Under the pieces are notes generated by a model that was not told the DNA's origin, searched no databases, and worked only from the letters and a program-made list of their open reading frames with translations. DNA of 57,626 bases from Rothia nasimurium (GTDB lineage: Bacteria; Actinomycetota; Actinomycetes; Actinomycetales; Micrococcaceae), in contig NZ_SPQC01000014.1 of NCBI RefSeq assembly GCF_004569295.1, forward strand, positions 1 to 57,626. The letters are read 5' to 3'. How positions within the stretch are numbered: the first letter of the stretch is position 1; every line of letters begins with the position of its first letter. Of this stretch, positions 1 to 57,626 are shown one piece after another. The translations under genes were made by a program, and so were the position numbers.

Positions 1-3000
1 AAATCAGGGAGACACCGGGGGTGGAGTGGCGGGTCTTGGCTACCCAGGGGTAGACCTTCTGGGCCATGAGCTGGCCGCCCTCACCAGGCTTGGCGCCCTG
101 GGCCATCTTGATCTGAATGTCGTCGGCGTTGGTCAGGTAGAGGGAGGTAACGCCGAAGCGACCGGAGGCTACCTGCTTGATGGCGGAGCAACGTTCAGGG
201 TCGAGCAGACGGTCGACGTCCTCACCGCCCTCGCCGGTGTTGGACTTGGCGCCCAGGCGGTTCATGGCAATCGCCAGGGTTTCGTGGGCTTCCTTGGAGA
301 TGGAGCCGTAGCTCATAGCACCGGTGGAGAAGCGCTTGACGATCGCGCTGACGGGCTCGACCTCGTCGATGGAGATGGGGGTGCGGTCTTCGGTGAAGGT
401 GAAGAGGCCGCGCAGGGTCATCAGGTCCTTGGCCTGGTCGTCGACCAGCTTGGTGTAGGACTTGAAGATGTCGTAGCGGCGGGTCTTGGTCGAGTGCTGC
501 AGACGGAAGATGGTCTGGGGGTTGAAGAGGTGGGGCGGGCCCTCGCGACGCCAGTCGTACTCACCGCCGGTTTCCAGGGCGCGGTGGGGTACAGAAACGC
601 CGTCGTCGGGGTAGGCATCGTGGTGGCGCTTGCGGGTTTCAGCTTCGATGACGTCCAGGCCCACACCGTCCATCTGGGAGTGGGTGCCGGTGAAGAACTG
701 GTCAACGACCTGCTGGGAGAGGCCCAGAGCCTCGAAGGTCTGCGCACCGCAGTAGGAGGAGACGGTGGAGATACCCATCTTGGACATAATCTTCTGCAGA
801 CCCTTACCCAGAGCCTTGATGAGGTTGTAGACCGCTTCGGACTCGGTTACACCAGTGATTTCGCCCTGGGCTACCAGCTCTTCGACTGATTCCATGGCCA
901 GGTAGGGGTTGACGGCCGAGGCGCCGTAGCCAATCAGGGTGGCAACGTGGTGCACCTCGCGCACATCGCCCGCTTCAACAATCAGGGCGACCTTGGTGCG
1001 GGTAGCTGAGCGCAGCAGGTGGTGGTGGACGGCGCTGGTCAGCAGCAGGGACGGGATGGGTGCCCAGGCGCCATTGGAGTTACGGTCTGAAAGAATCAGG
1101 AACTGCACGCCGCGTTCTACAGCGGCAGAAACCTTTTCGCAGATTTCAGCGATACGGGCGCGCAGGGCTTCTTCTCCCCCGTGAGCCGGGTAGAGGCCGC
1201 TGACCTTGAGAGCGGCGGGCATGCCGTCCTCGTCCTCGATGTGGGCAATTTTATCGAGTTCGTCGTTGTTGATGACGGGGAAGTTGAGCCCCACGTGCTG
1301 TACCTTGACGCGGCCGTTGCGCAGCAGGTTGCCGTCGGCACCGATAGAGGTTTTGAGGCTGGTCACCAGCTCTTCACGAATGGAGTCCAGCGGCGGGTTG
1401 GTCACCTGGGCAAAGGACTGCACGAAGTAGTCAAAGAGCAGGCGGTGGCGGGTGGACAGCACCGCGATGGGGGTGTCGGTGCCCATGGCGTAGATGGGTT
1501 CAGCGCCAGTCTTTGCCATCGGGGCGAGAATCTTCCGCAGCTCTTCTTCGGTGTAGCCGAAGGTCTGCTGACGCTTGAGAATCGACTTACGGGAGGCGCG
1601 GATATGCTCGCGCTCGGGCAGGTCAGCCAGGTCAACGATGTTCTCATCGGCCCACTGCTTCCAGGGCTGCTCGGCAGCAACCGCTGCCTTGACCTCTTTG
1701 TCGGGCACCAGGCGTCCTGCCTTCGTGTCAACGAAGAACATCTTGCCGGGCGAAACGCGGCCCTTCTCAACAATCTTCTCTTCGGGCATGTCGACCACGC
1801 CAACCTCAGAGGCCAGAATGACCAGGCCCTCGTCGGTGACCCAGTAGCGGCCGGGGCGCAGACCGTTGCGGTCCAGGACGGAGCCGACGTTATCGCCGTC
1901 CGTAAACGCAATAGCGGCGGGGCCGTCCCAGGGCTCCATGAGGGATGAGTGGTAGCGGTAGAAGGCGCGGCGGTCCTCGTCCATGGTCTCGTGGTTTTCC
2001 CAGGCCTCGGGAACCATCATCATCAGCACCTGGGCAGCCGAACGGCCCGAGAGCATCAGCAGTTCTGCAACTTCATCGAAGCTCTGGGAGTCAGAGGCAC
2101 CCACCGAGCAAATCGGGAAGAGCTCTTCGGGGTTGCGGCCCAGAACCGGGGACTTAATCTGGGACTGGCGCGCGCGCATCCAGTTGCGGTTGCCTTTGAC
2201 CGTGTTGATTTCGCCGTTGTGAGCGATGGTGCGGAAGGGCTGGGCCAGGGGCCAGGAGGGGAAGGTATTGGTCGAGAAACGCGAGTGGACGATCGCTAGC
2301 TTGGTGGCAAAACGCGGGTCGGAGAGATCCGGGTAGAAGGGTTCAAGCTGCGCGGTGGTCAGCATGCCCTTGTAGACGATGGTGCGCGATGAGAAGGACG
2401 GGAAGTAGACGCCGAGCTTGTGCTGGGCCCGCTTGCGCACGCGGAAGGCCTTCTGGTCGAGCTGGCGGCGCTCTGAATCTTCGTCCAGGTTGATGACGGG
2501 GATGTGCCCAGTGAAGGGGGCGTTGACGGCATCCAGGTCTTCGCCGGATGCCTCTGCGATGAACATCTGCACGAAGTAGGGCATGACCTCGCGGGCAGCC
2601 TTACCGACGATATCTGCCTTGACCGGCACCTCGCGCCAGCCAAGCACGCGCAGGCCCTCGCGCTGGGCAATCTGGGTCAGGCCCTCTTTGAGCTCTTCGG
2701 CGTTCTCACCACCGCTAGGCAGGTAGGCGGTGCCCACTGCGTACTTACCGAGTTCGGGCAGGTCGAAGTCTACGACCTCGCGCAGGAAGGCATCGGGAAT
2801 CTGCAGCAGAATACCGGCGCCGTCGCCGGTTCCCTCGTCCGCACCAACAGCGCCACGGTGCTCCAGACGGCGCAGGGCTGTCAGTGCGTGATCAACGATG
2901 TCGTGGCCGGGGGTACCGCGCAGGGTGGCAATCATCGCCAGACCGCAGGCGTCCTTTTCATTCTCAGGGCTGTAGAGACCGGTAGCCTCGGGAATGGAAG

Positions 3001-3100
3001 CAAAGGTGGTGAAGGGTGAAGGGGCGTGCCCGAGGGTGTGGGGGTCCTGGGTGAAGGTCTTATCGGCGTGGACTGCACTGCCGAGCGTGGTGTGACTCAT
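1..3100 (-). CDS. gltB: Glutamate synthase (GOGAT) large subunit, 3' end outside the window
   Basis: Catalyses transfer of the glutamine amide to 2-oxoglutarate to give two glutamates, in the cytoplasm with the small subunit GltD. About 1033 of the usual ~1500 codons are present; the rest lies beyond the left edge. Reading from the ATG at 3100, the peptide around residues 49-54 (KDACGL) holds the conserved cysteine, Cys52. In the family this becomes the N-terminal nucleophile of the glutaminase domain after removal of a propeptide. Then come the class II amidotransferase and central domains, and the last visible residues are the start of the FMN domain. It ends the conserved trp-lgt-gltB order but is separated from lgt here by adh, aph and small genes, and has its own promoter near 3367-3395. 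Identification is secure; only the cut end is missing. Confidence 0.93.
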
Positions 3101-3366
3101 GTGGGCCGTTCCTACTTACGTTGGGCTCTGGTGCCGGTGGAATGGGCTAAACGGCTGGCGCGCTGGAGCTGATGGCACAGGATACCTGCGGTTTAGCCGC
3201 TCCGTTGTAGCACAAGATGTCGGTGGTCGCCTCGCTGTGACGATGGAGCGTGTGGTGACTCAAGGACGCCCGGGTGGGGGCCTGAGCCTGCGGTTCGCCT
3301 CGCATTCGGGTAGGTGCGAGAGTAATGTTCCATCAGTCTCTAGAGACTTCGTTACGTATGTGTAAA

Positions 3367-3395
3367 TTTATACGCCCCTGCGTGTAAAGATTCAA
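3367..3395 (-). promoter_or_regulatory. Predicted gltB promoter
   Basis: On the minus strand TTGAAT (3395-3390) and TATAAA (3372-3367) are separated by exactly 17 bp, a near-consensus housekeeping-sigma promoter pointing at gltB. The predicted start near 3360 places a 14-bp palindrome (3335-3348) in the early transcribed region. Confidence 0.6.
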
Positions 3396-3608
3396 CAGGC
3401 AGCTGGGCGTTACACGGGTGGGCTTGGGGTCACTCCCCTACTAGATACGCTCTTTGTCTAGAAATTGAGCCCGTGTGACCTAGGCAAAGCCGGATTAGGT
3501 CATGAATATTTTGCGTAATTATTCAAAGAGTGACGTTACGCAGCGGCGGTAAATTGAAACAGACTTGAAACTTTAAATCTTGCTATATGAGATAAATATT
3601 TCATATAG

Positions 3609-3648
3609 AGAGTAGAAAAGTGGGGCCCTGGAAAGCTCCAGAGCCCCA
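3609..3648 (-). terminator. Rho-independent terminator after adh
   Basis: A 12-bp stem with one mismatch (3621-3632 with 3637-3648, loop AAGC) lies 17 bp past the adh stop. On the minus strand it is followed by the pyrimidine-rich CTTTTCTACT. Confidence 0.75.
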
Positions 3649-3664
3649 CCCAGCGGTAGGCCAT

Positions 3665-4708
3665 TTAGTGGGTTGCCCCCGTAAAGTCGAGCACCATGCG
3701 TCCGTTAATTAAGCCGGCGTGCATTTCGTCAAAGATTGCCTGGGCATCTTCGACCGGGCGCAGCTGAACCACGGGCTTGACGCGCCCCTGGGCGCCAAAT
3801 TCGAAGGCCTCGGCGAGATCCTGGCGGGTACCCACCAGGGAGCCCTGCACCTTAATGCCGTCAAGCACCAGGCGGGGGATGTTGAGGTCCATGGACTCGG
3901 TGGGCAGACCAACGGCAACCACGGTGCCACCGGCGCGCACAGAGTCAACGGCCTGGTTGAAGGCTGCCTTAGCCACGGCGGTAACAACAGCAACGTGGGC
4001 ACCAGCGCCGCCGGTGGTGTTCTTGATTTCTTCTACAACGTCTTCAACGTTCTTGGCGTTAATGACTACGTCTGCACCGCTGTCCTTAGCCAGCAGCAGC
4101 TTGTCTTCGTTGAGGTCAACGGCAATGACCTGGGCGCCAAAGACGTTCTTGGCGTACTGCACAGAGAGATTGCCCAGGCCGCCGGCACCAAAACAGACAA
4201 TCCACTGGCCGGGGCGCACGCCGCTTTCCTTCACAGCCTTGTAGGTGGTCACACCCGCACAGGTAATAGAGGTCGCCTCGACCGGGTCGAGGGCATCAGG
4301 GACTTTGACGGTGTAGTCAGCATAGAGCAGGGTGTATTCACTCATGCCACCATCGGCGGTGTAGCCGGCATTGATGACGGAGCGGCAGAAGGTTTCACGG
4401 CCGTCCGTGCAGTATTCGCAATGGCCGCAGCCCTTGAAGAACCAGGGAACGCAGACACGGTCGCCTACCTCGAGGTGGTCTACACCGGGGCCAACTTCGG
4501 TAATCACGCCGACGCCCTCATGCCCCAGGATGCGACCGGGCTTTTCGCCGAAATCGCTGGCTGCTACGTGCAGGTCGGTGTGGCAGATGCCCGAGTATTC
4601 AATCTTGGCAAGCACCTGCCCGTGCCCTACTTCGGGTACGGGGACGTCCTTGATATCTACGGTTCCATCGAGGCGGTCAGAAACAACAACGGCTTTCATG
4701 GTGTCCAT
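3665..4708 (-). CDS. adhP: Zinc-dependent alcohol dehydrogenase, AdhP type
   Basis: 347-residue medium-chain dehydrogenase that interconverts primary alcohols (probably ethanol) and aldehydes with NAD. Visible family features are the catalytic zinc ligands Cys42, His63-Glu64 and Cys150, the four-cysteine structural zinc loop (Cys94, Cys97, Cys100, Cys108), and the nucleotide-binding GAGGLG at 174-179. The start at 4708 has a GAAGGAG ribosome site 7 nt upstream; an in-frame Met four codons in (4699) matches the usual MKA start of the family and remains possible. It is a single gene with its own terminator, inserted between gltB and the trp/lgt block. Substrate specificity cannot be read from the sequence. 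Confidence 0.92.
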
Positions 4709-4888
4709 GTGATAGCTCCTTCAAAGTAAACCAGACTGGGTGGTGTGGCTCACTTAAAGCCTAGGTGTTGAATACGGTTAGGCGCCAGGGCTCTGAGCTT
4801 TTTTCTGCCCTGTTACGGCGCAAACTACACTAAGAGCGCCGAAGGGGATGTACCGCCATTGGCAGCACCTGGTAGCTACACTAGAGCC

Positions 4889-5911
4889 ATGAGCGACCAG
4901 ACCGCATCCGCAGTAGCCACCAGCCAACGTGCCACTTGGGCAGACCTCCCCCGTTCCGTACAGGCATGGGTTGAAGAAGAGCTAGGCAGCCCCGTGGTAG
5001 GCGCTGAGTCGCAAAGCGGCGGGTACAGCCTGGGCACCGCCGACCGCCTAGTCACTGCAAGCGGGCACAGGGCTTTCCTCAAGGCTGTTGACGCTAGCCT
5101 CCATCCTCACACGGCTGACCTGCACCGGCAGGAGGGCCGCATCACCGCGTCCTTCCCCAGCAGCACCCCGATCCCGTCCGTCCTTGCCACCCGCGATTTT
5201 CCCGAGGCGGACGACGCAGGCTGGGTTGCTCTGCTTCTGGAAGATATCGAGGGGTGGCACCCGGCAAGCCCCTGGCAGAAAGAGGAACTGGCCGCCGTTT
5301 TTCGGTCCTTAGAGAGCATGAGCCGGGTTCCGGTTGACCCAGACCTAAACCTACCAACCACCGAAGCTGACCTGACCGAGGAACTCATTTTTTGGTACAA
5401 ACTCGCTCGGGGTGTAACCCAAGAGCACCTGGTCTATGTTCAGGCCACTGATTCCTATCAGCAGCTGGTGCAGCTACTGCCCTTTATCAACATGAAAGCC
5501 GCCGAGTTTGCCGCCTTTGTAGACGAGCACCTGGTCGCCCATCTGGCAGGGAGCTCCTATGTGCATACCGATTTGCGGGGCGACAACATTCTGATTCGCC
5601 CCACTGGCGAGGCTATTTTGATTGACTGGCCTTGGGCGACGGTGGGTAACACCCAAATTGACTGGGCCTCGGTGGCAACTGATGCTCTGATTGCTGACCC
5701 CGAGCTGACTCTCGCTGAGGTATACGAGCTGATGCCGACGTCCGGGCGCCCTGCGATTGGGTTCTTGCAGGCTACTGTTGTCGCTTTGGCGGGCTACTAT
5801 CTCTACGCTTCTATACAGAAGCCCAGTGACTCTACGAACTCGTCGCTGGTGAGTATGCGGGCCCACCGCGCGTCCGCCCTGCTCACCAGACTAGCCCAGG
5901 GCAAAAAGTAA
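4889..5911 (+). CDS. Aminoglycoside phosphotransferase-like (APH family) kinase
   Basis: 340-residue small-molecule kinase of the APH/choline kinase fold. Glycine-rich loop SGGYSLG at 43-49, candidate ATP lysine in AFLKAVD near residue 65, catalytic HTDLRGDN (His226, Asp228, Asn233), and metal-binding Asp246 in IDWPW. The substrate is unknown; in actinobacteria this family includes antibiotic kinases but also many housekeeping or uncharacterised enzymes, so resistance should not be assumed. I chose ATG 4889: TACACT at 4876-4881 lies 7 nt before it, the geometry of a leaderless mRNA, while a TTG ten codons upstream would lie inside the promoter. The stop codon lies inside the first copy of an 85-bp palindromic repeat. 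Confidence 0.8.
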   Translation: MSDQTASAVATSQRATWADLPRSVQAWVEEELGSPVVGAESQSGGYSLGTADRLVTASGHRAFLKAVDASLHPHTADLHRQEGRITASFPSSTPIPSVLATRDFPEADDAGWVALLLEDIEGWHPASPWQKEELAAVFRSLESMSRVPVDPDLNLPTTEADLTEELIFWYKLARGVTQEHLVYVQATDSYQQLVQLLPFINMKAAEFAAFVDEHLVAHLAGSSYVHTDLRGDNILIRPTGEAILIDWPWATVGNTQIDWASVATDALIADPELTLAEVYELMPTSGRPAIGFLQATVVALAGYYLYASIQKPSDSTNSSLVSMRAHRASALLTRLAQGKK

Positions 5912-5979
5912 TCCGCACCTATTCTGGTTTACCCGCAACTAGTTGCGGACTATTCAGAATAAGTGCGGATCAGGTTCTA
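5895..5979. repeat. 85-bp palindromic repeat, copy 1
   Basis: Nested dyad: outer arms around ATCCGCAC...GTGCGGAT and inner perfect palindrome CCGCAACTAGTTGCGG. Copy 2 lies 572 bp away with about eight differences over 85 bp. It spans the 3' end of the APH gene and the stop codon of a minus-strand lipoprotein gene. On the minus strand the outer stem is followed by ACTTTTT, so it can act as an intrinsic terminator for that gene. Confidence 0.85.
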
Positions 5980-6134
5980 ATGTGATGGTCAAAACCTTTA
6001 GTAATTGGAGTCCACGCATAAGCGCCCGCAGGTGGTTCCAGACTCACCGTATCAACACCAGCTTCAGACGCGGAACAACCAGACAAGAGCATCATTCCCG
6101 TTAGCCCAAGCATTTGTAAGCGCTGTCGCTTCAC
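5970..6134 (-). CDS. Very small lipoprotein
   Basis: 54-codon ORF starting GTG at 6134. The N-terminus is a lipoprotein signal: positive KRQR at 2-5, a hydrophobic run, then lipobox LLSGC with Cys20 as the acylation site. The mature peptide would be only about 35 residues and contains the stretch SEAGVDTVSLEPPAGAYAW. AAAGGTGG lies about 10 nt upstream as ribosome site. It follows a 42-residue membrane-protein ORF after a gap of 16 nt, suggesting a two-gene unit, and its stop codon touches repeat copy 1, which ends in T's on this strand. Function unknown; I recognise no family. Being so short it could be a chance ORF, but signal, lipobox, ribosome site and terminator agree. Confidence 0.6.
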   Translation of the reverse strand: MKRQRLQMLGLTGMMLLSGCSASEAGVDTVSLEPPAGAYAWTPITKGFDHHIRT

Positions 6135-6150
6135 ATCTACACACCACCTT

Positions 6151-6279
6151 TTATCGCACCTGCTGGTATTCGTTACGCTCCCACTGCGCCAGGTTTCGGT
6201 TAAAACCAGCAGCGGCGAACGGAAGCCCTACAACCAGCCCCGTGAGCGTCGTGACCCAGGTGAAATCTGCGCCAGTCAT
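6151..6279 (-). CDS. Very small membrane protein, one helix
   Basis: 42-residue ORF, ATG at 6279. Residues roughly 7-25 (from FTWVTTLTGLVVGLPFAAAG) form one hydrophobic segment, followed by a polar charged tail ending YQQVR. On the minus strand TATTAT (6296-6291) lies just upstream as a candidate -10; a weak GGA precedes the start. It is followed immediately by the small lipoprotein gene on the same strand. No family recognised. The pair resembles other tiny membrane/lipoprotein pairs only in general design; no role is inferred. Confidence 0.45.
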   Translation of the reverse strand: MTGADFTWVTTLTGLVVGLPFAAAGFNRNLAQWERNEYQQVR

Positions 6280-6354
6280 TGACGCAATCCATAATACTTA
6301 CCTTAACCCTACCTTTTGATAAGCAGACATATCAATTTGTTAAGTGATGCAATA

Positions 6355-6420
6355 AGACCCTGCCCCTTCTCTCTTCGCCCCGAGATAAACCGTAGGGTCA
6401 AGAGAAAAAGAGTAGGGTCT
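6355..6420 (-). other. 21-bp RNA hairpin specific to the minus strand
   Basis: Arms 6420-6400 and 6375-6355 pair over 21 positions with one mismatch when read as minus-strand RNA, three of the pairs being G-U. Read as plus-strand RNA the same positions are A-C mismatches. That asymmetry suggests an RNA structure on the minus strand, in the leader of the two small genes or past the end of lgt. The loop is 24 nt. No T-run follows directly. Confidence 0.5.
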
Positions 6421-6466
6421 AAGCCAGCTGCCGCAAGTGGTAAGCCCGAGAGTCATGCCAGGCTGT

Positions 6467-6551
6467 CCCAGAGTAAAAAGTAATCCGCACTTATTCTGAT
6501 GTACCCGCAACTAGTTGCGGACTATTCAGAATAAGTGCGGATTAGTTTCTA
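6467..6551. repeat. 85-bp palindromic repeat, copy 2
   Basis: Same element as at 5895-5979, including the inner palindrome CCGCAACTAGTTGCGG, and here with fully matching outer arms around ATCCGCACTTATTCTGA. It begins 11 bp past the lgt stop. Minus-strand reading ends in ACTTTTTAC, so it probably terminates the trp-lgt transcript. Confidence 0.85.
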
Positions 6552-6561
6552 TGCTTGTGCG

Positions 6562-7470
6562 CTAGTCGCCGGATCGGACGGACGCCGGGGCGGACTCGTC
6601 CGCGCTGGGCACGACAGCATCCTGCCTATAGGCCCCCGGGAGCTCGCCACGCCTACGCGCTCGTAGCCCCATCAGCGCGAACATGACGATGCCCAGCAGC
6701 AAGATTGCGCCGGACGTCCACACGTGAATACGAACCCCCAGCAGCATCTCAGCGGTATCGATTCGCAAGAAAGTCTCAATCATGAGACGGCCAAAACCGT
6801 ACCAGACAACGTAGGCCCAGAAGGTCTGGCCCAGCTGGAAGATGCCGCGACGGCCCAGGGCAATCAGCAGGGCCGCGCCCACCAGGTTCCACAGGGACTC
6901 ATAGAGAAAAGTCGGGTGAAAGAGCGTGCCCGCCGGGTATTGATCAGGGAAGTTGGGCGAGGTAGCCGAAATTTCCAGGCCCCAGGGCAGGGTGGTGGGC
7001 TTGCCGAAGAGCTCCTGGTTAAACCAGTTGCCCCAGCGGCCCATAGCCTGGGCGATCATGATTCCGGGGGCGGCGGCGTCCGCGAACTTAGCCAGCGAAA
7101 TACCGTACCGGCGGCAGGCGTACCAGGCACCCAGGCCACCGACCGAGATCGCGCCCATGATGCCGATACCGCCCTCCCAAATCTTGAAGACATCAAGCAG
7201 GTCAGCGCCCTCACCGAAGTAGGAGCCCGGGTCGGTAATCAGCACGTGGTAGAGGCGGGCACCGATAATGCCGGAGGGAATGGCCCACATGGCAACGTCC
7301 CAGACCCTCTCGGGGTCCTCGCCCCAGGCGGCCCAGCGGCGGCCAGTGAGCCACATACACACCATAATGCCCGCCAAAATACAGAGGGCATAGAAGTGGA
7401 TGGTCAGGGGGCCCAGCTCGATAGTCGAGATGGACGGCGAGGGGATGGAAGCAAGCACAGTAGCAGTCAT
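6562..7470 (-). CDS. lgt: Prolipoprotein diacylglyceryl transferase
   Basis: Integral membrane enzyme that moves a diacylglyceryl group from phosphatidylglycerol to the lipobox cysteine of prolipoproteins, the first step of lipoprotein maturation. 302 residues with about seven hydrophobic segments; the Lgt signature is seen at 141-153 (QAMGRWGNWFNQE, including Arg145 and Asn148), plus conserved Tyr/His in the first helices. The C-terminal 30 residues are polar and variable, as in other actinobacteria. It follows trpA by 12 bp on the same strand, the usual actinobacterial order, so it is probably transcribed with trp. At least three lipoprotein substrates are encoded in this window. Confidence 0.96.
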   Translation of the reverse strand: MTATVLASIPSPSISTIELGPLTIHFYALCILAGIMVCMWLTGRRWAAWGEDPERVWDVAMWAIPSGIIGARLYHVLITDPGSYFGEGADLLDVFKIWEGGIGIMGAISVGGLGAWYACRRYGISLAKFADAAAPGIMIAQAMGRWGNWFNQELFGKPTTLPWGLEISATSPNFPDQYPAGTLFHPTFLYESLWNLVGAALLIALGRRGIFQLGQTFWAYVVWYGFGRLMIETFLRIDTAEMLLGVRIHVWTSGAILLLGIVMFALMGLRARRRGELPGAYRQDAVVPSADESAPASVRSGD

Positions 7471-7482
7471 TCGGCCCCTACC

Positions 7483-8331
7483 CTACTCGCGGCCAGCTAG
7501 TTGGCGGGTCAGAGCACCCACAGCGGACGGGCCGCCCTCAGCCAGAGCCTTCACCAGGGCAGTGCCCACGATGACACCGTCGGCGTAGGCACCGATTTCT
7601 TCAACGTGCTCACGCTTTGAAACGCCCAGCCCCACGCAGACAGCGGGGGCACCGGCGGCACACAGGTCAGAAACCAGGGTCTCTGCTGCGGTGTTCACCG
7701 ACGAGCGGGCACCGGTCACGCCCATAACCGAGACAGCGTAGACAAAGCCGCTCGAAGCCTTCGAAATCAGGGCTAGACGCTCAGGGGTGGACGAGATTGC
7801 TGCCAGGAAGATGCGGTCCAGGCCGTGCTTCTCGGACGCTTCAAACCAGTCAGCGGCCTCATCGGGAACCAGGTCGGGGGTAATCAGACCCGCACCACCG
7901 GCTGCAACCAGCTCTTGGGCGAAACGGTCGACGCCGCGGCGCAGCACGGGGTTCCAGTAGGTCATCACCAGCACCACGGCATCGGTGGCGGCGGTAATCT
8001 CGCGGACCGCACGGAAGAGATCATCGGTACGGAAGCCCTTATCAATGGCTTCAACAGTGGCCCGCTGAATCACGGGGCCGTCCATGACCGGGTCTGAGTA
8101 GGGCAGACCCAGCTCGATAATGTCGACCCCGTTCCGGCCCATCTCAATCGCAGCCTCGATAGACTCATCAACACTGGGGTAGCCTACCGGCAGGTAGCCG
8201 ATCAGGGCAGCACGACCCTCAGCCTTGCACTCGGCAAGGCGGACGGCCATCTTGGAGTCGGGGTTGGGGGCAGGGAAGCTACCCTTGCGCACGGAGTAGC
8301 GGGTTTCGTCCTGAAAATCGATGTGGCTCAT
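7483..8331 (-). CDS. trpA: Tryptophan synthase alpha chain
   Basis: Cleaves indole-3-glycerol phosphate to indole and glyceraldehyde 3-phosphate and hands indole to TrpB through the alpha-beta tunnel. 282 residues from ATG 8331; catalytic Glu73 in IIELGLPYSDP and Asp84 in MDGP correspond to the classic Glu49/Asp60 pair. The ATG shares one base with the trpB stop (TAATG), which favours translational coupling and decides the start over longer in-frame options reaching 8451. TIM-barrel family, normal length apart from a slightly long N-terminus. Confidence 0.96.
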   Translation of the reverse strand: MSHIDFQDETRYSVRKGSFPAPNPDSKMAVRLAECKAEGRAALIGYLPVGYPSVDESIEAAIEMGRNGVDIIELGLPYSDPVMDGPVIQRATVEAIDKGFRTDDLFRAVREITAATDAVVLVMTYWNPVLRRGVDRFAQELVAAGGAGLITPDLVPDEAADWFEASEKHGLDRIFLAAISSTPERLALISKASSGFVYAVSVMGVTGARSSVNTAAETLVSDLCAAGAPAVCVGLGVSKREHVEEIGAYADGVIVGTALVKALAEGGPSAVGALTRQLAGRE

Positions 8332-9683
8332 TAGGCACCCTTGCTTTCGTTTTGTGCGGTCGTATCGTTCTGCGAGGCGGTTTCCGCCGCGGCTTCCTTG
8401 TTCCCCACGTTCAGGCTGGTCGAGGGAATAGCCTTGCCCAAGCCAAACCACTTGAGGGCGGTTTCCATGTCCTTATCTCCGCGGCCGGAAAGGCAGACAA
8501 TCATGGACTTTTCGTGAGCGGTCGCGGGGTCTGCGTCCGCCCATTCCTTAGCAACACGCAGGGCACCGGCGAGCGCATGGGCCGATTCGAGGGCGGGGAT
8601 GATGCCTTCGGTGCGACAGAGCAGGCGCAGGGCGTCCATGGCTTCGGTGTCGGTGACGGCCTGGTAGTCTACGCGGCCAATGTCTGAGAGGTAGGCGTGT
8701 TCGGGGCCGACACCGGGGTAGTCGAGGCCTGCTGAGATGGAGTGGGACTCGATGGTTTGGCCGTCTTCGTCCTGCATGAGGTAGGTGATGGCGCCGTGGA
8801 GCATGCCGGGGCGGCCCAGGTTGATGGTGGCTGCGTGGCGGTCGGTGTCGATCCCGTCGCCGCCGGCTTCGAAGCCGTAGATTTTGACATCGGCGTCGTC
8901 GAGGAAGGCGTGGAAGAGGCCGATCGCGTTGGAGCCGCCGCCGACGCAGGCTGCGATGCCGGTGGGCAGGGTGCCGGTGGCTTCGAGGAACTGTTCGCGG
9001 GCTTCGGTGCCGATGGCGTCGTGGAAGTAACGCACCATGGCGGGGAAGGGGTGGGCGCCTGCTGCGGTGCCGAGCAGGTAGTGGGTGGTGTCAACGTTGG
9101 ATACCCAGTCGCGCAGAGCCTCGTTGATGGCATCTTTGAGGGTGCGGGAGCCGGTCTGCACGGCGATGACGGTTGCGCCCAGCAGCTGCATGCGGGCGAC
9201 GTTCAGGGCCTGACGTTCGGTGTCTTCTTCGCCCATGTAGACCACACATTCCATGCCAAAGAGGGCGGCTGCGGTGGCGGTGGCGACCCCGTGCTGGCCT
9301 GCGCCGGTTTCGGCGATGAGGCGGGTCTTGCCCATGCGCTTAGCCAGCAGGGCCTGGCCGATGACGTTGTTGATTTTGTGGGACCCGGTGTGGTTGAGGT
9401 CTTCGCGCTTGAGGAAGAAGCGCACTCCCCCGGCTTCGGCGGAGAGGCGGGGAACCTCGGTCAGCGGGGAGGGGCGGTTGGAGTATTCGGCCGAGAGGCG
9501 GCGGAACTCGGCTAAGAATTCGGGGTCGTTTTTAGCCTCGTTGAAGGTGGCTTCGAGCTCGTCCATGGCGGCAATCAAGGATTCTGCCATGTAGCGCCCG
9601 CCGTACTGCCCAAAGTAGGGGCCGGGCGCGTTTTTGAGGCTCTGGCCCGAGGCCAGGAATTGGTCTGCGAGGGTTTCAGTCAT
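8331..9683 (-). CDS. trpB: Tryptophan synthase beta chain
   Basis: PLP enzyme that condenses indole with serine to tryptophan. 450 residues; PLP lysine Lys103 in HTGSHKINN, phosphate-binding glycine loop GGGSNAIG, and the AETGAGQHG segment are all visible. The C-terminus extends about 40 Ala/Gln/Asn-rich residues past the normal end, a low-complexity tail of no obvious function. Second of the trpC-trpB-trpA genes; a 110-bp gap separates it from trpC. Confidence 0.96.
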
Positions 9684-9793
9684 GGGGTTTCCCTTCGGTG
9701 GGCTAAACGTTGAGTGTCTGATGGGGGGGCGGACGCCTGTGCTCGGCTCTCTCGGGGCGCGGCAGGCGCGGTGCGGGGTAAGCAGGTGTGGGG

Positions 9794-10621
9794 TTAGGCT
9801 GGCTGGGAGCCCAGCCAGGTTTGCCGGGCCTGGACACCGGCGGCGCGGAAGTCGCGCAGGGTCTCGGTGGGGGTGCCAGATTTTACGAGGGCCTCGCCCA
9901 CCAGCACAGCCTTGGCGCCGTGCGAGGCGTAGTCGGCGACGTCCTCGGGGCTGGCAACGCCGGATTCTGCCACGATGATGGCATCGGCGGGCAGCAGGGG
10001 GGCTAGCTTGCTGAAGTTGGCGTTATCGACCTCTAGGGTCTTGAGGTTGCGCACGTTCACACCCACAATACGGGCGCCCACTGCAACAGCCCGCTCGATT
10101 TCTTCGGGGGTGTGGGTTTCGACCAGGGCATTCATGCCGAGTTCGTGGGTGAGGTCGAGAAAGCGGCGCAGGGTGTCGTCGTCGAGGGCGGCAACGATGA
10201 GCAGAACCAGGTCAGCACCGTGGGCGCGGGCCTCCCAGATTTGGTACTCGTCGACGGTGAAGTCCTTGCGCAGCACTGGGATGCTGACGGCGGCGCGGAC
10301 GGCGTCGAGGTCAGCCAGGGTTCCCTTGAAGCGGCGCTCTTCGGTGAGTACCGAGATAGCGGCTGCTCCCCCGGCCTGGTAAGCGGCGGCCAGTTCCGCG
10401 GGGTCAGGGATGTCGGAGAGGGCGCCCTTAGACGGTGAGGACCGCTTGACCTCTGAAATAATTTCAACACTGCCAGTTTCGGCACCGCGCAGGGCGGCTA
10501 GGGCATCAAGCGCGGGAGCCTGGGCGGCGGCGCGCTGCTTGAGCTCGTCCAGTGGCAGGGCGGCGCGGCGGGTTTCGAGGTCTTCGCGGACGCCTACGAT
10601 GATGTCGTCAAGTACGGTCAT
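9794..10621 (-). CDS. trpC: Indole-3-glycerol phosphate synthase
   Basis: Closes the indole ring in tryptophan synthesis, converting carboxyphenylaminodeoxyribulose phosphate to indole-3-glycerol phosphate. 275 residues, TIM barrel; the signature [10 protein letters not shown] at 57-66 carries the catalytic lysine, and later [10 protein letters not shown] and IVAESGV match the family. Single-function TrpC, not fused to TrpF. trpD and trpF are not in the window. It begins a transcript stretch trpC-trpB-trpA-lgt downstream of a terminator-like hairpin (10747-10780). Confidence 0.95.
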
Positions 10622-10746
10622 GGTGCCCCTTGGTGCTGGTGCGCGGACGGCGCAGGTTGGGTTGGTGGTGCCCCTCTAGTATCGCTCAGGTGGCTGAACG
10701 TTTGCCAGACGGGTTCACCGGGTGAGAACACATGTGAAGAAAAGGT

Positions 10747-10780
10747 AAGGGGCACCTCGCGCCTGTGCGGGGTGCCCCTT
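10747..10780 (-). terminator. Terminator-like hairpin after the HGCC gene
   Basis: Perfect 10-bp arms AAGGGGCACC (10747-10756) and GGTGCCCCTT (10771-10780), 14-nt loop; on the minus strand ACCTTTTCTTC follows. It would separate the HGCC gene from trpC, or attenuate between them. Confidence 0.65.
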
Positions 10781-10810
10781 CTCTAAACCTCACCCGGGTG
10801 GGTTTGGGTT

Positions 10811-11059
10811 TTAGTGGTGGTACTTGGTGTGCTTGCCGCCCTGGCCGTAGCCAGCTGAGCGCAGCACGATACCGGCAACAACGCCGATGGCGATGATGGC
10901 GACGCCGACAACGAAGATGGGGGTGTTTGAGATGCAGAAGCCGACGGCACCGATGATTGCGCCGACAATCATGATAATGACCATGGCCCATGAGGCGGTG
11001 GTGTTGCCGTGGTTGTTGTAGGGCAGGTCGGGGACCATCTCAACGGTCTGCTGTGCCAT
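10811..11059 (-). CDS. HGCC/HGxxPAAW-type small membrane protein of the trp cluster
   Basis: 82 residues from ATG 11059, which has AAGGAG 7 nt upstream; a longer start at 11116 lacks a ribosome site. Two hydrophobic segments, about 24-43 and 47-66, separated by a short turn, and a glycine/histidine-rich tail ending in KYHH. The motif HGNTTASW just before the first helix matches the HG-x-x-x-A-x-W signature of a small actinobacterial family found between trpE-side genes and trpC. Its biochemical role is unknown. Normally it follows the TIGR02234 membrane protein directly; here the whole hut locus lies between them. Confidence 0.8.
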   Translation of the reverse strand: MAQQTVEMVPDLPYNNHGNTTASWAMVIIMIVGAIIGAVGFCISNTPIFVVGVAIIAIGVVAGIVLRSAGYGQGGKHTKYHH

Positions 11060-11112
11060 GTGAGTCTCCTTGTAGTGTGTGGGCGTGCGTTCGCAGGTGT
11101 ATGGGGTGCCGA

Positions 11113-11180
11113 GCACACGGGTGCTTATCTCTATCTTAGAAGATAGCGGGCTCTTTGGCCCAGTTTAGGCACCCGTGTGC
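11113..11180. terminator. Compound hairpin at the hut/trp junction
   Basis: Outer arms GCACACGGGTGC (11113-11124) and GCACCCGTGTGC (11169-11180) are exact reverse complements. Inside lie two further hairpins, CTATCTT/AAGATAG (11131-11146) and GGGC/GCCC near 11148-11161. Each outer arm is also a short hairpin by itself. It sits between the hutH stop and the HGCC gene, and probably ends hut transcription or insulates the two operons. Confidence 0.6.
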
Positions 11181-11205
11181 CTTTATATTTCCGTAAGACG
11201 GAGAA

Positions 11206-12747
11206 CTAGGCGAGACGGCCGGTGACGCTTTCAGCCGCAGCCAGCAGCTCACCGTTGGCGACCAGTTCCACGGTTTGTTCGATTTCGGGTGAGAGGAAGC
11301 GGTCGGGGCCGGGGCCAGCGACGTCCTTGCGTAGGCGCTCAATCACAGCGGCGGTTGCCGGTGAAGGGGTCTGCGGGGCGCGCAGGTCAATACCGCGGGC
11401 GGCGGTCAGGATTTCGATGGCGAGGACGCGGGTGAGCCCGTCCACCGCCTTGCGCAGCTTGCGGGCAGCCGACCAGCCCATGGAGACGTGGTCCTCCTGC
11501 ATAGCCGAGGAAGGAATGGAGTCTGCCGAGGCGGGCACAGCCAGGCGCTTGAGCTCAGAGACAATCACGGCCTGGGTGTACTGGGCGATCATGTGGCCCG
11601 AGTCCACGCCGGGGTCGTCGGCCAGGAAGGGCGGCAGGCCGCGGTTGCGGGCAACATCGAGGAAGCGGTCGGTGCGGCGCTCCGAGATGGAGGCAGCATC
11701 GGCTACGGCGATAGCCAGGAAGTCCAGCACGTAGGCGACCGGGGCGCCGTGGAAGTTACCGTTGGATTCCACACGGCCGTCGAGGGTCACCACGGGGTTA
11801 TCGACCGCCGAGGCCAGCTCGCGCAGGGCAACAGTGCGGGCGTGCTCGATGGTGTCGCGCACGGCACCGGCGACCTGGGGCGCGCAGCGCAGGGAGTAGG
11901 CGTCCTGCACGTAGGTGGTCACGTTCTCGGCGTGGTGCTGGATAATGCCGGAGCCCTCCAGCACCTTCTTCATGTTGGCAGCCGCTGCCCCCTGGCCGGG
12001 GTGGGGGCGCAGCTGGTGCAGGTCGGGGGCGAAGACGCGGTCGGTCCCGGCAAGACCCTCCACGCTCATGGCCGCAGCGATGTCGGCGAGCTTGACCAGG
12101 GCGTCCAGGTCGGTCAGGGCCATCACCAGCATGCCCAGCATGCCGTCGGTGCCGTTGATGAGGGCCAGGCCCTCCTTCTCTGCCAGTTCAACCGGGGTCA
12201 GCCCGAACTTCTCGAAAGCCTCAGCAGTCTCGTAGAGCTGGCCGTCGGCGTCCCGCACCTGACCTTCACCAATGATGGCCAGGGCGCAGTGCGACAGGGG
12301 CGCCAGGTCGCCGGAGCAGCCCAGCGAACCGTACTCGCGCACCACCGGGGTGAGGCCGGCAGAAAGCATGTCGGCGTAGGCCTGGGCGACGACGGGGCGG
12401 ACGCCGGTGCGACCGGTTGCCAGGGTTGAAAGGCGCAGGAGCATAAGGGCGCGAATCACTTCGGTTTCAACCTCGGGGCCGGAGCCTGCCGCGTGGGAGC
12501 GGATCAGGCCACGTTGCAGTGCCTTGCGCATCTCAAGGGGGATGTGTTTGTTAGCCAGGGCGCCGAAGCCGGTGGAGACGCCGTAGACGGGGGTATCGGA
12601 GTTGGCAAGGTCGCGGATACGCTGGCTAGATTTTTCGATTTCAGCCAGGGCTTCGTCGCTGATGGTGACGGCCGCGCCGTGGCGGGCAACTGCAATCAGG
12701 TCGGCGAAGCTCACGGGCCCGATGCCGACGGTGATGGTGGTGGTCAT
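11206..12747 (-). CDS. hutH: Histidine ammonia-lyase
   Basis: First step of histidine degradation: histidine to urocanate plus ammonia. 513 residues, normal length. The MIO prosthetic group forms from three consecutive residues, seen here as Cys144-Ser145-Gly146 in SLGCSGDLAPLSH; many homologues have Ala-Ser-Gly, and the Cys form is also found in actinobacteria. YGVSTGFG near 55-62 carries the conserved active-site tyrosine. Last gene of hutU-hutI-hutG-hutH, with AAAGGAG upstream of ATG 12747, and followed by the compound hairpin at 11113-11180. Confidence 0.96.
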   Translation of the reverse strand: MTTTITVGIGPVSFADLIAVARHGAAVTISDEALAEIEKSSQRIRDLANSDTPVYGVSTGFGALANKHIPLEMRKALQRGLIRSHAAGSGPEVETEVIRALMLLRLSTLATGRTGVRPVVAQAYADMLSAGLTPVVREYGSLGCSGDLAPLSHCALAIIGEGQVRDADGQLYETAEAFEKFGLTPVELAEKEGLALINGTDGMLGMLVMALTDLDALVKLADIAAAMSVEGLAGTDRVFAPDLHQLRPHPGQGAAAANMKKVLEGSGIIQHHAENVTTYVQDAYSLRCAPQVAGAVRDTIEHARTVALRELASAVDNPVVTLDGRVESNGNFHGAPVAYVLDFLAIAVADAASISERRTDRFLDVARNRGLPPFLADDPGVDSGHMIAQYTQAVIVSELKRLAVPASADSIPSSAMQEDHVSMGWSAARKLRKAVDGLTRVLAIEILTAARGIDLRAPQTPSPATAAVIERLRKDVAGPGPDRFLSPEIEQTVELVANGELLAAAESVTGRLA

Positions 12748-12779
12748 GGTTTTCTCCTTTGAAAGTGTATTGAGGTGCC

Positions 12780-13787
12780 CTACTCCGGCAGAGGCGTATG
12801 CCAGGTCAGGACGGTGTGAATCAGGCGGGCTGCGGTTTTGGCGGTGCGTCCGTCGATGTCGAGGGAGGGGTTGAGTTCGGCCACGTCGAAGGCGGCGAGC
12901 TTACCCGAGGCAGCAACCCTACCCATGATGCGGTTGATGATGGCAGGGTCTACGCCCAGCGCGGCAGGGGCGCTGACGCCGGGGGCAACGGCCGCCGGCA
13001 GGACGTCCAGATCCAGGGTCAGGTAGATCAGGTCGACGTTTGCGGTGAAGACCTCAACGAACTTGTCGATGGCTTGTAGGTTGCCCCAGTGGGTTTCTTC
13101 ATCGAGCAGGTAGTGCACGCGGGCGCGGTCTGCGGCGTCGAAGAGTACCTGGGTGTTGGCTGCCTCAGAGATGCCCACGACCGCGTAGGTCAGTTCGGTG
13201 CCTGCCCATTCTTCGTCGGCGAGCGCCTGGCTGAAGGGGGTTCCACTGGTGGGTTCGTCCGCTTCGCGCAGGTCGAAGTGGGCGTCGAGGTTGAGGATGC
13301 CGATGCGCGCGGCTCTGCCCTGCCCCCGGTGATTTTTTCTGCGGGCGGACGCCGCCAGCCCCTTGTAGGTGCCGTAGGCGACTTCGTGCCCGCCGCCGAG
13401 TACCACGGGCAGGGAGCCTTCGTCGATGGTGGCGGTGACGGCTTCTGATAGCCTGCGGTGGCCACCGACGAGGTCGCGGTTGGTGACGACGACATCACCG
13501 GCGTCCCCCAGGACGAGGTCGGTGCGGCGCTTGCCAGACGCGCTCTGGGCCAGGGCCAGGGTGCCCAGGGCAGAGCGCAGGACGGTGGGCCCTTCGGCGG
13601 CGCCGGTGCGCCCCTGGTTGCGGCGCACTCCCTCGTCGGAGGCAAAGCCGATGAAGAGGGCGTCCGGCTTCTGGGTGAGCTGGGCGAGCGGCTGCACGGC
13701 CTGGAAGAGCCTGCGGTGTTCGGCTCCGGCCCCGTCGTCGCGTCCGCTCCATGCCAGGGCTGGCCGGTCGGTTATTGCCTGGATCAC
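12780..13787 (-). CDS. hutG: Formimidoylglutamase (arginase/ureohydrolase fold)
   Basis: Hydrolyses N-formimidoyl-glutamate to glutamate and formamide, the last hut step. 335 residues from GTG 13787; the GTG overlaps the hutI stop by one base (TAGTG) and GAGGAGG precedes it. Binuclear manganese ligands of the ureohydrolase family are visible: His134 in GGGHE, Asp168-x-His170-x-Asp172 in LDAHFD, and the later DLDV and FDVAELNP motifs. Family members also include arginase and agmatinase; position in the operon supports the formimidoylglutamase role. No hutF is present, so the four-enzyme route is inferred. Confidence 0.9.
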   Translation of the reverse strand: MIQAITDRPALAWSGRDDGAGAEHRRLFQAVQPLAQLTQKPDALFIGFASDEGVRRNQGRTGAAEGPTVLRSALGTLALAQSASGKRRTDLVLGDAGDVVVTNRDLVGGHRRLSEAVTATIDEGSLPVVLGGGHEVAYGTYKGLAASARRKNHRGQGRAARIGILNLDAHFDLREADEPTSGTPFSQALADEEWAGTELTYAVVGISEAANTQVLFDAADRARVHYLLDEETHWGNLQAIDKFVEVFTANVDLIYLTLDLDVLPAAVAPGVSAPAALGVDPAIINRIMGRVAASGKLAAFDVAELNPSLDIDGRTAKTAARLIHTVLTWHTPLPE

Positions 13788-14977
13788 TAGTTTTCCTCCT
13801 CGTACAGGGGTACGACGGTCTGCCCGTCCTTCCAGACACCTGCGACCAGGGGCACGCCGGGGCGGTAAGCCAGGTGCAGGTGGTTGGGGGCATCCAGGGC
13901 GAGGACGTCGGCGCGGGCTCCCACGGTGATGGCACCGATGTCGGTGCGCCCCAGGGCTGCCGCTCCCCCGGCGGTTGCCGCCCAGACGGCTTCATCGGGG
14001 CTCATGTGCAGATCCCGCACGGCCAGGGCGATGCAGAAGGGGATGGAGGTGGTGAAGGAGGTACCGGGATTGCAGTCTGCCCCCAGCGCCACCGTTGCCC
14101 CGGCATCCAGCAGGCGGCGGGCGTCGGGGTAGGCGCCCCGGGTTGAAAAATCTGCCCCGGGCAGCACGGTAGCCACCGTGGAGCTGTTAGCTAGGGCGTC
14201 GACGTCCGCGTCCGTCAGGTAGACCACGTGGTCCACGCTGGCAGCGCCCAGCTCAACCGCCAGCTGCACACCGGCCCCGTAGGTCAGCTGATTCCCGTGC
14301 ACGCGCACCTTCAAACCGGCAGCGATACCGGCCTGCAAAACGGCCCGGGATTCGTCCTCGCTAAAGGCACCGCGCTCGCAGAATACGTCAATCCATGAGG
14401 CGTAGGGGGCGCACTCCGGGATCATGGTGTCAACCACCATCTGCACGTACTCATCGTGCTTATCCCGGTACTCCGGCGGAGCCACATGGGCAGCCAGCAG
14501 GGTGACCTCGTCGGTGCAGGCCGCAGCGACCTGCACCGATTTCAGTTCAGATTCAGCCGACTGGCCATAGCCGGTCTTCACCTCAATCGTGGTCGCCCCG
14601 GCCCGGGCGTACTCCTGCATGAGCGAGCGGGTGGTGAGTTCCAGCTCAGCTGCACTTGCGGCCCGGGTAGCCTCGATGGTGGTGCGGATGCCACCAGCTT
14701 CGTACGGTTTGCCCTCCATACGGGCGGCAAACTCGTGCGAGCGGTCCCCGGCAAAAACCAGGTGGGAGTGGGACTCCACGAAGCCCGGCAGCACGGCGCG
14801 CCCGCCCAGGTCTAGGCAGCGGTCGGACGCCGGTGCCTGGCTGGCTGCGCCAACCCAGGTGATTCGGCCCTGCTCCACCACGAAGGCGGCGTTTTCGAGT
14901 ACGCCGAGGGGCCCGCGGTCCAGGGTGGGGTCGTTGGTGACCAGTGACCCGATGTTGATAAAGAGACGGCTGGTCAT
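13787..14977 (-). CDS. hutI: Imidazolonepropionase
   Basis: Third hut step, opening the imidazolone ring to formimidoylglutamate. 396-residue metallo-amidohydrolase; HSHLVFAGDR near residues 70-80 and the EVKTGYG, VRVHGNQ, SVDHVVYL and GADCNPGT segments match the family, with metal ligands in the first, third and last of these. Start ATG at 14977 lies two bases after the hutU stop; ends one base into hutG. Tight spacing indicates one mRNA. Confidence 0.95.
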   Translation of the reverse strand: MTSRLFINIGSLVTNDPTLDRGPLGVLENAAFVVEQGRITWVGAASQAPASDRCLDLGGRAVLPGFVESHSHLVFAGDRSHEFAARMEGKPYEAGGIRTTIEATRAASAAELELTTRSLMQEYARAGATTIEVKTGYGQSAESELKSVQVAAACTDEVTLLAAHVAPPEYRDKHDEYVQMVVDTMIPECAPYASWIDVFCERGAFSEDESRAVLQAGIAAGLKVRVHGNQLTYGAGVQLAVELGAASVDHVVYLTDADVDALANSSTVATVLPGADFSTRGAYPDARRLLDAGATVALGADCNPGTSFTTSIPFCIALAVRDLHMSPDEAVWAATAGGAAALGRTDIGAITVGARADVLALDAPNHLHLAYRPGVPLVAGVWKDGQTVVPLYEEEN

Positions 14978-14979
14978 GG

Positions 14980-16644
14980 CTAGCGGTTTTCCTGCATGGG
15001 AATACGAACCCCACGCTCAGCCGCAACCTGCTGGGCATACTCGTAGCCGGCGTCCGCGTGGCGAATCACGCCCATGCCGGGGTCGTTGGTCAGTACCCGC
15101 TCCAGCTTGGCAGCGGCCAGCTCAGAACCGTCAGCGATGCAGACCTGGCCCGCATGGATGGAGCGGCCCATGCCCACGCCGCCACCGTGGTGGATGGATA
15201 CCCAGGACGCACCCGATGAGGTGTTCACCAGGGCGTTGAGCAGGGGCCAGTCGGCAACGGCGTCGGTGCCGTCCTTCATTCCCTCGGTCTCACGATAGGG
15301 GGATGCTACCGAACCGGAATCCAGGTGGTCACGGCCAATGGCGATGGGGGCAGAGAGCTCGCCGCTAGCCACCATCTCGTTGAACTTGAGACCTGCCTTA
15401 TGGCGCTCGCCGTAGCCCAGCCAGCAGATACGGGCGGGCAGGCCCTCGTAGGCGACCTTCTCACCGGCCATGGTGATCCAGCGCTTGAGGTGCTCGTTCT
15501 CGGGGAAGAGTTCGAGAATGGCCTGATCGGTCTTCTTGATGTCTTTGGGGTCGCCGGAGAGGGCGCACCAGCGGAAGGGGCCCAGGCCCTCTTCGAAGAG
15601 GGGGCGGATGTAGGCGGGTACGAAGCCGGGGAAGTCAAAGGCGCGCTGGTAGCCTGCCTTGCGGGCCTCATCGCGGATGGAGTTGCCGTAGTCGAAGACC
15701 TCGGCACCGGCGTCCATAAAGCCAACCATTGCCTCAACGTGGGCTGCCATGGCCTCGCGGGAGCGCTTGGTGAAGAGTTCGGGGTCGCGGGCAGCTTCTG
15801 CCTTCCAGTCCTCGAAGGTGACCTTGGTGGGCAGGTAGCTGAGCGGGTCGTGGGCGCTGGTCTGGTCGGTAACGATGTCGATGGGGGCCTTGCGGCGCAG
15901 CAGCTCGGGGAAGATCTCGGCGGCGTTGCCGACGACGCCGATGGACAGGGGCTTCTTGGCGTCGCGGGCCTCGATGGCGAGCTCTAGGGCGTGGTCGAGG
16001 TCGCGGGCCTTGACGTCCAGGTACTTGTGGTCGATGCGGCGGTCAACGCGGGACTCGTCAACGTCCACGCAGATAGCCACGCCCTCGTTCATGGTCACAG
16101 CCAGGGGCTGGGCACCGCCCATACCGCCAAGGCCAGCGGTGAGGGTGATAGTTCCGGCCAGAGTGCCGTTGAATCGCTTGCGGGCTACCGCACCGAAAGT
16201 CTCGTAAGTGCCCTGCAGAATACCCTGGGTGCCAATGTAAATCCAGGAGCCTGCGGTCATCTGACCGTACATCATCAGGCCTTCGGCTTCGAGCTTGCGG
16301 AAGTGCTCCCAGTTGGCCCAGTCGCCGACCAGGTTGGAGTTGGCCAGTAGCACGCGCGGAGCCCATTCGTTGGTGCGGAAGACGCCCACGGGCTTGCCGG
16401 ACTGCACCAGCATGGTCTCATCGCTCTTGAGGGTCTTGAGGGTGGCGACGATAGCGTCAAAGGCCTCCCAGGAGCGGGCTGCGCGGCCGGTGCCGCCGTA
16501 GACCACCAGGTTATCGGGGTGCTCGGCTACCTCGGGGTCAAGGTTGTTCATGAGCATGCGCAGGGCGCCTTCCTGCTGCCAGCCAAGGGTGTTGAGTTCG
16601 GAGCCGCGAGGGGCGCGGACGGGGCGGGGGCCGCTGGTGGTCAT
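14980..16644 (-). CDS. hutU: Urocanate hydratase
   Basis: Second hut step: urocanate to imidazolone propionate, using tightly bound NAD as electrophile. 554 residues from ATG 16644, which has AAAGGAG 6 nt upstream; a start six codons earlier at 16662 would overlap that site. Conserved segments include [11 protein letters not shown], the NAD-binding [26 protein letters not shown] with the active-site region, and [11 protein letters not shown] near the end. First gene of the hut operon, reading away from hutC. It probably has a leader of about 100 nt, with the HutC operator in its promoter. Confidence 0.96.
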
Positions 16645-16698
16645 GTCTACTCCTTTGTACATGATGGTCTGCTTTGCCCAGCTTCTGGTTCTTTACTT

Positions 16699-16726
16699 TT
16701 GCCTGACCGCGCCGGGGCGGTACAGT
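16699..16726 (+). promoter_or_regulatory. Predicted hutC promoter
   Basis: TTGCCT (16699-16704) and TACAGT (16721-16726) with a 16-bp spacer, plus strand, upstream of hutC. The operator at 16759-16770 lies downstream of it, fitting autorepression. Confidence 0.45.
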
Positions 16727-16758
16727 GGAAAGATGAAGAGGGTCACACACCTATCTTC

Positions 16759-16770
16759 TTGTATATACAA
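16759..16770. promoter_or_regulatory. HutC operator
   Basis: Perfect 12-bp palindrome TTGTATATACAA between divergent hutC and hutU. It matches the TGTATATACA-like sites known for HutC of the GntR/HutC family. On the minus strand TTGACA (16781-16776) starts 5 bp beyond it, so the operator lies between a candidate -35 and -10 of hutU. Repression relieved by urocanate is the known family behaviour and is inferred here. Confidence 0.75.
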
Positions 16771-16791
16771 CTGGTTGTCAAGGGAGTAGGC

Positions 16792-17538
16792 GTGGAAAAA
16801 ATCACCGACTTGTCCCAGCAGTTCGCTGACTACAAGGCCACAAAAACCCCCGCCTACCAGCTGCTCAAAACCATCATCACCGAGCAAGTCAACAGCGGCC
16901 ACTGGGCAGCGGGCGAAAGCATCCCCTCAGAAAACGAGCTCGCTAGCGCCCTGGGCCTCTCCCGTATGACCGTCAACCGAGCTATCCGCGAGATGACGCT
17001 TGAGGGCCTGCTCGTGCGCACCCGCGGGGTCGGCACCTTTGTAGCCGAGAACAAGAACCCCTCTGCCCTGCTTGAGGTACGCAACATTGCCGATGAAATC
17101 ACCGAACGCGGCCACGCCCACAGCAGTAAGGTACTCGCTCTCGAAGAGATACCGGCAGCCCAGGCCCAGCGCCGCCTAGCCCCCGAACTGGGTGAGAGGG
17201 TCTTTCACAGCGTACTGGTCCACTACGACGATGGGATGCCCATCCAGCGCGAAGAACGCTACGTCAACGCCGTAGCCATACCCGACTACCTAGAGCAGGA
17301 CTTCACCAGCTTCACCCCCAACTTTTACCTAGGGCAGTGCTCCCCTATTACCCGGGGCACGCACACCGTCGAAGCGGTGCTACCCACCAGCTCACAAGCG
17401 TCCGACCTGCAGATTAACCCCACCGAGCCCTGCCTGCGCCTACTGCGCAGCACCTGGTCAGGCGATGAGCTTATCAGCCAGGTGGTACTGCTACACCCAG
17501 GCTCCCGCAGCCGCCTAGAGGGGTCCTTCGGCCTGTAA
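16792..17538 (+). CDS. hutC: Histidine utilisation repressor, GntR/HutC family
   Basis: 248-residue transcription factor. Winged helix-turn-helix at about 20-87 with the GntR features IPSENELASALGLSRMTVNRAI and GVGTFV; the C-terminal UTRA ligand domain runs from about 105 to 240. In characterised systems HutC represses hut genes and urocanate is the inducer. I place the start at GTG 16792, which has AGGGAG 5 nt upstream; the longer frame back to 16519 runs through hutU. It diverges from hutU with the palindrome TTGTATATACAA 21 bp before its start, so it probably represses both directions. Confidence 0.9.
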   Translation: MEKITDLSQQFADYKATKTPAYQLLKTIITEQVNSGHWAAGESIPSENELASALGLSRMTVNRAIREMTLEGLLVRTRGVGTFVAENKNPSALLEVRNIADEITERGHAHSSKVLALEEIPAAQAQRRLAPELGERVFHSVLVHYDDGMPIQREERYVNAVAIPDYLEQDFTSFTPNFYLGQCSPITRGTHTVEAVLPTSSQASDLQINPTEPCLRLLRSTWSGDELISQVVLLHPGSRSRLEGSFGL

Positions 17539-17556
17539 ACCCCTCTAGATACAGCA

Positions 17557-17593
17557 AAGCCGCAGCCCGCTATCGCAACGGGTCTGCGGCTTT
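17557..17593. terminator. Bidirectional terminator between hutC and the trp membrane gene
   Basis: 14-bp arms AAAGCCGCAGCCCG and CGGGTCTGCGGCTTT pair with one irregular position around a short loop, placed between converging genes. A or T runs at both ends suit termination on both strands. Confidence 0.75.
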
Positions 17594-17610
17594 AAACGTT
17601 CTGCCCCCTC

Positions 17611-18234
17611 CTACAGGGTGGGGTCCTTGCCCTCGCTCAAGGAATCCCAGGCATCAATCTCGTCCGTTTCTTCGGCAGAAGCCACACGGGCTGCCCGAGC
17701 AGCTGACCGGTCGTACTTACGCCCGGTCTTCCAGTGGGAGGTAGCGACAAAGGCCCACACACCGGCCAGGGCAACCAGCACACCACACACGGTCGCCAGC
17801 AGGGGCATGACGGTCACAGCGTAGGAGTTAGCCGGGGCGTTAGTACCGGTCATCGCACTGACCTGGGCCATAGACGCAGCCTGCGGGTCGGCGTTCACAC
17901 CAAAGGCAGCTACCGCCAGGCCCAGCCCCACACCCACCAGCAAGAGAGCCAGCACCTTCCGGAGCTTAGACCCGGCAATCCGCAGGGCAACCGACGCCAC
18001 CAGGGCAACCAGGGCTAGGGCAGAGACGGTGGAACCGGCGTCCGCCCCCGAAATGTCCAGGGTGGAGGTCGAAACGACCGTGCTGACCTCGGCGCGAATC
18101 CAGGTCGGCAAAGTGGTGAGGAAGGCGGCAGCAGAAACCGCCATGGCCCCCAGCATCACGCGGGCAGGTTTAGCCCAGCCCGGCACCGGGCGCGCGGTAG
18201 CAACCTCAGCAGGCTGGGCCTGTGACTCGCTCAT
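17611..18234 (-). CDS. Trp biosynthesis-associated membrane protein (TIGR02234 family)
   Basis: 207 residues with four hydrophobic segments (about 26-44, 66-84, 88-112 and 143-165) and a polar C-terminal tail ending with the family-typical DAWDSLSEGKDPTL. Conserved in actinobacterial trp operons directly after trpE; biochemical role unknown. Its ATG follows the trpE stop without a gap. In related genomes the HGCC gene comes next; here the hut locus intervenes and a terminator ends this transcript. Confidence 0.85.
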   Translation of the reverse strand: MSESQAQPAEVATARPVPGWAKPARVMLGAMAVSAAAFLTTLPTWIRAEVSTVVSTSTLDISGADAGSTVSALALVALVASVALRIAGSKLRKVLALLLVGVGLGLAVAAFGVNADPQAASMAQVSAMTGTNAPANSYAVTVMPLLATVCGVLVALAGVWAFVATSHWKTGRKYDRSAARAARVASAEETDEIDAWDSLSEGKDPTL

Positions 18235-19803
18235 CTAGTCAATCACCTCGGTCGACAGGGGCGCCAGACCCGACGCAGTGAGCACGGCGCGCAGCGGGGC
18301 AGCTGCCTTATTCACGGTTTCCTGGGCTTCAGAAGCGGGCACCGAGTCCATGACGATACCGGCACCAGCCTGCACGTAGGCGCGTCCGCTCTTGAGCACC
18401 GCGGTGCGGATGGCAATCGCCATATCCATATTGCCCGCAAAGTCGAAGTAGCCGCAGACCCCGGCATAGATACCGCGGGCGCTCACCTCGTACTCATCGA
18501 GTAGCTGCATGGCGCGGGGCTTGGGCGCGCCCGAGAGGGTGCCTGCGGGGAAGGTTACGCGCAGTACGTCGTAGGCGTTCATGCCCTCGGCCAGCTGGGC
18601 CTGCACCTCGGAGGAGATGTGCATGATGTGGCTGAAACGCTCGACTTCCATGAACTGGGTGACGCTGACGCTGCCGGGTATCGCGATGCGGGAGAGGTCG
18701 TTGCGGGCCAGGTCGATGAGCATGAGATGCTCAGAACGCTCCTTTTCGTCGGCAAGCAGCTCTTCGTCCAGGGCAAGGTCTTCTTCGCGGGTGGCACCGC
18801 GCGGACGGGACCCGGCGATGGGGTGGGTGGTGGCGATGCCATTTTTGAGGGTAACCAGGGCTTCGGGGGAAGAGCCGACAATCTGGAAGGGCTCGCCGTC
18901 TTCGGTGGATTCGAAGTTGAAGAGGTACATGTAAGGCGAGGGGTTGGACTGGCGTAGCACCCGGTAGACGTCCAGGGCGCTGGCGCGGTTTTCTGCCTCG
19001 AAGCGGCGGGAGATCACGATCTGGAAGACGTCGCCGTCGATGATGTTTTTCTTGGACTTTTCAATGGCGTCCAAGAAGCCCTGTTCTGCCCAGGTGTGCT
19101 TGACGCGGGCTACCTGCGCCTCGACGTCCGCTGTGCCGGTGAGGGTTGAGACCGACTCGGGGGCGGGCTGGGCGAGTTTGTCCATCATGGCGTAGACGCG
19201 GGAGAGCGCGTCGGCGTAGGCGGCGTCGATGTTGTCGTCGGTGCCGTTGAAGTTGATGGCGTTGGCGATGAGGGTGACGGTGCCGTCGGAGTTATCGTGC
19301 ACGGCCATATCTGAGACGATGTTCAGGGCAAACTCGGGCAGGTTGACGTCGTCCGCTGGGCCGCCGGGTAGTTTCTCCCAGCGGCGCACGACGTCCCAGC
19401 CCATGTAGCCGACCAGGCCGCTGGTAAGCGGAGGCAGGTTATCGAGGGGCTCGGTATGCAGCATCTCCAGGGTCTCGCGGATAGCCTCAACGGGGTCGCC
19501 CTCGGTGGGTGCGCCGGAGGGGGTGAGCCCCTGCCAGACAATCTGCCCGTTCTTGGTGGTGAGGGTTGAGCGGCTGGAGGCACCGATAAAGGAGTAGCGT
19601 GACCACTGCTTCTGCTCGTTAGCTGATTCCAGCAGGAAGGTGCCGGGGGCGGGTACGCCGTCGGCGGCGACCAGGGCCCGGTAGATGCCGATGGGGGTCA
19701 TGGCGTCTGCGAGAACTTTGACGCGCACGGGAATGACGCGGCGGCTGGCTGCTAGTTCACGGAACTCTTCTAGGGTCGGTTCGACGATTCCCAAGTCGTG
19801 CAT
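18235..19803 (-). CDS. trpE: Anthranilate synthase component I
   Basis: Makes anthranilate from chorismate, with ammonia supplied by a TrpG partner that is not in the window. 522 residues. The N-terminal region has LLESANEQKQWSRYSF, the feedback tryptophan-binding motif; the chorismate-binding C-terminal half has PIAGSRPRGA, DLARNDLSRI and GTLSGAPKP. Ribosome site AGAGGAA before ATG 19803. It follows hisI by 31 bp and leads to the TIGR02234 gene. No leader peptide with clustered Trp codons was seen in front. Confidence 0.96.
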   Translation of the reverse strand: MHDLGIVEPTLEEFRELAASRRVIPVRVKVLADAMTPIGIYRALVAADGVPAPGTFLLESANEQKQWSRYSFIGASSRSTLTTKNGQIVWQGLTPSGAPTEGDPVEAIRETLEMLHTEPLDNLPPLTSGLVGYMGWDVVRRWEKLPGGPADDVNLPEFALNIVSDMAVHDNSDGTVTLIANAINFNGTDDNIDAAYADALSRVYAMMDKLAQPAPESVSTLTGTADVEAQVARVKHTWAEQGFLDAIEKSKKNIIDGDVFQIVISRRFEAENRASALDVYRVLRQSNPSPYMYLFNFESTEDGEPFQIVGSSPEALVTLKNGIATTHPIAGSRPRGATREEDLALDEELLADEKERSEHLMLIDLARNDLSRIAIPGSVSVTQFMEVERFSHIMHISSEVQAQLAEGMNAYDVLRVTFPAGTLSGAPKPRAMQLLDEYEVSARGIYAGVCGYFDFAGNMDMAIAIRTAVLKSGRAYVQAGAGIVMDSVPASEAQETVNKAAAPLRAVLTASGLAPLSTEVID

Positions 19804-19834
19804 GGTTTCCTCTGGTTGTGGTGTATCTGGGGAG

Positions 19835-20230
19835 CTATTCGGGGCGGACGCCGGTTGCGGCGGGCAGCTGCCCGCCGGCTTCGAAGCAGGTGGTGGTTCC
19901 GGTGTGGCAGGCTGCGCCTACCTGGTCGGCTTCGATGAGCAGGGCGTCGCCGTCGCAATCGATACTGACGCTTTTGACGTACTGGTAGTGGCCGCTGGTA
20001 TCGCCCTTGCGCCAGTATTCCTGGCGGGAGCGGGACCAGTAGGTGACTCTGCCTTCGGTGAGGGTACGGCGCAGGGCTTCGTCGTTCATCCAGCCGAGCA
20101 TGAGCACATCACGGGTGTCGTGCTGCTGAATAATTGCGGCGAAAAGGCCGTGCTCATCGCGTTTGAGGCGGGCGGCGATATCGACGGGCAGTGAAGCGCC
20201 CTCGGTGGCGCTGGGTGCTGGTGTACTCAC
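19835..20230 (-). CDS. hisI: Phosphoribosyl-AMP cyclohydrolase
   Basis: Third step of histidine synthesis, opening the adenine ring of phosphoribosyl-AMP. 131 residues, monofunctional (HisE is a separate gene at 33475). Metal-site residues Asp91, Asp93, Asp95 with Cys92, and Cys108 and Cys115 in [11 protein letters not shown], fit the family. Start GTG 20230: ATCCTA at 20237-20242 reads as a TAGGAT -10 box 6 nt before the GTG, suggesting a leaderless mRNA; an earlier start would fall in the promoter. Its usual neighbour hisF is 11.5 kb away because of the inserted region. Confidence 0.94.
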
Positions 20231-20359
20231 CTTTCCATCCTAGCTGATGGTGGTAGCGGGGCTGGGGCAGCTCTCAGCATCTGGCTACAGGCTGGGGCTG
20301 ATGCTTGTAGGGCTGGTGCCTGGGCTGAGTAATCCGTCGTTCGGGTTTAGACTGGGCCT

Positions 20360-20998
20360 ATGACTTCTTCTGCCCTTGTTACCTCAGAACGCACCGCCCT
20401 ACTAGATGCTCTCACTGCCGCGGGGCCGTCCGCCCCCACCCTCTGCGAGGGCTGGGAAACCCGCCACATGGCAGCCCACCTGTTGCTGCGGGAGTCCAAG
20501 CCAACGCTGGCAGCAGGCGTGATGGGCGGGCCGCTGGCTGCGCGCACCGAGCGCCACACCATCCAGCTCGCTGATGAGCTGACCGGCCAGCGCCGCTACG
20601 AGAAGGCCCTGCGCGATTTTGAGACGTTGCCGGGTTACCTACACATGCGCAGGCGCTTCCCGGGCCTGGACGAGGCAATGAACCTGATTGAGTACTTTGT
20701 TCATACCGAGGATGTCCGCCGCGCCTCACTCACTAACGGCGAGCAGCCTGCCCCTCGTGTGCTGGCTGAGGGTGTGCAGGAGAAAATGTGAAAGGTTCTG
20801 CGGGCGCGTGCTCGCCTTATGGCCGGGACAAAGTACCCTCAGGGACTGGTGCTGGAAGCACCGGGTTACTCCCCCGCTGTTCATACTGTGATTGCTCCGC
20901 CTGCTGGCCAGGTTGCGACTGTGCTGACCGGCGAGCCGGGCGAACTGGTGCTCTACCTGTTCGGGCGCGAGGCCGCGGCCCAGGTTGAGGTGAGCTAA
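20360..20998 (+). pseudogene. TIGR03085 family protein (DinB/mycothiol-dependent fold) with in-frame TGA
   Basis: The frame from ATG 20360 gives 143 residues with the family N-terminus (RTALLDALTAAGPSAPTLCEGW, HMAAHLLLRE, EYFVHTEDVRRA), containing conserved histidines typical of the DinB/maleylpyruvate-isomerase metal fold. It stops at TGA 20789-20791, then the same frame continues uninterrupted for 69 codons (KVLRARARLMAGTKYP ... LYLFGREAAAQVEVS) to TAA 20996-20998. The full 212 residues is the normal family length. The TGA takes the place where homologues, as I recall them, carry Trp (MWK), so this is one base change from intact. A recent nonsense mutation or a base-call error is most likely. 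Confidence 0.75.
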
Positions 20999-21033
20999 GG
21001 GCCGGTTGCGGCGCACGCCCGCTCCGCCCCAAG

Positions 21034-21099
21034 TAGGGACCAGAAAACTCCCAATAGTATGTGTGCACCACAAGGATTTCGGGAGGAATCTGGTCCCTA
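21034..21099. repeat. Imperfect long inverted repeat
   Basis: TAGGGACCAGA (21034-21044) pairs exactly with TCTGGTCCCTA (21089-21099), and the next bases add CTCCC/GGGAG. Loop about 29 nt. Together with the hairpin at 21174 it fills the gap between the TIGR03085 gene and phzF. Nothing else is visible in 20999-21313. Confidence 0.6.
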
Positions 21100-21173
21100 G
21101 TTGTTAAATAACCCCTGCCGGTAGGTTGCCCTGTTCTCGCAAATTCCTTCCATGCAGGCGCGCACGCGAACTC

Positions 21174-21242
21174 TTGAATGTAACCGAAAATGCCATCTGC
21201 GCGAACAAAGAACGCGCAGATGGCATTTTCGGTTACATTCAA
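21174..21242. terminator. 30-bp perfect hairpin between converging genes
   Basis: Arms 21174-21203 and 21213-21242 are exact reverse complements over 30 bp, loop AACAAAGAA. It lies between converging TIGR03085 and phzF genes. A bidirectional terminator is the simplest reading, though the stem is longer than usual. A second 30-bp hairpin of the same design is at 47900-47966. Confidence 0.7.
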
Positions 21243-21313
21243 TGAGCGGGGACGGACGCCTGCCCCGGCTTAGCGGGGCAGCTCAGCCCGGCAGGTGGTG
21301 AAAGACCTAGAGA

Positions 21314-22163
21314 CTAGCCTCTCCCCTGATGAGGGTGTGGGTTGTCCCGCCAACCCAAATATCGGGTGTGATGGTGGGGCCGGCATCCTGCCCTACCGTG
21401 ATGGTGAGTCTGCCGTCGCGGTGGGGCAGGTGCCCTGGCGTACGGTGTAGGTCCCGGCGACCCGGTTTTCGCGGGCAAGCCACTGGGCGACGGAGGCGTT
21501 GAGGGAGCCGGTGACCGGGTCCTCAGAAACGCCGATACCGGGCACGAAGGCGCGGATGTCGTAGGCGATTTCTGAACCTTCCGGGTGCATGGCGAAAACG
21601 CCGAGTTTGAGATCTGTGCCGCGGGCGAAGTCCGGGGTGAGGGCGAGCAGACGGTCGGGGTCTGCAATTTCGACGGCGGACCAGCCGGGCCCGTTGTCGA
21701 CCCACTGGTGGGAGAGAATCTGGCTGCGCTCTAACCCTAGGGCGGTGGCGATGTCTGCCAGGGTTGCCTCGTCGAGGGCACCGGAGCGGACGGTAGCCGG
21801 GGCAGCGAAGGCGAGCTCTTGGCCGCTGCGGGTGATGTCGATGAGCCCGGCGGCGCATTCTTGCACGATGACGTCTGGGCGCTGCGGCTCGCCACCGGCT
21901 TCTAGCCAGGCGTGGGCGCTACCCAGGGTGGGGTGCCCGGCGAAGGGCAGTTCGCCGCCGGGGGTGAAGATACGGACGGCGTAGTCGGCCCGAGCGTCAG
22001 TCGGTTGGGTGATGAAGGTGGTTTCTGAGAGGTTGGTCCAGCGGGCAAAGTCCTGCATGTGAGCGTCGGTGAGGCCGCTGCCGTCGAGCACCACGGCGAG
22101 GGGGTTGCCTTTGAGCGGAGCCGAGCCGAACACATCGACCTGGGTGAAGGGGCGGGTTTTCAT
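21314..22163 (-). pseudogene. PhzF-family isomerase with frameshift near 21430
   Basis: Diaminopimelate-epimerase fold protein of the PhzF family; substrate unknown. From ATG 22163: FTQVDVFGSAPLKGNPLAVV, FTPGGELPFAGHPTLGSAHA and the later SEDPVTGSLNASVAQWL are family signatures. The frame runs off after RQGT and stops at 21393. The true C-terminus is in another frame (DGRLTITVGQDAGPTI ... WVGGTTHTLIRGEASL) and stops at 21314, so one base is missing in the stretch 21421-21440. Restored length is about 282 residues, normal. Either a young pseudogene or an indel error in a GC-rich stretch. Confidence 0.8.
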
Positions 22164-22384
22164 GCGGGTCCTTTCGCCTACGCTTCTACGGGGTTTACCT
22201 CTACCCTACCCAGCACCTGGCTAGCTCACCTCCCAGCCCTGGTGAGCAGATGAGACACAAGAGCTGCACTTCGTCTTCCCAGCCTGCCCCTTGAGTATTA
22301 TTAGTTTTTATCGGAGTAATAGCTCTGCCCAGTGGCTAGGGCTTTTATTCGGAGCCATTAGTTTGCCAATGTTGAGGGGCTTGT

Positions 22385-22903
22385 GTGTCTTCTTTGAACT
22401 ATTCTCAGTTCATTTGGAATGTGGCTAAATTATGCGCAACCTTAAACCTACTTTTTCAGGTGATTCAGCACTTCTCACGGGTAAACCTATGTCCCGAAAA
22501 TGTGACTAACGAGCAGATGAGCAACATCTTTGAGGAGCTAATTCGCAAGTTCGCTGAGGCTTAGAACTTGACTGCCGGTGAGCACTTTACCCCGCGTGAG
22601 GTTATTGAGCTCATGGTCAACCTGCTGCTGGCTGATGATGAAGACCTGCGTACTGATTACATTGCCCGGTCTGTCTATGACCCTACGGCTGGCACCGGCG
22701 GTATGCTGTCGGTGGCTGACGATAAGATTAATCAGCTGAACCCCACCGCCGATATGAGCCTGCTGGGTCAGGAGCTCAACCCAGAGTCGTACGCGATTTG
22801 TAAGGCTTACATGGTGGTGATGGGTCAAGACATCGATAACACCGCCCTGGGTAACGCACTGGATGCCCCAGCTTTTGGAACCGAACCCTCCACTACGGAC
22901 TGA
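22385..22903 (+). pseudogene. hsdM: Type I restriction methylase HsdM remnant
   Basis: Begins with NYSQFIWNVAKL (22397 on), the HsdM N-terminus, then jumps in frame to LLFQVIQHFSRVNLCPENV, so roughly 100 codons are deleted. It continues IFEELIRKFAEA, meets TAG at 22562-22564, and resumes TAGEHFTPREVIELMVNLL, DPTAGTGGMLSV (SAM-binding motif I) and LGQELNPESYAICKA. The homology ends near 22870, before the NPPF motif. Internal deletion, nonsense codon and 3' truncation make it non-functional. The matching hsdR 3' end lies at 28774-29649 on the same strand, so the two are the ends of one former hsd locus. Confidence 0.85.
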
Positions 22904-23286
22904 GCAAAAAGACGACGCGCCAATTGGTACAAAATAACGGCAAGTCTGCGTTCTAGCTTGCAGCCTAAGCCCGTCAAACTAGGACCAATAACTGTTGACA
23001 GCGTCCTAACGAGAACGAAGGCCGCTTTGATTATCGATTTGATGCCGCCTGTATGGCGGTTTTTCTGTTTCAAGCCCCGAGAGCAATAGCGCCACTGCGC
23101 CCAAAGATGCGATGGCGCTACTTGTCGTGGAATTGTTCAGGCAAGCGTCATTTTATACGAGTACGCAGTTTAAGAAAATATAACCGAATCACATAAATTC
23201 TAAATATTATCTAGCTTGTTTCAAACAGAGAAATAAAGAAATTTCTCTAGAAACATATTTCAACAAAGCGATAAATCTGATAATTA
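22904..23286. other. Noncoding junction at the left edge of the AT-rich restriction module
   Basis: No ORF recognised. A small terminator reads plus (CCGCC 23045-23049, GGCGG 23055-23059, TTTTT 23060-23064). AGAGAAAT (23227-23234) with ATTTCTCT (23241-23248) forms an AT-rich hairpin 38 bp after the minus-strand restriction gene and may terminate it. Base composition drops sharply to AT-rich from about 23150. Confidence 0.5.
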
Positions 23287-26254
23287 TTAATCAACCAACC
23301 CCCATTTCCTTCTGAATAATTCAGACAAAAGTCTCTCTTGATGCTGAATTTCTCGCCTCCTAATATCCAGAAGACGCCTAGGGCAACTAGCAAGGGATTG
23401 CGTTTTATTACGAATATTTCTAACAATAGAGACAACTTTATCGTGGAATTCGATATCCACATCAGCAGTAAAGTCTAGCTCTGGGACTGGAACAGAAGAA
23501 ATCACATCTGTACCCCTTGCGAAAAAACCACCCCGAAATGGGCTTCCACGCTTTCGTAAAAATAATTCTATCTCAGGCTGTGCGAGGAGACCCAATATAA
23601 AGTCAATATCATAGGGCGTATCGCGTGGAAACAAAGCTACTTCTCCTGCTGTACCGCCAGACTGAAAGGCAACGCCTCGATTATCCAGCCCATACTTGTC
23701 GCCACGTTGATTCACTGAATAGAAAATCTTTGGGCGTTGAGTAGCGTACCCGAGGGCTTGCCCACGCCCATAAGCATAGAAAGCTCCACCATCACGCATT
23801 TGCTGTTTTGCGCCTCGGTCTCGATTAAGGAGCCTTTCTTTGCAGCTAAGCAGGTACTCATAAGTTTTAGGATAATTGTTTTGCAGATCGTTTTCAGAAA
23901 TTAATGATTTTCCAGATGCCCGCCCAGAGTTTTCTACATATGGAAAAATTAAATAGGAATCACTTTCAATTGTTCTGAATGAAAGCACATTTTTGGAATC
24001 ATCCAGATATGGAATCAACAGGTCAGATTCAATGGTCCACGTCCGCACACTGCCGCTTCCCCTCAGCTTTGCATTGAAGGTAACTGTACCGTCTAGATTA
24101 ACAGTTGGGTTTCGAATAAGAAAAACATCGTTTGCAGAAGTTTGAAGCCCATTTCGAGCTTCCATAATTTCCTTTAATGGTATTGATTGGTGAAATATTG
24201 CCTGTAAAACATTTTCTTGCTCACTATTCGCAGGCAGAACCCAAGGTTTCGAAACAGGAGAAGGCAACCAAGTCGCTCTTTGCAGCTGGTGCATTGATGC
24301 AGAATTAACTCCGTCGGAAAGTGAAGAAGGTTCGGAATAGTCGATCCTTGGCGATTCATTTTTTGATGCAACTAGTCCACAAACATATATTTGCCTCTCC
24401 TCAAATACCGAATGATGAGTGAAATTTTTGAGCCAGTTAATATGAACAGATGTCGCTAGCAATTCTCTAAATGACGATGCAGAAACAACAGTCATCCACT
24501 TATTTGGTATAACAACACCAATGACACCGTTTGGTGACAGCATAGAAATCCCAAATTCAACGAACGCAAAGTATTTATCCCATTGACGCGAAAGAGATGA
24601 ATACGTATTCTGCAATATATTAAATTCGACAATATTGAGTTTACGCATATCTTCTGTTGAAACATATGGAGGGTTTCCAACAACTACATCAAACTCAGTG
24701 AAACCAATTGCCTCTACGTCTACAGCGTAAATCGGTTCCTCAAGCCAATCGGGATGGTCCAGTGAGGGACCCACAAGGCTATTGCCATGGATAATGTTGC
24801 TATGGAGATTCGGAAGAATAGAACCGCCAACCGGGAGAGTATCCAAGGTTTCATCTTCAAGTAAAACAACGAGCAAGCTGAAACGTGCAACTTCAACAGC
24901 ATTAAAGTCAATATCGATACCAAACAAAGATTCAGTGACTATTGATTTCTTATCACTGAAAGGCAAACCATAGTCGTTTGTGCTGCGCCTAATTAAGGAT
25001 CCATATTGACCGTTGGCAATTCTATTTGCAATGAGAATATCCACAAGCTTTCTGTATGCAGAGACCAAAAAACGTCCAGAGCCAGTTGCAAAATCCAAAA
25101 TTTTAGGTTGGGTAATCTTACCAGCTAGTTCATCGATTGCTTTATGGACCACAGCATCAACCAAAGGCTGCGGAGTCGTAACTACATCGCGGTGTTGATA
25201 TTCAGATTTTGGCTGGAGAGATACCCTCGGGACATTATTTGCGTCACGGTCGATTCGCAGCCCTTCTGACAGCGATTGTTCGTATACTCGCCCGAGAAAA
25301 TCCGCATCTAGAACTGCGTACGAGAAGGGTGAAGTAGGTGCGTAGAGCCGATTAATAATATTACATAAAGTTACACCATCAACCAATGAAATCGGGCTTT
25401 GAGAATGAGGGGATTGTTCGAAAAGCCCTGTATTGTAGCGTCTATCCATCCGAGCGAAAAGATTATCAATCGATACTGTAATGTTTCCAGCTGCGGTTCG
25501 CAGCTCATCTTCTAACTCGATTCCACGGTCCTCGCACATCCTAATGAAAAGAAATCTATTGATAATTAGTTGAACAATATCATTCAACTCACTCTCATCA
25601 ATATTGGGTGATCGTGTAACGATGCTTGACCCTAGCTCCAGTCGCCACTGTTGCAGATGCTGGAGAAACTGAGTGCCAGCAGGAAGATATTCTACTGGCT
25701 TATGCGCAGATACCAGCTCGTTCCACCTTTCAGTACCAACCTTCAAGCGGGATAAGTAGTTACAGATAACTTCAAATGTAGATTCAAACTCTGTGTAAAC
25801 GCACGAGAATAGTAAACCGGTCTCAGCTTGATCACGCAATGCATCAACTGGGATTGATGAATCATAAATTGAAAGTTGGCGAAAATTAGTAATAACTACT
25901 ATGGGATGCTCATCCGTATATCCATAGCGGCGGGCTTGAAAAATAGAATTTTTATCTACAAAAATATCTACCGCTGGCTTTTTAGCTTCCACGTAGAACT
26001 GAGGTTCACCGTTGATTCTAAACATATAATTCAGGGCGCATACTACTCTGATTGGTTCTTTCAATAACCACTTCTCTCATCGAGGGGTGAAGCATCGAAC
26101 TGTTATGAACATCCCAGTCGAGAAGAATGAAAAATTTATCAATAAATTCTAACCGCGTCTCAGCCTCAGTGTATCCGCCAGAAGATAAGTAGGTAGACTC
26201 ACCTGATTTGAAAGAATCTACAAGTGATTTTAGTGATTCCTGATTAGTTGACAT
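23287..26254 (-). pseudogene. Type IIG-like restriction-modification enzyme, frameshifted in the nuclease motif
   Basis: A single polypeptide combining nuclease and N6-adenine methylase, about 988 residues if restored. From ATG 26254 the frame gives 78 residues and stops at 26018; the remaining 915 or so are in the next frame. Removing one base from GAATTATATG near 26029-26032 joins them as MRPDYMFRI, giving a PD-(D/E)XK nuclease site: Asp75, then Glu89-x-Lys91 in YVEAKKP. The methylase domain has motif I LDFATGSGRF near 385 and NPPY near 526; the C-terminal third is probably target recognition. The ATG overlaps the upstream methylase stop (TAATG). AT-rich, unlike its neighbours, so acquired. 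The downstream frame alone might still give a methylase without nuclease. Confidence 0.8.
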
Positions 26255-28093
26255 TAGTTGGCCTTCCTGGTTCTACGAGTTAGCATCCTTTGACGTGCGT
26301 TTTCAAGCGCCGATAGTTCTTCCAAGCCAATACCTAGCGTCATTGCGATTAATTTATTTTGCTGTGGAAGTAACTCAGAAATTGAGGCTCCTTTACGCAA
26401 AGACTCATCTAATTTTTCAAAGGAACCTAGATTAGAAATCACAGGAATAGGCGTATTGCGAATCTCACTTGGGACGAGTTCAAGAACTCCGCCACCGTAA
26501 GTTCTTCCATTCAGTTCGCAAGCCAGTAGTGTTAGTGAATTCAACCAAGTAGATGTTAACAATCTGGAATCAATTGTTGAGGAAATTCGATACGCAGTAT
26601 CCGTGGTGAGGGCTTGAATATCATTAGCGATTAGTCGGGGGGCTTCATTAGATCTTTTCAGCAAACTGATATTTGTCCTGTATACAGACGGCACATGCCA
26701 CCAAGGATTACGGATTCGGGTTTTATACCGAAGGTGAAGATCAAGAGACTCGCCTAGCTGCAAATACTCCTTTGCACCAGGTGAGAGGTCTGTCCAATCT
26801 GTTGCGTTCAAATCCAGGAATAGGCAAGGTAAATCAGCTTTCAAGTTAGCCTCGTGATCAGCTGAAGTGTACGTGAGCCCTCGAACGTGTGAGCTTCTGC
26901 CAAACATCGGTCGCGTATACTCATGAAGATTATATTTGTCAGCTATCGATTTAGAGATAACGAAGAATGAATTTGCGCCCGTTACAATTCCCACTTGGAC
27001 AGTTGCCACATCTGAAAATAAGCGAATATTGGTGTTACCGCTCAGCGAGAAAAGGGCTTCACGTTCTGTATCAGTTAGAAGGCCATCCATCCATTTTGCC
27101 GAACCAGCTTCACGCTCAACAAATCGCGCACTATGAAAAATAGTATCTATCGATGAATTTCTGATGGTATCAGTAGAAATCTTTTCGAATGCAATTTTTG
27201 ACTTACCTTGAAACCCTGCCCTTCGACGAACAGCAGCTAACAATACTGTCCTCTGCAGAGTTCCTTCAAAAAATAATTCGTCAGCGTCTAGGACAAGTAT
27301 CGACTCACATGTCTTTAACAGATATTCTCTAGCAGCTCCTGCATGTAATACGCTCAGTAATTCTGCTGGAATTACCATTGCCAGACGACCACCAGGTTCC
27401 AACTCCATCAATGCCTTGATAACAAACGGTACCCATGCATTTGTATGTTTTGTAAATTGCAGTCCTAAAGTTTTATATAAATTTTGTGCCTTAAGTTGTG
27501 TACTCTCGCTAAGATACTGGTATCGAATAAAGGGTGGGTTACCAACCACAGCGTCTACTGGATTGGCCGGTTCATAATCTAAGTAATCTTGGTTTAGAAC
27601 ACGCCCCTCTACATTATGTAATTGAATTTTAGCTTTTTCAGCTTCATTTGGGTCAAGTTCGATAGCGGTAATATTAACTGGCGGTTGATCTAGTTCTGAA
27701 ATTACTTGTAAAAAAACACCGTCACCAGCTGAGGGCTCAAGCACATTCTTTGCACCCGCAACAGCCCATTTCCCCAAAAATTCAGCGATATGCTTTGGAG
27801 TGTAGAATCCACCACGCAGTTTCTCTAGTGATTCTGATTCTAGAGGTTTCTACATTATGTAATTGAATTTTAGCTTTTTCAGCTTCATTTGGGTCAAGTT
27901 CGATAGCGGTAATATTAACTGGCGGTTGATCTAGTTCTGAAATTACTTGTAAAAAAACACCGTCACCAGCTGAGGGCTCAAGCACATTCTTTGCACCCGC
28001 AACAGCCCATTTCCCCAAAAATTCAGCGATATGCTTTGGAGTGTAGAATCCACCACGCAGTTTCTCTAGTGATTCTGATTCTAGAGGTTTCAT
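26254..28093 (-). pseudogene. N6-adenine DNA methyltransferase broken by a 241-bp tandem duplication
   Basis: Gamma-type (TaqI-like) adenine methylase. The 5' ORF from ATG 28093 reads FYTPKHIAEFLG (motif X), LEPSAGDGVF (motif I) and AIELDPNEAE, then shifts frame at the end of the first repeat unit and stops at 27782. The second repeat unit re-encodes the same N-terminus in the correct frame, but its ATG has become TAG. The downstream ORF (507 residues from TTG 27777) has motif I, NPPF (motif IV) and the full C-terminus but lacks motif X. Collapse to one copy would restore a protein of about 532 residues. The stop overlaps the type IIG start, so the two are coupled. Confidence 0.8.
27609..28090. 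repeat. 241-bp perfect tandem duplication inside the methylase gene
   Basis: Units 27609-27849 and 27850-28090 read identically by eye; flanking bases share only TC. The period, 241, is not a multiple of three, so it changes the reading frame. It covers the methylase start codon, motif X and motif I. Perfect identity implies a very recent event, reversible by slippage or recombination. Confidence 0.9.
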
Positions 28094-28100
28094 CGATATT

Positions 28101-28343
28101 TTATTCCTTTATTTCCTCGGGTTGAGTAACTTCGATGACCTCACTATTATCATCAATGTTTACTTTTAACGTTGCACAAACTCTAGATAGGAATTCGGTG
28201 GTGATGTTTCCATCCTTACCCCTCTTTGCGATGATTATAGCCGATAGTCCTGTAGCCTTCCTCGAATCCTGCTTCGTCATATTCCGATCCATGAGGAGCT
28301 TCCACAGAGGCTTGTAGCTGATGGTGTGGTTCTCTTGATTCAT
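28101..28343 (-). CDS. Small Cro/C1-type HTH regulator of the restriction module
   Basis: 80 residues. YKPLWKLLMDRNMTKQDSRK followed by TGLSAIIIAKRGKDGNITTEFLSRVCATL is a helix-turn-helix of the XRE type common in small actinobacterial and Firmicutes regulators beside restriction systems. It lies 7 bp upstream of the methylase on the same strand and may act as the controller (C) protein. Its ATG overlaps the stop of an upstream remnant ORF (TAATG). A dyad at 28558-28572 next to a TATAAT box is a candidate operator. Family assignment is good; the regulatory role is inferred. Confidence 0.75.
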   Translation of the reverse strand: MNQENHTISYKPLWKLLMDRNMTKQDSRKATGLSAIIIAKRGKDGNITTEFLSRVCATLKVNIDDNSEVIEVTQPEEIKE

Positions 28344-28515
28344 TACGAATCCTGTTCCGATACGTCATAAACACCTTCGAGATACCCGTAGCGTCCGTTG
28401 GTCTTACTCTTTGTAAAGGTAACCTTGTCCTCCCAACAGAATCTCGTCTATCCCGGCGAGTTTATCCATGTTTTCAATTACGATGATTTGCTGTTGTCGC
28501 AACGAGCATTCCACG
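28343..28515 (-). pseudogene. C-terminal fragment of an unidentified gene, frameshifted
   Basis: Two partial frames on the minus strand: RQQQIIVIENMDKLAGIDE, ending at a stop near 28412, and FTKSKTNGRYGYLEGVYDV, ending at TAA 28345-28343. They are adjacent and look like one protein with a one-base shift between them. The end overlaps the HTH gene start by one base, as in an operon. I do not recognise the family with certainty; the style recalls the C-terminus of a defence-associated ATPase. Confidence 0.35.
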
Positions 28516-28545
28516 ACTTCGTCATCTTAATCGAACCTATGTACT

Positions 28546-28572
28546 ATTATACCAAGTGGTTGGACACCAACC
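28546..28572 (-). promoter_or_regulatory. Candidate promoter and operator of the restriction module
   Basis: Minus-strand TATAAT (28551-28546), a perfect -10, with the dyad GGTTGG-N3-CCAACC (28558-28572) immediately upstream where a regulator would meet polymerase. No good -35 is seen, as is common for controller-protein promoters. Predicted leader to the HTH gene is about 195 nt and covers the remnant ORF. Confidence 0.45.
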
Positions 28573-28622
28573 GGAATTAGAGCCCTCTGATTCCGGTACG
28601 ATGAGAAGTCAATAAATTTAGA

Positions 28623-28754
28623 ATGCAGTGGAGAAAAGCGCTATTGCCATTTCCCCATTCTTCTGCCATCGAGAATCTCGGTTTTACGGTAACTAATGAG
28701 GATAGCGGGGCAGATGAAGAACTAGACATCCGCAAGGGCACCAAAAAAGCCTGA
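28623..28754 (+). other. Unassigned 43-codon ORF in the island
   Basis: ATG 28623 to TGA 28754 encodes 43 residues, including NLGFTVTNEDSGADEELDIR and a lysine-rich end. No ribosome site or family recognised. It lies between the AT-rich module and the hsdR fragment and may be a piece of a lost gene. Confidence 0.2.
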
Positions 28755-28773
28755 TTAACTTTGTTTAGATCCA

Positions 28774-29649
28774 AGGGCCCTGCCGCTGAATACGCTGGTT
28801 GCTTTCTCCGGTGAACTGCCCGACCCCGACGTTATAGTGCCCGGGGTTGATACGCCCACCGTGACTGAGGCGTCCATGAACCCTGACCTCAAAGGCAGGA
28901 ACCTGGCTGAGGTCTTCAACCAGGACGGCCAGCATATTCTGATCGTGGCCAACAAGTACCAGACCGGCTTTGACCAGCCCCTTCTGGTTGCCGTGTATGT
29001 GGATAAGAAGCTCTCGGGTATCACCGCTGTGCAGACCCTCTCCCGTCTCAACCGCCGCGCTGACGGCAAAGAGAACACCTACATTCTGGACTTCGTCAAC
29101 GACCCCGAGCAGATTCGCGCCGCCTTTGCCGAGTACTACGAGGACGCCCGTATCGAGACCGAATCGGACCTCGACCTGGTTGCCAAGCAGGTCGACAAGC
29201 TCGACGCCGCTAGTATCTACAACCGGGCAGATGTGGAACAGTTCTGGGAAAAGTGGGTTGCACCCGGTGCCCGGCAGGCGTCCTTTGACTCCCTCATCTC
29301 TATTCCCGTGCAGCGGTTTGTGACGCGCTGGCGGGCGGCGCAGGAAGGAGTTGATGGTTCTACTGACCGAGCCGCCCTTGAGGTACTGCTGGAGTTCCGC
29401 TCAACCCTCGCCCAGTACGTGAAGTCCTACGCCTTCTTCTCGCAAATCTTCAACTTCGGCGACCCCTACTACGAGAAACTCTTTGCTTTTGCGGATCTGC
29501 TCGCGCGCAAGCTGCGCCGCTTTACCCTCGATGAGGTGTCACCCGAGGTAGTGAACGTGGACGACTTCGTACTCACCCACTACCGCCTCGAAAAGCTGCG
29601 TGAAGAGGAAGACTTGAAGCTCTCGTCCTCGCAGGCAGCTGGTCTGTAG
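28774..29649 (+). pseudogene. hsdR: Type I restriction enzyme HsdR, C-terminal fragment
   Basis: Homology starts near 28786 with LNTLVAFSGELPDPDVIVPG and runs to TAG 29647. It includes the last part of the helicase motor (LIVANKYQTGFDQPLLVAVYVDKKL, TLSRLNRRADGK, TYILDFVN, i.e. motifs V-VI) and the C-terminal helical region; the nuclease and Walker A parts are absent. About 290 of the usual ~1000 codons remain. Same strand as the hsdM remnant at 22.4 kb, and GC-rich like the chromosome, so it belonged to the older hsd locus that the AT-rich module replaced. A GTG at 28837 gives a 270-residue ORF but is unlikely to be a real start. Confidence 0.85.
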
Positions 29650-29652
29650 GGC

Positions 29653-29865
29653 ATGACGATGGCCAACACCAAGGTGGACTTCTACCACTCGAAGAATGTG
29701 CGTGTTGTTGGCCTGGCGAATAAGCTCTGGGACTACAGCTCAGATACAGCTGACCTGATTGACCATGTACGCAAGCTACCCCCGGAGCAGTTCGTGGAGT
29801 TCATGCTCGAAATGGGCCTGTACGAGCTGCTCCGGGGCGAGAAGGTGGAGGAGCTGAGCCACTAG
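29653..29865 (+). CDS. Hypothetical protein downstream of hsdR
   Basis: 70 residues from ATG 29653 (alternative ATG two codons later), 3 bp after the hsdR stop. Contains VGLANKLWDYSSDTADLIDH and PEQFVEFMLEMGLYELLRG: acidic, probably helical, no signal or membrane segment. Likely once co-transcribed with hsdR. Its stop overlaps the stop of the converging ATPase gene by two bases. Function unknown. Confidence 0.5.
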   Translation: MTMANTKVDFYHSKNVRVVGLANKLWDYSSDTADLIDHVRKLPPEQFVEFMLEMGLYELLRGEKVEELSH

Positions 29866-31649
29866 ATATTGTGGGACGTCTTAGAGAGCAAGCTCTCCGC
29901 CACCTGTTCCACACCCAGGCGGTACTGTGCGGAATCACGATCTGCACGACGCACATCCGTTAAATCAAGAACAGCCCTACTCTGTTCCTCTGGAATCTTA
30001 GAGTTAGCAATCCACAGAACCGGCACAACATTCTTGCCGTCTAACACAGACAAGTCACTTATTTGCTTTACCCAGCGAGGCGTCACCAAAGCCAAGCCAA
30101 CATGAGGTATCTGCTCGTCAGCGTCCGCCCCAAAGGTATCGGCCAGACCTGTCGAATCATCATCAAAGATGAGCTCAACACTCAATCCAGACAGGCCTTC
30201 AACAGCATCAGCAACATCTTCAGCAAAACCACAAATATTCCCTGCTAACGCAGAGCCCCCATCAGCCGCAGCGAAACTAGCAACGACACGCAGGTCAACA
30301 TCGCCAGTGTTCTTAGAGGGCTCAAGCTCTGCCCGTGGCTCAATCGCAGTTGCGCGCGCTCTGTTCATCAGCCCCTGCCACAAACTCGCGTCCCACAAGG
30401 CGGCCAAGGGAAGTGCCCATATGTTCTCACCTAATGGCACAGGCCGAGCCACATTACAAACGACGAAACCCCGAGCTACCCTGTCACCATACAATTTTTG
30501 AAAGGCCTTTAGCCCCTTCAAGAATTCAGGTTTTACACGCGCAGAAGCTTTCACTTCCACAGAAATGAGAGAACCCGCAGAATCACGCAAGACTACATCG
30601 ACCTCAACGTCCTTGTTCTTAATCCGCTGTCGCCAATGGAATATATCCACACTACGCTCAGCCCATCCAGCATGGGCGCGTACCTGCTGCATCACCAGCG
30701 TCTCAACCAGGCGCCCTCGTACATCTGCATCAACTAACTGTGCATCACTCGTACTTACCAAAGACCGGGCGGATAAAGCCACATCTGCGGGGAAAAACTT
30801 AGCTGAAGACCGCAGAGACCTCTTTGAAGCCCGATGTAGGTTAGGAACCTCATAGATTAAGAAACGTTTTTCGAGAGCGTCGAGATAAGAATCAACTGTG
30901 CGGCGGTCCATTGAGAGTTCTCTGCCCATTTCAGAGATATTTAGCTCTGAAGCAGGGTGCCTTAAAACATAAGCCAAAATCTCGTGTGCACGCACCTGAT
31001 CAAACGACTCACCTGACTTTACCCGCTGAGTTAAGATGCTTCTTATACCCTCGTCAATAGCCAGCCCTAAAGTAGAGGTCACTGAATAACCAGCAAACCG
31101 ACGATACTGGGGCATACCTCCTAGAACAATCGCATCAGATTCAATATCCAGAGGTTGTACTTGTTCCCCTGTAACCGGATTTGCATCAAATAGAGCATCT
31201 ATCACAGACCACGGCTGCTGATGGGGAGAGCTGATTTCTGCCTCACTCAAAGGCTCTAATGATACTCGTAAAGCCCTGCGTGCCAGAGGGTCAGTGCCGC
31301 CAAAACCACTTTGCCCGATGCTTGAAGAACCGGTAAGAACCAGACGAATTGAGTCCTGGTTCTCATCTAGAACCTGTTTCACAGCAACCGGCAGCTCAGG
31401 AACCAGCTGAGCTTCGTCGATTGCGCAGGGCCACTCTAAACCACGGAGCCAACCCACTGTATCAGCCTCAACCACTGCTCGCAGACCGGTATCAGCCATC
31501 GAATAAACTGCCTTCAGATGCCCCTCATGAGCCAGCTTGTTCACCAAGCTTGTCTTCCCCACTGCACGAGCGCCTTCGATAATCACGACAGGCGCAACAG
31601 CAAGTAGGTCAAGTATCTTGGGCTCAAGGAATCTGGGATAGAACGTCAT
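29862..31649 (-). CDS. AAA ATPase with DUF4143 and a TIR-like C-terminal domain
   Basis: 595 residues, intact. Residues 20-180: AAA_14-type ATPase with Walker A GARAVGKTS (26-34) and Walker B CAIDEAQ (Asp78-Glu79), then sensor LVLTGSSS. Middle: winged-helix segment (ISEMGRELSMDRRTVDSYLDAL) and DUF4143 with a nuclease-like DVEVDVVL...SVEVKAS pattern. Such proteins are widespread, little understood and often toxin- or defence-linked. Residues about 450-590 are an extra domain: VVASFAAADGGSALAG, then LSVELIFDDDSTGLADTF, VGLALVTPRWVKQ and NVVPVLWI, an alternating alpha/beta pattern that resembles TIR/SEFIR-like folds. Start ATG 31649 follows TACAAT by 7 nt, so probably leaderless. TIR assignment is by pattern only. 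Confidence 0.75.
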   Translation of the reverse strand: MTFYPRFLEPKILDLLAVAPVVIIEGARAVGKTSLVNKLAHEGHLKAVYSMADTGLRAVVEADTVGWLRGLEWPCAIDEAQLVPELPVAVKQVLDENQDSIRLVLTGSSSIGQSGFGGTDPLARRALRVSLEPLSEAEISSPHQQPWSVIDALFDANPVTGEQVQPLDIESDAIVLGGMPQYRRFAGYSVTSTLGLAIDEGIRSILTQRVKSGESFDQVRAHEILAYVLRHPASELNISEMGRELSMDRRTVDSYLDALEKRFLIYEVPNLHRASKRSLRSSAKFFPADVALSARSLVSTSDAQLVDADVRGRLVETLVMQQVRAHAGWAERSVDIFHWRQRIKNKDVEVDVVLRDSAGSLISVEVKASARVKPEFLKGLKAFQKLYGDRVARGFVVCNVARPVPLGENIWALPLAALWDASLWQGLMNRARATAIEPRAELEPSKNTGDVDLRVVASFAAADGGSALAGNICGFAEDVADAVEGLSGLSVELIFDDDSTGLADTFGADADEQIPHVGLALVTPRWVKQISDLSVLDGKNVVPVLWIANSKIPEEQSRAVLDLTDVRRADRDSAQYRLGVEQVAESLLSKTSHNI

Positions 31650-31656
31650 AGGTCAA

Positions 31657-31683
31657 ATTGTACATTCGATGCACAAAATTTTG
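31657..31683 (-). promoter_or_regulatory. Leaderless promoter and AT palindrome of the ATPase gene
   Basis: Minus-strand TACAAT (31662-31657) ends 7 nt before the ATG. Upstream, the palindrome CAAAATTTTG (31674-31683) lies within a repeated TGCACA context and covers the region a -35 would occupy; it may be an autoregulatory site. Confidence 0.45.
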
Positions 31684-31761
31684 CACATAGAAGGTACAAG
31701 TTGTTAAAAGCACTAGGTGGATTAACTAGTTCACCTCAGTAGTCATCATCAAGATGCTTTC

Positions 31762-32523
31762 CTACCGTACTTCGTACCCCGCCGCTCGGATTTCGTCCTT
31801 CACTTCCCCAATGCTGACCTCGCCAAAGTGGAAAATGGAAGCGGCCAGCACAGCGTCCGCACCTGCTTCGATGGCGGGCGGGAAGTGCTCGGCGGCGCCC
31901 GCGCCGCCCGAAGCAATCAGGGGTACGGTGACGACAGAGCGCACCGCGCGAATCATGGGCAGGTCAAAGCCGGCCTTGGTGCCGTCGGCGTCAATGGAGT
32001 TCAGCAGGATCTCGCCCACACCTCGCTCTTGGGCCTCAGCAACCCATTCAAGCAGGTCAAGCCCGGTGGATTTGCGGCCGCCGTGGGTGGTCACCTCGTA
32101 GCCGGACGGAGTGGCGCTCGACTTCTTGGCGTCCGCTGAGAGCACCAGCACCTGGGAGCCAAACCGCTCGGTTATCTCGTTGATGACCTCGGGCCGGGCA
32201 ATAGCCGCAGTGTTGATAGAGGCCTTATCGGCGCCGGTGCGTAGCAGGCGGTCGACGTCCTCAGCGGTGCGCACTCCCCCGCCCACAGTCAGCGGGATAA
32301 AGACCTGCTCAGCGGTCGACGACACCACATCGAAGGTGGTCTGGCGGGCAGAAGAAGAGGCGGTGACGTCCAGGAAAGTCAGCTCATCGGCGCCCTCAGC
32401 GTTGTAGCGCTTGGCGAGTTCTACCGGGTCGCCAGCGTCGCGCAGGCCCTCAAACTTGACGCCCTTGACCACGCGGCCGGCGTCCACATCAAGACACGGA
32501 ATAACACGAATGGCAACGCCCAC
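31762..32523 (-). CDS. hisF: Imidazole glycerol phosphate synthase, cyclase subunit
   Basis: Closes the imidazole ring in histidine synthesis using ammonia from HisH (not in the window). 253 residues, TIM barrel; [14 protein letters not shown] holds the first catalytic Asp and VLSADAKKS the second. I place the start at GTG 32523 (MGVAIRVIP), with AAAGGGGG upstream; the longer frame to 32586 is untypical. In related genomes it neighbours hisI, here 11.5 kb away on the other side of the accessory region. Confidence 0.94.
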
Positions 32524-32604
32524 GGGCGCGCCCCCTTTCCTTGAAAGCAAAACTGAAGCGGCGGCATCCGCCCATATCAGGGGCAAGGACGCCGCCGGGT
32601 AAAG

Positions 32605-33450
32605 TTACAGGCGCGCGGCCTGAATGGCGGTGACTAGGATGCCGCGGCCGCCGATCTCGTAGAGGGAATCCATGACCTTATTCGCCGCCTTGCGCGGCAC
32701 CATGGAGCGCACGGCAACCCAGCCCTCGCGCGAGAGCGGCGAGATGGTCGGGGCTTCAAGGCCGGGGGTCAGGGTGGTGGCAGCCTTGAGGTTAGCCTCT
32801 TCGATGTTGTAGTCAATCATCACGTACTGGCGGGCAATCAGTACACCCTGCAGGCGGCGCTGTAGGCGTTCAAGACCGGCGTGGTCCTCAACGCCGGGGC
32901 GCTTAATCAGCAGGGCCTCGGAGCGCATAATCGGGTCGCCGAAAGGTTCCAGGCCGGCCGCGCGCATGGTGTTGCCGGTTTCCACGACGTCGGCGATGGC
33001 GTCCGCAACGCCCAGACGAATCGAGGACTCAATAGCACCGTCCAGGCGCACCACCGACGCGTTGATACCGGAGCGTTCCAGGTAGTCGGTCAGCAGGCGC
33101 TTGTAGCTGGTAGCAATGCGCTTACCTTCAAGTTCGGACGGGTCGATGTAGGTACCGGCGGGCCCTGCCAGGCGGAAGGTGGAGCGAGCAAAATCGAGCT
33201 TGAGCGCTTCCTCAGCGTGGGTGCCGGAGTCGAGCAGCAGGTCACGGCCGGTGATGCCGACGTCCAGGGTACCCTCGCCCACGTACACGGCGATGTCGCG
33301 GGGGCGCAGGTAGAAAAATTCGACCTCGTTGTCCTGGTCAACGAGCACCAGCTCGCGGGAGTCGCGGCGCTGGAGGTAGCCAGCTTCGGTTAGCATGGTG
33401 ATGGCAGCCTGAGAGAGCATGCCCTTGTTAGGAACTGCAACGCGCAGCAT
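32605..33450 (-). CDS. hisG: ATP phosphoribosyltransferase, long form
   Basis: First and feedback-regulated step of histidine synthesis: ATP plus PRPP. 281 residues, the long form with its own C-terminal regulatory domain, so no HisZ partner is expected. N-terminal LRVAVPNKGMLSQAA, DVGITGRDLL, and the PRPP-binding VETGNTMRAAGL are visible. Lies between hisE and hisF on the same strand with short gaps; one transcript is likely. Confidence 0.95.
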   Translation of the reverse strand: MLRVAVPNKGMLSQAAITMLTEAGYLQRRDSRELVLVDQDNEVEFFYLRPRDIAVYVGEGTLDVGITGRDLLLDSGTHAEEALKLDFARSTFRLAGPAGTYIDPSELEGKRIATSYKRLLTDYLERSGINASVVRLDGAIESSIRLGVADAIADVVETGNTMRAAGLEPFGDPIMRSEALLIKRPGVEDHAGLERLQRRLQGVLIARQYVMIDYNIEEANLKAATTLTPGLEAPTISPLSREGWVAVRSMVPRKAANKVMDSLYEIGGRGILVTAIQAARL

Positions 33451-33474
33451 AGGTTTTTCCTTTGCAGTGATGGT

Positions 33475-33738
33475 TTAGAGGTACTTGTAGATATCTTCGG
33501 GAGTCAGTCCCTTGGCGATCATCATGCACTGCAAATGGTAAATCAGCTGTGAAGCCTCTTCAGCGAACTCGGCGTCAGACTGGAATTCAGCGGCCATCCA
33601 GACTTCCGCTGCTTCTTCTACGATTTTCTTGCCGATAAAGTGCACGCCTTTGTCGAGTTCCGCAACGGTGCCGGAGCCCTCAGGGCGGGTTTCAGCCTTT
33701 TCGGCTAGCTCTGCGAATAGGGTTTCAAAGTTCTTCAC
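33475..33738 (-). CDS. hisE: Phosphoribosyl-ATP pyrophosphohydrolase
   Basis: Second step of histidine synthesis. 87 residues, MazG-like helical fold; [17 protein letters not shown] carries the metal-binding glutamates and [19 protein letters not shown] completes the signature. First gene of hisE-hisG-hisF. Ends [11 protein letters not shown] as in other actinobacteria. Confidence 0.94.
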
Positions 33739-33830
33739 GGTCTCTAGCGTACCGCTCTTTGAGGTGCTGACGTTACCGAGCAGGTTTAGATTTCATCTTT
33801 CGGTCACGCGCACAGGATGAGATGCTCGGA

Positions 33831-33878
33831 CGGACGCCCGCTCCACCGCCCACGACAGAGCAGGAGGGCGGGCGTCCG
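33831..33878. terminator. Hairpin downstream of the ribH unit
   Basis: Arms CGGACGCCCGC (33831-33841) and GCGGGCGTCCG (33868-33878) pair exactly over 11 bp. No clear T-run. It separates the rib genes from hisE and lies 40 bp past the antitoxin-like ORF. Confidence 0.5.
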
Positions 33879-33917
33879 CGATTTCTTACAAGGTGCTGTA
33901 AATCTTGTGGCGGGTCC

Positions 33918-34088
33918 CTACCGGGAAGTCATGCCTAAATCTTTACGGAGCTCCTGTAGCTGAAAAACACGAGCCTCAGCATGCATGTCGTTTACTAAAC
34001 GCTGTAGGTCTTGAGAATCGACCGGGCGCATTTGTTTTAGTTCTTCAAGATCGGCAGCGAGCGCGAGCTTGGAGCGCCTTGAATGCAA
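33918..34088 (-). pseudogene. Truncated XRE/HigA-like antitoxin ORF behind ribH
   Basis: 57 codons from a TTG at 34088, which directly follows the ribH stop, to TAG at 33920. The peptide includes ADLEELKQMRPVDSQDLQRL, then MHAEARVFQLQELRKDLGMTSR, and stops. This looks like the front of a HigA-type antitoxin, where the next residues would enter the helix-turn-helix. No matching toxin gene is present. It could be translated by coupling to ribH, or be a dead fragment; ATG at 34033 is an alternative start. Confidence 0.45.
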
Positions 34089-34559
34089 CTAAACCTGATT
34101 GAGTGCTACCACGGTTTCCAGCGCCGCTGCCATGGCTTCGTAGCCCTTGTCTTCGTTGGAGCCGGGCAGGCCGGCACGGTCGATGCCCTGCTCTTCGGTG
34201 TCGCAGGTCAGCACGCCAAACCCGACGGGGGTTTTGGTTTCTACAGATATCTTGGTCAGGCCGCTGGTGGCGGCGTCGCAGACGTAGTCAAAGTGCGGGG
34301 TTCCGCCGCGGATGACCACGCCCAGGGCGACGAGCGCATCGTACTTCTCAGCCAGGGTTACGGCGGCTACCGGCAGTTCGAAGGTGCCGGGCACGCGCAC
34401 GATGGTCGGTTCGATACCTGCGTCCGCGGCGGCACGACGGGCACCGTCGAGCAGGCCGTCCATGATCTGGGTGTGCCAAGATGCCGCAATCACGGCGACC
34501 TTCAGACCTGCGGTGTCTGCGGGGTTGGGTTTGGGGGCGGGTGCTCCTGCTCCGCTCAT
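34089..34559 (-). CDS. ribH: 6,7-dimethyl-8-ribityllumazine synthase
   Basis: Condenses ribitylaminouracil with dihydroxybutanone phosphate, the step before riboflavin synthase. 156 residues from ATG 34559, which has AAGGAG 8 nt upstream; an upstream in-frame start at 34616 has none. Signatures: [38 protein letters not shown] with the active-site histidine. Forms large shells in known members. Follows ribA on the same strand. Confidence 0.95.
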
Positions 34560-34649
34560 AGTGTTCTCCTTAGGGTTGGGTTTGGGGTAGGTACCAGCTA
34601 ATTCAGAAATGACCACAAACTAGATGGGTTTTTCTGACTCAGATGGTAC

Positions 34650-35273
34650 CTAGTTGAGGATGTGGCGCATACGGTCGCGTTTGGTGGCGAGGTAGCGCTC
34701 GTTTTCGGGCCGGGGTGCAATCACGTCGGGCACCAGCCCGGTCACCTGCACTCCCAGCTCGATCAGGGCTTCCGCCTTGGCCGGGTTGTTAGTGAGTAGG
34801 CGGACGTGGGTCAGCCCGGCAGCTTTCAAGATGGCGGACGCCTGGGTATAGTCCCGTGCGTCTGCTGGGAAGCCCAGGTGTAGGTTGGCGTCGAGGGTGT
34901 CGTCCCCAGCGTCTTGTAGGGCGTAGGCTCGTAGCTTGTTGACTAGGCCGATGCCTCGCCCTTCGTGCCCGCGCAGGTAGAGCACAGAACCGCCCAGTTC
35001 CTGTACGGTGGCAAGAGCTTTTTCCAGTTGGGGCCCGCAGTCGCAGCGATGGGACCCCAGCAGGTCGCCCGTGGCACATTCGGAATGGAGCCGAACCAGG
35101 TGGTCTTGCCCTTCCTGCTCAGGTGTGAGGGGGCGTCCGTCCGCGCCGACTGCGGTGGCGAGCATGTGCTCGGTGCCGTCGGCAAACTCGTAGGCAGACA
35201 CGGCGAAGGTGCCGTGAGGGGTGGGTACCAGTACCGGCTCGCTACTGGCTACCAGGGTGTTTTTATCGGTCAC
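34650..35273 (-). CDS. ribA: GTP cyclohydrolase II, stand-alone
   Basis: First step of riboflavin synthesis from GTP. 207 residues; zinc ligands Cys66, Cys77 and Cys79 in [18 protein letters not shown], then [10 protein letters not shown] with the catalytic arginine and tyrosine region. In most actinobacteria it is the C-terminal half of a RibBA fusion. Here it is a separate GTG-initiated gene overlapping the end of the RibE-RibB fusion by 11 nt, with GGAG about 9 nt before the GTG; translational coupling likely. Confidence 0.94.
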
Positions 35274-36576
35274 CGTCGCGCTCCTGCAGGTAGGTGACCA
35301 GGTCAGCGATGGAAATCATGGGCATGTTGTGCTGGGTGGCGAAGGCACGTAGGGCGTCGAAGCGCATCATGGTGCCGTCGTCGTTCACGATTTCAGAGAT
35401 CACGCCGACCTCCGATAGGCCCGCGAGCAGGGAGAGCTCTACCGCTGCTTCGGTGTGGCCGGGGCGCTGGCGCACTCCCCCATCGACTGCCCGTAGGGGC
35501 AGCACGTGGCCGGGGCGGGTCAGGTCACCCGCAGAAGACGCCGGGTTGGCAAGTACCTGTACGGTACGGGACCGGTCGGCAGCTGAGATGCCGGTGGTGA
35601 CACCGTCGCGGGCATCGCAGGTGACGGTGTAGGCGGTGCCCTTGGCGTCCTCGTTCACTGCAACCATGGGCGGCAGGTTCAGGGCATCTGCCCGGGCGGC
35701 GCTCATAGGGGCGCAGATGACGCCGGAGGTGTAGCGGATGGTGAATCCCATGAGTTCAGGGGTGGCGTGTTCGGCGGCGAAGATGATGTCACCTTCGTTT
35801 TCGCGGTCTTCGTCATCGACCACGACGACGGCCCCGCCCCGGGCAATTTCGGCAACCGCCCGGTCGATGGTGTCGAGGGCGGCGGCGCGGTGTTCCCAGC
35901 CACCAGCGCTACCAGTGGGGGTAACGCCCAGACCGGTAACCGACCCCGATACCGCCAGAATACGCTGCACATACTTGGCAAGGGCATCGGTTTCGAGGTT
36001 GACGGTATCGCTCACAGTCAGCTCGCCTAAGGTGGTGGCTTCAAGTGTTGCGGGGATCAGACCTACCTCGAACCAGTGGGTGTCGGCCTGCGGGTGGGAT
36101 ACAGCGGTGACGGTCAGCGACGCACCCGAAACAGTGATAGACCCCTTCTCGGTCAGGTGGGCTGCCATATCCCGCGGCACGCGCACGCGCACGGTACGCC
36201 AGGATTCGTGGTCTTCAATCTTGACCACGGTGCCGAGCCCGTCCACGTGGCCCTGCACAACGTGACCGTCAAAGCGTCCGTCGGCTGGCATGCAGCGCTC
36301 AAGGTTGACGCGCGCGCCAGGGGCCAGCTGCCCCAGGTTGGTGCGGCGCAGGGTTTCGCCCATCATGTCGGCGGCGAAGTAGCCGTCGGCAAGCTCGCGG
36401 GTGCGGGTAGCAGTCAGGCAGACGCCATTGACGGACAGGGAGCTACCGTGTTCCAGGTCGTCGATAATCGAGCCCGCCTTGATCGTCACAACGGCTGATT
36501 CAACCCGGCCCGAGCTATCGAGTACGGGTTCAAGAGATTCTACGGTGCCGACAGCGGCAATGATTCCGGTAAACAT
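35263..36576 (-). CDS. Fused riboflavin synthase / 3,4-dihydroxy-2-butanone 4-phosphate synthase
   Basis: 437 residues with two enzymes. Residues 1-207 are riboflavin synthase alpha (RibE): [10 protein letters not shown], the two lumazine-binding repeats with VNGVCLT and VSGASLTV, and [19 protein letters not shown] linker at 208-233 joins RibB at 234-437: [18 protein letters not shown] (acidic metal loop at 253-263), [15 protein letters not shown] and [10 protein letters not shown]. The usual actinobacterial arrangement is separate ribE followed by fused ribBA; here the fusion partner is swapped, giving RibE-RibB plus single RibA. The frame is continuous with no sign of an artefact. Both activities feed RibH. 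Confidence 0.9.
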
Positions 36577-36669
36577 AGGAAGTCTTTCAGAAAGTTTCGG
36601 AGATTAGTTTGTTTGGGGTAAGCGAGGCAGAATCACAGCGAAGCTGCTGGCTCGCTCCCTAAGTAATCT

Positions 36670-37713
36670 CTAGGACACAGGTATGAGGCGAGTCAGAGTA
36701 TCCACACCTAGAACATCTAGAGCGGAAGTCTGCCCTGCTGGGTCGAGCTGCCAGCGCCTTGTCTGGTTCAGTCTGTTGATTCCAAGGTCGCCCAGGGCTG
36801 GTTTTCCGGCGCCGAGCAGCAGGGGTGCTCGGTACCAGTAGAGTTCGTCGACGAAGTTGGTGCGGATGAGGGCGGTGATGAGGGTGGGGCCGCCTTCTAC
36901 CATGAGGTGGCGCACTCCCCTGGCGTGTAGGTCGGTGAGTACGGTGGCTAGGTCGTGGGTGCGGTAGTGCAGGGCACTGCCCTCTGCTACAGAATGGGCC
37001 AGGTGGCTGCCCTCTAGCAAAGCACTTTCCCCCACCACCACGCGCAGGGGCTGATGCTCGGTGAGCTGCCCGGTGCCCGTCCGCGCGGTGAGGTGCGGGT
37101 TATCGGCCTGCACAGTCCCGGTGCCGACCATGATGGCGTCGGCGCGGGCGCGCAGGGCGTGGCCGTCGGCGCGGGCTTCTTCCCCGGTGATCCACTGGCT
37201 TGTTCCGTCGGCGGCTGCGATGTAGCCATCGAGGGAGCTTGCGATTTTGGCGGTAACGAAAGGACGCTTCCCGGCAGCTGCTGCGAACCAGCGGGCGTTG
37301 AGGGCGTAGGCTTCGCCTTCGAGTACCCCGCCGCGCACGGTGATGCCCTGGGAGCGCAGGTAGGTGGCTCCCCCGGCGGCGTCCTCGGTGGTGTCGGTGT
37401 AGGCGTAGATGACCTCGGCGATACCGGCCTTGGCGATGGCAACGGAGCAGGGGCCGGTGCGGCCGGTGTGGTTGCAGGGTTCTAAGGTGACGTACATGCG
37501 GGCCCCGCGCACGTCGATTCCGGCTTCGCGCGCGTTTGCTAGGGCGTTAGCTTCGGCGTGGGGGCTGCCGGCGCCGCGGTGCCAGCCGGTAGCAAGCAGC
37601 TGCCCGGTGGCGTCCACAATTACTGCCCCGACCAGGGGGTTAGCCCCGCGCACGCCCTTGCCGGCCTTATCGAGGGCAAGGCCCATAGCCTGGGTGTCGG
37701 TAAGGAGTGCCAT
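36670..37713 (-). CDS. ribD: Riboflavin deaminase/reductase
   Basis: Bifunctional: deaminates the GTP-derived pyrimidine, then reduces its ribosyl side chain. 347 residues. Deaminase domain 1-145 with zinc motif His52-Ala-Glu54 and Cys80...Cys89 in LEPCNHTGRTGPC; reductase domain from about 150 with TAKIASSLDGYIA and HLMVEGGPTLI. Starts 2 bp after the transporter gene stop, so it shares the FMN-riboswitch transcript. Confidence 0.95.
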   Translation of the reverse strand: MALLTDTQAMGLALDKAGKGVRGANPLVGAVIVDATGQLLATGWHRGAGSPHAEANALANAREAGIDVRGARMYVTLEPCNHTGRTGPCSVAIAKAGIAEVIYAYTDTTEDAAGGATYLRSQGITVRGGVLEGEAYALNARWFAAAAGKRPFVTAKIASSLDGYIAAADGTSQWITGEEARADGHALRARADAIMVGTGTVQADNPHLTARTGTGQLTEHQPLRVVVGESALLEGSHLAHSVAEGSALHYRTHDLATVLTDLHARGVRHLMVEGGPTLITALIRTNFVDELYWYRAPLLLGAGKPALGDLGINRLNQTRRWQLDPAGQTSALDVLGVDTLTRLIPVS

Positions 37714-37715
37714 GG

Positions 37716-38426
37716 TTAGCGTACGTCGACGGTGGGGTCGGGGAAGGCTGTTTCGACCTCAACCTTGCCCATTTCGCGGTTGCGGGTGCGCCACCAGACG
37801 AAGAAGCCGGTGAGGGTGAAGGCCCCGTAGAAGAGGTACATGAAGGCGCTGGCGTAGTAGCCTGCGGACCAGAGCAGGGGCACGCCGACCACGTCCACGG
37901 CGACCCAGACCAGCCAGAACTCTACCCAGCCCTTAGCCATGCCGTAGGTGGCGAGCAGGGAGCCGGTGAAGATCCAGGCGTCTGACCAGACCGGCTCGTA
38001 GGAGCCCAGGGCGCGGAATATGGGGGTCAGAACGCCGGTGCCAACCAGCATGAAGGCCACCATGAAAGCTCGTTCGCGCCAGCTGGCCCACTGGGGAATC
38101 ACTGCTGCCTGGTCTGCGTCGCCGGTCTTGCGGGTTTGGTTCCAGCGGTACCAGCCCCAGACGGAAACGGCGATGAACATGATTTGGCGGCCTGCCTGCC
38201 CCAGCAGGTTAGCGGTGCCGTAGGTTGACCCGAAGAGGGTGCCTAAGAAGACGGTGAGCAGAAGCAGGTTGCCGAGAATGCCGACGGGCCATGCCCAGAC
38301 TTTGCGGCGCATGCCGCCGAGGGCTGATAGTAGGCCAAAGATGTTGCCAAGGACTTCGCGCACCAAGAGGGACTGGTTATCACCAATCGCAATTTGAGCG
38401 TCGAAGAGCCACCGCAAGAAATCCAT
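37716..38426 (-). CDS. pnuX: PnuC-family transporter, riboflavin (PnuX) type
   Basis: 236-residue membrane protein with about seven helices and aromatic-rich family motifs (SVWGWYRWNQ, WIFTGSLLATYGMAKGW, FWLVWVAVDVV). PnuC proteins carry vitamin precursors by facilitated diffusion; the FMN riboswitch in front and ribD behind indicate riboflavin rather than nicotinamide riboside, as for the corynebacterial PnuX. Start chosen at ATG 38426 (MDFLRWL), with GGGAG 4 nt upstream inside a hairpin; a TTG at 38438 is unlikely. First gene of the rib operon. Confidence 0.88.
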   Translation of the reverse strand: MDFLRWLFDAQIAIGDNQSLLVREVLGNIFGLLSALGGMRRKVWAWPVGILGNLLLLTVFLGTLFGSTYGTANLLGQAGRQIMFIAVSVWGWYRWNQTRKTGDADQAAVIPQWASWRERAFMVAFMLVGTGVLTPIFRALGSYEPVWSDAWIFTGSLLATYGMAKGWVEFWLVWVAVDVVGVPLLWSAGYYASAFMYLFYGAFTLTGFFVWWRTRNREMGKVEVETAFPDPTVDVR

Positions 38427-38430
38427 AAAA

Positions 38431-38456
38431 ACTCCCAAAGCGAGTGGCTCCGGGAG
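38431..38456 (-). promoter_or_regulatory. Hairpin sequestering the transporter ribosome site
   Basis: On the minus strand CTCCC (38456-38452) can pair with the Shine-Dalgarno GGGAG (38435-38431), followed by TTTTT and ATG. This is a likely expression platform of the FMN riboswitch, acting on translation, or also on termination given the T-run. Confidence 0.55.
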
Positions 38457-38566
38457 AACAAATCGAGGGTACCCGGTGTTGGCTGGCTTCGGTGGGCGTC
38501 GGTGAGGACGCCGGTGGGCCAGGCAGTCGGGTACGGCAGGTGCCGCTGGGGCACCTTACGGTTTGC

Positions 38567-38698
38567 TCGTGCTACCTTCCATCCAGACTGTACTGTCTGC
38601 CAAGGAATTCCACCTTGCAGGTATCGGGCACGTGAATGTGCCGTCAATTAGCGGGCTGTCACCGCAGGTTCGGATTTTCACCGGGTCCCGGAGCACGA
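38567..38698 (-). promoter_or_regulatory. FMN riboswitch (RFN element)
   Basis: Minus-strand RNA closes with P1 arms TCGTGCT (38698-38692) and AGCACGA (38573-38567). Conserved internal blocks are visible: CCGGTGAAAATCCG, TGCGGTGACAGCCCGC, GGTGGAATTCC and GTCTGGATGGAAGG. It senses flavin mononucleotide and controls pnuX-ribD-ribEB-ribA-ribH. It begins 17 bp past the bioD stop. Confidence 0.93.
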
Positions 38699-38715
38699 AT
38701 AATTAGCTATAGGCA

Positions 38716-39489
38716 TTATGACATATCCAAGGCTACCAGCGCATGTTGCATCCATTGGGAAGAGTCCTGCCTAAACTGCCTGATCTCTTGCTCGCTGAAA
38801 GGTAGGGCTTCATCTCCCCCCACCACAAAGGACTTTCCAGCGCCAGCAGGTAGTGTGGCTAGCACGGTAAAGCCCTGGCGGGCCAGAGACTGAAGGTTAC
38901 TTTCTTCAACTGGCTGGGGGTTCTGAGGCCAAGAACCTATGATGACGCCACGAGTCTCAATGCCCCGCTGACCAAGGTAGTCAGCGGTCAAAGCGGTGTG
39001 GTTCAAGGTCCCCAGCCCTGCCCTGGCGATAATAAAGGTCACGGCCTCTGAGGGCAGGAGCCTGATTAGGTCAGCCTGGTTTTGGGAGGTGTAACCGGTT
39101 CCGGTGCTCAAGGGGACAGTAAGATCTACCGTCACTCCACCAGCACCTTCAACGATGACCACATCAAACTGGTCAGCTAGCTCCTGGATAGCCTCTTGGT
39201 GTTCCTGTAGAGATGGCAGGTCTTTATTCTCGCGATTCTCGCGTTGGGCGGCAGCTACCGGTGCCATCGGGTACAAGAAACGAACGCCTTCGTAGGGGCT
39301 AGCGCCTGAGAGAGCTGCCGCGTACTGAACATCGCCCATTTCTTGGGGTTGGACACCGGTCTGTGCCGGCTTGTAGAGGGCTACCGAACGCCCCTGGTTC
39401 ACCAGTGCAGCAGCCAGGGCAGCCGTCACCACGGTTTTGCCCACATCGGTGTCGGTTCCGACGATGTTAATGATGGTGCTTTCAGACAT
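38716..39489 (-). CDS. bioD: Dethiobiotin synthetase
   Basis: ATP-dependent ring closure of diaminopelargonate with CO2 to dethiobiotin. 257 residues, P-loop fold: GTDTDVGKT at 11-19 (Walker A), catalytic lysine in YKPAQTG, and VVIVEGAGGVTVDL. Last gene of the bio operon; bioB, needed for the final step, is not in the window. The 3' end is AT-rich and, as no other space exists, may hold the promoter for the FMN riboswitch transcript. Confidence 0.93.
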   Translation of the reverse strand: MSESTIINIVGTDTDVGKTVVTAALAAALVNQGRSVALYKPAQTGVQPQEMGDVQYAAALSGASPYEGVRFLYPMAPVAAAQRENRENKDLPSLQEHQEAIQELADQFDVVIVEGAGGVTVDLTVPLSTGTGYTSQNQADLIRLLPSEAVTFIIARAGLGTLNHTALTADYLGQRGIETRGVIIGSWPQNPQPVEESNLQSLARQGFTVLATLPAGAGKSFVVGGDEALPFSEQEIRQFRQDSSQWMQHALVALDMS

Positions 39490-39492
39490 GAC

Positions 39493-40659
39493 TTACTTGC
39501 TTTCAGCGATTTTGATTTTGACGTCGTTTGCTGCCCGGAAGGAGAGCAGCTCGATCCACTGTGGTTGCTCTACTAGCTCCAGGGTGTGGTTCTGGTCTTC
39601 TGCCCACCGTGCCCATTCGTTGATAAGCCAGGTAGATTCGGACTCAGCCAGCAGGGCGCCAAGGCAACGATGCAGACCCCAACCGAATGAGAGGGAAGTA
39701 TCGGGGTTTTCGTTCTCTGAGGGGCGACCAGAGAGTTGCAGTAATATTTCTGCCCCCTCAGAATAGGTGCGCCCGCCCACTGTGGTTTCTTCTGCAACCA
39801 TGCGGCGCCAGGTTGGTACAGAAGATTGAGTTTCGAGGACGCGGCGCACTAGCAGATTTGCTTGCTCAGGGTCTGCACACTGCTTGAAGGTAATATCTTT
39901 TTGGCCGGTGAGGGCGTAGTACATGATGCTGTTGATTAGGAGGGTGGTGGTGTATTGCCCTGCCACGGTGAGGAAAAAGGCCAATGAGGTCACTTCGGCC
40001 TCGCTCTTACCTACTTCATAAAGCTTTCCGTAGAGTGATGAAGGATTGCCCTTGCAGTAGGTAACCATGCGACGTAGGGTTCGGTGGAGTTTGCCGACAC
40101 TGTGAGCTAGTTCTTCCTGACGTTCAGCGTCCGGCCAACCCCAGAAAAGTTCTAGAGCATCAATGGAGTGGGCCCAGAGAGTTCGATCGTCGAGATTTAC
40201 TGCTTCTCGTACCTGCGGATTTACCCCAGTTAGGTCCCACATGAGCATGGTTGGAACCCCGTGGGAGAGATCGTAGAAGGCCTGAGTTATGTTCTGGGAA
40301 TCCGGTGTGATGGCAGAGAGGTAGCGGGATATGGCGGAGCGTACTGAGCTTTCTTGGGCGCGGACGCGTGCTGGAGAGAAGAATGAAGCAACGATTGAGC
40401 GCACCTGACGATGGGTTGCGCCGCTTGCACTGGCCAGAATCGGAGGCAGTTCGAACTTGTACCTCAGAAGGATTCGGAGGGAGGTTGGGCTGAGATCTAC
40501 TGCGGCGGTTAGGGCGTTCCCGGGAACAAAGATATCTGGGGCGCCTAGTATTTCTTTGACCTCCTTGGGGTCAGAGACCAAGGACAAAGAGGCTGATGCC
40601 CTGGTCATGCCGTAGTCGTCTTTGAGCTTATCGAAGGGGCAGGTGGGTTGCGAAGTCAC
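39493..40659 (-). CDS. Cytochrome P450 in the biotin operon (BioI-like role)
   Basis: 388 residues. Haem ligand Cys332 in FGWGLHRCLG and the oxygen-activating I-helix AGQYT (233-237) are clear. The K-helix ExxR is not: the aligned position reads Arg273-Val-Leu-Glu276, as if charges were swapped, and the following meander region is short. BioI P450s cleave fatty acyl-ACP to make pimeloyl precursors; position between bioF and bioD suggests the same job, as no bioC, bioH or bioW is seen. GTG start 40659 with AGGAGGA upstream. A redox partner is not encoded nearby. Confidence 0.82.
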   Translation of the reverse strand: MTSQPTCPFDKLKDDYGMTRASASLSLVSDPKEVKEILGAPDIFVPGNALTAAVDLSPTSLRILLRYKFELPPILASASGATHRQVRSIVASFFSPARVRAQESSVRSAISRYLSAITPDSQNITQAFYDLSHGVPTMLMWDLTGVNPQVREAVNLDDRTLWAHSIDALELFWGWPDAERQEELAHSVGKLHRTLRRMVTYCKGNPSSLYGKLYEVGKSEAEVTSLAFFLTVAGQYTTTLLINSIMYYALTGQKDITFKQCADPEQANLLVRRVLETQSSVPTWRRMVAEETTVGGRTYSEGAEILLQLSGRPSENENPDTSLSFGWGLHRCLGALLAESESTWLINEWARWAEDQNHTLELVEQPQWIELLSFRAANDVKIKIAESK

Positions 40660-40673
40660 GGGGATCCTCCTGG

Positions 40674-41810
40674 TTACTGTAGGCTTTCCAGATGTTCATT
40701 GATAAGGTTAAGGGCCTGGTCAAGGGTGCCTTTTTCGATATCGGCGCAGGCTGTAAAACGCAGTCGGCTGATTCCGTCAGGCACTGCTGGCGGGCGGAAA
40801 CATCCCACCGCCACTCCGGCAGCAAGTAGCTCTTGGACAAGTTTTGCTGTCGCAGCAGACCCTGCCCTCATAGGGAGGGACTGGACAGCGCCGCTACTTT
40901 GGTTCAGCCCCAAGGCCTTACTGATGTGGGCAGCATTTGAGAAGAGCTGGCGGGTGAGAGAATTGCCTTCGTCTGCGATAATGCGAGCTGCCCGACTAGC
41001 TGCAACAGCATTGGCAGGGGCTAAGGCCGTATCGAAAATGAAGGTTCGGGCGGTGTTGACCCAATAATCTCGAAATTCTGCTGGCCCTAGAATTGCTCCT
41101 CCCATGGAGCCTAGGGCCTTACCCAAAGAAGCGGTGATGATGAGGTTGTTGGCTCCTGCAATACCCGCTTCGTGGCAGCGTCCTGCACCCTGCCCTAGGA
41201 CCCCCACAGAGTGAGATTCATCCACAATCAGCAAAGCACCATAGGCAGTGGCTAAATCGAGGAGTTCTTTCACCGGTGCGCTATCGCCTAGAACAGAAAA
41301 GATGCCCTCTGTGATAATCAGGGTGGGCTTGCCTTCCTGCTGGTCTAAGCACTGGTGCAGGTGCACCAGGTTATTGTGCTCAAAGAGGGTCACTCTTGCT
41401 GTTGAGAGGCGGGCACCATCATGAAGTGAGGCATGAATATGCTCATCCATAAGAAGACTGGTACCGGGTCGTCCTAAGGCAGCTAGCACAGCCAGGTTAG
41501 CGGTGTAGCCACTTGAAAAAATTAGGGCGCTTTCTGCTCCGGTGAGGTCAGCTAGAGCCTGTTCAGCCTCTTGGTGGGCGAGGGTTGTGCCGGTCACTAC
41601 CCGTGAGGCGCGGGCTGAGGTTCCCCATTTGTCCAGAGCGCAGTGGGCAGCATCAATCACTCGTGGGTCTTTAGATAGCCCCAGGTAGTCATTCGATGCA
41701 AGGTCGCACCAGATTCCGGTGATCGGTTGGGTGGCTCGTTCTCTGCCTCTTCGCGATCGTACCCGTGCTGATCGGGTTAGCAGGGGGTTAAAGGCGTGGG
41801 GTTGGTTCAT
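40674..41810 (-). CDS. bioF: 8-amino-7-oxononanoate synthase
   Basis: PLP enzyme joining alanine to the pimeloyl thioester, first dedicated ring-assembly step of biotin. 378 residues from ATG 41810, which overlaps the bioA stop (ATGA); longer in-frame starts lie inside bioA. SNDYLGLSKDPRV, DESHSVGVLGQGAGR and the PLP lysine in ASLGKALGSMGG are visible. The operon position before the P450 fits substrate supply by it. Confidence 0.94.
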   Translation of the reverse strand: MNQPHAFNPLLTRSARVRSRRGRERATQPITGIWCDLASNDYLGLSKDPRVIDAAHCALDKWGTSARASRVVTGTTLAHQEAEQALADLTGAESALIFSSGYTANLAVLAALGRPGTSLLMDEHIHASLHDGARLSTARVTLFEHNNLVHLHQCLDQQEGKPTLIITEGIFSVLGDSAPVKELLDLATAYGALLIVDESHSVGVLGQGAGRCHEAGIAGANNLIITASLGKALGSMGGAILGPAEFRDYWVNTARTFIFDTALAPANAVAASRAARIIADEGNSLTRQLFSNAAHISKALGLNQSSGAVQSLPMRAGSAATAKLVQELLAAGVAVGCFRPPAVPDGISRLRFTACADIEKGTLDQALNLINEHLESLQ

Positions 41811-43168
41811 GATGGGTAGACCTCTTGGATGGCGCCGATGAGCCCGGCGGTGAGCTGTTCTAGTTCGTCGTTGGTGCAAAGATAGGTGGGCATGGTGTAA
41901 ATCAAGTTGCGGAAGGGCCTGACCCATACTCCGCGTTCTAGGGCTGCCTGGACGATTTCAGCGGTTTTTACGGGTGTGGCGAGTTCGATGACGCCGATGC
42001 CGCCGAGGGTGCGGACGTCTTTTACCGGTTCGAGGGGGCGGGCGGGTTCAAGGCCTTTGACGAGTTGGTGGGTGAGCCGTGGGACGTTGTCTTCCCAGCT
42101 ACTCTCTGAGGGGATTGTTCCTGTGAGCAGATCAAGGGAGGCTGATGAGACTGCGCTGGCGAGGGGGTTGCCCATGAAGGTTGGTCCGTGCATAAGGGCT
42201 TTGTAGGTGGAGTTGCTGATGACTTGAGCGATCTCGGTGTGGACGATGACTGCTCCTTGGGTCATGTAACCGCCGGTCATGGCCTTGCCTACGGTCATGA
42301 TATGAGGGATGACGTCAGCCCAGTGGGAGGCGAAAAGTTTACCGGTGCGTCCGAAGCCTGTGGCGATTTCATCGAAGATGAGGAGAAGCTGGTGTTGTTC
42401 GGCCCAGGTTTTGAGTCGTTGTAGGCATTGTGGATGGTAAAAGTGCATGCCGCCAGCACCTTGAACGATGGGTTCAACGATGATGGCTGCACTTTGCGAA
42501 GCGTGTTTAGCGATAATATAGTGGGCTGCTTCTTCCCAGGCGGTTTGTTCTGCCTGGTCTACTGACCAGGTTTCGGCTTCTGAGTCATAGGTGGCTACTG
42601 GTGGTTGAGGGAGGAAAAATTGGCTTTGTACTACCTTGCGGAAGTCTTGGTGCATGCTACTTTGGGGGTCTGAGACTCCCATGGCACCTATAGTGTCGCC
42701 GTGGTAGCCCTTGCGTAGGGCAATGAATCTACCCTTGTGGGAACGCCCTAGGGCGTTCTGGTATTGGATTGCTAGTTTGAGTGCTACTTCTACTGACACT
42801 GAGCCAGAGTCGGCAAGGAAGATGTGGTCTAGCCCTTCTGGTGCTAGTTCTTTTAGTTTTTCTGCTAGCTGAATGGCTGGTTCGTGGGTTAGACCGCCGA
42901 ACATGACGTGGGAAAAGAGCTGAATTTGTTCGTTGAGTACCTGATTGAGGTGGGGGTTGGTGTAGCCGTGAACCTGGCACCACCAGGAGCTCATGGCATC
43001 GAGGCCTTGGTAGGTGCGTCCTTGTTCGTCTTCGAGTGTGAGTGTGCTGCGGTGAGCAGAGGTTACTGCGTAGAGGGGGTTGACATTGAGGGGGGCGTAG
43101 GGGTGCCAGAGCAGGTTCCTATCTCGGGCTACAAGGTTTTTGCCTGCAGAAAAATATTTTTTGAACAC
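41807..43168 (-). CDS. bioA: Adenosylmethionine-8-amino-7-oxononanoate aminotransferase
   Basis: Transfers an amino group from S-adenosylmethionine to make diaminopelargonate. 453 residues, class III aminotransferase: LWHPYAPLN, MSSWWCQVHGY, FLADSGSVSVEVALKLA, FDEIATGFGRTG and PLP lysine in VGKAMTGGYM. The only start in frame before the conserved region is GTG 43168, which lies inside a 17-bp palindrome; a leaderless mRNA would explain this. First gene of bioA-bioF-P450-bioD. Confidence 0.92.
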   Translation of the reverse strand: MFKKYFSAGKNLVARDRNLLWHPYAPLNVNPLYAVTSAHRSTLTLEDEQGRTYQGLDAMSSWWCQVHGYTNPHLNQVLNEQIQLFSHVMFGGLTHEPAIQLAEKLKELAPEGLDHIFLADSGSVSVEVALKLAIQYQNALGRSHKGRFIALRKGYHGDTIGAMGVSDPQSSMHQDFRKVVQSQFFLPQPPVATYDSEAETWSVDQAEQTAWEEAAHYIIAKHASQSAAIIVEPIVQGAGGMHFYHPQCLQRLKTWAEQHQLLLIFDEIATGFGRTGKLFASHWADVIPHIMTVGKAMTGGYMTQGAVIVHTEIAQVISNSTYKALMHGPTFMGNPLASAVSSASLDLLTGTIPSESSWEDNVPRLTHQLVKGLEPARPLEPVKDVRTLGGIGVIELATPVKTAEIVQAALERGVWVRPFRNLIYTMPTYLCTNDELEQLTAGLIGAIQEVYPS

Positions 43169-43176
43169 TGTTCAAA
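43160..43176. promoter_or_regulatory. Biotin operator (BioQ-like palindrome)
   Basis: TTTGAACACTGTTCAAA, a palindrome apart from its central base, lying over the predicted bioA start codon. It resembles the TGAAC...GTT(A/C) sites of the TetR-type biotin repressor BioQ of actinobacteria. No bioQ gene is in the window. Flanks add AATATT on both sides. Confidence 0.65.
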
Positions 43177-43381
43177 TATTGCACTTTGGAGCATTTTTTC
43201 CAACCGTAGATTTTCATTACGTCCTCGGCAGGTCATTTTCTGACTTAAACAAAACAAGGCATCAAGTAGCACCCGAAGAGGACGCTGTCCGCGCTAAAGT
43301 CAGACATTGGTTATAGTCACCACAACCTAAAAACTAGCCCCCCCCCGCACCATAATGTCCTACACACACTTTGAGGTTTTT

Positions 43382-44518
43382 ATGCCCACAAATCTAAGTA
43401 CAGGGGCACTTCACCACACTCCGGAAGTGCCCCCTACCCAAAGTTCAGAGCTCATTGAGCAGCTCGATCGCATGCCTATCACACGCAAACACGCAAAGCT
43501 CCTGGGTATAACGGGTATCGGCTGGGCCCTGGTTGCCATGGATATCGGCCTGATTTCCTTCGTCATGGCCGCCTTGATTGCCCACTGGGGTATTTCCTCG
43601 GGGCAGGCTTCCGTGCTGGGGTCCATCGGATTTTTGGGCATGGCGATTGGGGCAACCCTGGGCGGCCGTCTTTCTGACAAGTTCGGGCGGTGCGTGATTT
43701 TTGCGGGCACGCTTCTGGTCTATGGATTAGCCACCGGTTTTTCTGCCCTCGCTACGACCTTCACAGTCCTGCTGGTGCTGCGTTTCATCGTGGGGTTGGG
43801 GCTCGGCGCTGAGCTGCCGGTAGCCTCCACCTATATTTCTGAGTTTGCCCCGCGGGCTGTGCGCGGCCGTATGGTCGTTATTCTTGAAGCCTTCTGGGCG
43901 GTCGGCTGGATCCTCGCTGCCCTGATCGGCACCTTCGTCGTAAGCCGCTCCGAGGACGGCTGGCGCTGGGCCCTTGCCATCGGCTGCGTCCCTGCCCTTG
44001 CGAGCAGAGGCTGCGCGGACGCCGTCCGCCCCCGCCACGGTTGGGCAGGCCCCAACCGAGCTGGCCTAGTCAGCTCTTTTACCTTTACCCTCATTATGAC
44101 CCTGGCCCAGCTACCGGGCTATGCGGTGAGCGCTTGGCTGATTGAGCGCTGGGGCAGGCGTTCCACCCTGGCTACCTTCTTACTGGGCTCAGCGCTGGCT
44201 GCGGTAGCCTACGGCCTATCCCACGACGTCTGGGCGCTGGTAGCTAGCGGCTGCATGCTCTCATTCTTCAACCTGGGTGCCTGAGGTGCCCTCTACGCCA
44301 TCGGCCCAGAACTCTACCCCGGCCACCTGCGCGGTTCCGGCACGGGTGCATCTGCCGGGTTCGGCCGTCTAGCCTCTATCACCGCTCCCCTACTCGTGCC
44401 CGCCCTGATGCCGCTGGTAGGTATTTCGGGGCTCTTTGTTCTGTTTGCTCTAGCCTTCTGCACGGCAGCTGGCGCGACCTTCCTGCTGCCTGAAACCCGC
44501 GGCAGGCAGCTCGCCTAA
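43382..44518 (+). pseudogene. MFS transporter, internally deleted and with in-frame TGA
   Basis: N-terminal half is a normal sugar-porter/AAHS-like MFS protein: GWALVAMDIGLISFVMAALI, GGRLSDKFGRC, VGLGLGAELPVASTYISEF. After WRWALAIGCVPAL (about 43995) it reads a foreign-looking stretch (SRGCADAVRPRHGWAGPN) and resumes at FTFTLIMTLAQLPGYAV in what should be helix 8. The central loop and helix 7 are missing, roughly 100 codons. A TGA at 44282-44284 sits where Trp is expected (NLGA-W-GALYAIG), and the frame continues to TAA 44516 with the last two helices. Two independent lesions make it non-functional. It diverges from bioA, so a biotin-precursor role may once have existed; substrate unknown. 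Confidence 0.8.
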
Positions 44519-44587
44519 CCCCGAGACGGTCATCAGTCGCTACACTTGAGGTGCATAAAGTTTTCTACCCCCGACCTTAGGTGAGCT

Positions 44588-44889
44588 GTGTCTGACGCGA
44601 AACCCGCCAATATTCAAAACGTGATACCACCTTCAAGCAGGAGCACGGTGCCGTGGCGCACCTGGTCAAGCGTAAGCCCGAGCAGGCTGTCGCCCGCGCT
44701 GTGAAGGGCGCCCAGAAACTACTGGACGAGGGCCAGGGCAAGCAGGCCCTGAACGTACTGACCCTTGCCAAGCCCGTACTAGTTGCCGGGTCTAAGGACG
44801 CCGCAGCCTACTACACCATGCTGGCCACCATCCACCGCTCTATGGGCAACGAGCAGGCAGCCGAGCGGGCCGAGAAGAACCTGGCCTAA
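44588..44889 (+). pseudogene. Small conserved protein, apparent frameshift near the start
   Basis: The clear ORF is GTG 44653-TAA 44889, 78 residues (HLVKRKPEQAVARAVKGAQ, LLDEGQGKQALNVLTLA, AAAYYTMLATIHRSMGNEQA), a helical TPR-like protein of unknown role. The same frame extends upstream without a start as YSKRDTTFKQEHGAVA, which looks genuine, while GTG 44588 starts MSDAKPAN in another frame. One base missing around CCCGCC at 44605-44612 would join them into about 100 residues. If the frameshift is an artefact this is an intact gene. Confidence 0.5.
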
Positions 44890-44895
44890 GGCTCA

Positions 44896-45691
44896 CTAGT
44901 TACCGGGGAGCCGGTTCAGCAGCTCCTTCACAAAGGCCTCGTTATCGGCATCCCCAGCGGCGGCGTAGTGCTCCGCCGACCGCTCCAAGTAGCCCTGGGC
45001 GGCGTCCGCGTCCCCTTCTTGAGCTGTGACCAGGGCAAGCAGCTGGTAGGTCTCGGCAAGAAAAGCCTGGTCATCAAGTTCTCGGGCAAGGTCAAGAGCT
45101 TCAGTGAGCAGGGGGCGGGCAGCGTCCGCTTCCCCCCACCGCCAGCAACCCTTGAGCCTGGGCATTGCGCACGTGCATGAGCTGAACCGTGTGATTGCCC
45201 GAGGCGTACAGCTCGTACGCCTGGGCCAGATAGCTCTGGGCACCAGCTTCGTTCTGGGCTTGCCGGGCAAGTCCCGCCAGCGCCACCAGGTTGTGGGCCT
45301 GGCCTTCGGCATTCCCCTGAGCTTCATAGCCGCGCAGCCCTTGGGTGTACCAGGTCTTAGAGCGCTCGAAGTGTCCCAGTTCAGCGTGCAGGGATCCCAC
45401 CTCGGTGGCGAAGTCGGGCAGCTGCTCGGCATCAGATTTAGCATCGGCCAGCAGGGCGTGGGCGCGCGTGACTTCTGTGAGAGCTGGTGCGAGATTCCCC
45501 AGGTCGCGGTTGACCTCGCTCAAAATTTTCAAGGCAAGAATCTGCCCGAAGACTTCGCCAGCACTCTCAAAACCACCAGCAGCAGTCTGCAGGATGGGCA
45601 GGGCGTCGGCCAGCTGCCCGGCGGCGATGAGTTCCTGGGCGCGGGCTAGCTCGCGGTCGGCTTCTTCAAGGGGAGTTAGGTTCTGGGTCAT
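44896..45691 (-). pseudogene. TPR-repeat protein with frameshift at a G6 tract
   Basis: Helical tetratricopeptide-style protein, about 264 residues if restored. Frame 1 from ATG 45691 has repeats such as ALPILQTAAGGFESAG and LAQAYELYASGNHT, then derails after GLLAVG. Frame 2 continues EADAARPLLTEALDLARELD, then QLLALVTAQEGDADAAQGYL, to TAG near 44896. The switch is at six consecutive G's on the minus strand (45132-45137); five would keep the frame. A homopolymer count error or slippage is the simplest cause. Cytoplasmic, no catalytic motif; function unknown. Lies 6 bp downstream of rpe on the same strand. Confidence 0.65.
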
Positions 45692-45697
45692 GGCGTC

Positions 45698-46363
45698 CTA
45701 GTGGGTGTGGGCGGACGCGGCAGCCCGGCGCAGGCCCGCGATAGCGGCTTCGAGGTCGTCCGCACCGTAAACAGACGAACCGGCAACAAAGCAGGTGGCA
45801 CCGGCCTCGGCCGCACGCACAATCGTTTCTTCGGTGATACCACCGTCAACCTGCAGAATCACCTCAGCCCCTGAGCCCTCAATGGCGGTGGCCGCCCGCT
45901 TAATTTTGGGAAGGGTGACGTCAAGGAATGCCTGGCCGCCGAAGCCCGGTTCAACAGTCATAATCAGGAGCATGTCCAGTTCGCTGAGCATATCCATATA
46001 GGGTTCAACGCCAGTGGCAGGGCGCAGGGCCATACCCGCCTTAGCACCGCCTTCACGCAGGGTTCGGGCCAGCTTGATGGGAGCGATAGCGGCCTCCGCG
46101 TGGAAGGTCACCGACTCGCAACCAACCTCAGCGTAGGCAGGGGCCCAACGGTCGGCGTCCTCAATCATCAGGTGCACATCAAAGGGAATGGGCGAAACCT
46201 CTTTGAGACGCTTCACGACCGGCAGCCCCCAGGTCAGGTTGGGAACAAAGTGACCGTCCATCACATCGATGTGGGCGGCGTCAGCGGTCGAGATAGCGGT
46301 GAGCTCCTCCCCCAGCTGGGAGAAGTCAGCACTCAGAATGGAAGGGTTAATCAGGCAGGTCAT
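45698..46363 (-). CDS. rpe: Ribulose-phosphate 3-epimerase
   Basis: Interconverts ribulose 5-phosphate and xylulose 5-phosphate in the pentose phosphate pathway. 221 residues from ATG 46363 with AAAGGAC upstream; a longer start at 46447 is unlikely. TIM barrel with [26 protein letters not shown] (metal-binding His and Asp), [10 protein letters not shown] and LQVDGGI. Sits next to the rib genes in relatives, here separated from ribD by the inserted bio region. Confidence 0.95.
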
Positions 46364-46532
46364 GGGCGTCCTTTCGTTGCCGGTCTTATACCCATCGTAG
46401 TGCCGCGAGCTTGCAGGGGGCGAAAAGCAAGGCCCGTCACAGTCCAACTGGTGGTTTACGGGGATGATGCAAGGCCGTGGAGGACTACACTTTAACGGTC
46501 TTTGACATATTTATTCAACGGTTAGGAAAACT

Positions 46533-47885
46533 ATGAACTTGGTTCTGCTTGCGGTCCTGGTCATGCTCGTCCTCTCCGCAGCACGCGTACACGTCGTCCT
46601 GGCGCTCTTCATCGGAGCTCTCGTGGGTGGTCTTCTCGGCGGGCTCGGACTGGACGGCACCATGGTCGCCTACCAGGAGGGCCTCTCGGGCGGCGCCATG
46701 CTGGCGCTCTCCTACGCCCTGCTCGGTGCTTTCGCCATGGCGGTTTCAAGCTCGGGCCTGCCCCAGCTCATCGCCAACGGCATCATTGCCAAGGTCGGCT
46801 CAGAAAGCTCAGAGACCAACCATCGCATCGAATACACCGTCAAGTGGCTGCTGCTGGCCGGTATTCTGGCCATGTCGATTATGTCGCAGAACCTGATTCC
46901 CGTTCATATCGCCTTCATTCCGCTGATTATTCCGCCCCTGCTGGCCGTCTTTAACCGCCTGAAGCTAGACCGCAGGCTCATTGCCTGTGTGCTCACTTTC
47001 GGCCTGGTCACCACCTACATGTACGTGCCCGTAGGCTTCGGCGCGATTTTCCTGAACGATATTCTGCTGGGCAACATCAAACTAGCCGGTATGGATACCA
47101 GCGGTATTAACGTCATGACCGCCATGGCCATCCCCGCCCTGGGCATGGTCATTGGCCTGCTGATTGCGGTCTTCTTCAGCTACCGCAAGCCCCGCGCCTA
47201 CCAGACCGTTGAACTGGCACCCACCGAGAGTACAACCACCGAGGTCAAGAAGTTCAACGTGGTCGTTGCGATCATCGCTATCGTGGCAACCTTCGTGGTT
47301 CAGGTGGTCATGCAGTCCATGGGTACCGAGGCCAATTCCCTGCTGATTGGCGCCCTGGTGGGTCTGACCATCTTCATGGTGACCGGTGCGGTCAAGTGGA
47401 AGGAGGCCGACGACGTCTTCACCGCGGGTATGCGCATGATGGCCCTGATCGGCTTCATCATGATCTCGGCCCAGGGTTTCGCCGCGGTCATGGATGCCAC
47501 CGGCGACGTTAACCCCCTGGTGACCACCGTGGCTGACCTCTTCGCGGGCAACAAGGCAGCAGCTGCCATGGCCATGCTGGTAGTGGGCCTGATTGTGACT
47601 ATGGGTATCGGCTCGTCCTTCTCTACCCTGCCCATCATCACCACCATCTACGTGCCCCTCTGCCTGGCTCTGGGCTTCTCACCCCTGGCTACGGTTTCTA
47701 TCATCGGTACCGCAGGTGCCCTGGGCGATGCGGGCTCCCCCGCCTCCGACTCCACCCTGGGCCCCACCGCCGGTTTGAACGCGGACGGCCAGCACGACCA
47801 CATCCGTGACTCGGTGATTCCCACCTTCATCCACTACAACATCCCCCTGCTGATTGCAGGTTGGGTAGCGGCGATGGTTCTCTAA
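46533..47885 (+). CDS. NhaC/YuiF-family membrane transporter
   Basis: 450 residues, about 11-12 hydrophobic helices, with the paired Na+/H+-antiporter-family halves: [18 protein letters not shown], the central [19 protein letters not shown], and the C-terminal [20 protein letters not shown]. Bacillus YuiF of this family is a histidine permease, and the window carries a hut operon, so histidine uptake is a reasonable guess; proton/sodium exchange is the classic annotation. Start ATG 46533 with GTTAGGA upstream. Single gene, ended by a 30-bp hairpin. Confidence 0.82.
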
Positions 47886-47899
47886 TCGCCCTATGGTCT

Positions 47900-47966
47900 A
47901 AGGGGACCGCAAAACTTAAAAAGGACCGCGTATTATGCGGTCCTTTTTAAGTTTTGCGGTCCCCTT
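47900..47966. terminator. 30-bp perfect hairpin between yuiF-like gene and rsmB
   Basis: Arms 47900-47929 and 47937-47966 are exact reverse complements over 30 bp around a 7-nt loop (GTATTAT). It contains A5/T5 blocks and lies between converging genes; bidirectional terminator. Same arm length and context as 21174-21242 but unrelated sequence. Confidence 0.8.
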
Positions 47967-47989
47967 GTGTTCAGTGAAAGCTCAGGAGC

Positions 47990-49783
47990 CTAGTTCTTGC
48001 GGAAGAGGGCGAAGAACATGGCGTCGGTGCCGTGGATATGCGGCCAGAGTTGGGCGGTCGTAGCCCCCTCAGCTAGGGTGGCACCCTTGAGCGCTTCGGG
48101 GGTGAAAGCCGGGTCCAGTTCCCCGGCAAGGACGGACGCCCCTGTCTCGTCCCTGCGGGCAACGGCCCGGAGGGCAGCACCGGAGTCCAGCAGGGTCACA
48201 TCGACCTTGCGCAGAATATCGTGCACGATGCTCTGGGTTTCTGCGGTGTGGGGGGAACAGGTCACATAGGCGATGAGACCGCCGGGGCGGGTGACTGATG
48301 CTGCTGCCTTAAACAGGTCGAGTTGCAGGGGCAGCAGTTCAGCGATATCGCGGGGGCTCTTGCGCCAGCGGGCTTCGGGGCGGCGGCGCAGGGCGCCCAG
48401 GCCGGAGCAGGGCACATCGACTATGACGCGGTCAAAGAGCACATCGTTGGGCATGCCCGCAGGCAGGTTGGTACCCGCAGCGACGGTGCGCGCAATCTGG
48501 CGGCCGTCACCGGCTACCACCGAGTAGGAGGCGGACGGCAGCGGTGCCAGGGAACGGCGTACCAGCTCGGCCCGGTGCTCGGCAGCTTCATTGGCCAGCA
48601 GGCGGGCCCCACGCTGGGCTCCCAGGGCACCGAGCAGGGCGGCCTTGCCGCCGGGGCCGGCGCAGAGGTCAAGCCAGTTGCTGTCGCTGCCCTCAAGGGG
48701 GGCTTCAGCCAGGGCGCGGGCAACCAGCTGGGAGCCGGCGTCCTGGGCTCGTACAATCCCCTCCCGCACCGATTCAAGGCGGGCCAGGTCACCTGCCGAG
48801 TAGAGGGCGGAGCCCTCCACCAGGGGGCCGTCCTCGGCACCGGCGGCGCGGGCTTCATCCAGGGTTCCCAAGCCCGGCAGGGCGACCAGGTTGACCACGG
48901 GTGAAGCGTTGTCGGCATCCAGCAGGGCCTCAACCTCACCGGGGGTACGGCCGTGGGCCGTCAGGGCCTGACGGAAGGAGCGCACTACCCAGGCCGGGTG
49001 AGACTTCTCAAGGGCCAGGCGGGTGAGCTCGTCGGGGGCTTCGTCTGCGATGAGGGCGTACCAGTTTTTGGGGGTTCGTTCAGAGACCCTGCGCAGTACC
49101 GCGTTCACAAAGTTAGCCGGGCCGGTGCCGATCTCGGCGCGGGCCAGGGCAACCGTCTGGTTGAGGGCAGCGTGGTCAGGCACGCGCATGGCCACCAGCT
49201 GGTGGACGCCCAAGCGCAGCACCAGCAGAATCTTGGTACCGATTTTCTCCACCGGGCGATCAACGCAGTGAGCCAAAATCGCGTCGTAGGTGCCCTGGTT
49301 GCGCAGGGTGCCGTAGGTCAGCTCGGTGGCAAAGCCAGAATCGCGGGCATCAAGCCGGGCAGAGCGAATCGCCTTGGGCAGCACCAGGTTCGTGTAGGAG
49401 TCATCCAGGGCAACAGCGCTCAGCACCTCAAAGGCCACGGCGCGGGCCCTATCTGCTGTGCGGGCGCGCTGGGAGGGAGCAGACGCCGAAAACGCCCGGT
49501 CCTTGACCGCCTTGCGGTTGCGCTCGTGCCCCTTAGTATTACGGCGGGTCTCTCCCCCGCCGCCGCGCTTGGCCTGGGGCTCGCCGCCTGGGTTGCGGTT
49601 GCCGCGCGAACCACGGGGGTTCGGGGTGCCCCCGGCCTGCCCCTGCTGGGTGCGGTCGTCGCGCTTGCGGGCCCCACTGCGGCCCTGGCCAGCCCGGTTA
49701 GCACCGGAGCGGTTAGCCCCCGCCCGGCCCTTGCCGCCGTTCGAGCGTCCGCCTGCTCCGCGTCCACCTGCGTTCATGCTCAT
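47990..49783 (-). CDS. rsmB: 16S rRNA m5C967 methyltransferase
   Basis: 597 residues. The first ~95 are a basic, Gly/Arg/Asn-rich low-complexity extension, probably RNA-binding and typical of high-GC actinobacteria. Then a NusB-like RNA-binding domain (about 105-240) and a Rossmann methyltransferase domain: LDLCAGPGGKAALLG (SAM motif), DVPCSGLG and VTCSPHTAE with the two catalytic cysteines. ATG 49783 overlaps the fmt stop (ATGA). Third gene of def-fmt-rsmB. Confidence 0.95.
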   Translation of the reverse strand: MSMNAGGRGAGGRSNGGKGRAGANRSGANRAGQGRSGARKRDDRTQQGQAGGTPNPRGSRGNRNPGGEPQAKRGGGGETRRNTKGHERNRKAVKDRAFSASAPSQRARTADRARAVAFEVLSAVALDDSYTNLVLPKAIRSARLDARDSGFATELTYGTLRNQGTYDAILAHCVDRPVEKIGTKILLVLRLGVHQLVAMRVPDHAALNQTVALARAEIGTGPANFVNAVLRRVSERTPKNWYALIADEAPDELTRLALEKSHPAWVVRSFRQALTAHGRTPGEVEALLDADNASPVVNLVALPGLGTLDEARAAGAEDGPLVEGSALYSAGDLARLESVREGIVRAQDAGSQLVARALAEAPLEGSDSNWLDLCAGPGGKAALLGALGAQRGARLLANEAAEHRAELVRRSLAPLPSASYSVVAGDGRQIARTVAAGTNLPAGMPNDVLFDRVIVDVPCSGLGALRRRPEARWRKSPRDIAELLPLQLDLFKAAASVTRPGGLIAYVTCSPHTAETQSIVHDILRKVDVTLLDSGAALRAVARRDETGASVLAGELDPAFTPEALKGATLAEGATTAQLWPHIHGTDAMFFALFRKN

Positions 49784-50706
49784 ACCAGCACCACTTTCCC
49801 TTCTACCAGGGCCGAGCCCTGACCGCGCGCCCAGTCGGCGGCGTTCATCATTTTCTTGCCTGCAGGTTGCACCTGGATCAGTTCTAGAGCACCGTCGGCG
49901 CAGGTGACAGCCACCTTTTTACCGGCCCAGAAGAGGGTTCCGGGCTCCCCCACAGGCTGCGCATGGCTGGTCTTGGCCATGCCGAGTTTGAAGCGGGCCC
50001 CGTCGAGTTCTGCCCAGGCCCCGGGTTCGGGGGTCACACCGCGCAGCTGGGCAATAACGTCAACGCAGGAACGGGCAAAGTCCACCCTGCCATCGGCGAT
50101 AGTGAGCTTGGCTGCGTGGGTGGCCTCCCCGGCCTGCGGGGTGCCGGTAGCCCCGGCAGCAATATCGTCAAAGGTAGCAGCCAGCAGGGCACCGCCGGTC
50201 GAAGCCAGACGGTTGAGCATATCCCCGGCGGTATCGAGTTCCCCCACCGTAGCCGATTCGGACCGGAAAACCGGGCCGGTATCAAGCCCTGCGTCAATAC
50301 GGAAGGTGTTGGAGAAAAGCTCGGTCTCCCTCGCCATCAGGGCCCGCTGCACAGGGGCAGCCCCGCGCCAGGCAGGTAGCTGCGAAAAGTGCAAATTAAT
50401 CCAGCCTTGGGGCAGCAGGTCGAGGGCGCTCTGCGGCAGAAGGACGCCAAAGGCCACTACCGCCGCAATATCGGCACCCAGCTGCGCGACGGCGTCCGCA
50501 ACCTCATCGGACCAGCGATTAGCTTTGATGATAGGCAGGCCCAGCTCCTGGGCGCGGGCTGCCACCGGGGACGGGGTCAGCACCCGCTTGCGCCCAACGG
50601 GGGCATCCTCGCGGGTGAGCACCCCCACCACCTCATAGCCCGCCTCAAGCAGACCGTTCAGGGGCGCGACGGCGACCTCCGGGGTACCGGCATAGAGAAC
50701 CTTCAT
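49780..50706 (-). CDS. fmt: Methionyl-tRNA formyltransferase
   Basis: Formylates initiator Met-tRNA with formyl-tetrahydrofolate. 308 residues from ATG 50706 (MKVLYAGTPEVA), GAAAGG upstream; a start at 50724 is less typical. LHFSQLPAWRGAAPVQRAL contains the active-site region and the C-terminal OB-like domain runs from about 205. Pairs with def for N-formyl addition and removal. Confidence 0.95.
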   Translation of the reverse strand: MKVLYAGTPEVAVAPLNGLLEAGYEVVGVLTREDAPVGRKRVLTPSPVAARAQELGLPIIKANRWSDEVADAVAQLGADIAAVVAFGVLLPQSALDLLPQGWINLHFSQLPAWRGAAPVQRALMARETELFSNTFRIDAGLDTGPVFRSESATVGELDTAGDMLNRLASTGGALLAATFDDIAAGATGTPQAGEATHAAKLTIADGRVDFARSCVDVIAQLRGVTPEPGAWAELDGARFKLGMAKTSHAQPVGEPGTLFWAGKKVAVTCADGALELIQVQPAGKKMMNAADWARGQGSALVEGKVVLV

Positions 50707-50742
50707 GCTTACCTTTCCACTCAAACTTTCGAACCAGCAGGT

Positions 50743-51390
50743 TTAGATACCAAAAGCGCCGGGCTTTTTGGCGGCAGACTGCTGGGCCCTGCTTGTCTGA
50801 GCCCCGCCGGTCTGGGCAGCAGCACCGAAGGAACCACCCAGGGCACCAAAGCCCGATGAGGTTTTCGCGGCGCGTTCACCCTGCACCGCAGCGGCAACCT
50901 GGTTGTAGTCTGCCTGGCGAATCTTGCGCCAAATATTCTTCTTATCTTCGCCCTCAACCCGGTCAATAAACATGGTGCCGTAGAGATGGTCGGTTTCGTG
51001 CTGGAGCATACGGGCAAAGAGCCCCTCGCCCTCGTAGACCACCGGTTCACCCTTGCAGCTCACGCCGGTAACCCGTGCCCAGTTCTTACGCGGGGTGGCA
51101 GCCGATAGGCCGGGGACCGACAGGCAGCCCTCGCCGCCCTCCTGGGGTTCGTCGCCTACCTCAAGCACGGGGTTGATGATGTGCCCCTCGCGGCCGTCAA
51201 TGTTGCCGAAGGTAAAGATGCGCTTAGAGATGCCCACCTGGGGCCCAGCTAAACCTACGCCCTCAACGTCATACATGGTTTCGAGCATGTCGGCCACCAG
51301 TTTTTCAAGGTCGGCGTCGAACACGGTGATGTCGTCGCACTCGGTGCGCAGAACGGGGTCGCCTACAGTGCGAATGGGCAGAATAGTCAT
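50743..51390 (-). CDS. def: Peptide deformylase
   Basis: Removes the N-formyl group from nascent proteins. 215 residues. The three family motifs are intact: GVGLAGPQ (44-51), EGCLS with metal ligand Cys89, and HETDH (131-135) with two histidines and the catalytic glutamate. The last ~45 residues are an Ala/Gln/Gly-rich tail with no known role. Leads def-fmt-rsmB. Confidence 0.95.
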   Translation of the reverse strand: MTILPIRTVGDPVLRTECDDITVFDADLEKLVADMLETMYDVEGVGLAGPQVGISKRIFTFGNIDGREGHIINPVLEVGDEPQEGGEGCLSVPGLSAATPRKNWARVTGVSCKGEPVVYEGEGLFARMLQHETDHLYGTMFIDRVEGEDKKNIWRKIRQADYNQVAAAVQGERAAKTSSGFGALGGSFGAAAQTGGAQTSRAQQSAAKKPGAFGI

Positions 51391-51413
51391 GCTTCTCTTT
51401 CTCGTCGGTGAGG

Positions 51414-52295
51414 TTAGGACGCCGCCGCGTCGGGTAAATCTGTGCCGGCAGCAAGCGGAGGCGCCACCACCGGCATGAGGGAATCTTCGGGGGTTTCTGA
51501 GAGGTCGCGGTTGAGATCCCAGACCCGTTTAAGGGCGCAGAACTTGTACCAGTTACGCTCTAACACCTGGGGGTTAGCCTGCTGGGGTACCACCTGGGTC
51601 TCGCCCAGGGCCACGCCCATCAAAATGCTTGCGCCCCCGTGCTTCCAGGGTTCCCAGGTGCCGTGTTCGGCGTCGATGAGGGCTTCTTCAGCCTTGACCC
51701 CGGCAACCAGCTGCATGACGACCTTATCGTCGAGCGGCTTCACCCGCCCCTTCCGGTCGGTTCCCTTGGTCTTGTAATCAATGATGCAGGTGTGCCCGGC
51801 TATCTCGGCTACCAGGTCAAGGGTGCCCGCGTAACCAACAGTCTCGTTCCAGATGGTGACTTCGGTAGCTAGAGGCTTGGGCCGGTAGAGTTCCCACCAC
51901 TCATCAAACCGGTCGGCGTAGGCCTGCTCGCCGTAGGCAATGAGGTTCTCCCGGTAGCCCTCAACTTCGTGGGGCAGCCCCATGGCGCGCAGGGCAACCT
52001 GCTCTGCATAGGTGTGCACGCGGTCCCCCCGCGCCGCTGCTGCGTCGCGGTAACGCTCCGAGGCGGCTGCGGCGTCCCGAATCACCGCGAATTTAAGCCC
52101 GGCCGAGCTAGAAGCCCGGTAGGAGCGCTGGTCTTCCAGGGCGGCCTTGGCCGCCATGTAGCCGTGCCAGCCCGAGAGGTCGTTAGCCTGCTGCCCAATC
52201 ACCGTGGTGATCGAGGGAACCAGTAGCTCCCCGCCGACCGTGCGCGCGTACATGCGACCGTGGTCGGTTGCTGACGCTAGCATGGGTGTGGTCAC
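51414..52295 (-). CDS. PD-(D/E)XK nuclease-superfamily protein
   Basis: 293 residues, conserved in actinobacteria next to def. YAGTLDLVAEI (Asp160) followed by CIIDYKTKG (Asp173-Tyr-Lys175) is the nuclease-like core pattern of the RecB/Cas4 group. No cysteine cluster for an iron-sulfur centre is seen. The N-terminal half is helical (SITTVIGQQ, GYMAAKAALED). Function not established; DNA repair or metabolism is only suggested by the fold. Confidence 0.75.
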   Translation of the reverse strand: MTTPMLASATDHGRMYARTVGGELLVPSITTVIGQQANDLSGWHGYMAAKAALEDQRSYRASSSAGLKFAVIRDAAAASERYRDAAAARGDRVHTYAEQVALRAMGLPHEVEGYRENLIAYGEQAYADRFDEWWELYRPKPLATEVTIWNETVGYAGTLDLVAEIAGHTCIIDYKTKGTDRKGRVKPLDDKVVMQLVAGVKAEEALIDAEHGTWEPWKHGGASILMGVALGETQVVPQQANPQVLERNWYKFCALKRVWDLNRDLSETPEDSLMPVVAPPLAAGTDLPDAAAS

Positions 52296-52320
52296 GCGGC
52301 CGTCCTGACGTCGGGAGAAA

Positions 52321-52368
52321 AATCGAAAAGCGCCCAGCCTTCACAGCGTATCTGGCGCTCTATCGATT
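52321..52368. terminator. Imperfect hairpin downstream of capA-like gene
   Basis: AATCGA (52321-52326) and TCGATT (52363-52368) pair, with further GCGC and CAG/CTG matches inside. A second dyad CCTCTC/GAGAGG lies near 52377-52399. Together they could end the capA-like transcript on the minus strand. Confidence 0.4.
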
Positions 52369-52421
52369 ATACGCACCTCTCTTCCCGGGCACGAGAGGGC
52401 GGGCGGGTTAGACCGCTTACC

Positions 52422-53642
52422 TTAGCTCCACTGGCGGGCACCAGCCTCAGCTGCCCCCAAAGACTCAACAATCTGCTGGACGCGGGCATTGGACTGCTGG
52501 GCGTAGTCTTCATCAACGCAATCGGAGGCAAGACGGCTGGGTGAGGTAATGCAGTAACGGTAGGCAGGGTTATCGACCATAGTGCTAGAAACCCAGCGGA
52601 AATCGCGCACCTGCCAGGTGCCGTCCTCCCCTCGCTCAAAAATAGGGTTGACCATAATTCCCTCGTTGTTGGCAACGTAGGAGGGTGAGAGCTCAGTGAG
52701 GTTGTTCCCCATGCCGTAGACAATCCAGGTTCCCTTGTAGTATTCGATGGGCTGCACGGCGTGGGCGTGCTGGCCCACGATCAGGTCGAACTCCCCTGAA
52801 TCAACGAGAGCGTGTGCCACCTCGACCTGCTGGGCAGAGGGCTTATGCACGTACTCATCGCCAGCGTGCATGTTGGCAATGACCAGGTCAGCGCCCTCTT
52901 CTCGGGCACGGGCAGCCTTAGCAATCATGGCTTCTGAGTCGAGCATATCGACCTGCCAGGGGTGTTCAGGAACGTAGCCGTTGAGACCGTAGGTTCCGGT
53001 GATGATTGCTACCCGGGCGCCGTTGGCGGTGGTGAAAATATCGGGCTGGGTTGCCTCTTCTTCGGTGAGAGAAGTGCCGGTAACGCCCATTCCTGCAGCC
53101 TCGACCGCGCGGTAGGTTCGCTCCAGCCCCTCGGTGCCCTGGTCGTAGGAGTGGTTAGATGCCGTCATGCAGACGTCCCACCCGGTTTCAGCGGCCGCCG
53201 TCAGAGTCTGGGGCGGCACGTTGAAGTTGGGGTAGCCAGAAAAGGGGCCGGACGCATTAGCAACCACTGTTTCCATCTGGCAGACCGCCAGGTCAGCCCG
53301 GTCTAGGTAGGGGCGCTGTTCGCTGATCAGGGGTGTGAAGTCCAGGCCCGAGCTACCGGCTGCCGCCGCGTCAGCCTCTGCCTGGTCCCAGAGCATATTG
53401 TGCATCAGAAAATCGCCGGCGAAGAGCAGGGAGACGCAGTCCCCTTCGCCGCAGGCCCCGCCGGCGGCTGAAGCAGTCAGGGTACCCGATTCGCTGGCCT
53501 GCCCTGCCTCTGCGCGTGTCACCTGCCCTTGCCCGTCCTGCTGGACGGCGGCGTCTGCCCCGCTACTTTCCGTAGTCTGCGAGCTACAACCTGCCAGGGC
53601 CAGGGCGCTCAGGCAGAGAAAGGCGAAGAGGCGACGGTGCAC
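52422..53642 (-). CDS. CapA-family lipoprotein (poly-gamma-glutamate synthesis-like metallophosphatase)
   Basis: 406 residues. Lipoprotein signal with lipobox ALAGC, Cys19, then a Ser/Gln/Ala-rich linker to about 65. The PGA_cap domain follows: LLFAGDFLMHN, NHSYDQGTEGL, ANMHAGDEY, VGQHAHAVQPIEYY and VYGMGN, the metal-site pattern of calcineurin-like CapA proteins. Anchored outside the membrane. Capsule genes are absent nearby, so a role in wall or capsule is not proven. Confidence 0.88.
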   Translation of the reverse strand: MHRRLFAFLCLSALALAGCSSQTTESSGADAAVQQDGQGQVTRAEAGQASESGTLTASAAGGACGEGDCVSLLFAGDFLMHNMLWDQAEADAAAAGSSGLDFTPLISEQRPYLDRADLAVCQMETVVANASGPFSGYPNFNVPPQTLTAAAETGWDVCMTASNHSYDQGTEGLERTYRAVEAAGMGVTGTSLTEEEATQPDIFTTANGARVAIITGTYGLNGYVPEHPWQVDMLDSEAMIAKAARAREEGADLVIANMHAGDEYVHKPSAQQVEVAHALVDSGEFDLIVGQHAHAVQPIEYYKGTWIVYGMGNNLTELSPSYVANNEGIMVNPIFERGEDGTWQVRDFRWVSSTMVDNPAYRYCITSPSRLASDCVDEDYAQQSNARVQQIVESLGAAEAGARQWS

Positions 53643-53710
53643 GGTGGGGTCCTTTCAGCAGGGGTGTTACCAGCACCACCCTACCCAAAAGTGCCGCAGG
53701 GCACATATTG

Positions 53711-54084
53711 TTACCAGATGTCTACGCCTGCCAGAGCGTAGGTTGAAGCCCCGCCCTGCAACTCGATGGACGTTACCGTAGCCCCTTGCAGCTCCTTGGG
53801 CAGAGCCAGGTGGACGGCCGAGGGCATGTAGTAGCCGTCGCTATAGTCCGTCACCCGACCGGCAATGGCCGGGGTGCTGGCGGGCAGGGTCGCGGTGTGG
53901 CGTCCGCCCATTCCAGTTCGGTGGAGGGTGTGCCGGTAGGCGCCTGCACGGTGAGCAGGCTCGCCATGTCAACCCCGCTCCCCTGGTCGGTTGCGGTCGT
54001 GGCGGGTGTGCTACAGGCGGTCAGGAGCAGGACGCCGGCAGCTAGCAAGCTTGCGGCAGCGGGGATATAACGGCGGACGGTCAC
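53711..54084 (-). pseudogene. Small lipoprotein with frameshift near 53907
   Basis: GTG 54084 starts a lipoprotein signal (RRYIPAAASLLAAGVLLLTAC, Cys24) followed by DQGSGVDMASLLTVQAPTG; the frame then degenerates into a proline-rich end at 53851. The genuine continuation in the next frame is HTATLPASTPAIAGRVTDYS, then YYMPSAVHLALPKELQGATV, ending at 53711. One base missing in GGACGCCACAC joins them to about 124 residues. Function unknown. Confidence 0.65.
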
Positions 54085-54111
54085 GGGGGGTACCTTCTTC
54101 GTTGAGGGTCT

Positions 54112-54939
54112 TTACCCTTTATTATCACCCTTTACAGGGCCGAGCGGCAGACCCGGCGCGGCGGCTACAAGGCTCGCGTATATACCCGCCGTTGGCTCAC
54201 CGCGTAGATTGCGGGGCCGGTAGCAGGCCAGAAGTTTGAGCAACCGGGCTGTACGCTGGCCGGTGTCTGGCTGGACGTCGATGACGGCGCATCTGCCGAT
54301 GCCTTCACCGGCAACCAGCGGCAGGCCGTGCAGCTCAGCCGGCACGCCGCGTCCTGCCTGGAGGGTAAGCGTTTTCCCCTGCCACCTATCTTCGATGTAG
54401 GGCGTTGAGGTCTCGACCACCAGGTTGCAGCGTAGCCTGGCCGCTATCTCATCCGGGCTCGGCGGCTGTTCAGGGTTGAGCTGGCGGGCGATCTCGGCCA
54501 GGGTGGCGGTACCGATTAGCGAGAAGGCCCCGGCGTATACCAGGTTCTGCCGGGGTGCGAAGGCCAGGGCCACCGGCTTTCCTAGGTAGGCGCTGAGGGC
54601 TTCGTTGACCGGGTGGTCGTAGACCGCAAGCTGTTTCTCGGCGCCCCAGGAGGTGAAGGTACTGGTGGCAGCCCTGGTGAGGGCAGGGACGGTGTAGCTA
54701 CCTGCCCCGGGTATGTGCAGGGTGAGCTCTGCCTTTCCGTCGCGGGCGGTCAGATCGGTGGTGACGCCCATCAGGGCCGGGTAGGCGACGGTGCGTAGCA
54801 CGGTGCGGTCGGCGGGTGAGACGAGGGCCCAGCGGCGGTTGTAGAGGGGGCCGGACGCGGTGATCTCGGCTGTGGTGCGCACTTGATGGCGGGCGCCTTT
54901 GAGGGGGCTGTAACCGAAGTGCGTGACGGTGAGGTGCAT
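54112..54939 (-). CDS. MOSC domain protein
   Basis: 275 residues from ATG 54939 (MHLTVTHFGYSPLKG). N-terminal beta-barrel domain with YNRRWALV, then a MOSC domain with RQNLVYAG, RLRCNLVVET and the Cys-containing GIGRCAVIDVQPDTG. The family includes molybdenum-cofactor sulfurases and mARC-like reductases; the specific substrate cannot be told. A start at 54984 is less typical. Confidence 0.85.
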   Translation of the reverse strand: MHLTVTHFGYSPLKGARHQVRTTAEITASGPLYNRRWALVSPADRTVLRTVAYPALMGVTTDLTARDGKAELTLHIPGAGSYTVPALTRAATSTFTSWGAEKQLAVYDHPVNEALSAYLGKPVALAFAPRQNLVYAGAFSLIGTATLAEIARQLNPEQPPSPDEIAARLRCNLVVETSTPYIEDRWQGKTLTLQAGRGVPAELHGLPLVAGEGIGRCAVIDVQPDTGQRTARLLKLLACYRPRNLRGEPTAGIYASLVAAAPGLPLGPVKGDNKG

Positions 54940-54983
54940 GGTTCTAGTCTTGCACAGTGTGTTCTGATGATGCGGGGTAAGCA

Positions 54984-55015
54984 AAAGGCTCCCTAGCTTT
55001 AGCTAGGGAGCCTTT
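54984..55015. terminator. Terminator of the distal tRNA unit
   Basis: AAAGGCTCCCTAGC pairs with GCTAGGGAGCCTTT over 14 bp. It lies 5 bp past the 3' end of tRNA-Val on the minus strand and is followed by TTTTGCTT. Confidence 0.8.
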
Positions 55016-55020
55016 CTTTG

Positions 55021-55092
55021 TGCGCGATACTGGGATCGAACCAGTGACCCCTTCCATGTCAAGGAAGTGCGCTACCGCTGCGCCAATCGCGC
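55021..55092 (-). tRNA. tRNA-Val (GAC)
   Basis: 72 nt. Acceptor GCGCGAT/ATCGCGC, anticodon loop TTGACAT between CTTCC and GGAAG, T loop GGTTCGATCCC. No encoded CCA. Identical in sequence to the copy at 55670-55741 by eye. Confidence 0.95.
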
Positions 55093-55093
55093 G

Positions 55094-55167
55094 TGGAGGT
55101 GAGGACGGGATTCGAACCCGCGTACACGGTTTTGCAGACCGTTGCCTAACCACTCGACCACCCCACC
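55094..55167 (-). tRNA. tRNA-Cys (GCA)
   Basis: 71 nt plus an encoded CCA. Acceptor GGTGGGG/CCTCACC with one G-T pair, anticodon loop CTGCAAA between ACGGT and ACCGT, T arm CGGGTTCGAATCCCG. Confidence 0.93.
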
Positions 55168-55216
55168 ACACGCTCAGACCGTGGCCTGAGTTGCGAAAAC
55201 GAGTTGTTTTCGAGAG

Positions 55217-55289
<73 letters not shown>

Positions 55290-55299
55290 AACTCGCATT

Positions 55300-55328
55300 A
55301 CTTTACACGAAGCCAGGCAGAGTTTCAA
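55300..55328 (-). promoter_or_regulatory. Promoter of the Gly-Cys-Val tRNA unit
   Basis: TTGAAA (55328-55323), 17-bp spacer, TAAAGT (55305-55300) on the minus strand. It drives tRNA-Gly copy 1, tRNA-Cys and tRNA-Val copy 1. Confidence 0.8.
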
Positions 55329-55530
55329 CCGAGCTGCCTAGGTCACTCTACGCCCGCTCGACTTCCTTGCCAGGCCGAGGCTGCCCCGTGCGTCCGCCCC
55401 CACGAACATCGACCACCCTCACGAGCACCCACACCACCACGCGCATCTGCCACCCTACACAGCGATATGACGCACGCTCGGCTGAAAAACCTTAAGCCAT
55501 GCACCACCACGCGCACACGACATAAAACAA

Positions 55531-55557
55531 AAGCCCCGGCTCAATGAACCGGGGCTT
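55531..55557 (-). terminator. Terminator of the proximal tRNA unit
   Basis: AAGCCCCGG and CCGGGGCTT, loop 9 nt, then TTTTGTTTT on the minus strand, 7 bp past tRNA-Gly copy 2. Nothing else is visible between here and the promoter at 55328. Confidence 0.85.
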
Positions 55558-55563
55558 ACGCGG

Positions 55564-55636
<73 letters not shown>

Positions 55637-55669
55637 ATATGCAATTATTTGCATTGGATTTTCGTCCAG

Positions 55670-55741
55670 TGCGCGATACTGGGATCGAACCAGTGACCCC
55701 TTCCATGTCAAGGAAGTGCGCTACCGCTGCGCCAATCGCGC
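55670..55741 (-). tRNA. tRNA-Val (GAC), copy 2
   Basis: 72 nt, same sequence as copy 1. Middle gene of the proximal unit. Confidence 0.95.
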
Positions 55742-55765
55742 ATGACACTCGCAAGGAGTGTTGCG

Positions 55766-55838
<73 letters not shown>

Positions 55839-55880
55839 ATTGTCTTTCAGTTCCTCAGGGAACCGAGCCAACGAGTAAAT

Positions 55881-55909
55881 ACTTTACACTCTTTTCTAGC
55901 TCCTGCCAA
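55881..55909 (-). promoter_or_regulatory. Promoter of the Gly-Val-Gly tRNA unit
   Basis: TTGGCA (55909-55904), 17-bp spacer, TAAAGT (55886-55881), the same -10 as the distal tRNA promoter. Confidence 0.8.
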
Positions 55910-56066
55910 ATCGAAACATGCCTTCACGTAAACCCTTTTTTACCGCGTGTTTTCGCGGTTTTTACCACCGCAGCCCCGCCCAGCTCAAAATTTTTCTTCT
56001 ATGCCCTGCACCACATCTTTGGGCGCGTACACTGTAAAAAACATTTCTATTCATCGTGGAGTTTTC

Positions 56067-56636
56067 ATGCACCCCCAGCTTCTCACCGAACGTTTTACCT
56101 TGCGCCCCTTGCGCGAGGCAGATGCGGCAGCGATGGCTCAAGCCTGCCAAGACCCGGACATTATTCGTTTTTGTCTATCCGTACCCCTGAACTATACGGA
56201 AGAGACTGCCCGTGATTTCGTTGCCTACACCCATCAGGCGAGTGAGAGCGGGCATGAGCTGGTGTGGGGTATTGATGCAAGCGGGGTTTTTGCCGGTGTG
56301 GTGAGCCTGTTTAACGTCACGGATTCTTCGGCTGAGGTCGGCTACTGGTTGGCGCCGGGGAGTCGCGGTCAGGGGTTTCTAACCGAGGCCCTAGGTATGG
56401 TAGTGGGCTTTGCCCTGGATCCCCAGGGGCTGGGTCTCGACCAGCTGAGTTGGAAGGCGCTCGCTGATAACGGGGCGTCCGAGCGCGTGGCTCGCAGGGT
56501 TGGATTTACCAATTTCCGTACTTTGGTGAAAAGCCAGCCGGGGCGCCCGCTTGAGGACGGTTCCACTCCCCTGCTTGATATGCGCGCCGCTGAGCTGACG
56601 CGCGACCGCTGGGCTGAGCTGGGTTTCCCTGGCTAG
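56067..56636 (+). CDS. GNAT acetyltransferase, RimJ/RimL type
   Basis: 189 residues from ATG 56067 with GTGGAG 6 nt upstream; a start at 55947 overlaps the tRNA promoter region and is rejected. TERFTLRPLREADA, GYWLAPGSRGQGFLTEAL (the acetyl-CoA loop R/Q-x-x-G-x-G/A region) and ALADNGASERVARRVGF mark the N-acetyltransferase family. Protein N-terminus or small-molecule acetylation; target unknown. Confidence 0.85.
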   Translation: MHPQLLTERFTLRPLREADAAAMAQACQDPDIIRFCLSVPLNYTEETARDFVAYTHQASESGHELVWGIDASGVFAGVVSLFNVTDSSAEVGYWLAPGSRGQGFLTEALGMVVGFALDPQGLGLDQLSWKALADNGASERVARRVGFTNFRTLVKSQPGRPLEDGSTPLLDMRAAELTRDRWAELGFPG

Positions 56637-56651
56637 GTCTCTGTGGGAAAT

Positions 56652-56708
56652 AAGGACGCCGGTGCGCGCCCGTCTGCCTGTAGCAGGTGAGTGCGCTCCG
56701 GCGTCCTT
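56652..56708. terminator. Bidirectional terminator between GNAT gene and zapE
   Basis: AAGGACGCCGG (56652-56662) pairs with CCGGCGTCCTT (56698-56708), with more pairing inside. Converging genes; TGTTTTA follows on the plus strand. Confidence 0.75.
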
Positions 56709-56711
56709 GTT

Positions 56712-57626
56712 TTAGGCCTTATCGTCCAACATACCTTCACGCGCCAGGGCGGTGAGGCGTGAAACCGCACGGAAGTACTTTTTCTGGTATCCGCCGGTCA
56801 TCATTTCTTCGGTGAAGACCCGGTCGAAGGGTACGCCGGAGGCGATGATGGGTAGGTCTTTGTCGTAGAGGCGGTCGGCGAGGACGACGAAGCGCAGGGC
56901 GACTGCTTGTTGGGTGATGGTGGTGACGTTGCGCCAGGCGATGGCGTCGAGGCCATCGATGAATTGGCGGTAGCGGGAGGGGTGCACGCGGGAAAGGTGG
57001 TCGATGAGGGCTTCGAAGTCGTCGATGGCGACGGTGCCGAGCTCACCGAAGCGGGTGTCGACGAGGGCGTCGAAGTCGGTGTCTGTGACGGGTGCGGGGG
57101 CAGCGGGTAGGCCGCGGTGGCGGAAGTCTTCACCGTCGACACGCAGTACGTCGAACTGGTCGGCGAGTACCTGGATTTCGCGTTTGAAGTCGGCTGCGGC
57201 GAAGCGGCCTTCGCCGAGGGCACCGGGCAGGGTGTTGGAGGTGGCGACGAGTTTGACGCCTGCTTCGGCGAGTTCGCGCATGAGGCGGGACATGAGCACG
57301 GTGTCGCCGGGGTCGTCGAGTTCGAACTCATCGATGCAGACCAGTTTGTAGTTTGAGAGCGCTTCTACGGTTTTGCGGAAGGTCAGGGCGCCGACCAGGT
57401 TGGTGTATTCGACGAAGGTGCCGAAGGCTTTGGGGCCTTCGACCATGTGCCAGAGGGAGGCGAGCAGGTGGGTTTTACCCACGCCGAAGCCGCCGTCGAG
57501 GTAGAGACCGGCTTTGGTGTCGTCCTTCTTTTTGCCGCCGCCGAAGAATTTGCCGAAGAAGCCGCCCCCGCTGGTTAATCCGCCGCGATTGATAGTTTCG
57601 CCGAAGGCGCGCAGGGCGTCAACAGC
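56712..57626 (-). CDS. zapE: ZapE/AFG1-like ATPase, 5' end outside the window
   Basis: P-loop ATPase of the AFG1/ZapE family, linked to cell division in Proteobacteria and protein quality control in mitochondria. The visible 304 codons include Walker A GGFGVGKTH (about 57480-57506), Walker B CIDEFEL, TSNT (sensor 1) and the C-terminal FDRVFTEEMMTGGYQKKYFR. The N-terminus, with the start codon, lies beyond the right edge; a Met at 57482 is internal, inside Walker A. A Gly/Lys-rich insert (GGGFFGKFFGGGKKK) precedes Walker A. Confidence 0.92.
   Translation of the reverse strand, partial: AVDALRAFGETINRGGLTSGGGFFGKFFGGGKKKDDTKAGLYLDGGFGVGKTHLLASLWHMVEGPKAFGTFVEYTNLVGALTFRKTVEALSNYKLVCIDEFELDDPGDTVLMSRLMRELAEAGVKLVATSNTLPGALGEGRFAAADFKREIQVLADQFDVLRVDGEDFRHRGLPAAPAPVTDTDFDALVDTRFGELGTVAIDDFEALIDHLSRVHPSRYRQFIDGLDAIAWRNVTTITQQAVALRFVVLADRLYDKDLPIIASGVPFDRVFTEEMMTGGYQKKYFRAVSRLTALAREGMLDDKA

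Follow-up and report, generated by a model that had tools for sequence, protein, structure and literature searches.

The question raised by this locus is whether an ATPase gene with a TIR-like C-terminal extension, lying beside decayed restriction genes in Rothia nasimurium, encodes a live defence effector, and what the repeated motifs found in front of it may do. The gene occupies positions 29862..31649 (minus strand, stop included) of the window, i.e. the whole stretch of 57,626 nt that was analysed, and consists of one open frame of 595 aa with an ATG start and without internal stop. That the ORF represents more than chance is indicated by the presence of a full-length orthologue in 10 of the 35 genomes of the genus group (own genome included), the named relatives being up to 96% identical to the window gene. 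The AAA_14 ATPase domain (31233..31592, minus strand; residues 20-139) was delimited from a Pfam match (E = 5.6e-13) and invariant columns, and carries the Walker A motif GARAVGKT and the Walker B motif AIDEAQ. DUF4143 (30543..31001, minus strand; residues 217-369; Pfam E = 1.2e-29) includes a winged-helix-like stretch and the PD-(D/E)XK-type residues E349, D351, E365 and K367. Both of these matches were above the Pfam cut-off, and those to HTH_11 and PDDEXK_10 were below it. The four nuclease residues are invariant in 13/13 rows of alignment A2, in which the key residues of the Walker A and B motifs, like those of the nuclease E.D...E.K, are kept in every row. The first-pass annotation of the locus had described an AAA_14 plus DUF4143 protein with intact motifs followed by about 145 extra residues; the motifs are borne out by these Pfam matches and invariant residues, and the extension is present.

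The ATPase-nuclease part, residues 2-421, matched the PADLOC model PDLC04790 of the candidate defence system PDC-S01 over model positions 10-420 of 422 (E = 2.6e-83, 278 bits; PADLOC supplied no cut-off for this match), and scanning the window protein against NCBIfam gave no match at E 0.01. As predicted from its sequence, the window gene is a PDC-S01-type AAA ATPase joined via a winged-helix-like region to a PD-(D/E)XK nuclease. PDC-S01, which we take to be the same as COG1373, is a family of very common, little-studied and putatively anti-phage ATPase-nucleases. The accessible portion of PMC12988326 describes PDC-S01 likewise as an ATPase joined to PD-(D/E)XK, ranks it fourth in abundance among prokaryotic defences, with 9,986 archaeal and 29,494 bacterial systems, and states that validation is pending for most such candidates. 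In the available parts of three other papers, PDC-S01 is reported to be abundant in the rumen (PMC13356809), an archaeal AAA-HTH-RecB family is listed as likely defence (PMC4158269), and DUF4143 appears as an annotation (PMC4406477). In the literature searched, outside preprints and most subscription papers, neither a mechanism for PDC-S01 nor repeats upstream of its genes nor a fusion to a TIR was found described. What distinguishes the window clade from PDC-S01 as described is the added TIR domain, to which the intact members add a further tail.

In the window protein itself the extension (29865..30299, minus strand; residues 451-595) gave no TIR match with Pfam or PADLOC, and no credible match of the domain was obtained against the PDB (best E 0.2). 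A methyltransferase match (E = 0.0056 with the tail, 0.00098 with the whole protein) was weak and was taken as chance. Its relatives are more informative: TIR_2 was found by Pfam in the three fused relatives scanned (L009, L010 and L011; E = 1e-8, 3e-9 and 1.5e-13), and the window-type tail aligned across 140 columns with the six fused TIRs (hhalign 99.4%, E = 5.8e-22), as against a weak 58% probability with stand-alone TIRs lacking the ATPase part. A profile of the six fused TIRs matched the PDB sequences of Cat1 (E = 3.8e-6), flax L6 (0.0079) and AT1G72930 (0.009), with its kseacrrEf segment aligned to KSDWCWDEL of Cat1 and DSKWCLMEL of L6. We take Cat1 and L6 to be NADases, and the glutamate of this C..E segment to be the catalytic one. 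The three segments that had prompted the TIR proposal, LSVELIFDDDS, VGLALVTPRWV and NVVPVLWI, correspond to VxLFLD, FxLPFITPRYV and LLLPLIWI in the TIR core of the intact relatives.

The intact relatives match TIR_2 as well as Cat1 and flax L6, to which their C..E segment aligns, whereas the window domain differs from them in lacking this segment. The segment with the catalytic Glu is present in 6/6 intact fused relatives, but its equivalent, SEACRREF, is gapped in 7/7 window-type proteins (9-12 residues as aligned; three of the proteins were rechecked in a second alignment). Furthermore, the SYTHxD and WGE motifs are altered in all seven, and all seven have also lost the C-terminal tail of approximately 200 aa, which in the intact fusions is judged from its sequence to be helical. 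Because the segment holding the catalytic Glu is gone, the window TIR is almost certainly dead as an NADase. The TIR resemblance noted by pattern in the first-pass annotation is therefore true homology, and the three quoted segments do belong to a kept TIR core, but the notion of an ATPase joined to an effector does not hold for the window copy, which lacks the catalytic-Glu segment, has a changed WGE and has no Pfam TIR. Judging from these alignments, the tail is a TIR domain by descent and now a pseudo-enzyme.

A dead enzyme need not be a useless one, and the substitution rates bear on this. Among six close window-type sequences the dN/dS ratio (Nei-Gojobori) of the TIR remnant was 0.248, compared with 0.079 for the AAA domain and 0.090 for DUF4143. 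Against L008 the remnant gave 0.24-0.32 in four comparisons, and it is without stop in seven window-type proteins that go down to 53% identity in the domain. These values indicate that the remnant is relaxed yet still under purifying selection. Such selection, a frame that stays open in 7/7 proteins and the kept core segments could also be expected of a remnant that still works as a live single-gene effector, another acidic residue having replaced the Glu or another nucleotide being hydrolysed or bound; yet we regard this as very improbable, given that the gapped segment is the very one to which the C..E of Cat1 and L6 aligns and that WGE, SYTHxD and the tail are changed or lost throughout. 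Conversely, the TIR part might be decaying and functionless, merely carried behind the conserved ATPase-nuclease. Its dN/dS is roughly threefold that seen in the rest of the protein's domains, and decay has affected the catalytic part, the tail and the restriction genes nearby alike; however, a ratio of 0.25 is far below 1, including in the comparisons with L008, and no stop has appeared in any of the seven proteins, so that this explanation appears fairly unlikely. We favour a pseudo-enzyme that is still selected: with the catalytic segment lost, and the adjoining type I system decayed too, the remnant can only be structural or regulatory.

When and where the catalytic part was lost can be traced among the relatives. 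A total of thirteen distinct fused proteins were identified, seven of the window type (595-597 aa) and six of 805-818 aa with the TIR and the tail of about 200 residues; L080 was left out of this count, being identical to L028 in the part compared. A check for homologues with the same fusion, as had been proposed at the outset, therefore turned up six distinct relatives with a full TIR. In a tree built from the N-terminal ~430 residues, all seven window-type proteins group together in a single clade (support 100/100), the sister of which is the intact TIR fusion of R. amarae (100/99). Since the window-type clade has an intact fusion as its sister, the catalytic loss occurred once, within a TIR-bearing lineage. 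Two relatives without TIR, L031 and L089, branch inside the wider group of the tree, and their placement makes both a gain and a loss of the TIR at the base of that group possible. L091 has a very long branch in this tree and is probably a wrong ORF, supporting no conclusion. The extension is not a general property of ordinary DUF4143 proteins: outside the TIR clade 119 of the 121 complete family rows, a few genes being contained twice (L002 = L054), measure 380-431 aa, the two exceptions being the broken L033, at 97 aa, and L037, whose 699 aa seem to be an out-of-frame run. The TIR fusion is therefore particular to the clade of the window gene.

The TIR and its tail also occur without the ATPase part, in related actinobacterial genera (L096-L099), and so constitute a separable module. 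These four proteins match the fusion profile from positions ~439-454 to 783-806, that is, over the TIR and tail part only, and retain the WG and CR.E positions. L097 and the fused relative L029 match the NCBIfam model FxsC_Nterm, below cut-off; L096-L099 are possibly an undescribed actinobacterial TIR family, distant to FxsC. Among phage records there was one match, covering residues 3-408, and for no viral contig could a gene related to the TIR fusion be confirmed. The plasmid records matching P0001 numbered 211, one of them covering at least 80% of it, and megablast with the DNA of one relative gave no match.

The genes around the window gene have decayed as well. Convergent with it lies an hsdR fragment (28837..29649, plus strand) of 270 aa, ~90 residues of which match type I REase profiles. 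Nearby, a type II methyltransferase is split into two frames by a perfect 241-bp tandem duplication (window positions 27608-28091; 241 is not a multiple of 3). Since it is perfect, this duplication must be very recent, reversible or an assembly artefact. The beginning of a type IIG gene near the window gene is in another frame. These three genes are consistent with the adjoining decayed restriction genes noted earlier. A domain scan of the flanks covered two of the intact fusions, L026 and L027, and the flanks of L028, L029, L030 and L034 were listed only. The intact fusion of Rothia sp. S11A (L027) lies inside a type I locus, in the order hsdM, hsdS, hypothetical gene, fusion and hsdR; in R. 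amarae (L026) the order is AbiEi, hsdR, intact fusion, RmrA and RmrT, and a scan of five ORFs at that locus showed neither hsdM nor hsdS. The TIR and the type I genes thus both look full-size in L027 and are both decayed in the window lineage, in what is a single contrast. PrrC, beside EcoprrI, is a known case of a toxic effector embedded among type I restriction genes. The L027 fusion likewise sits within a type I locus, but PrrC is an anticodon nuclease, and a guard role of the fusion toward the type I restriction system can only be hypothesized. It is plausible that the intact fused relatives are putative single-gene defence systems.

The sequence just upstream of the ATG contains an operator-like palindrome, TTGTGCATCGAATGTACAA (31658..31676, minus strand), and a second, distal one lies 23 bp further upstream (31681..31699, minus strand). 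Both are of the form TTGTRCATNNRATGTACAA; in the window, two mismatches occur in the distal one, which is nearer to perfect in several sister genes, and three copies spaced by 23 bp are present in the sister L008. Overlapping the proximal palindrome is a predicted -10-like box of the TANNNT type, TACAAT (31657..31662, minus strand), 7 nt before the ATG. A search that tolerated up to two mismatches found the palindrome pattern only at the window gene in the 2.69-Mb genome; in viruses the pattern matched 14 stretches, about the number expected by chance according to a rough estimate. In R. nasimurium strains (L022, positions 5460-5598; L023; L032) a second, partial copy of the gene start is found some hundreds of bases in front of the full gene and comprises half a palindrome and ~40 codons; the window has no such copy. 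The genome also holds a second DUF4143 gene (L002; G000:C34:4331-5443), which is preceded by 23-bp repeats of its own with a different sequence, AAANTGCGGAAT.

Other DUF4143 genes were likewise seen to have different repeats in the same place and with the same spacing. To quantify this first observation, pairs of 12-mers with at least 10 identities were scored within 120 nt upstream of the start, for each spacing from 12 to 60. Among 51 non-redundant upstreams (reduced from 71 by similarity filtering), repeats were found at 23 bp in 27, at 22 bp in 6, at 46 bp in 19 and at 44 bp in 6, and all remaining spacings in at most 2. Repeats at 22-24 bp occurred in 34/51 of these upstreams compared to 14/269 controls (p = 3.7e-22), the controls (294 before filtering) being ORFs from the same loci that were called mechanically, with a minimum of 150 aa, rather than annotated genes. 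With the statistic fixed beforehand, the result was replicated on actinobacterial genes from genomes new to the repeat test: 73 places among the matches listed (open frames of ~400 aa or more) and 18 automatic loci gave 91 loci, of which 85 remained (three had no gene and three no start) and, after similarity filtering, 66. Repeats at 22-24 bp were present in 55 of these 66 (23 bp in 50, 22 bp in 5, 46 bp in 42, 44 bp in 3, 45 bp in 3, others in at most 1). By comparison, among 264 windows placed inside the replication genes no spacing was found more than 6 times, and that of 23 bp only 4 times.

Arrays of three copies behave in the same manner. When the spacing was left free between 15 and 35, 70 of 104 actinobacterial upstreams reached at least 28 of 36, as opposed to 4 of 269 controls, and the two spacings of these 70 strong arrays were (23,23) in 58, (22,22) in 8, (22,23) in 2, and (24,24) and (25,23) in 1 each; the last copy ends a median of 34 nt before the start. 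With three copies at spacings of 18-27, the upstream segment was the best of its own locus in 28/47 loci, mostly not those of window-type genes: the window gene, like most TIR-clade genes, was not distinct from the rest of its locus in the three-copy search. It also fails the direct-repeat threshold (22-24 bp spacing, at least 10 of 12 identical), since its units are palindromes with mismatches. Beyond the actinobacteria, plasmid-borne relatives from other phyla had direct repeats at 22-24 bp in 9/21 cases (p = 3.9e-6), of which 4 came from 13 genes chosen before their sequences were seen and 5 from 8 more; 6/7 of the passing alphaproteobacterial plasmid-borne genes have them at 22 bp. In place of direct arrays, three plasmid-borne genes (L069, L074 and L075) show strong inverted repeats located on the start or a few bases from it, an arrangement suggestive of a second type of operator.

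A TANNNT box near the start is a feature of leaderless actinobacterial promoters. Such a box, 4-10 nt before the start, was present in 51/104 actinobacterial family upstreams and 22/269 controls. The family upstreams have a lower GC content than the controls (0.550 vs 0.605), and the excess was seen in each GC class: 12/18 vs 2/33 below 50%, 25/54 vs 11/76 at 50-60%, and 14/32 vs 9/160 above.

The repeats might nonetheless have nothing to do with an operator, and represent a translational element, a mobile-gene attachment site or the trace of a past gene duplication. In favour of this are the gene-start pieces duplicated upstream in L022, L023 and L032, and the transposase or integrase gene that lies near 5 of the first 13 plasmid-borne relatives. 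However, within the upstream DNA examined, the equal spacing, which is (23,23) or (22,22) in 66/70 arrays, fits protein binding better, and promoter-like boxes near the start together with a repeat sequence that varies between clades also speak against such elements, which we therefore consider unlikely. So rigid a spacing is compatible with each repeat accommodating a single unit of protein. From the position and regularity of the arrays we infer that the repeats are a self-operator, through which the encoded protein would regulate its own gene.

If a protein does bind there, it could instead be a separate host regulator. A precedent is given in the available part of PMC12255303, where RptR, a distinct repressor, binds three direct repeats at the promoter of a defence island. 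Several direct repeats over a defence promoter are common to that island and the present loci, but the RptR repeats are 9 bp and are read by a separate repressor, while those described here lie in front of the ATPase gene itself, at a spacing of 22-23 bp. In addition, the search for the protein region that reads the repeats found none, the winged-helix columns showing no enrichment among those best correlated with the motif (2 of the top 30, with 31 of the 360 tested columns lying there); the missing winged-helix signal would suit a separate regulator. On the other hand, the two family genes of the R. nasimurium genome differ in their repeats and the palindrome stands before the window gene only, which makes a shared regulator unlikely; we hold a separate one to be quite unlikely overall.

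Binding by the encoded protein, which we prefer, is consistent with the way in which motifs and proteins diverge. In a set of 95 arrays, for which spacing pairs were searched at 22-24 only and near-copies were included (the later recount was non-redundant, at spacings of 15-35), the motif of the nearest protein was among the five nearest motifs in 63/95 cases vs 5.1 expected, and repeat motif and protein distances were correlated (Mantel rho = 0.268, p <= 0.001). When only proteins of less than 50% identity were considered, the nearest-motif count was 17/95 vs 5.7 expected and the correlation was weak (rho = 0.122). This co-divergence may reflect plain common descent.

Taken together, we consider it probable (roughly 0.6) that the window gene encodes a PDC-S01-type ATPase-nuclease with a pseudo-enzyme TIR, which putatively binds its own repeats and holds its promoter down. 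The protein would bind the upstream repeats with one protomer per repeat and, so bound, would keep its own promoter repressed; an invading-DNA trigger, or failure of the neighbouring restriction system, could then lead to release and to activation of the ATPase-nuclease. Intact relatives would, through their TIR, additionally deplete NAD+ and kill the cell. A more far-reaching view, which we put forward tentatively, is that the PDC-S01 family is built around a private phase-locked 22-23-bp array on which the protein assembles, the clade-specific repeats acting in autoregulation and, at the same time, as a self-recognition code by which the nuclease and, in the Micrococcales clade, the fused TIR death effector would be armed or restrained.

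The window gene is thus a TIR-fused variant of a known candidate family, and its TIR is dead; of the two results, the upstream repeats are more important than the dead TIR. A short DNA element beside many PDC-S01 genes offers a direct handle on whether these proteins read their own promoters. The TIR-fused clade indicates that the PDC-S01 family can couple to what is likely a death effector; a natural catalytic-dead version of it, in which the remnant is still selected, is represented by the window lineage.
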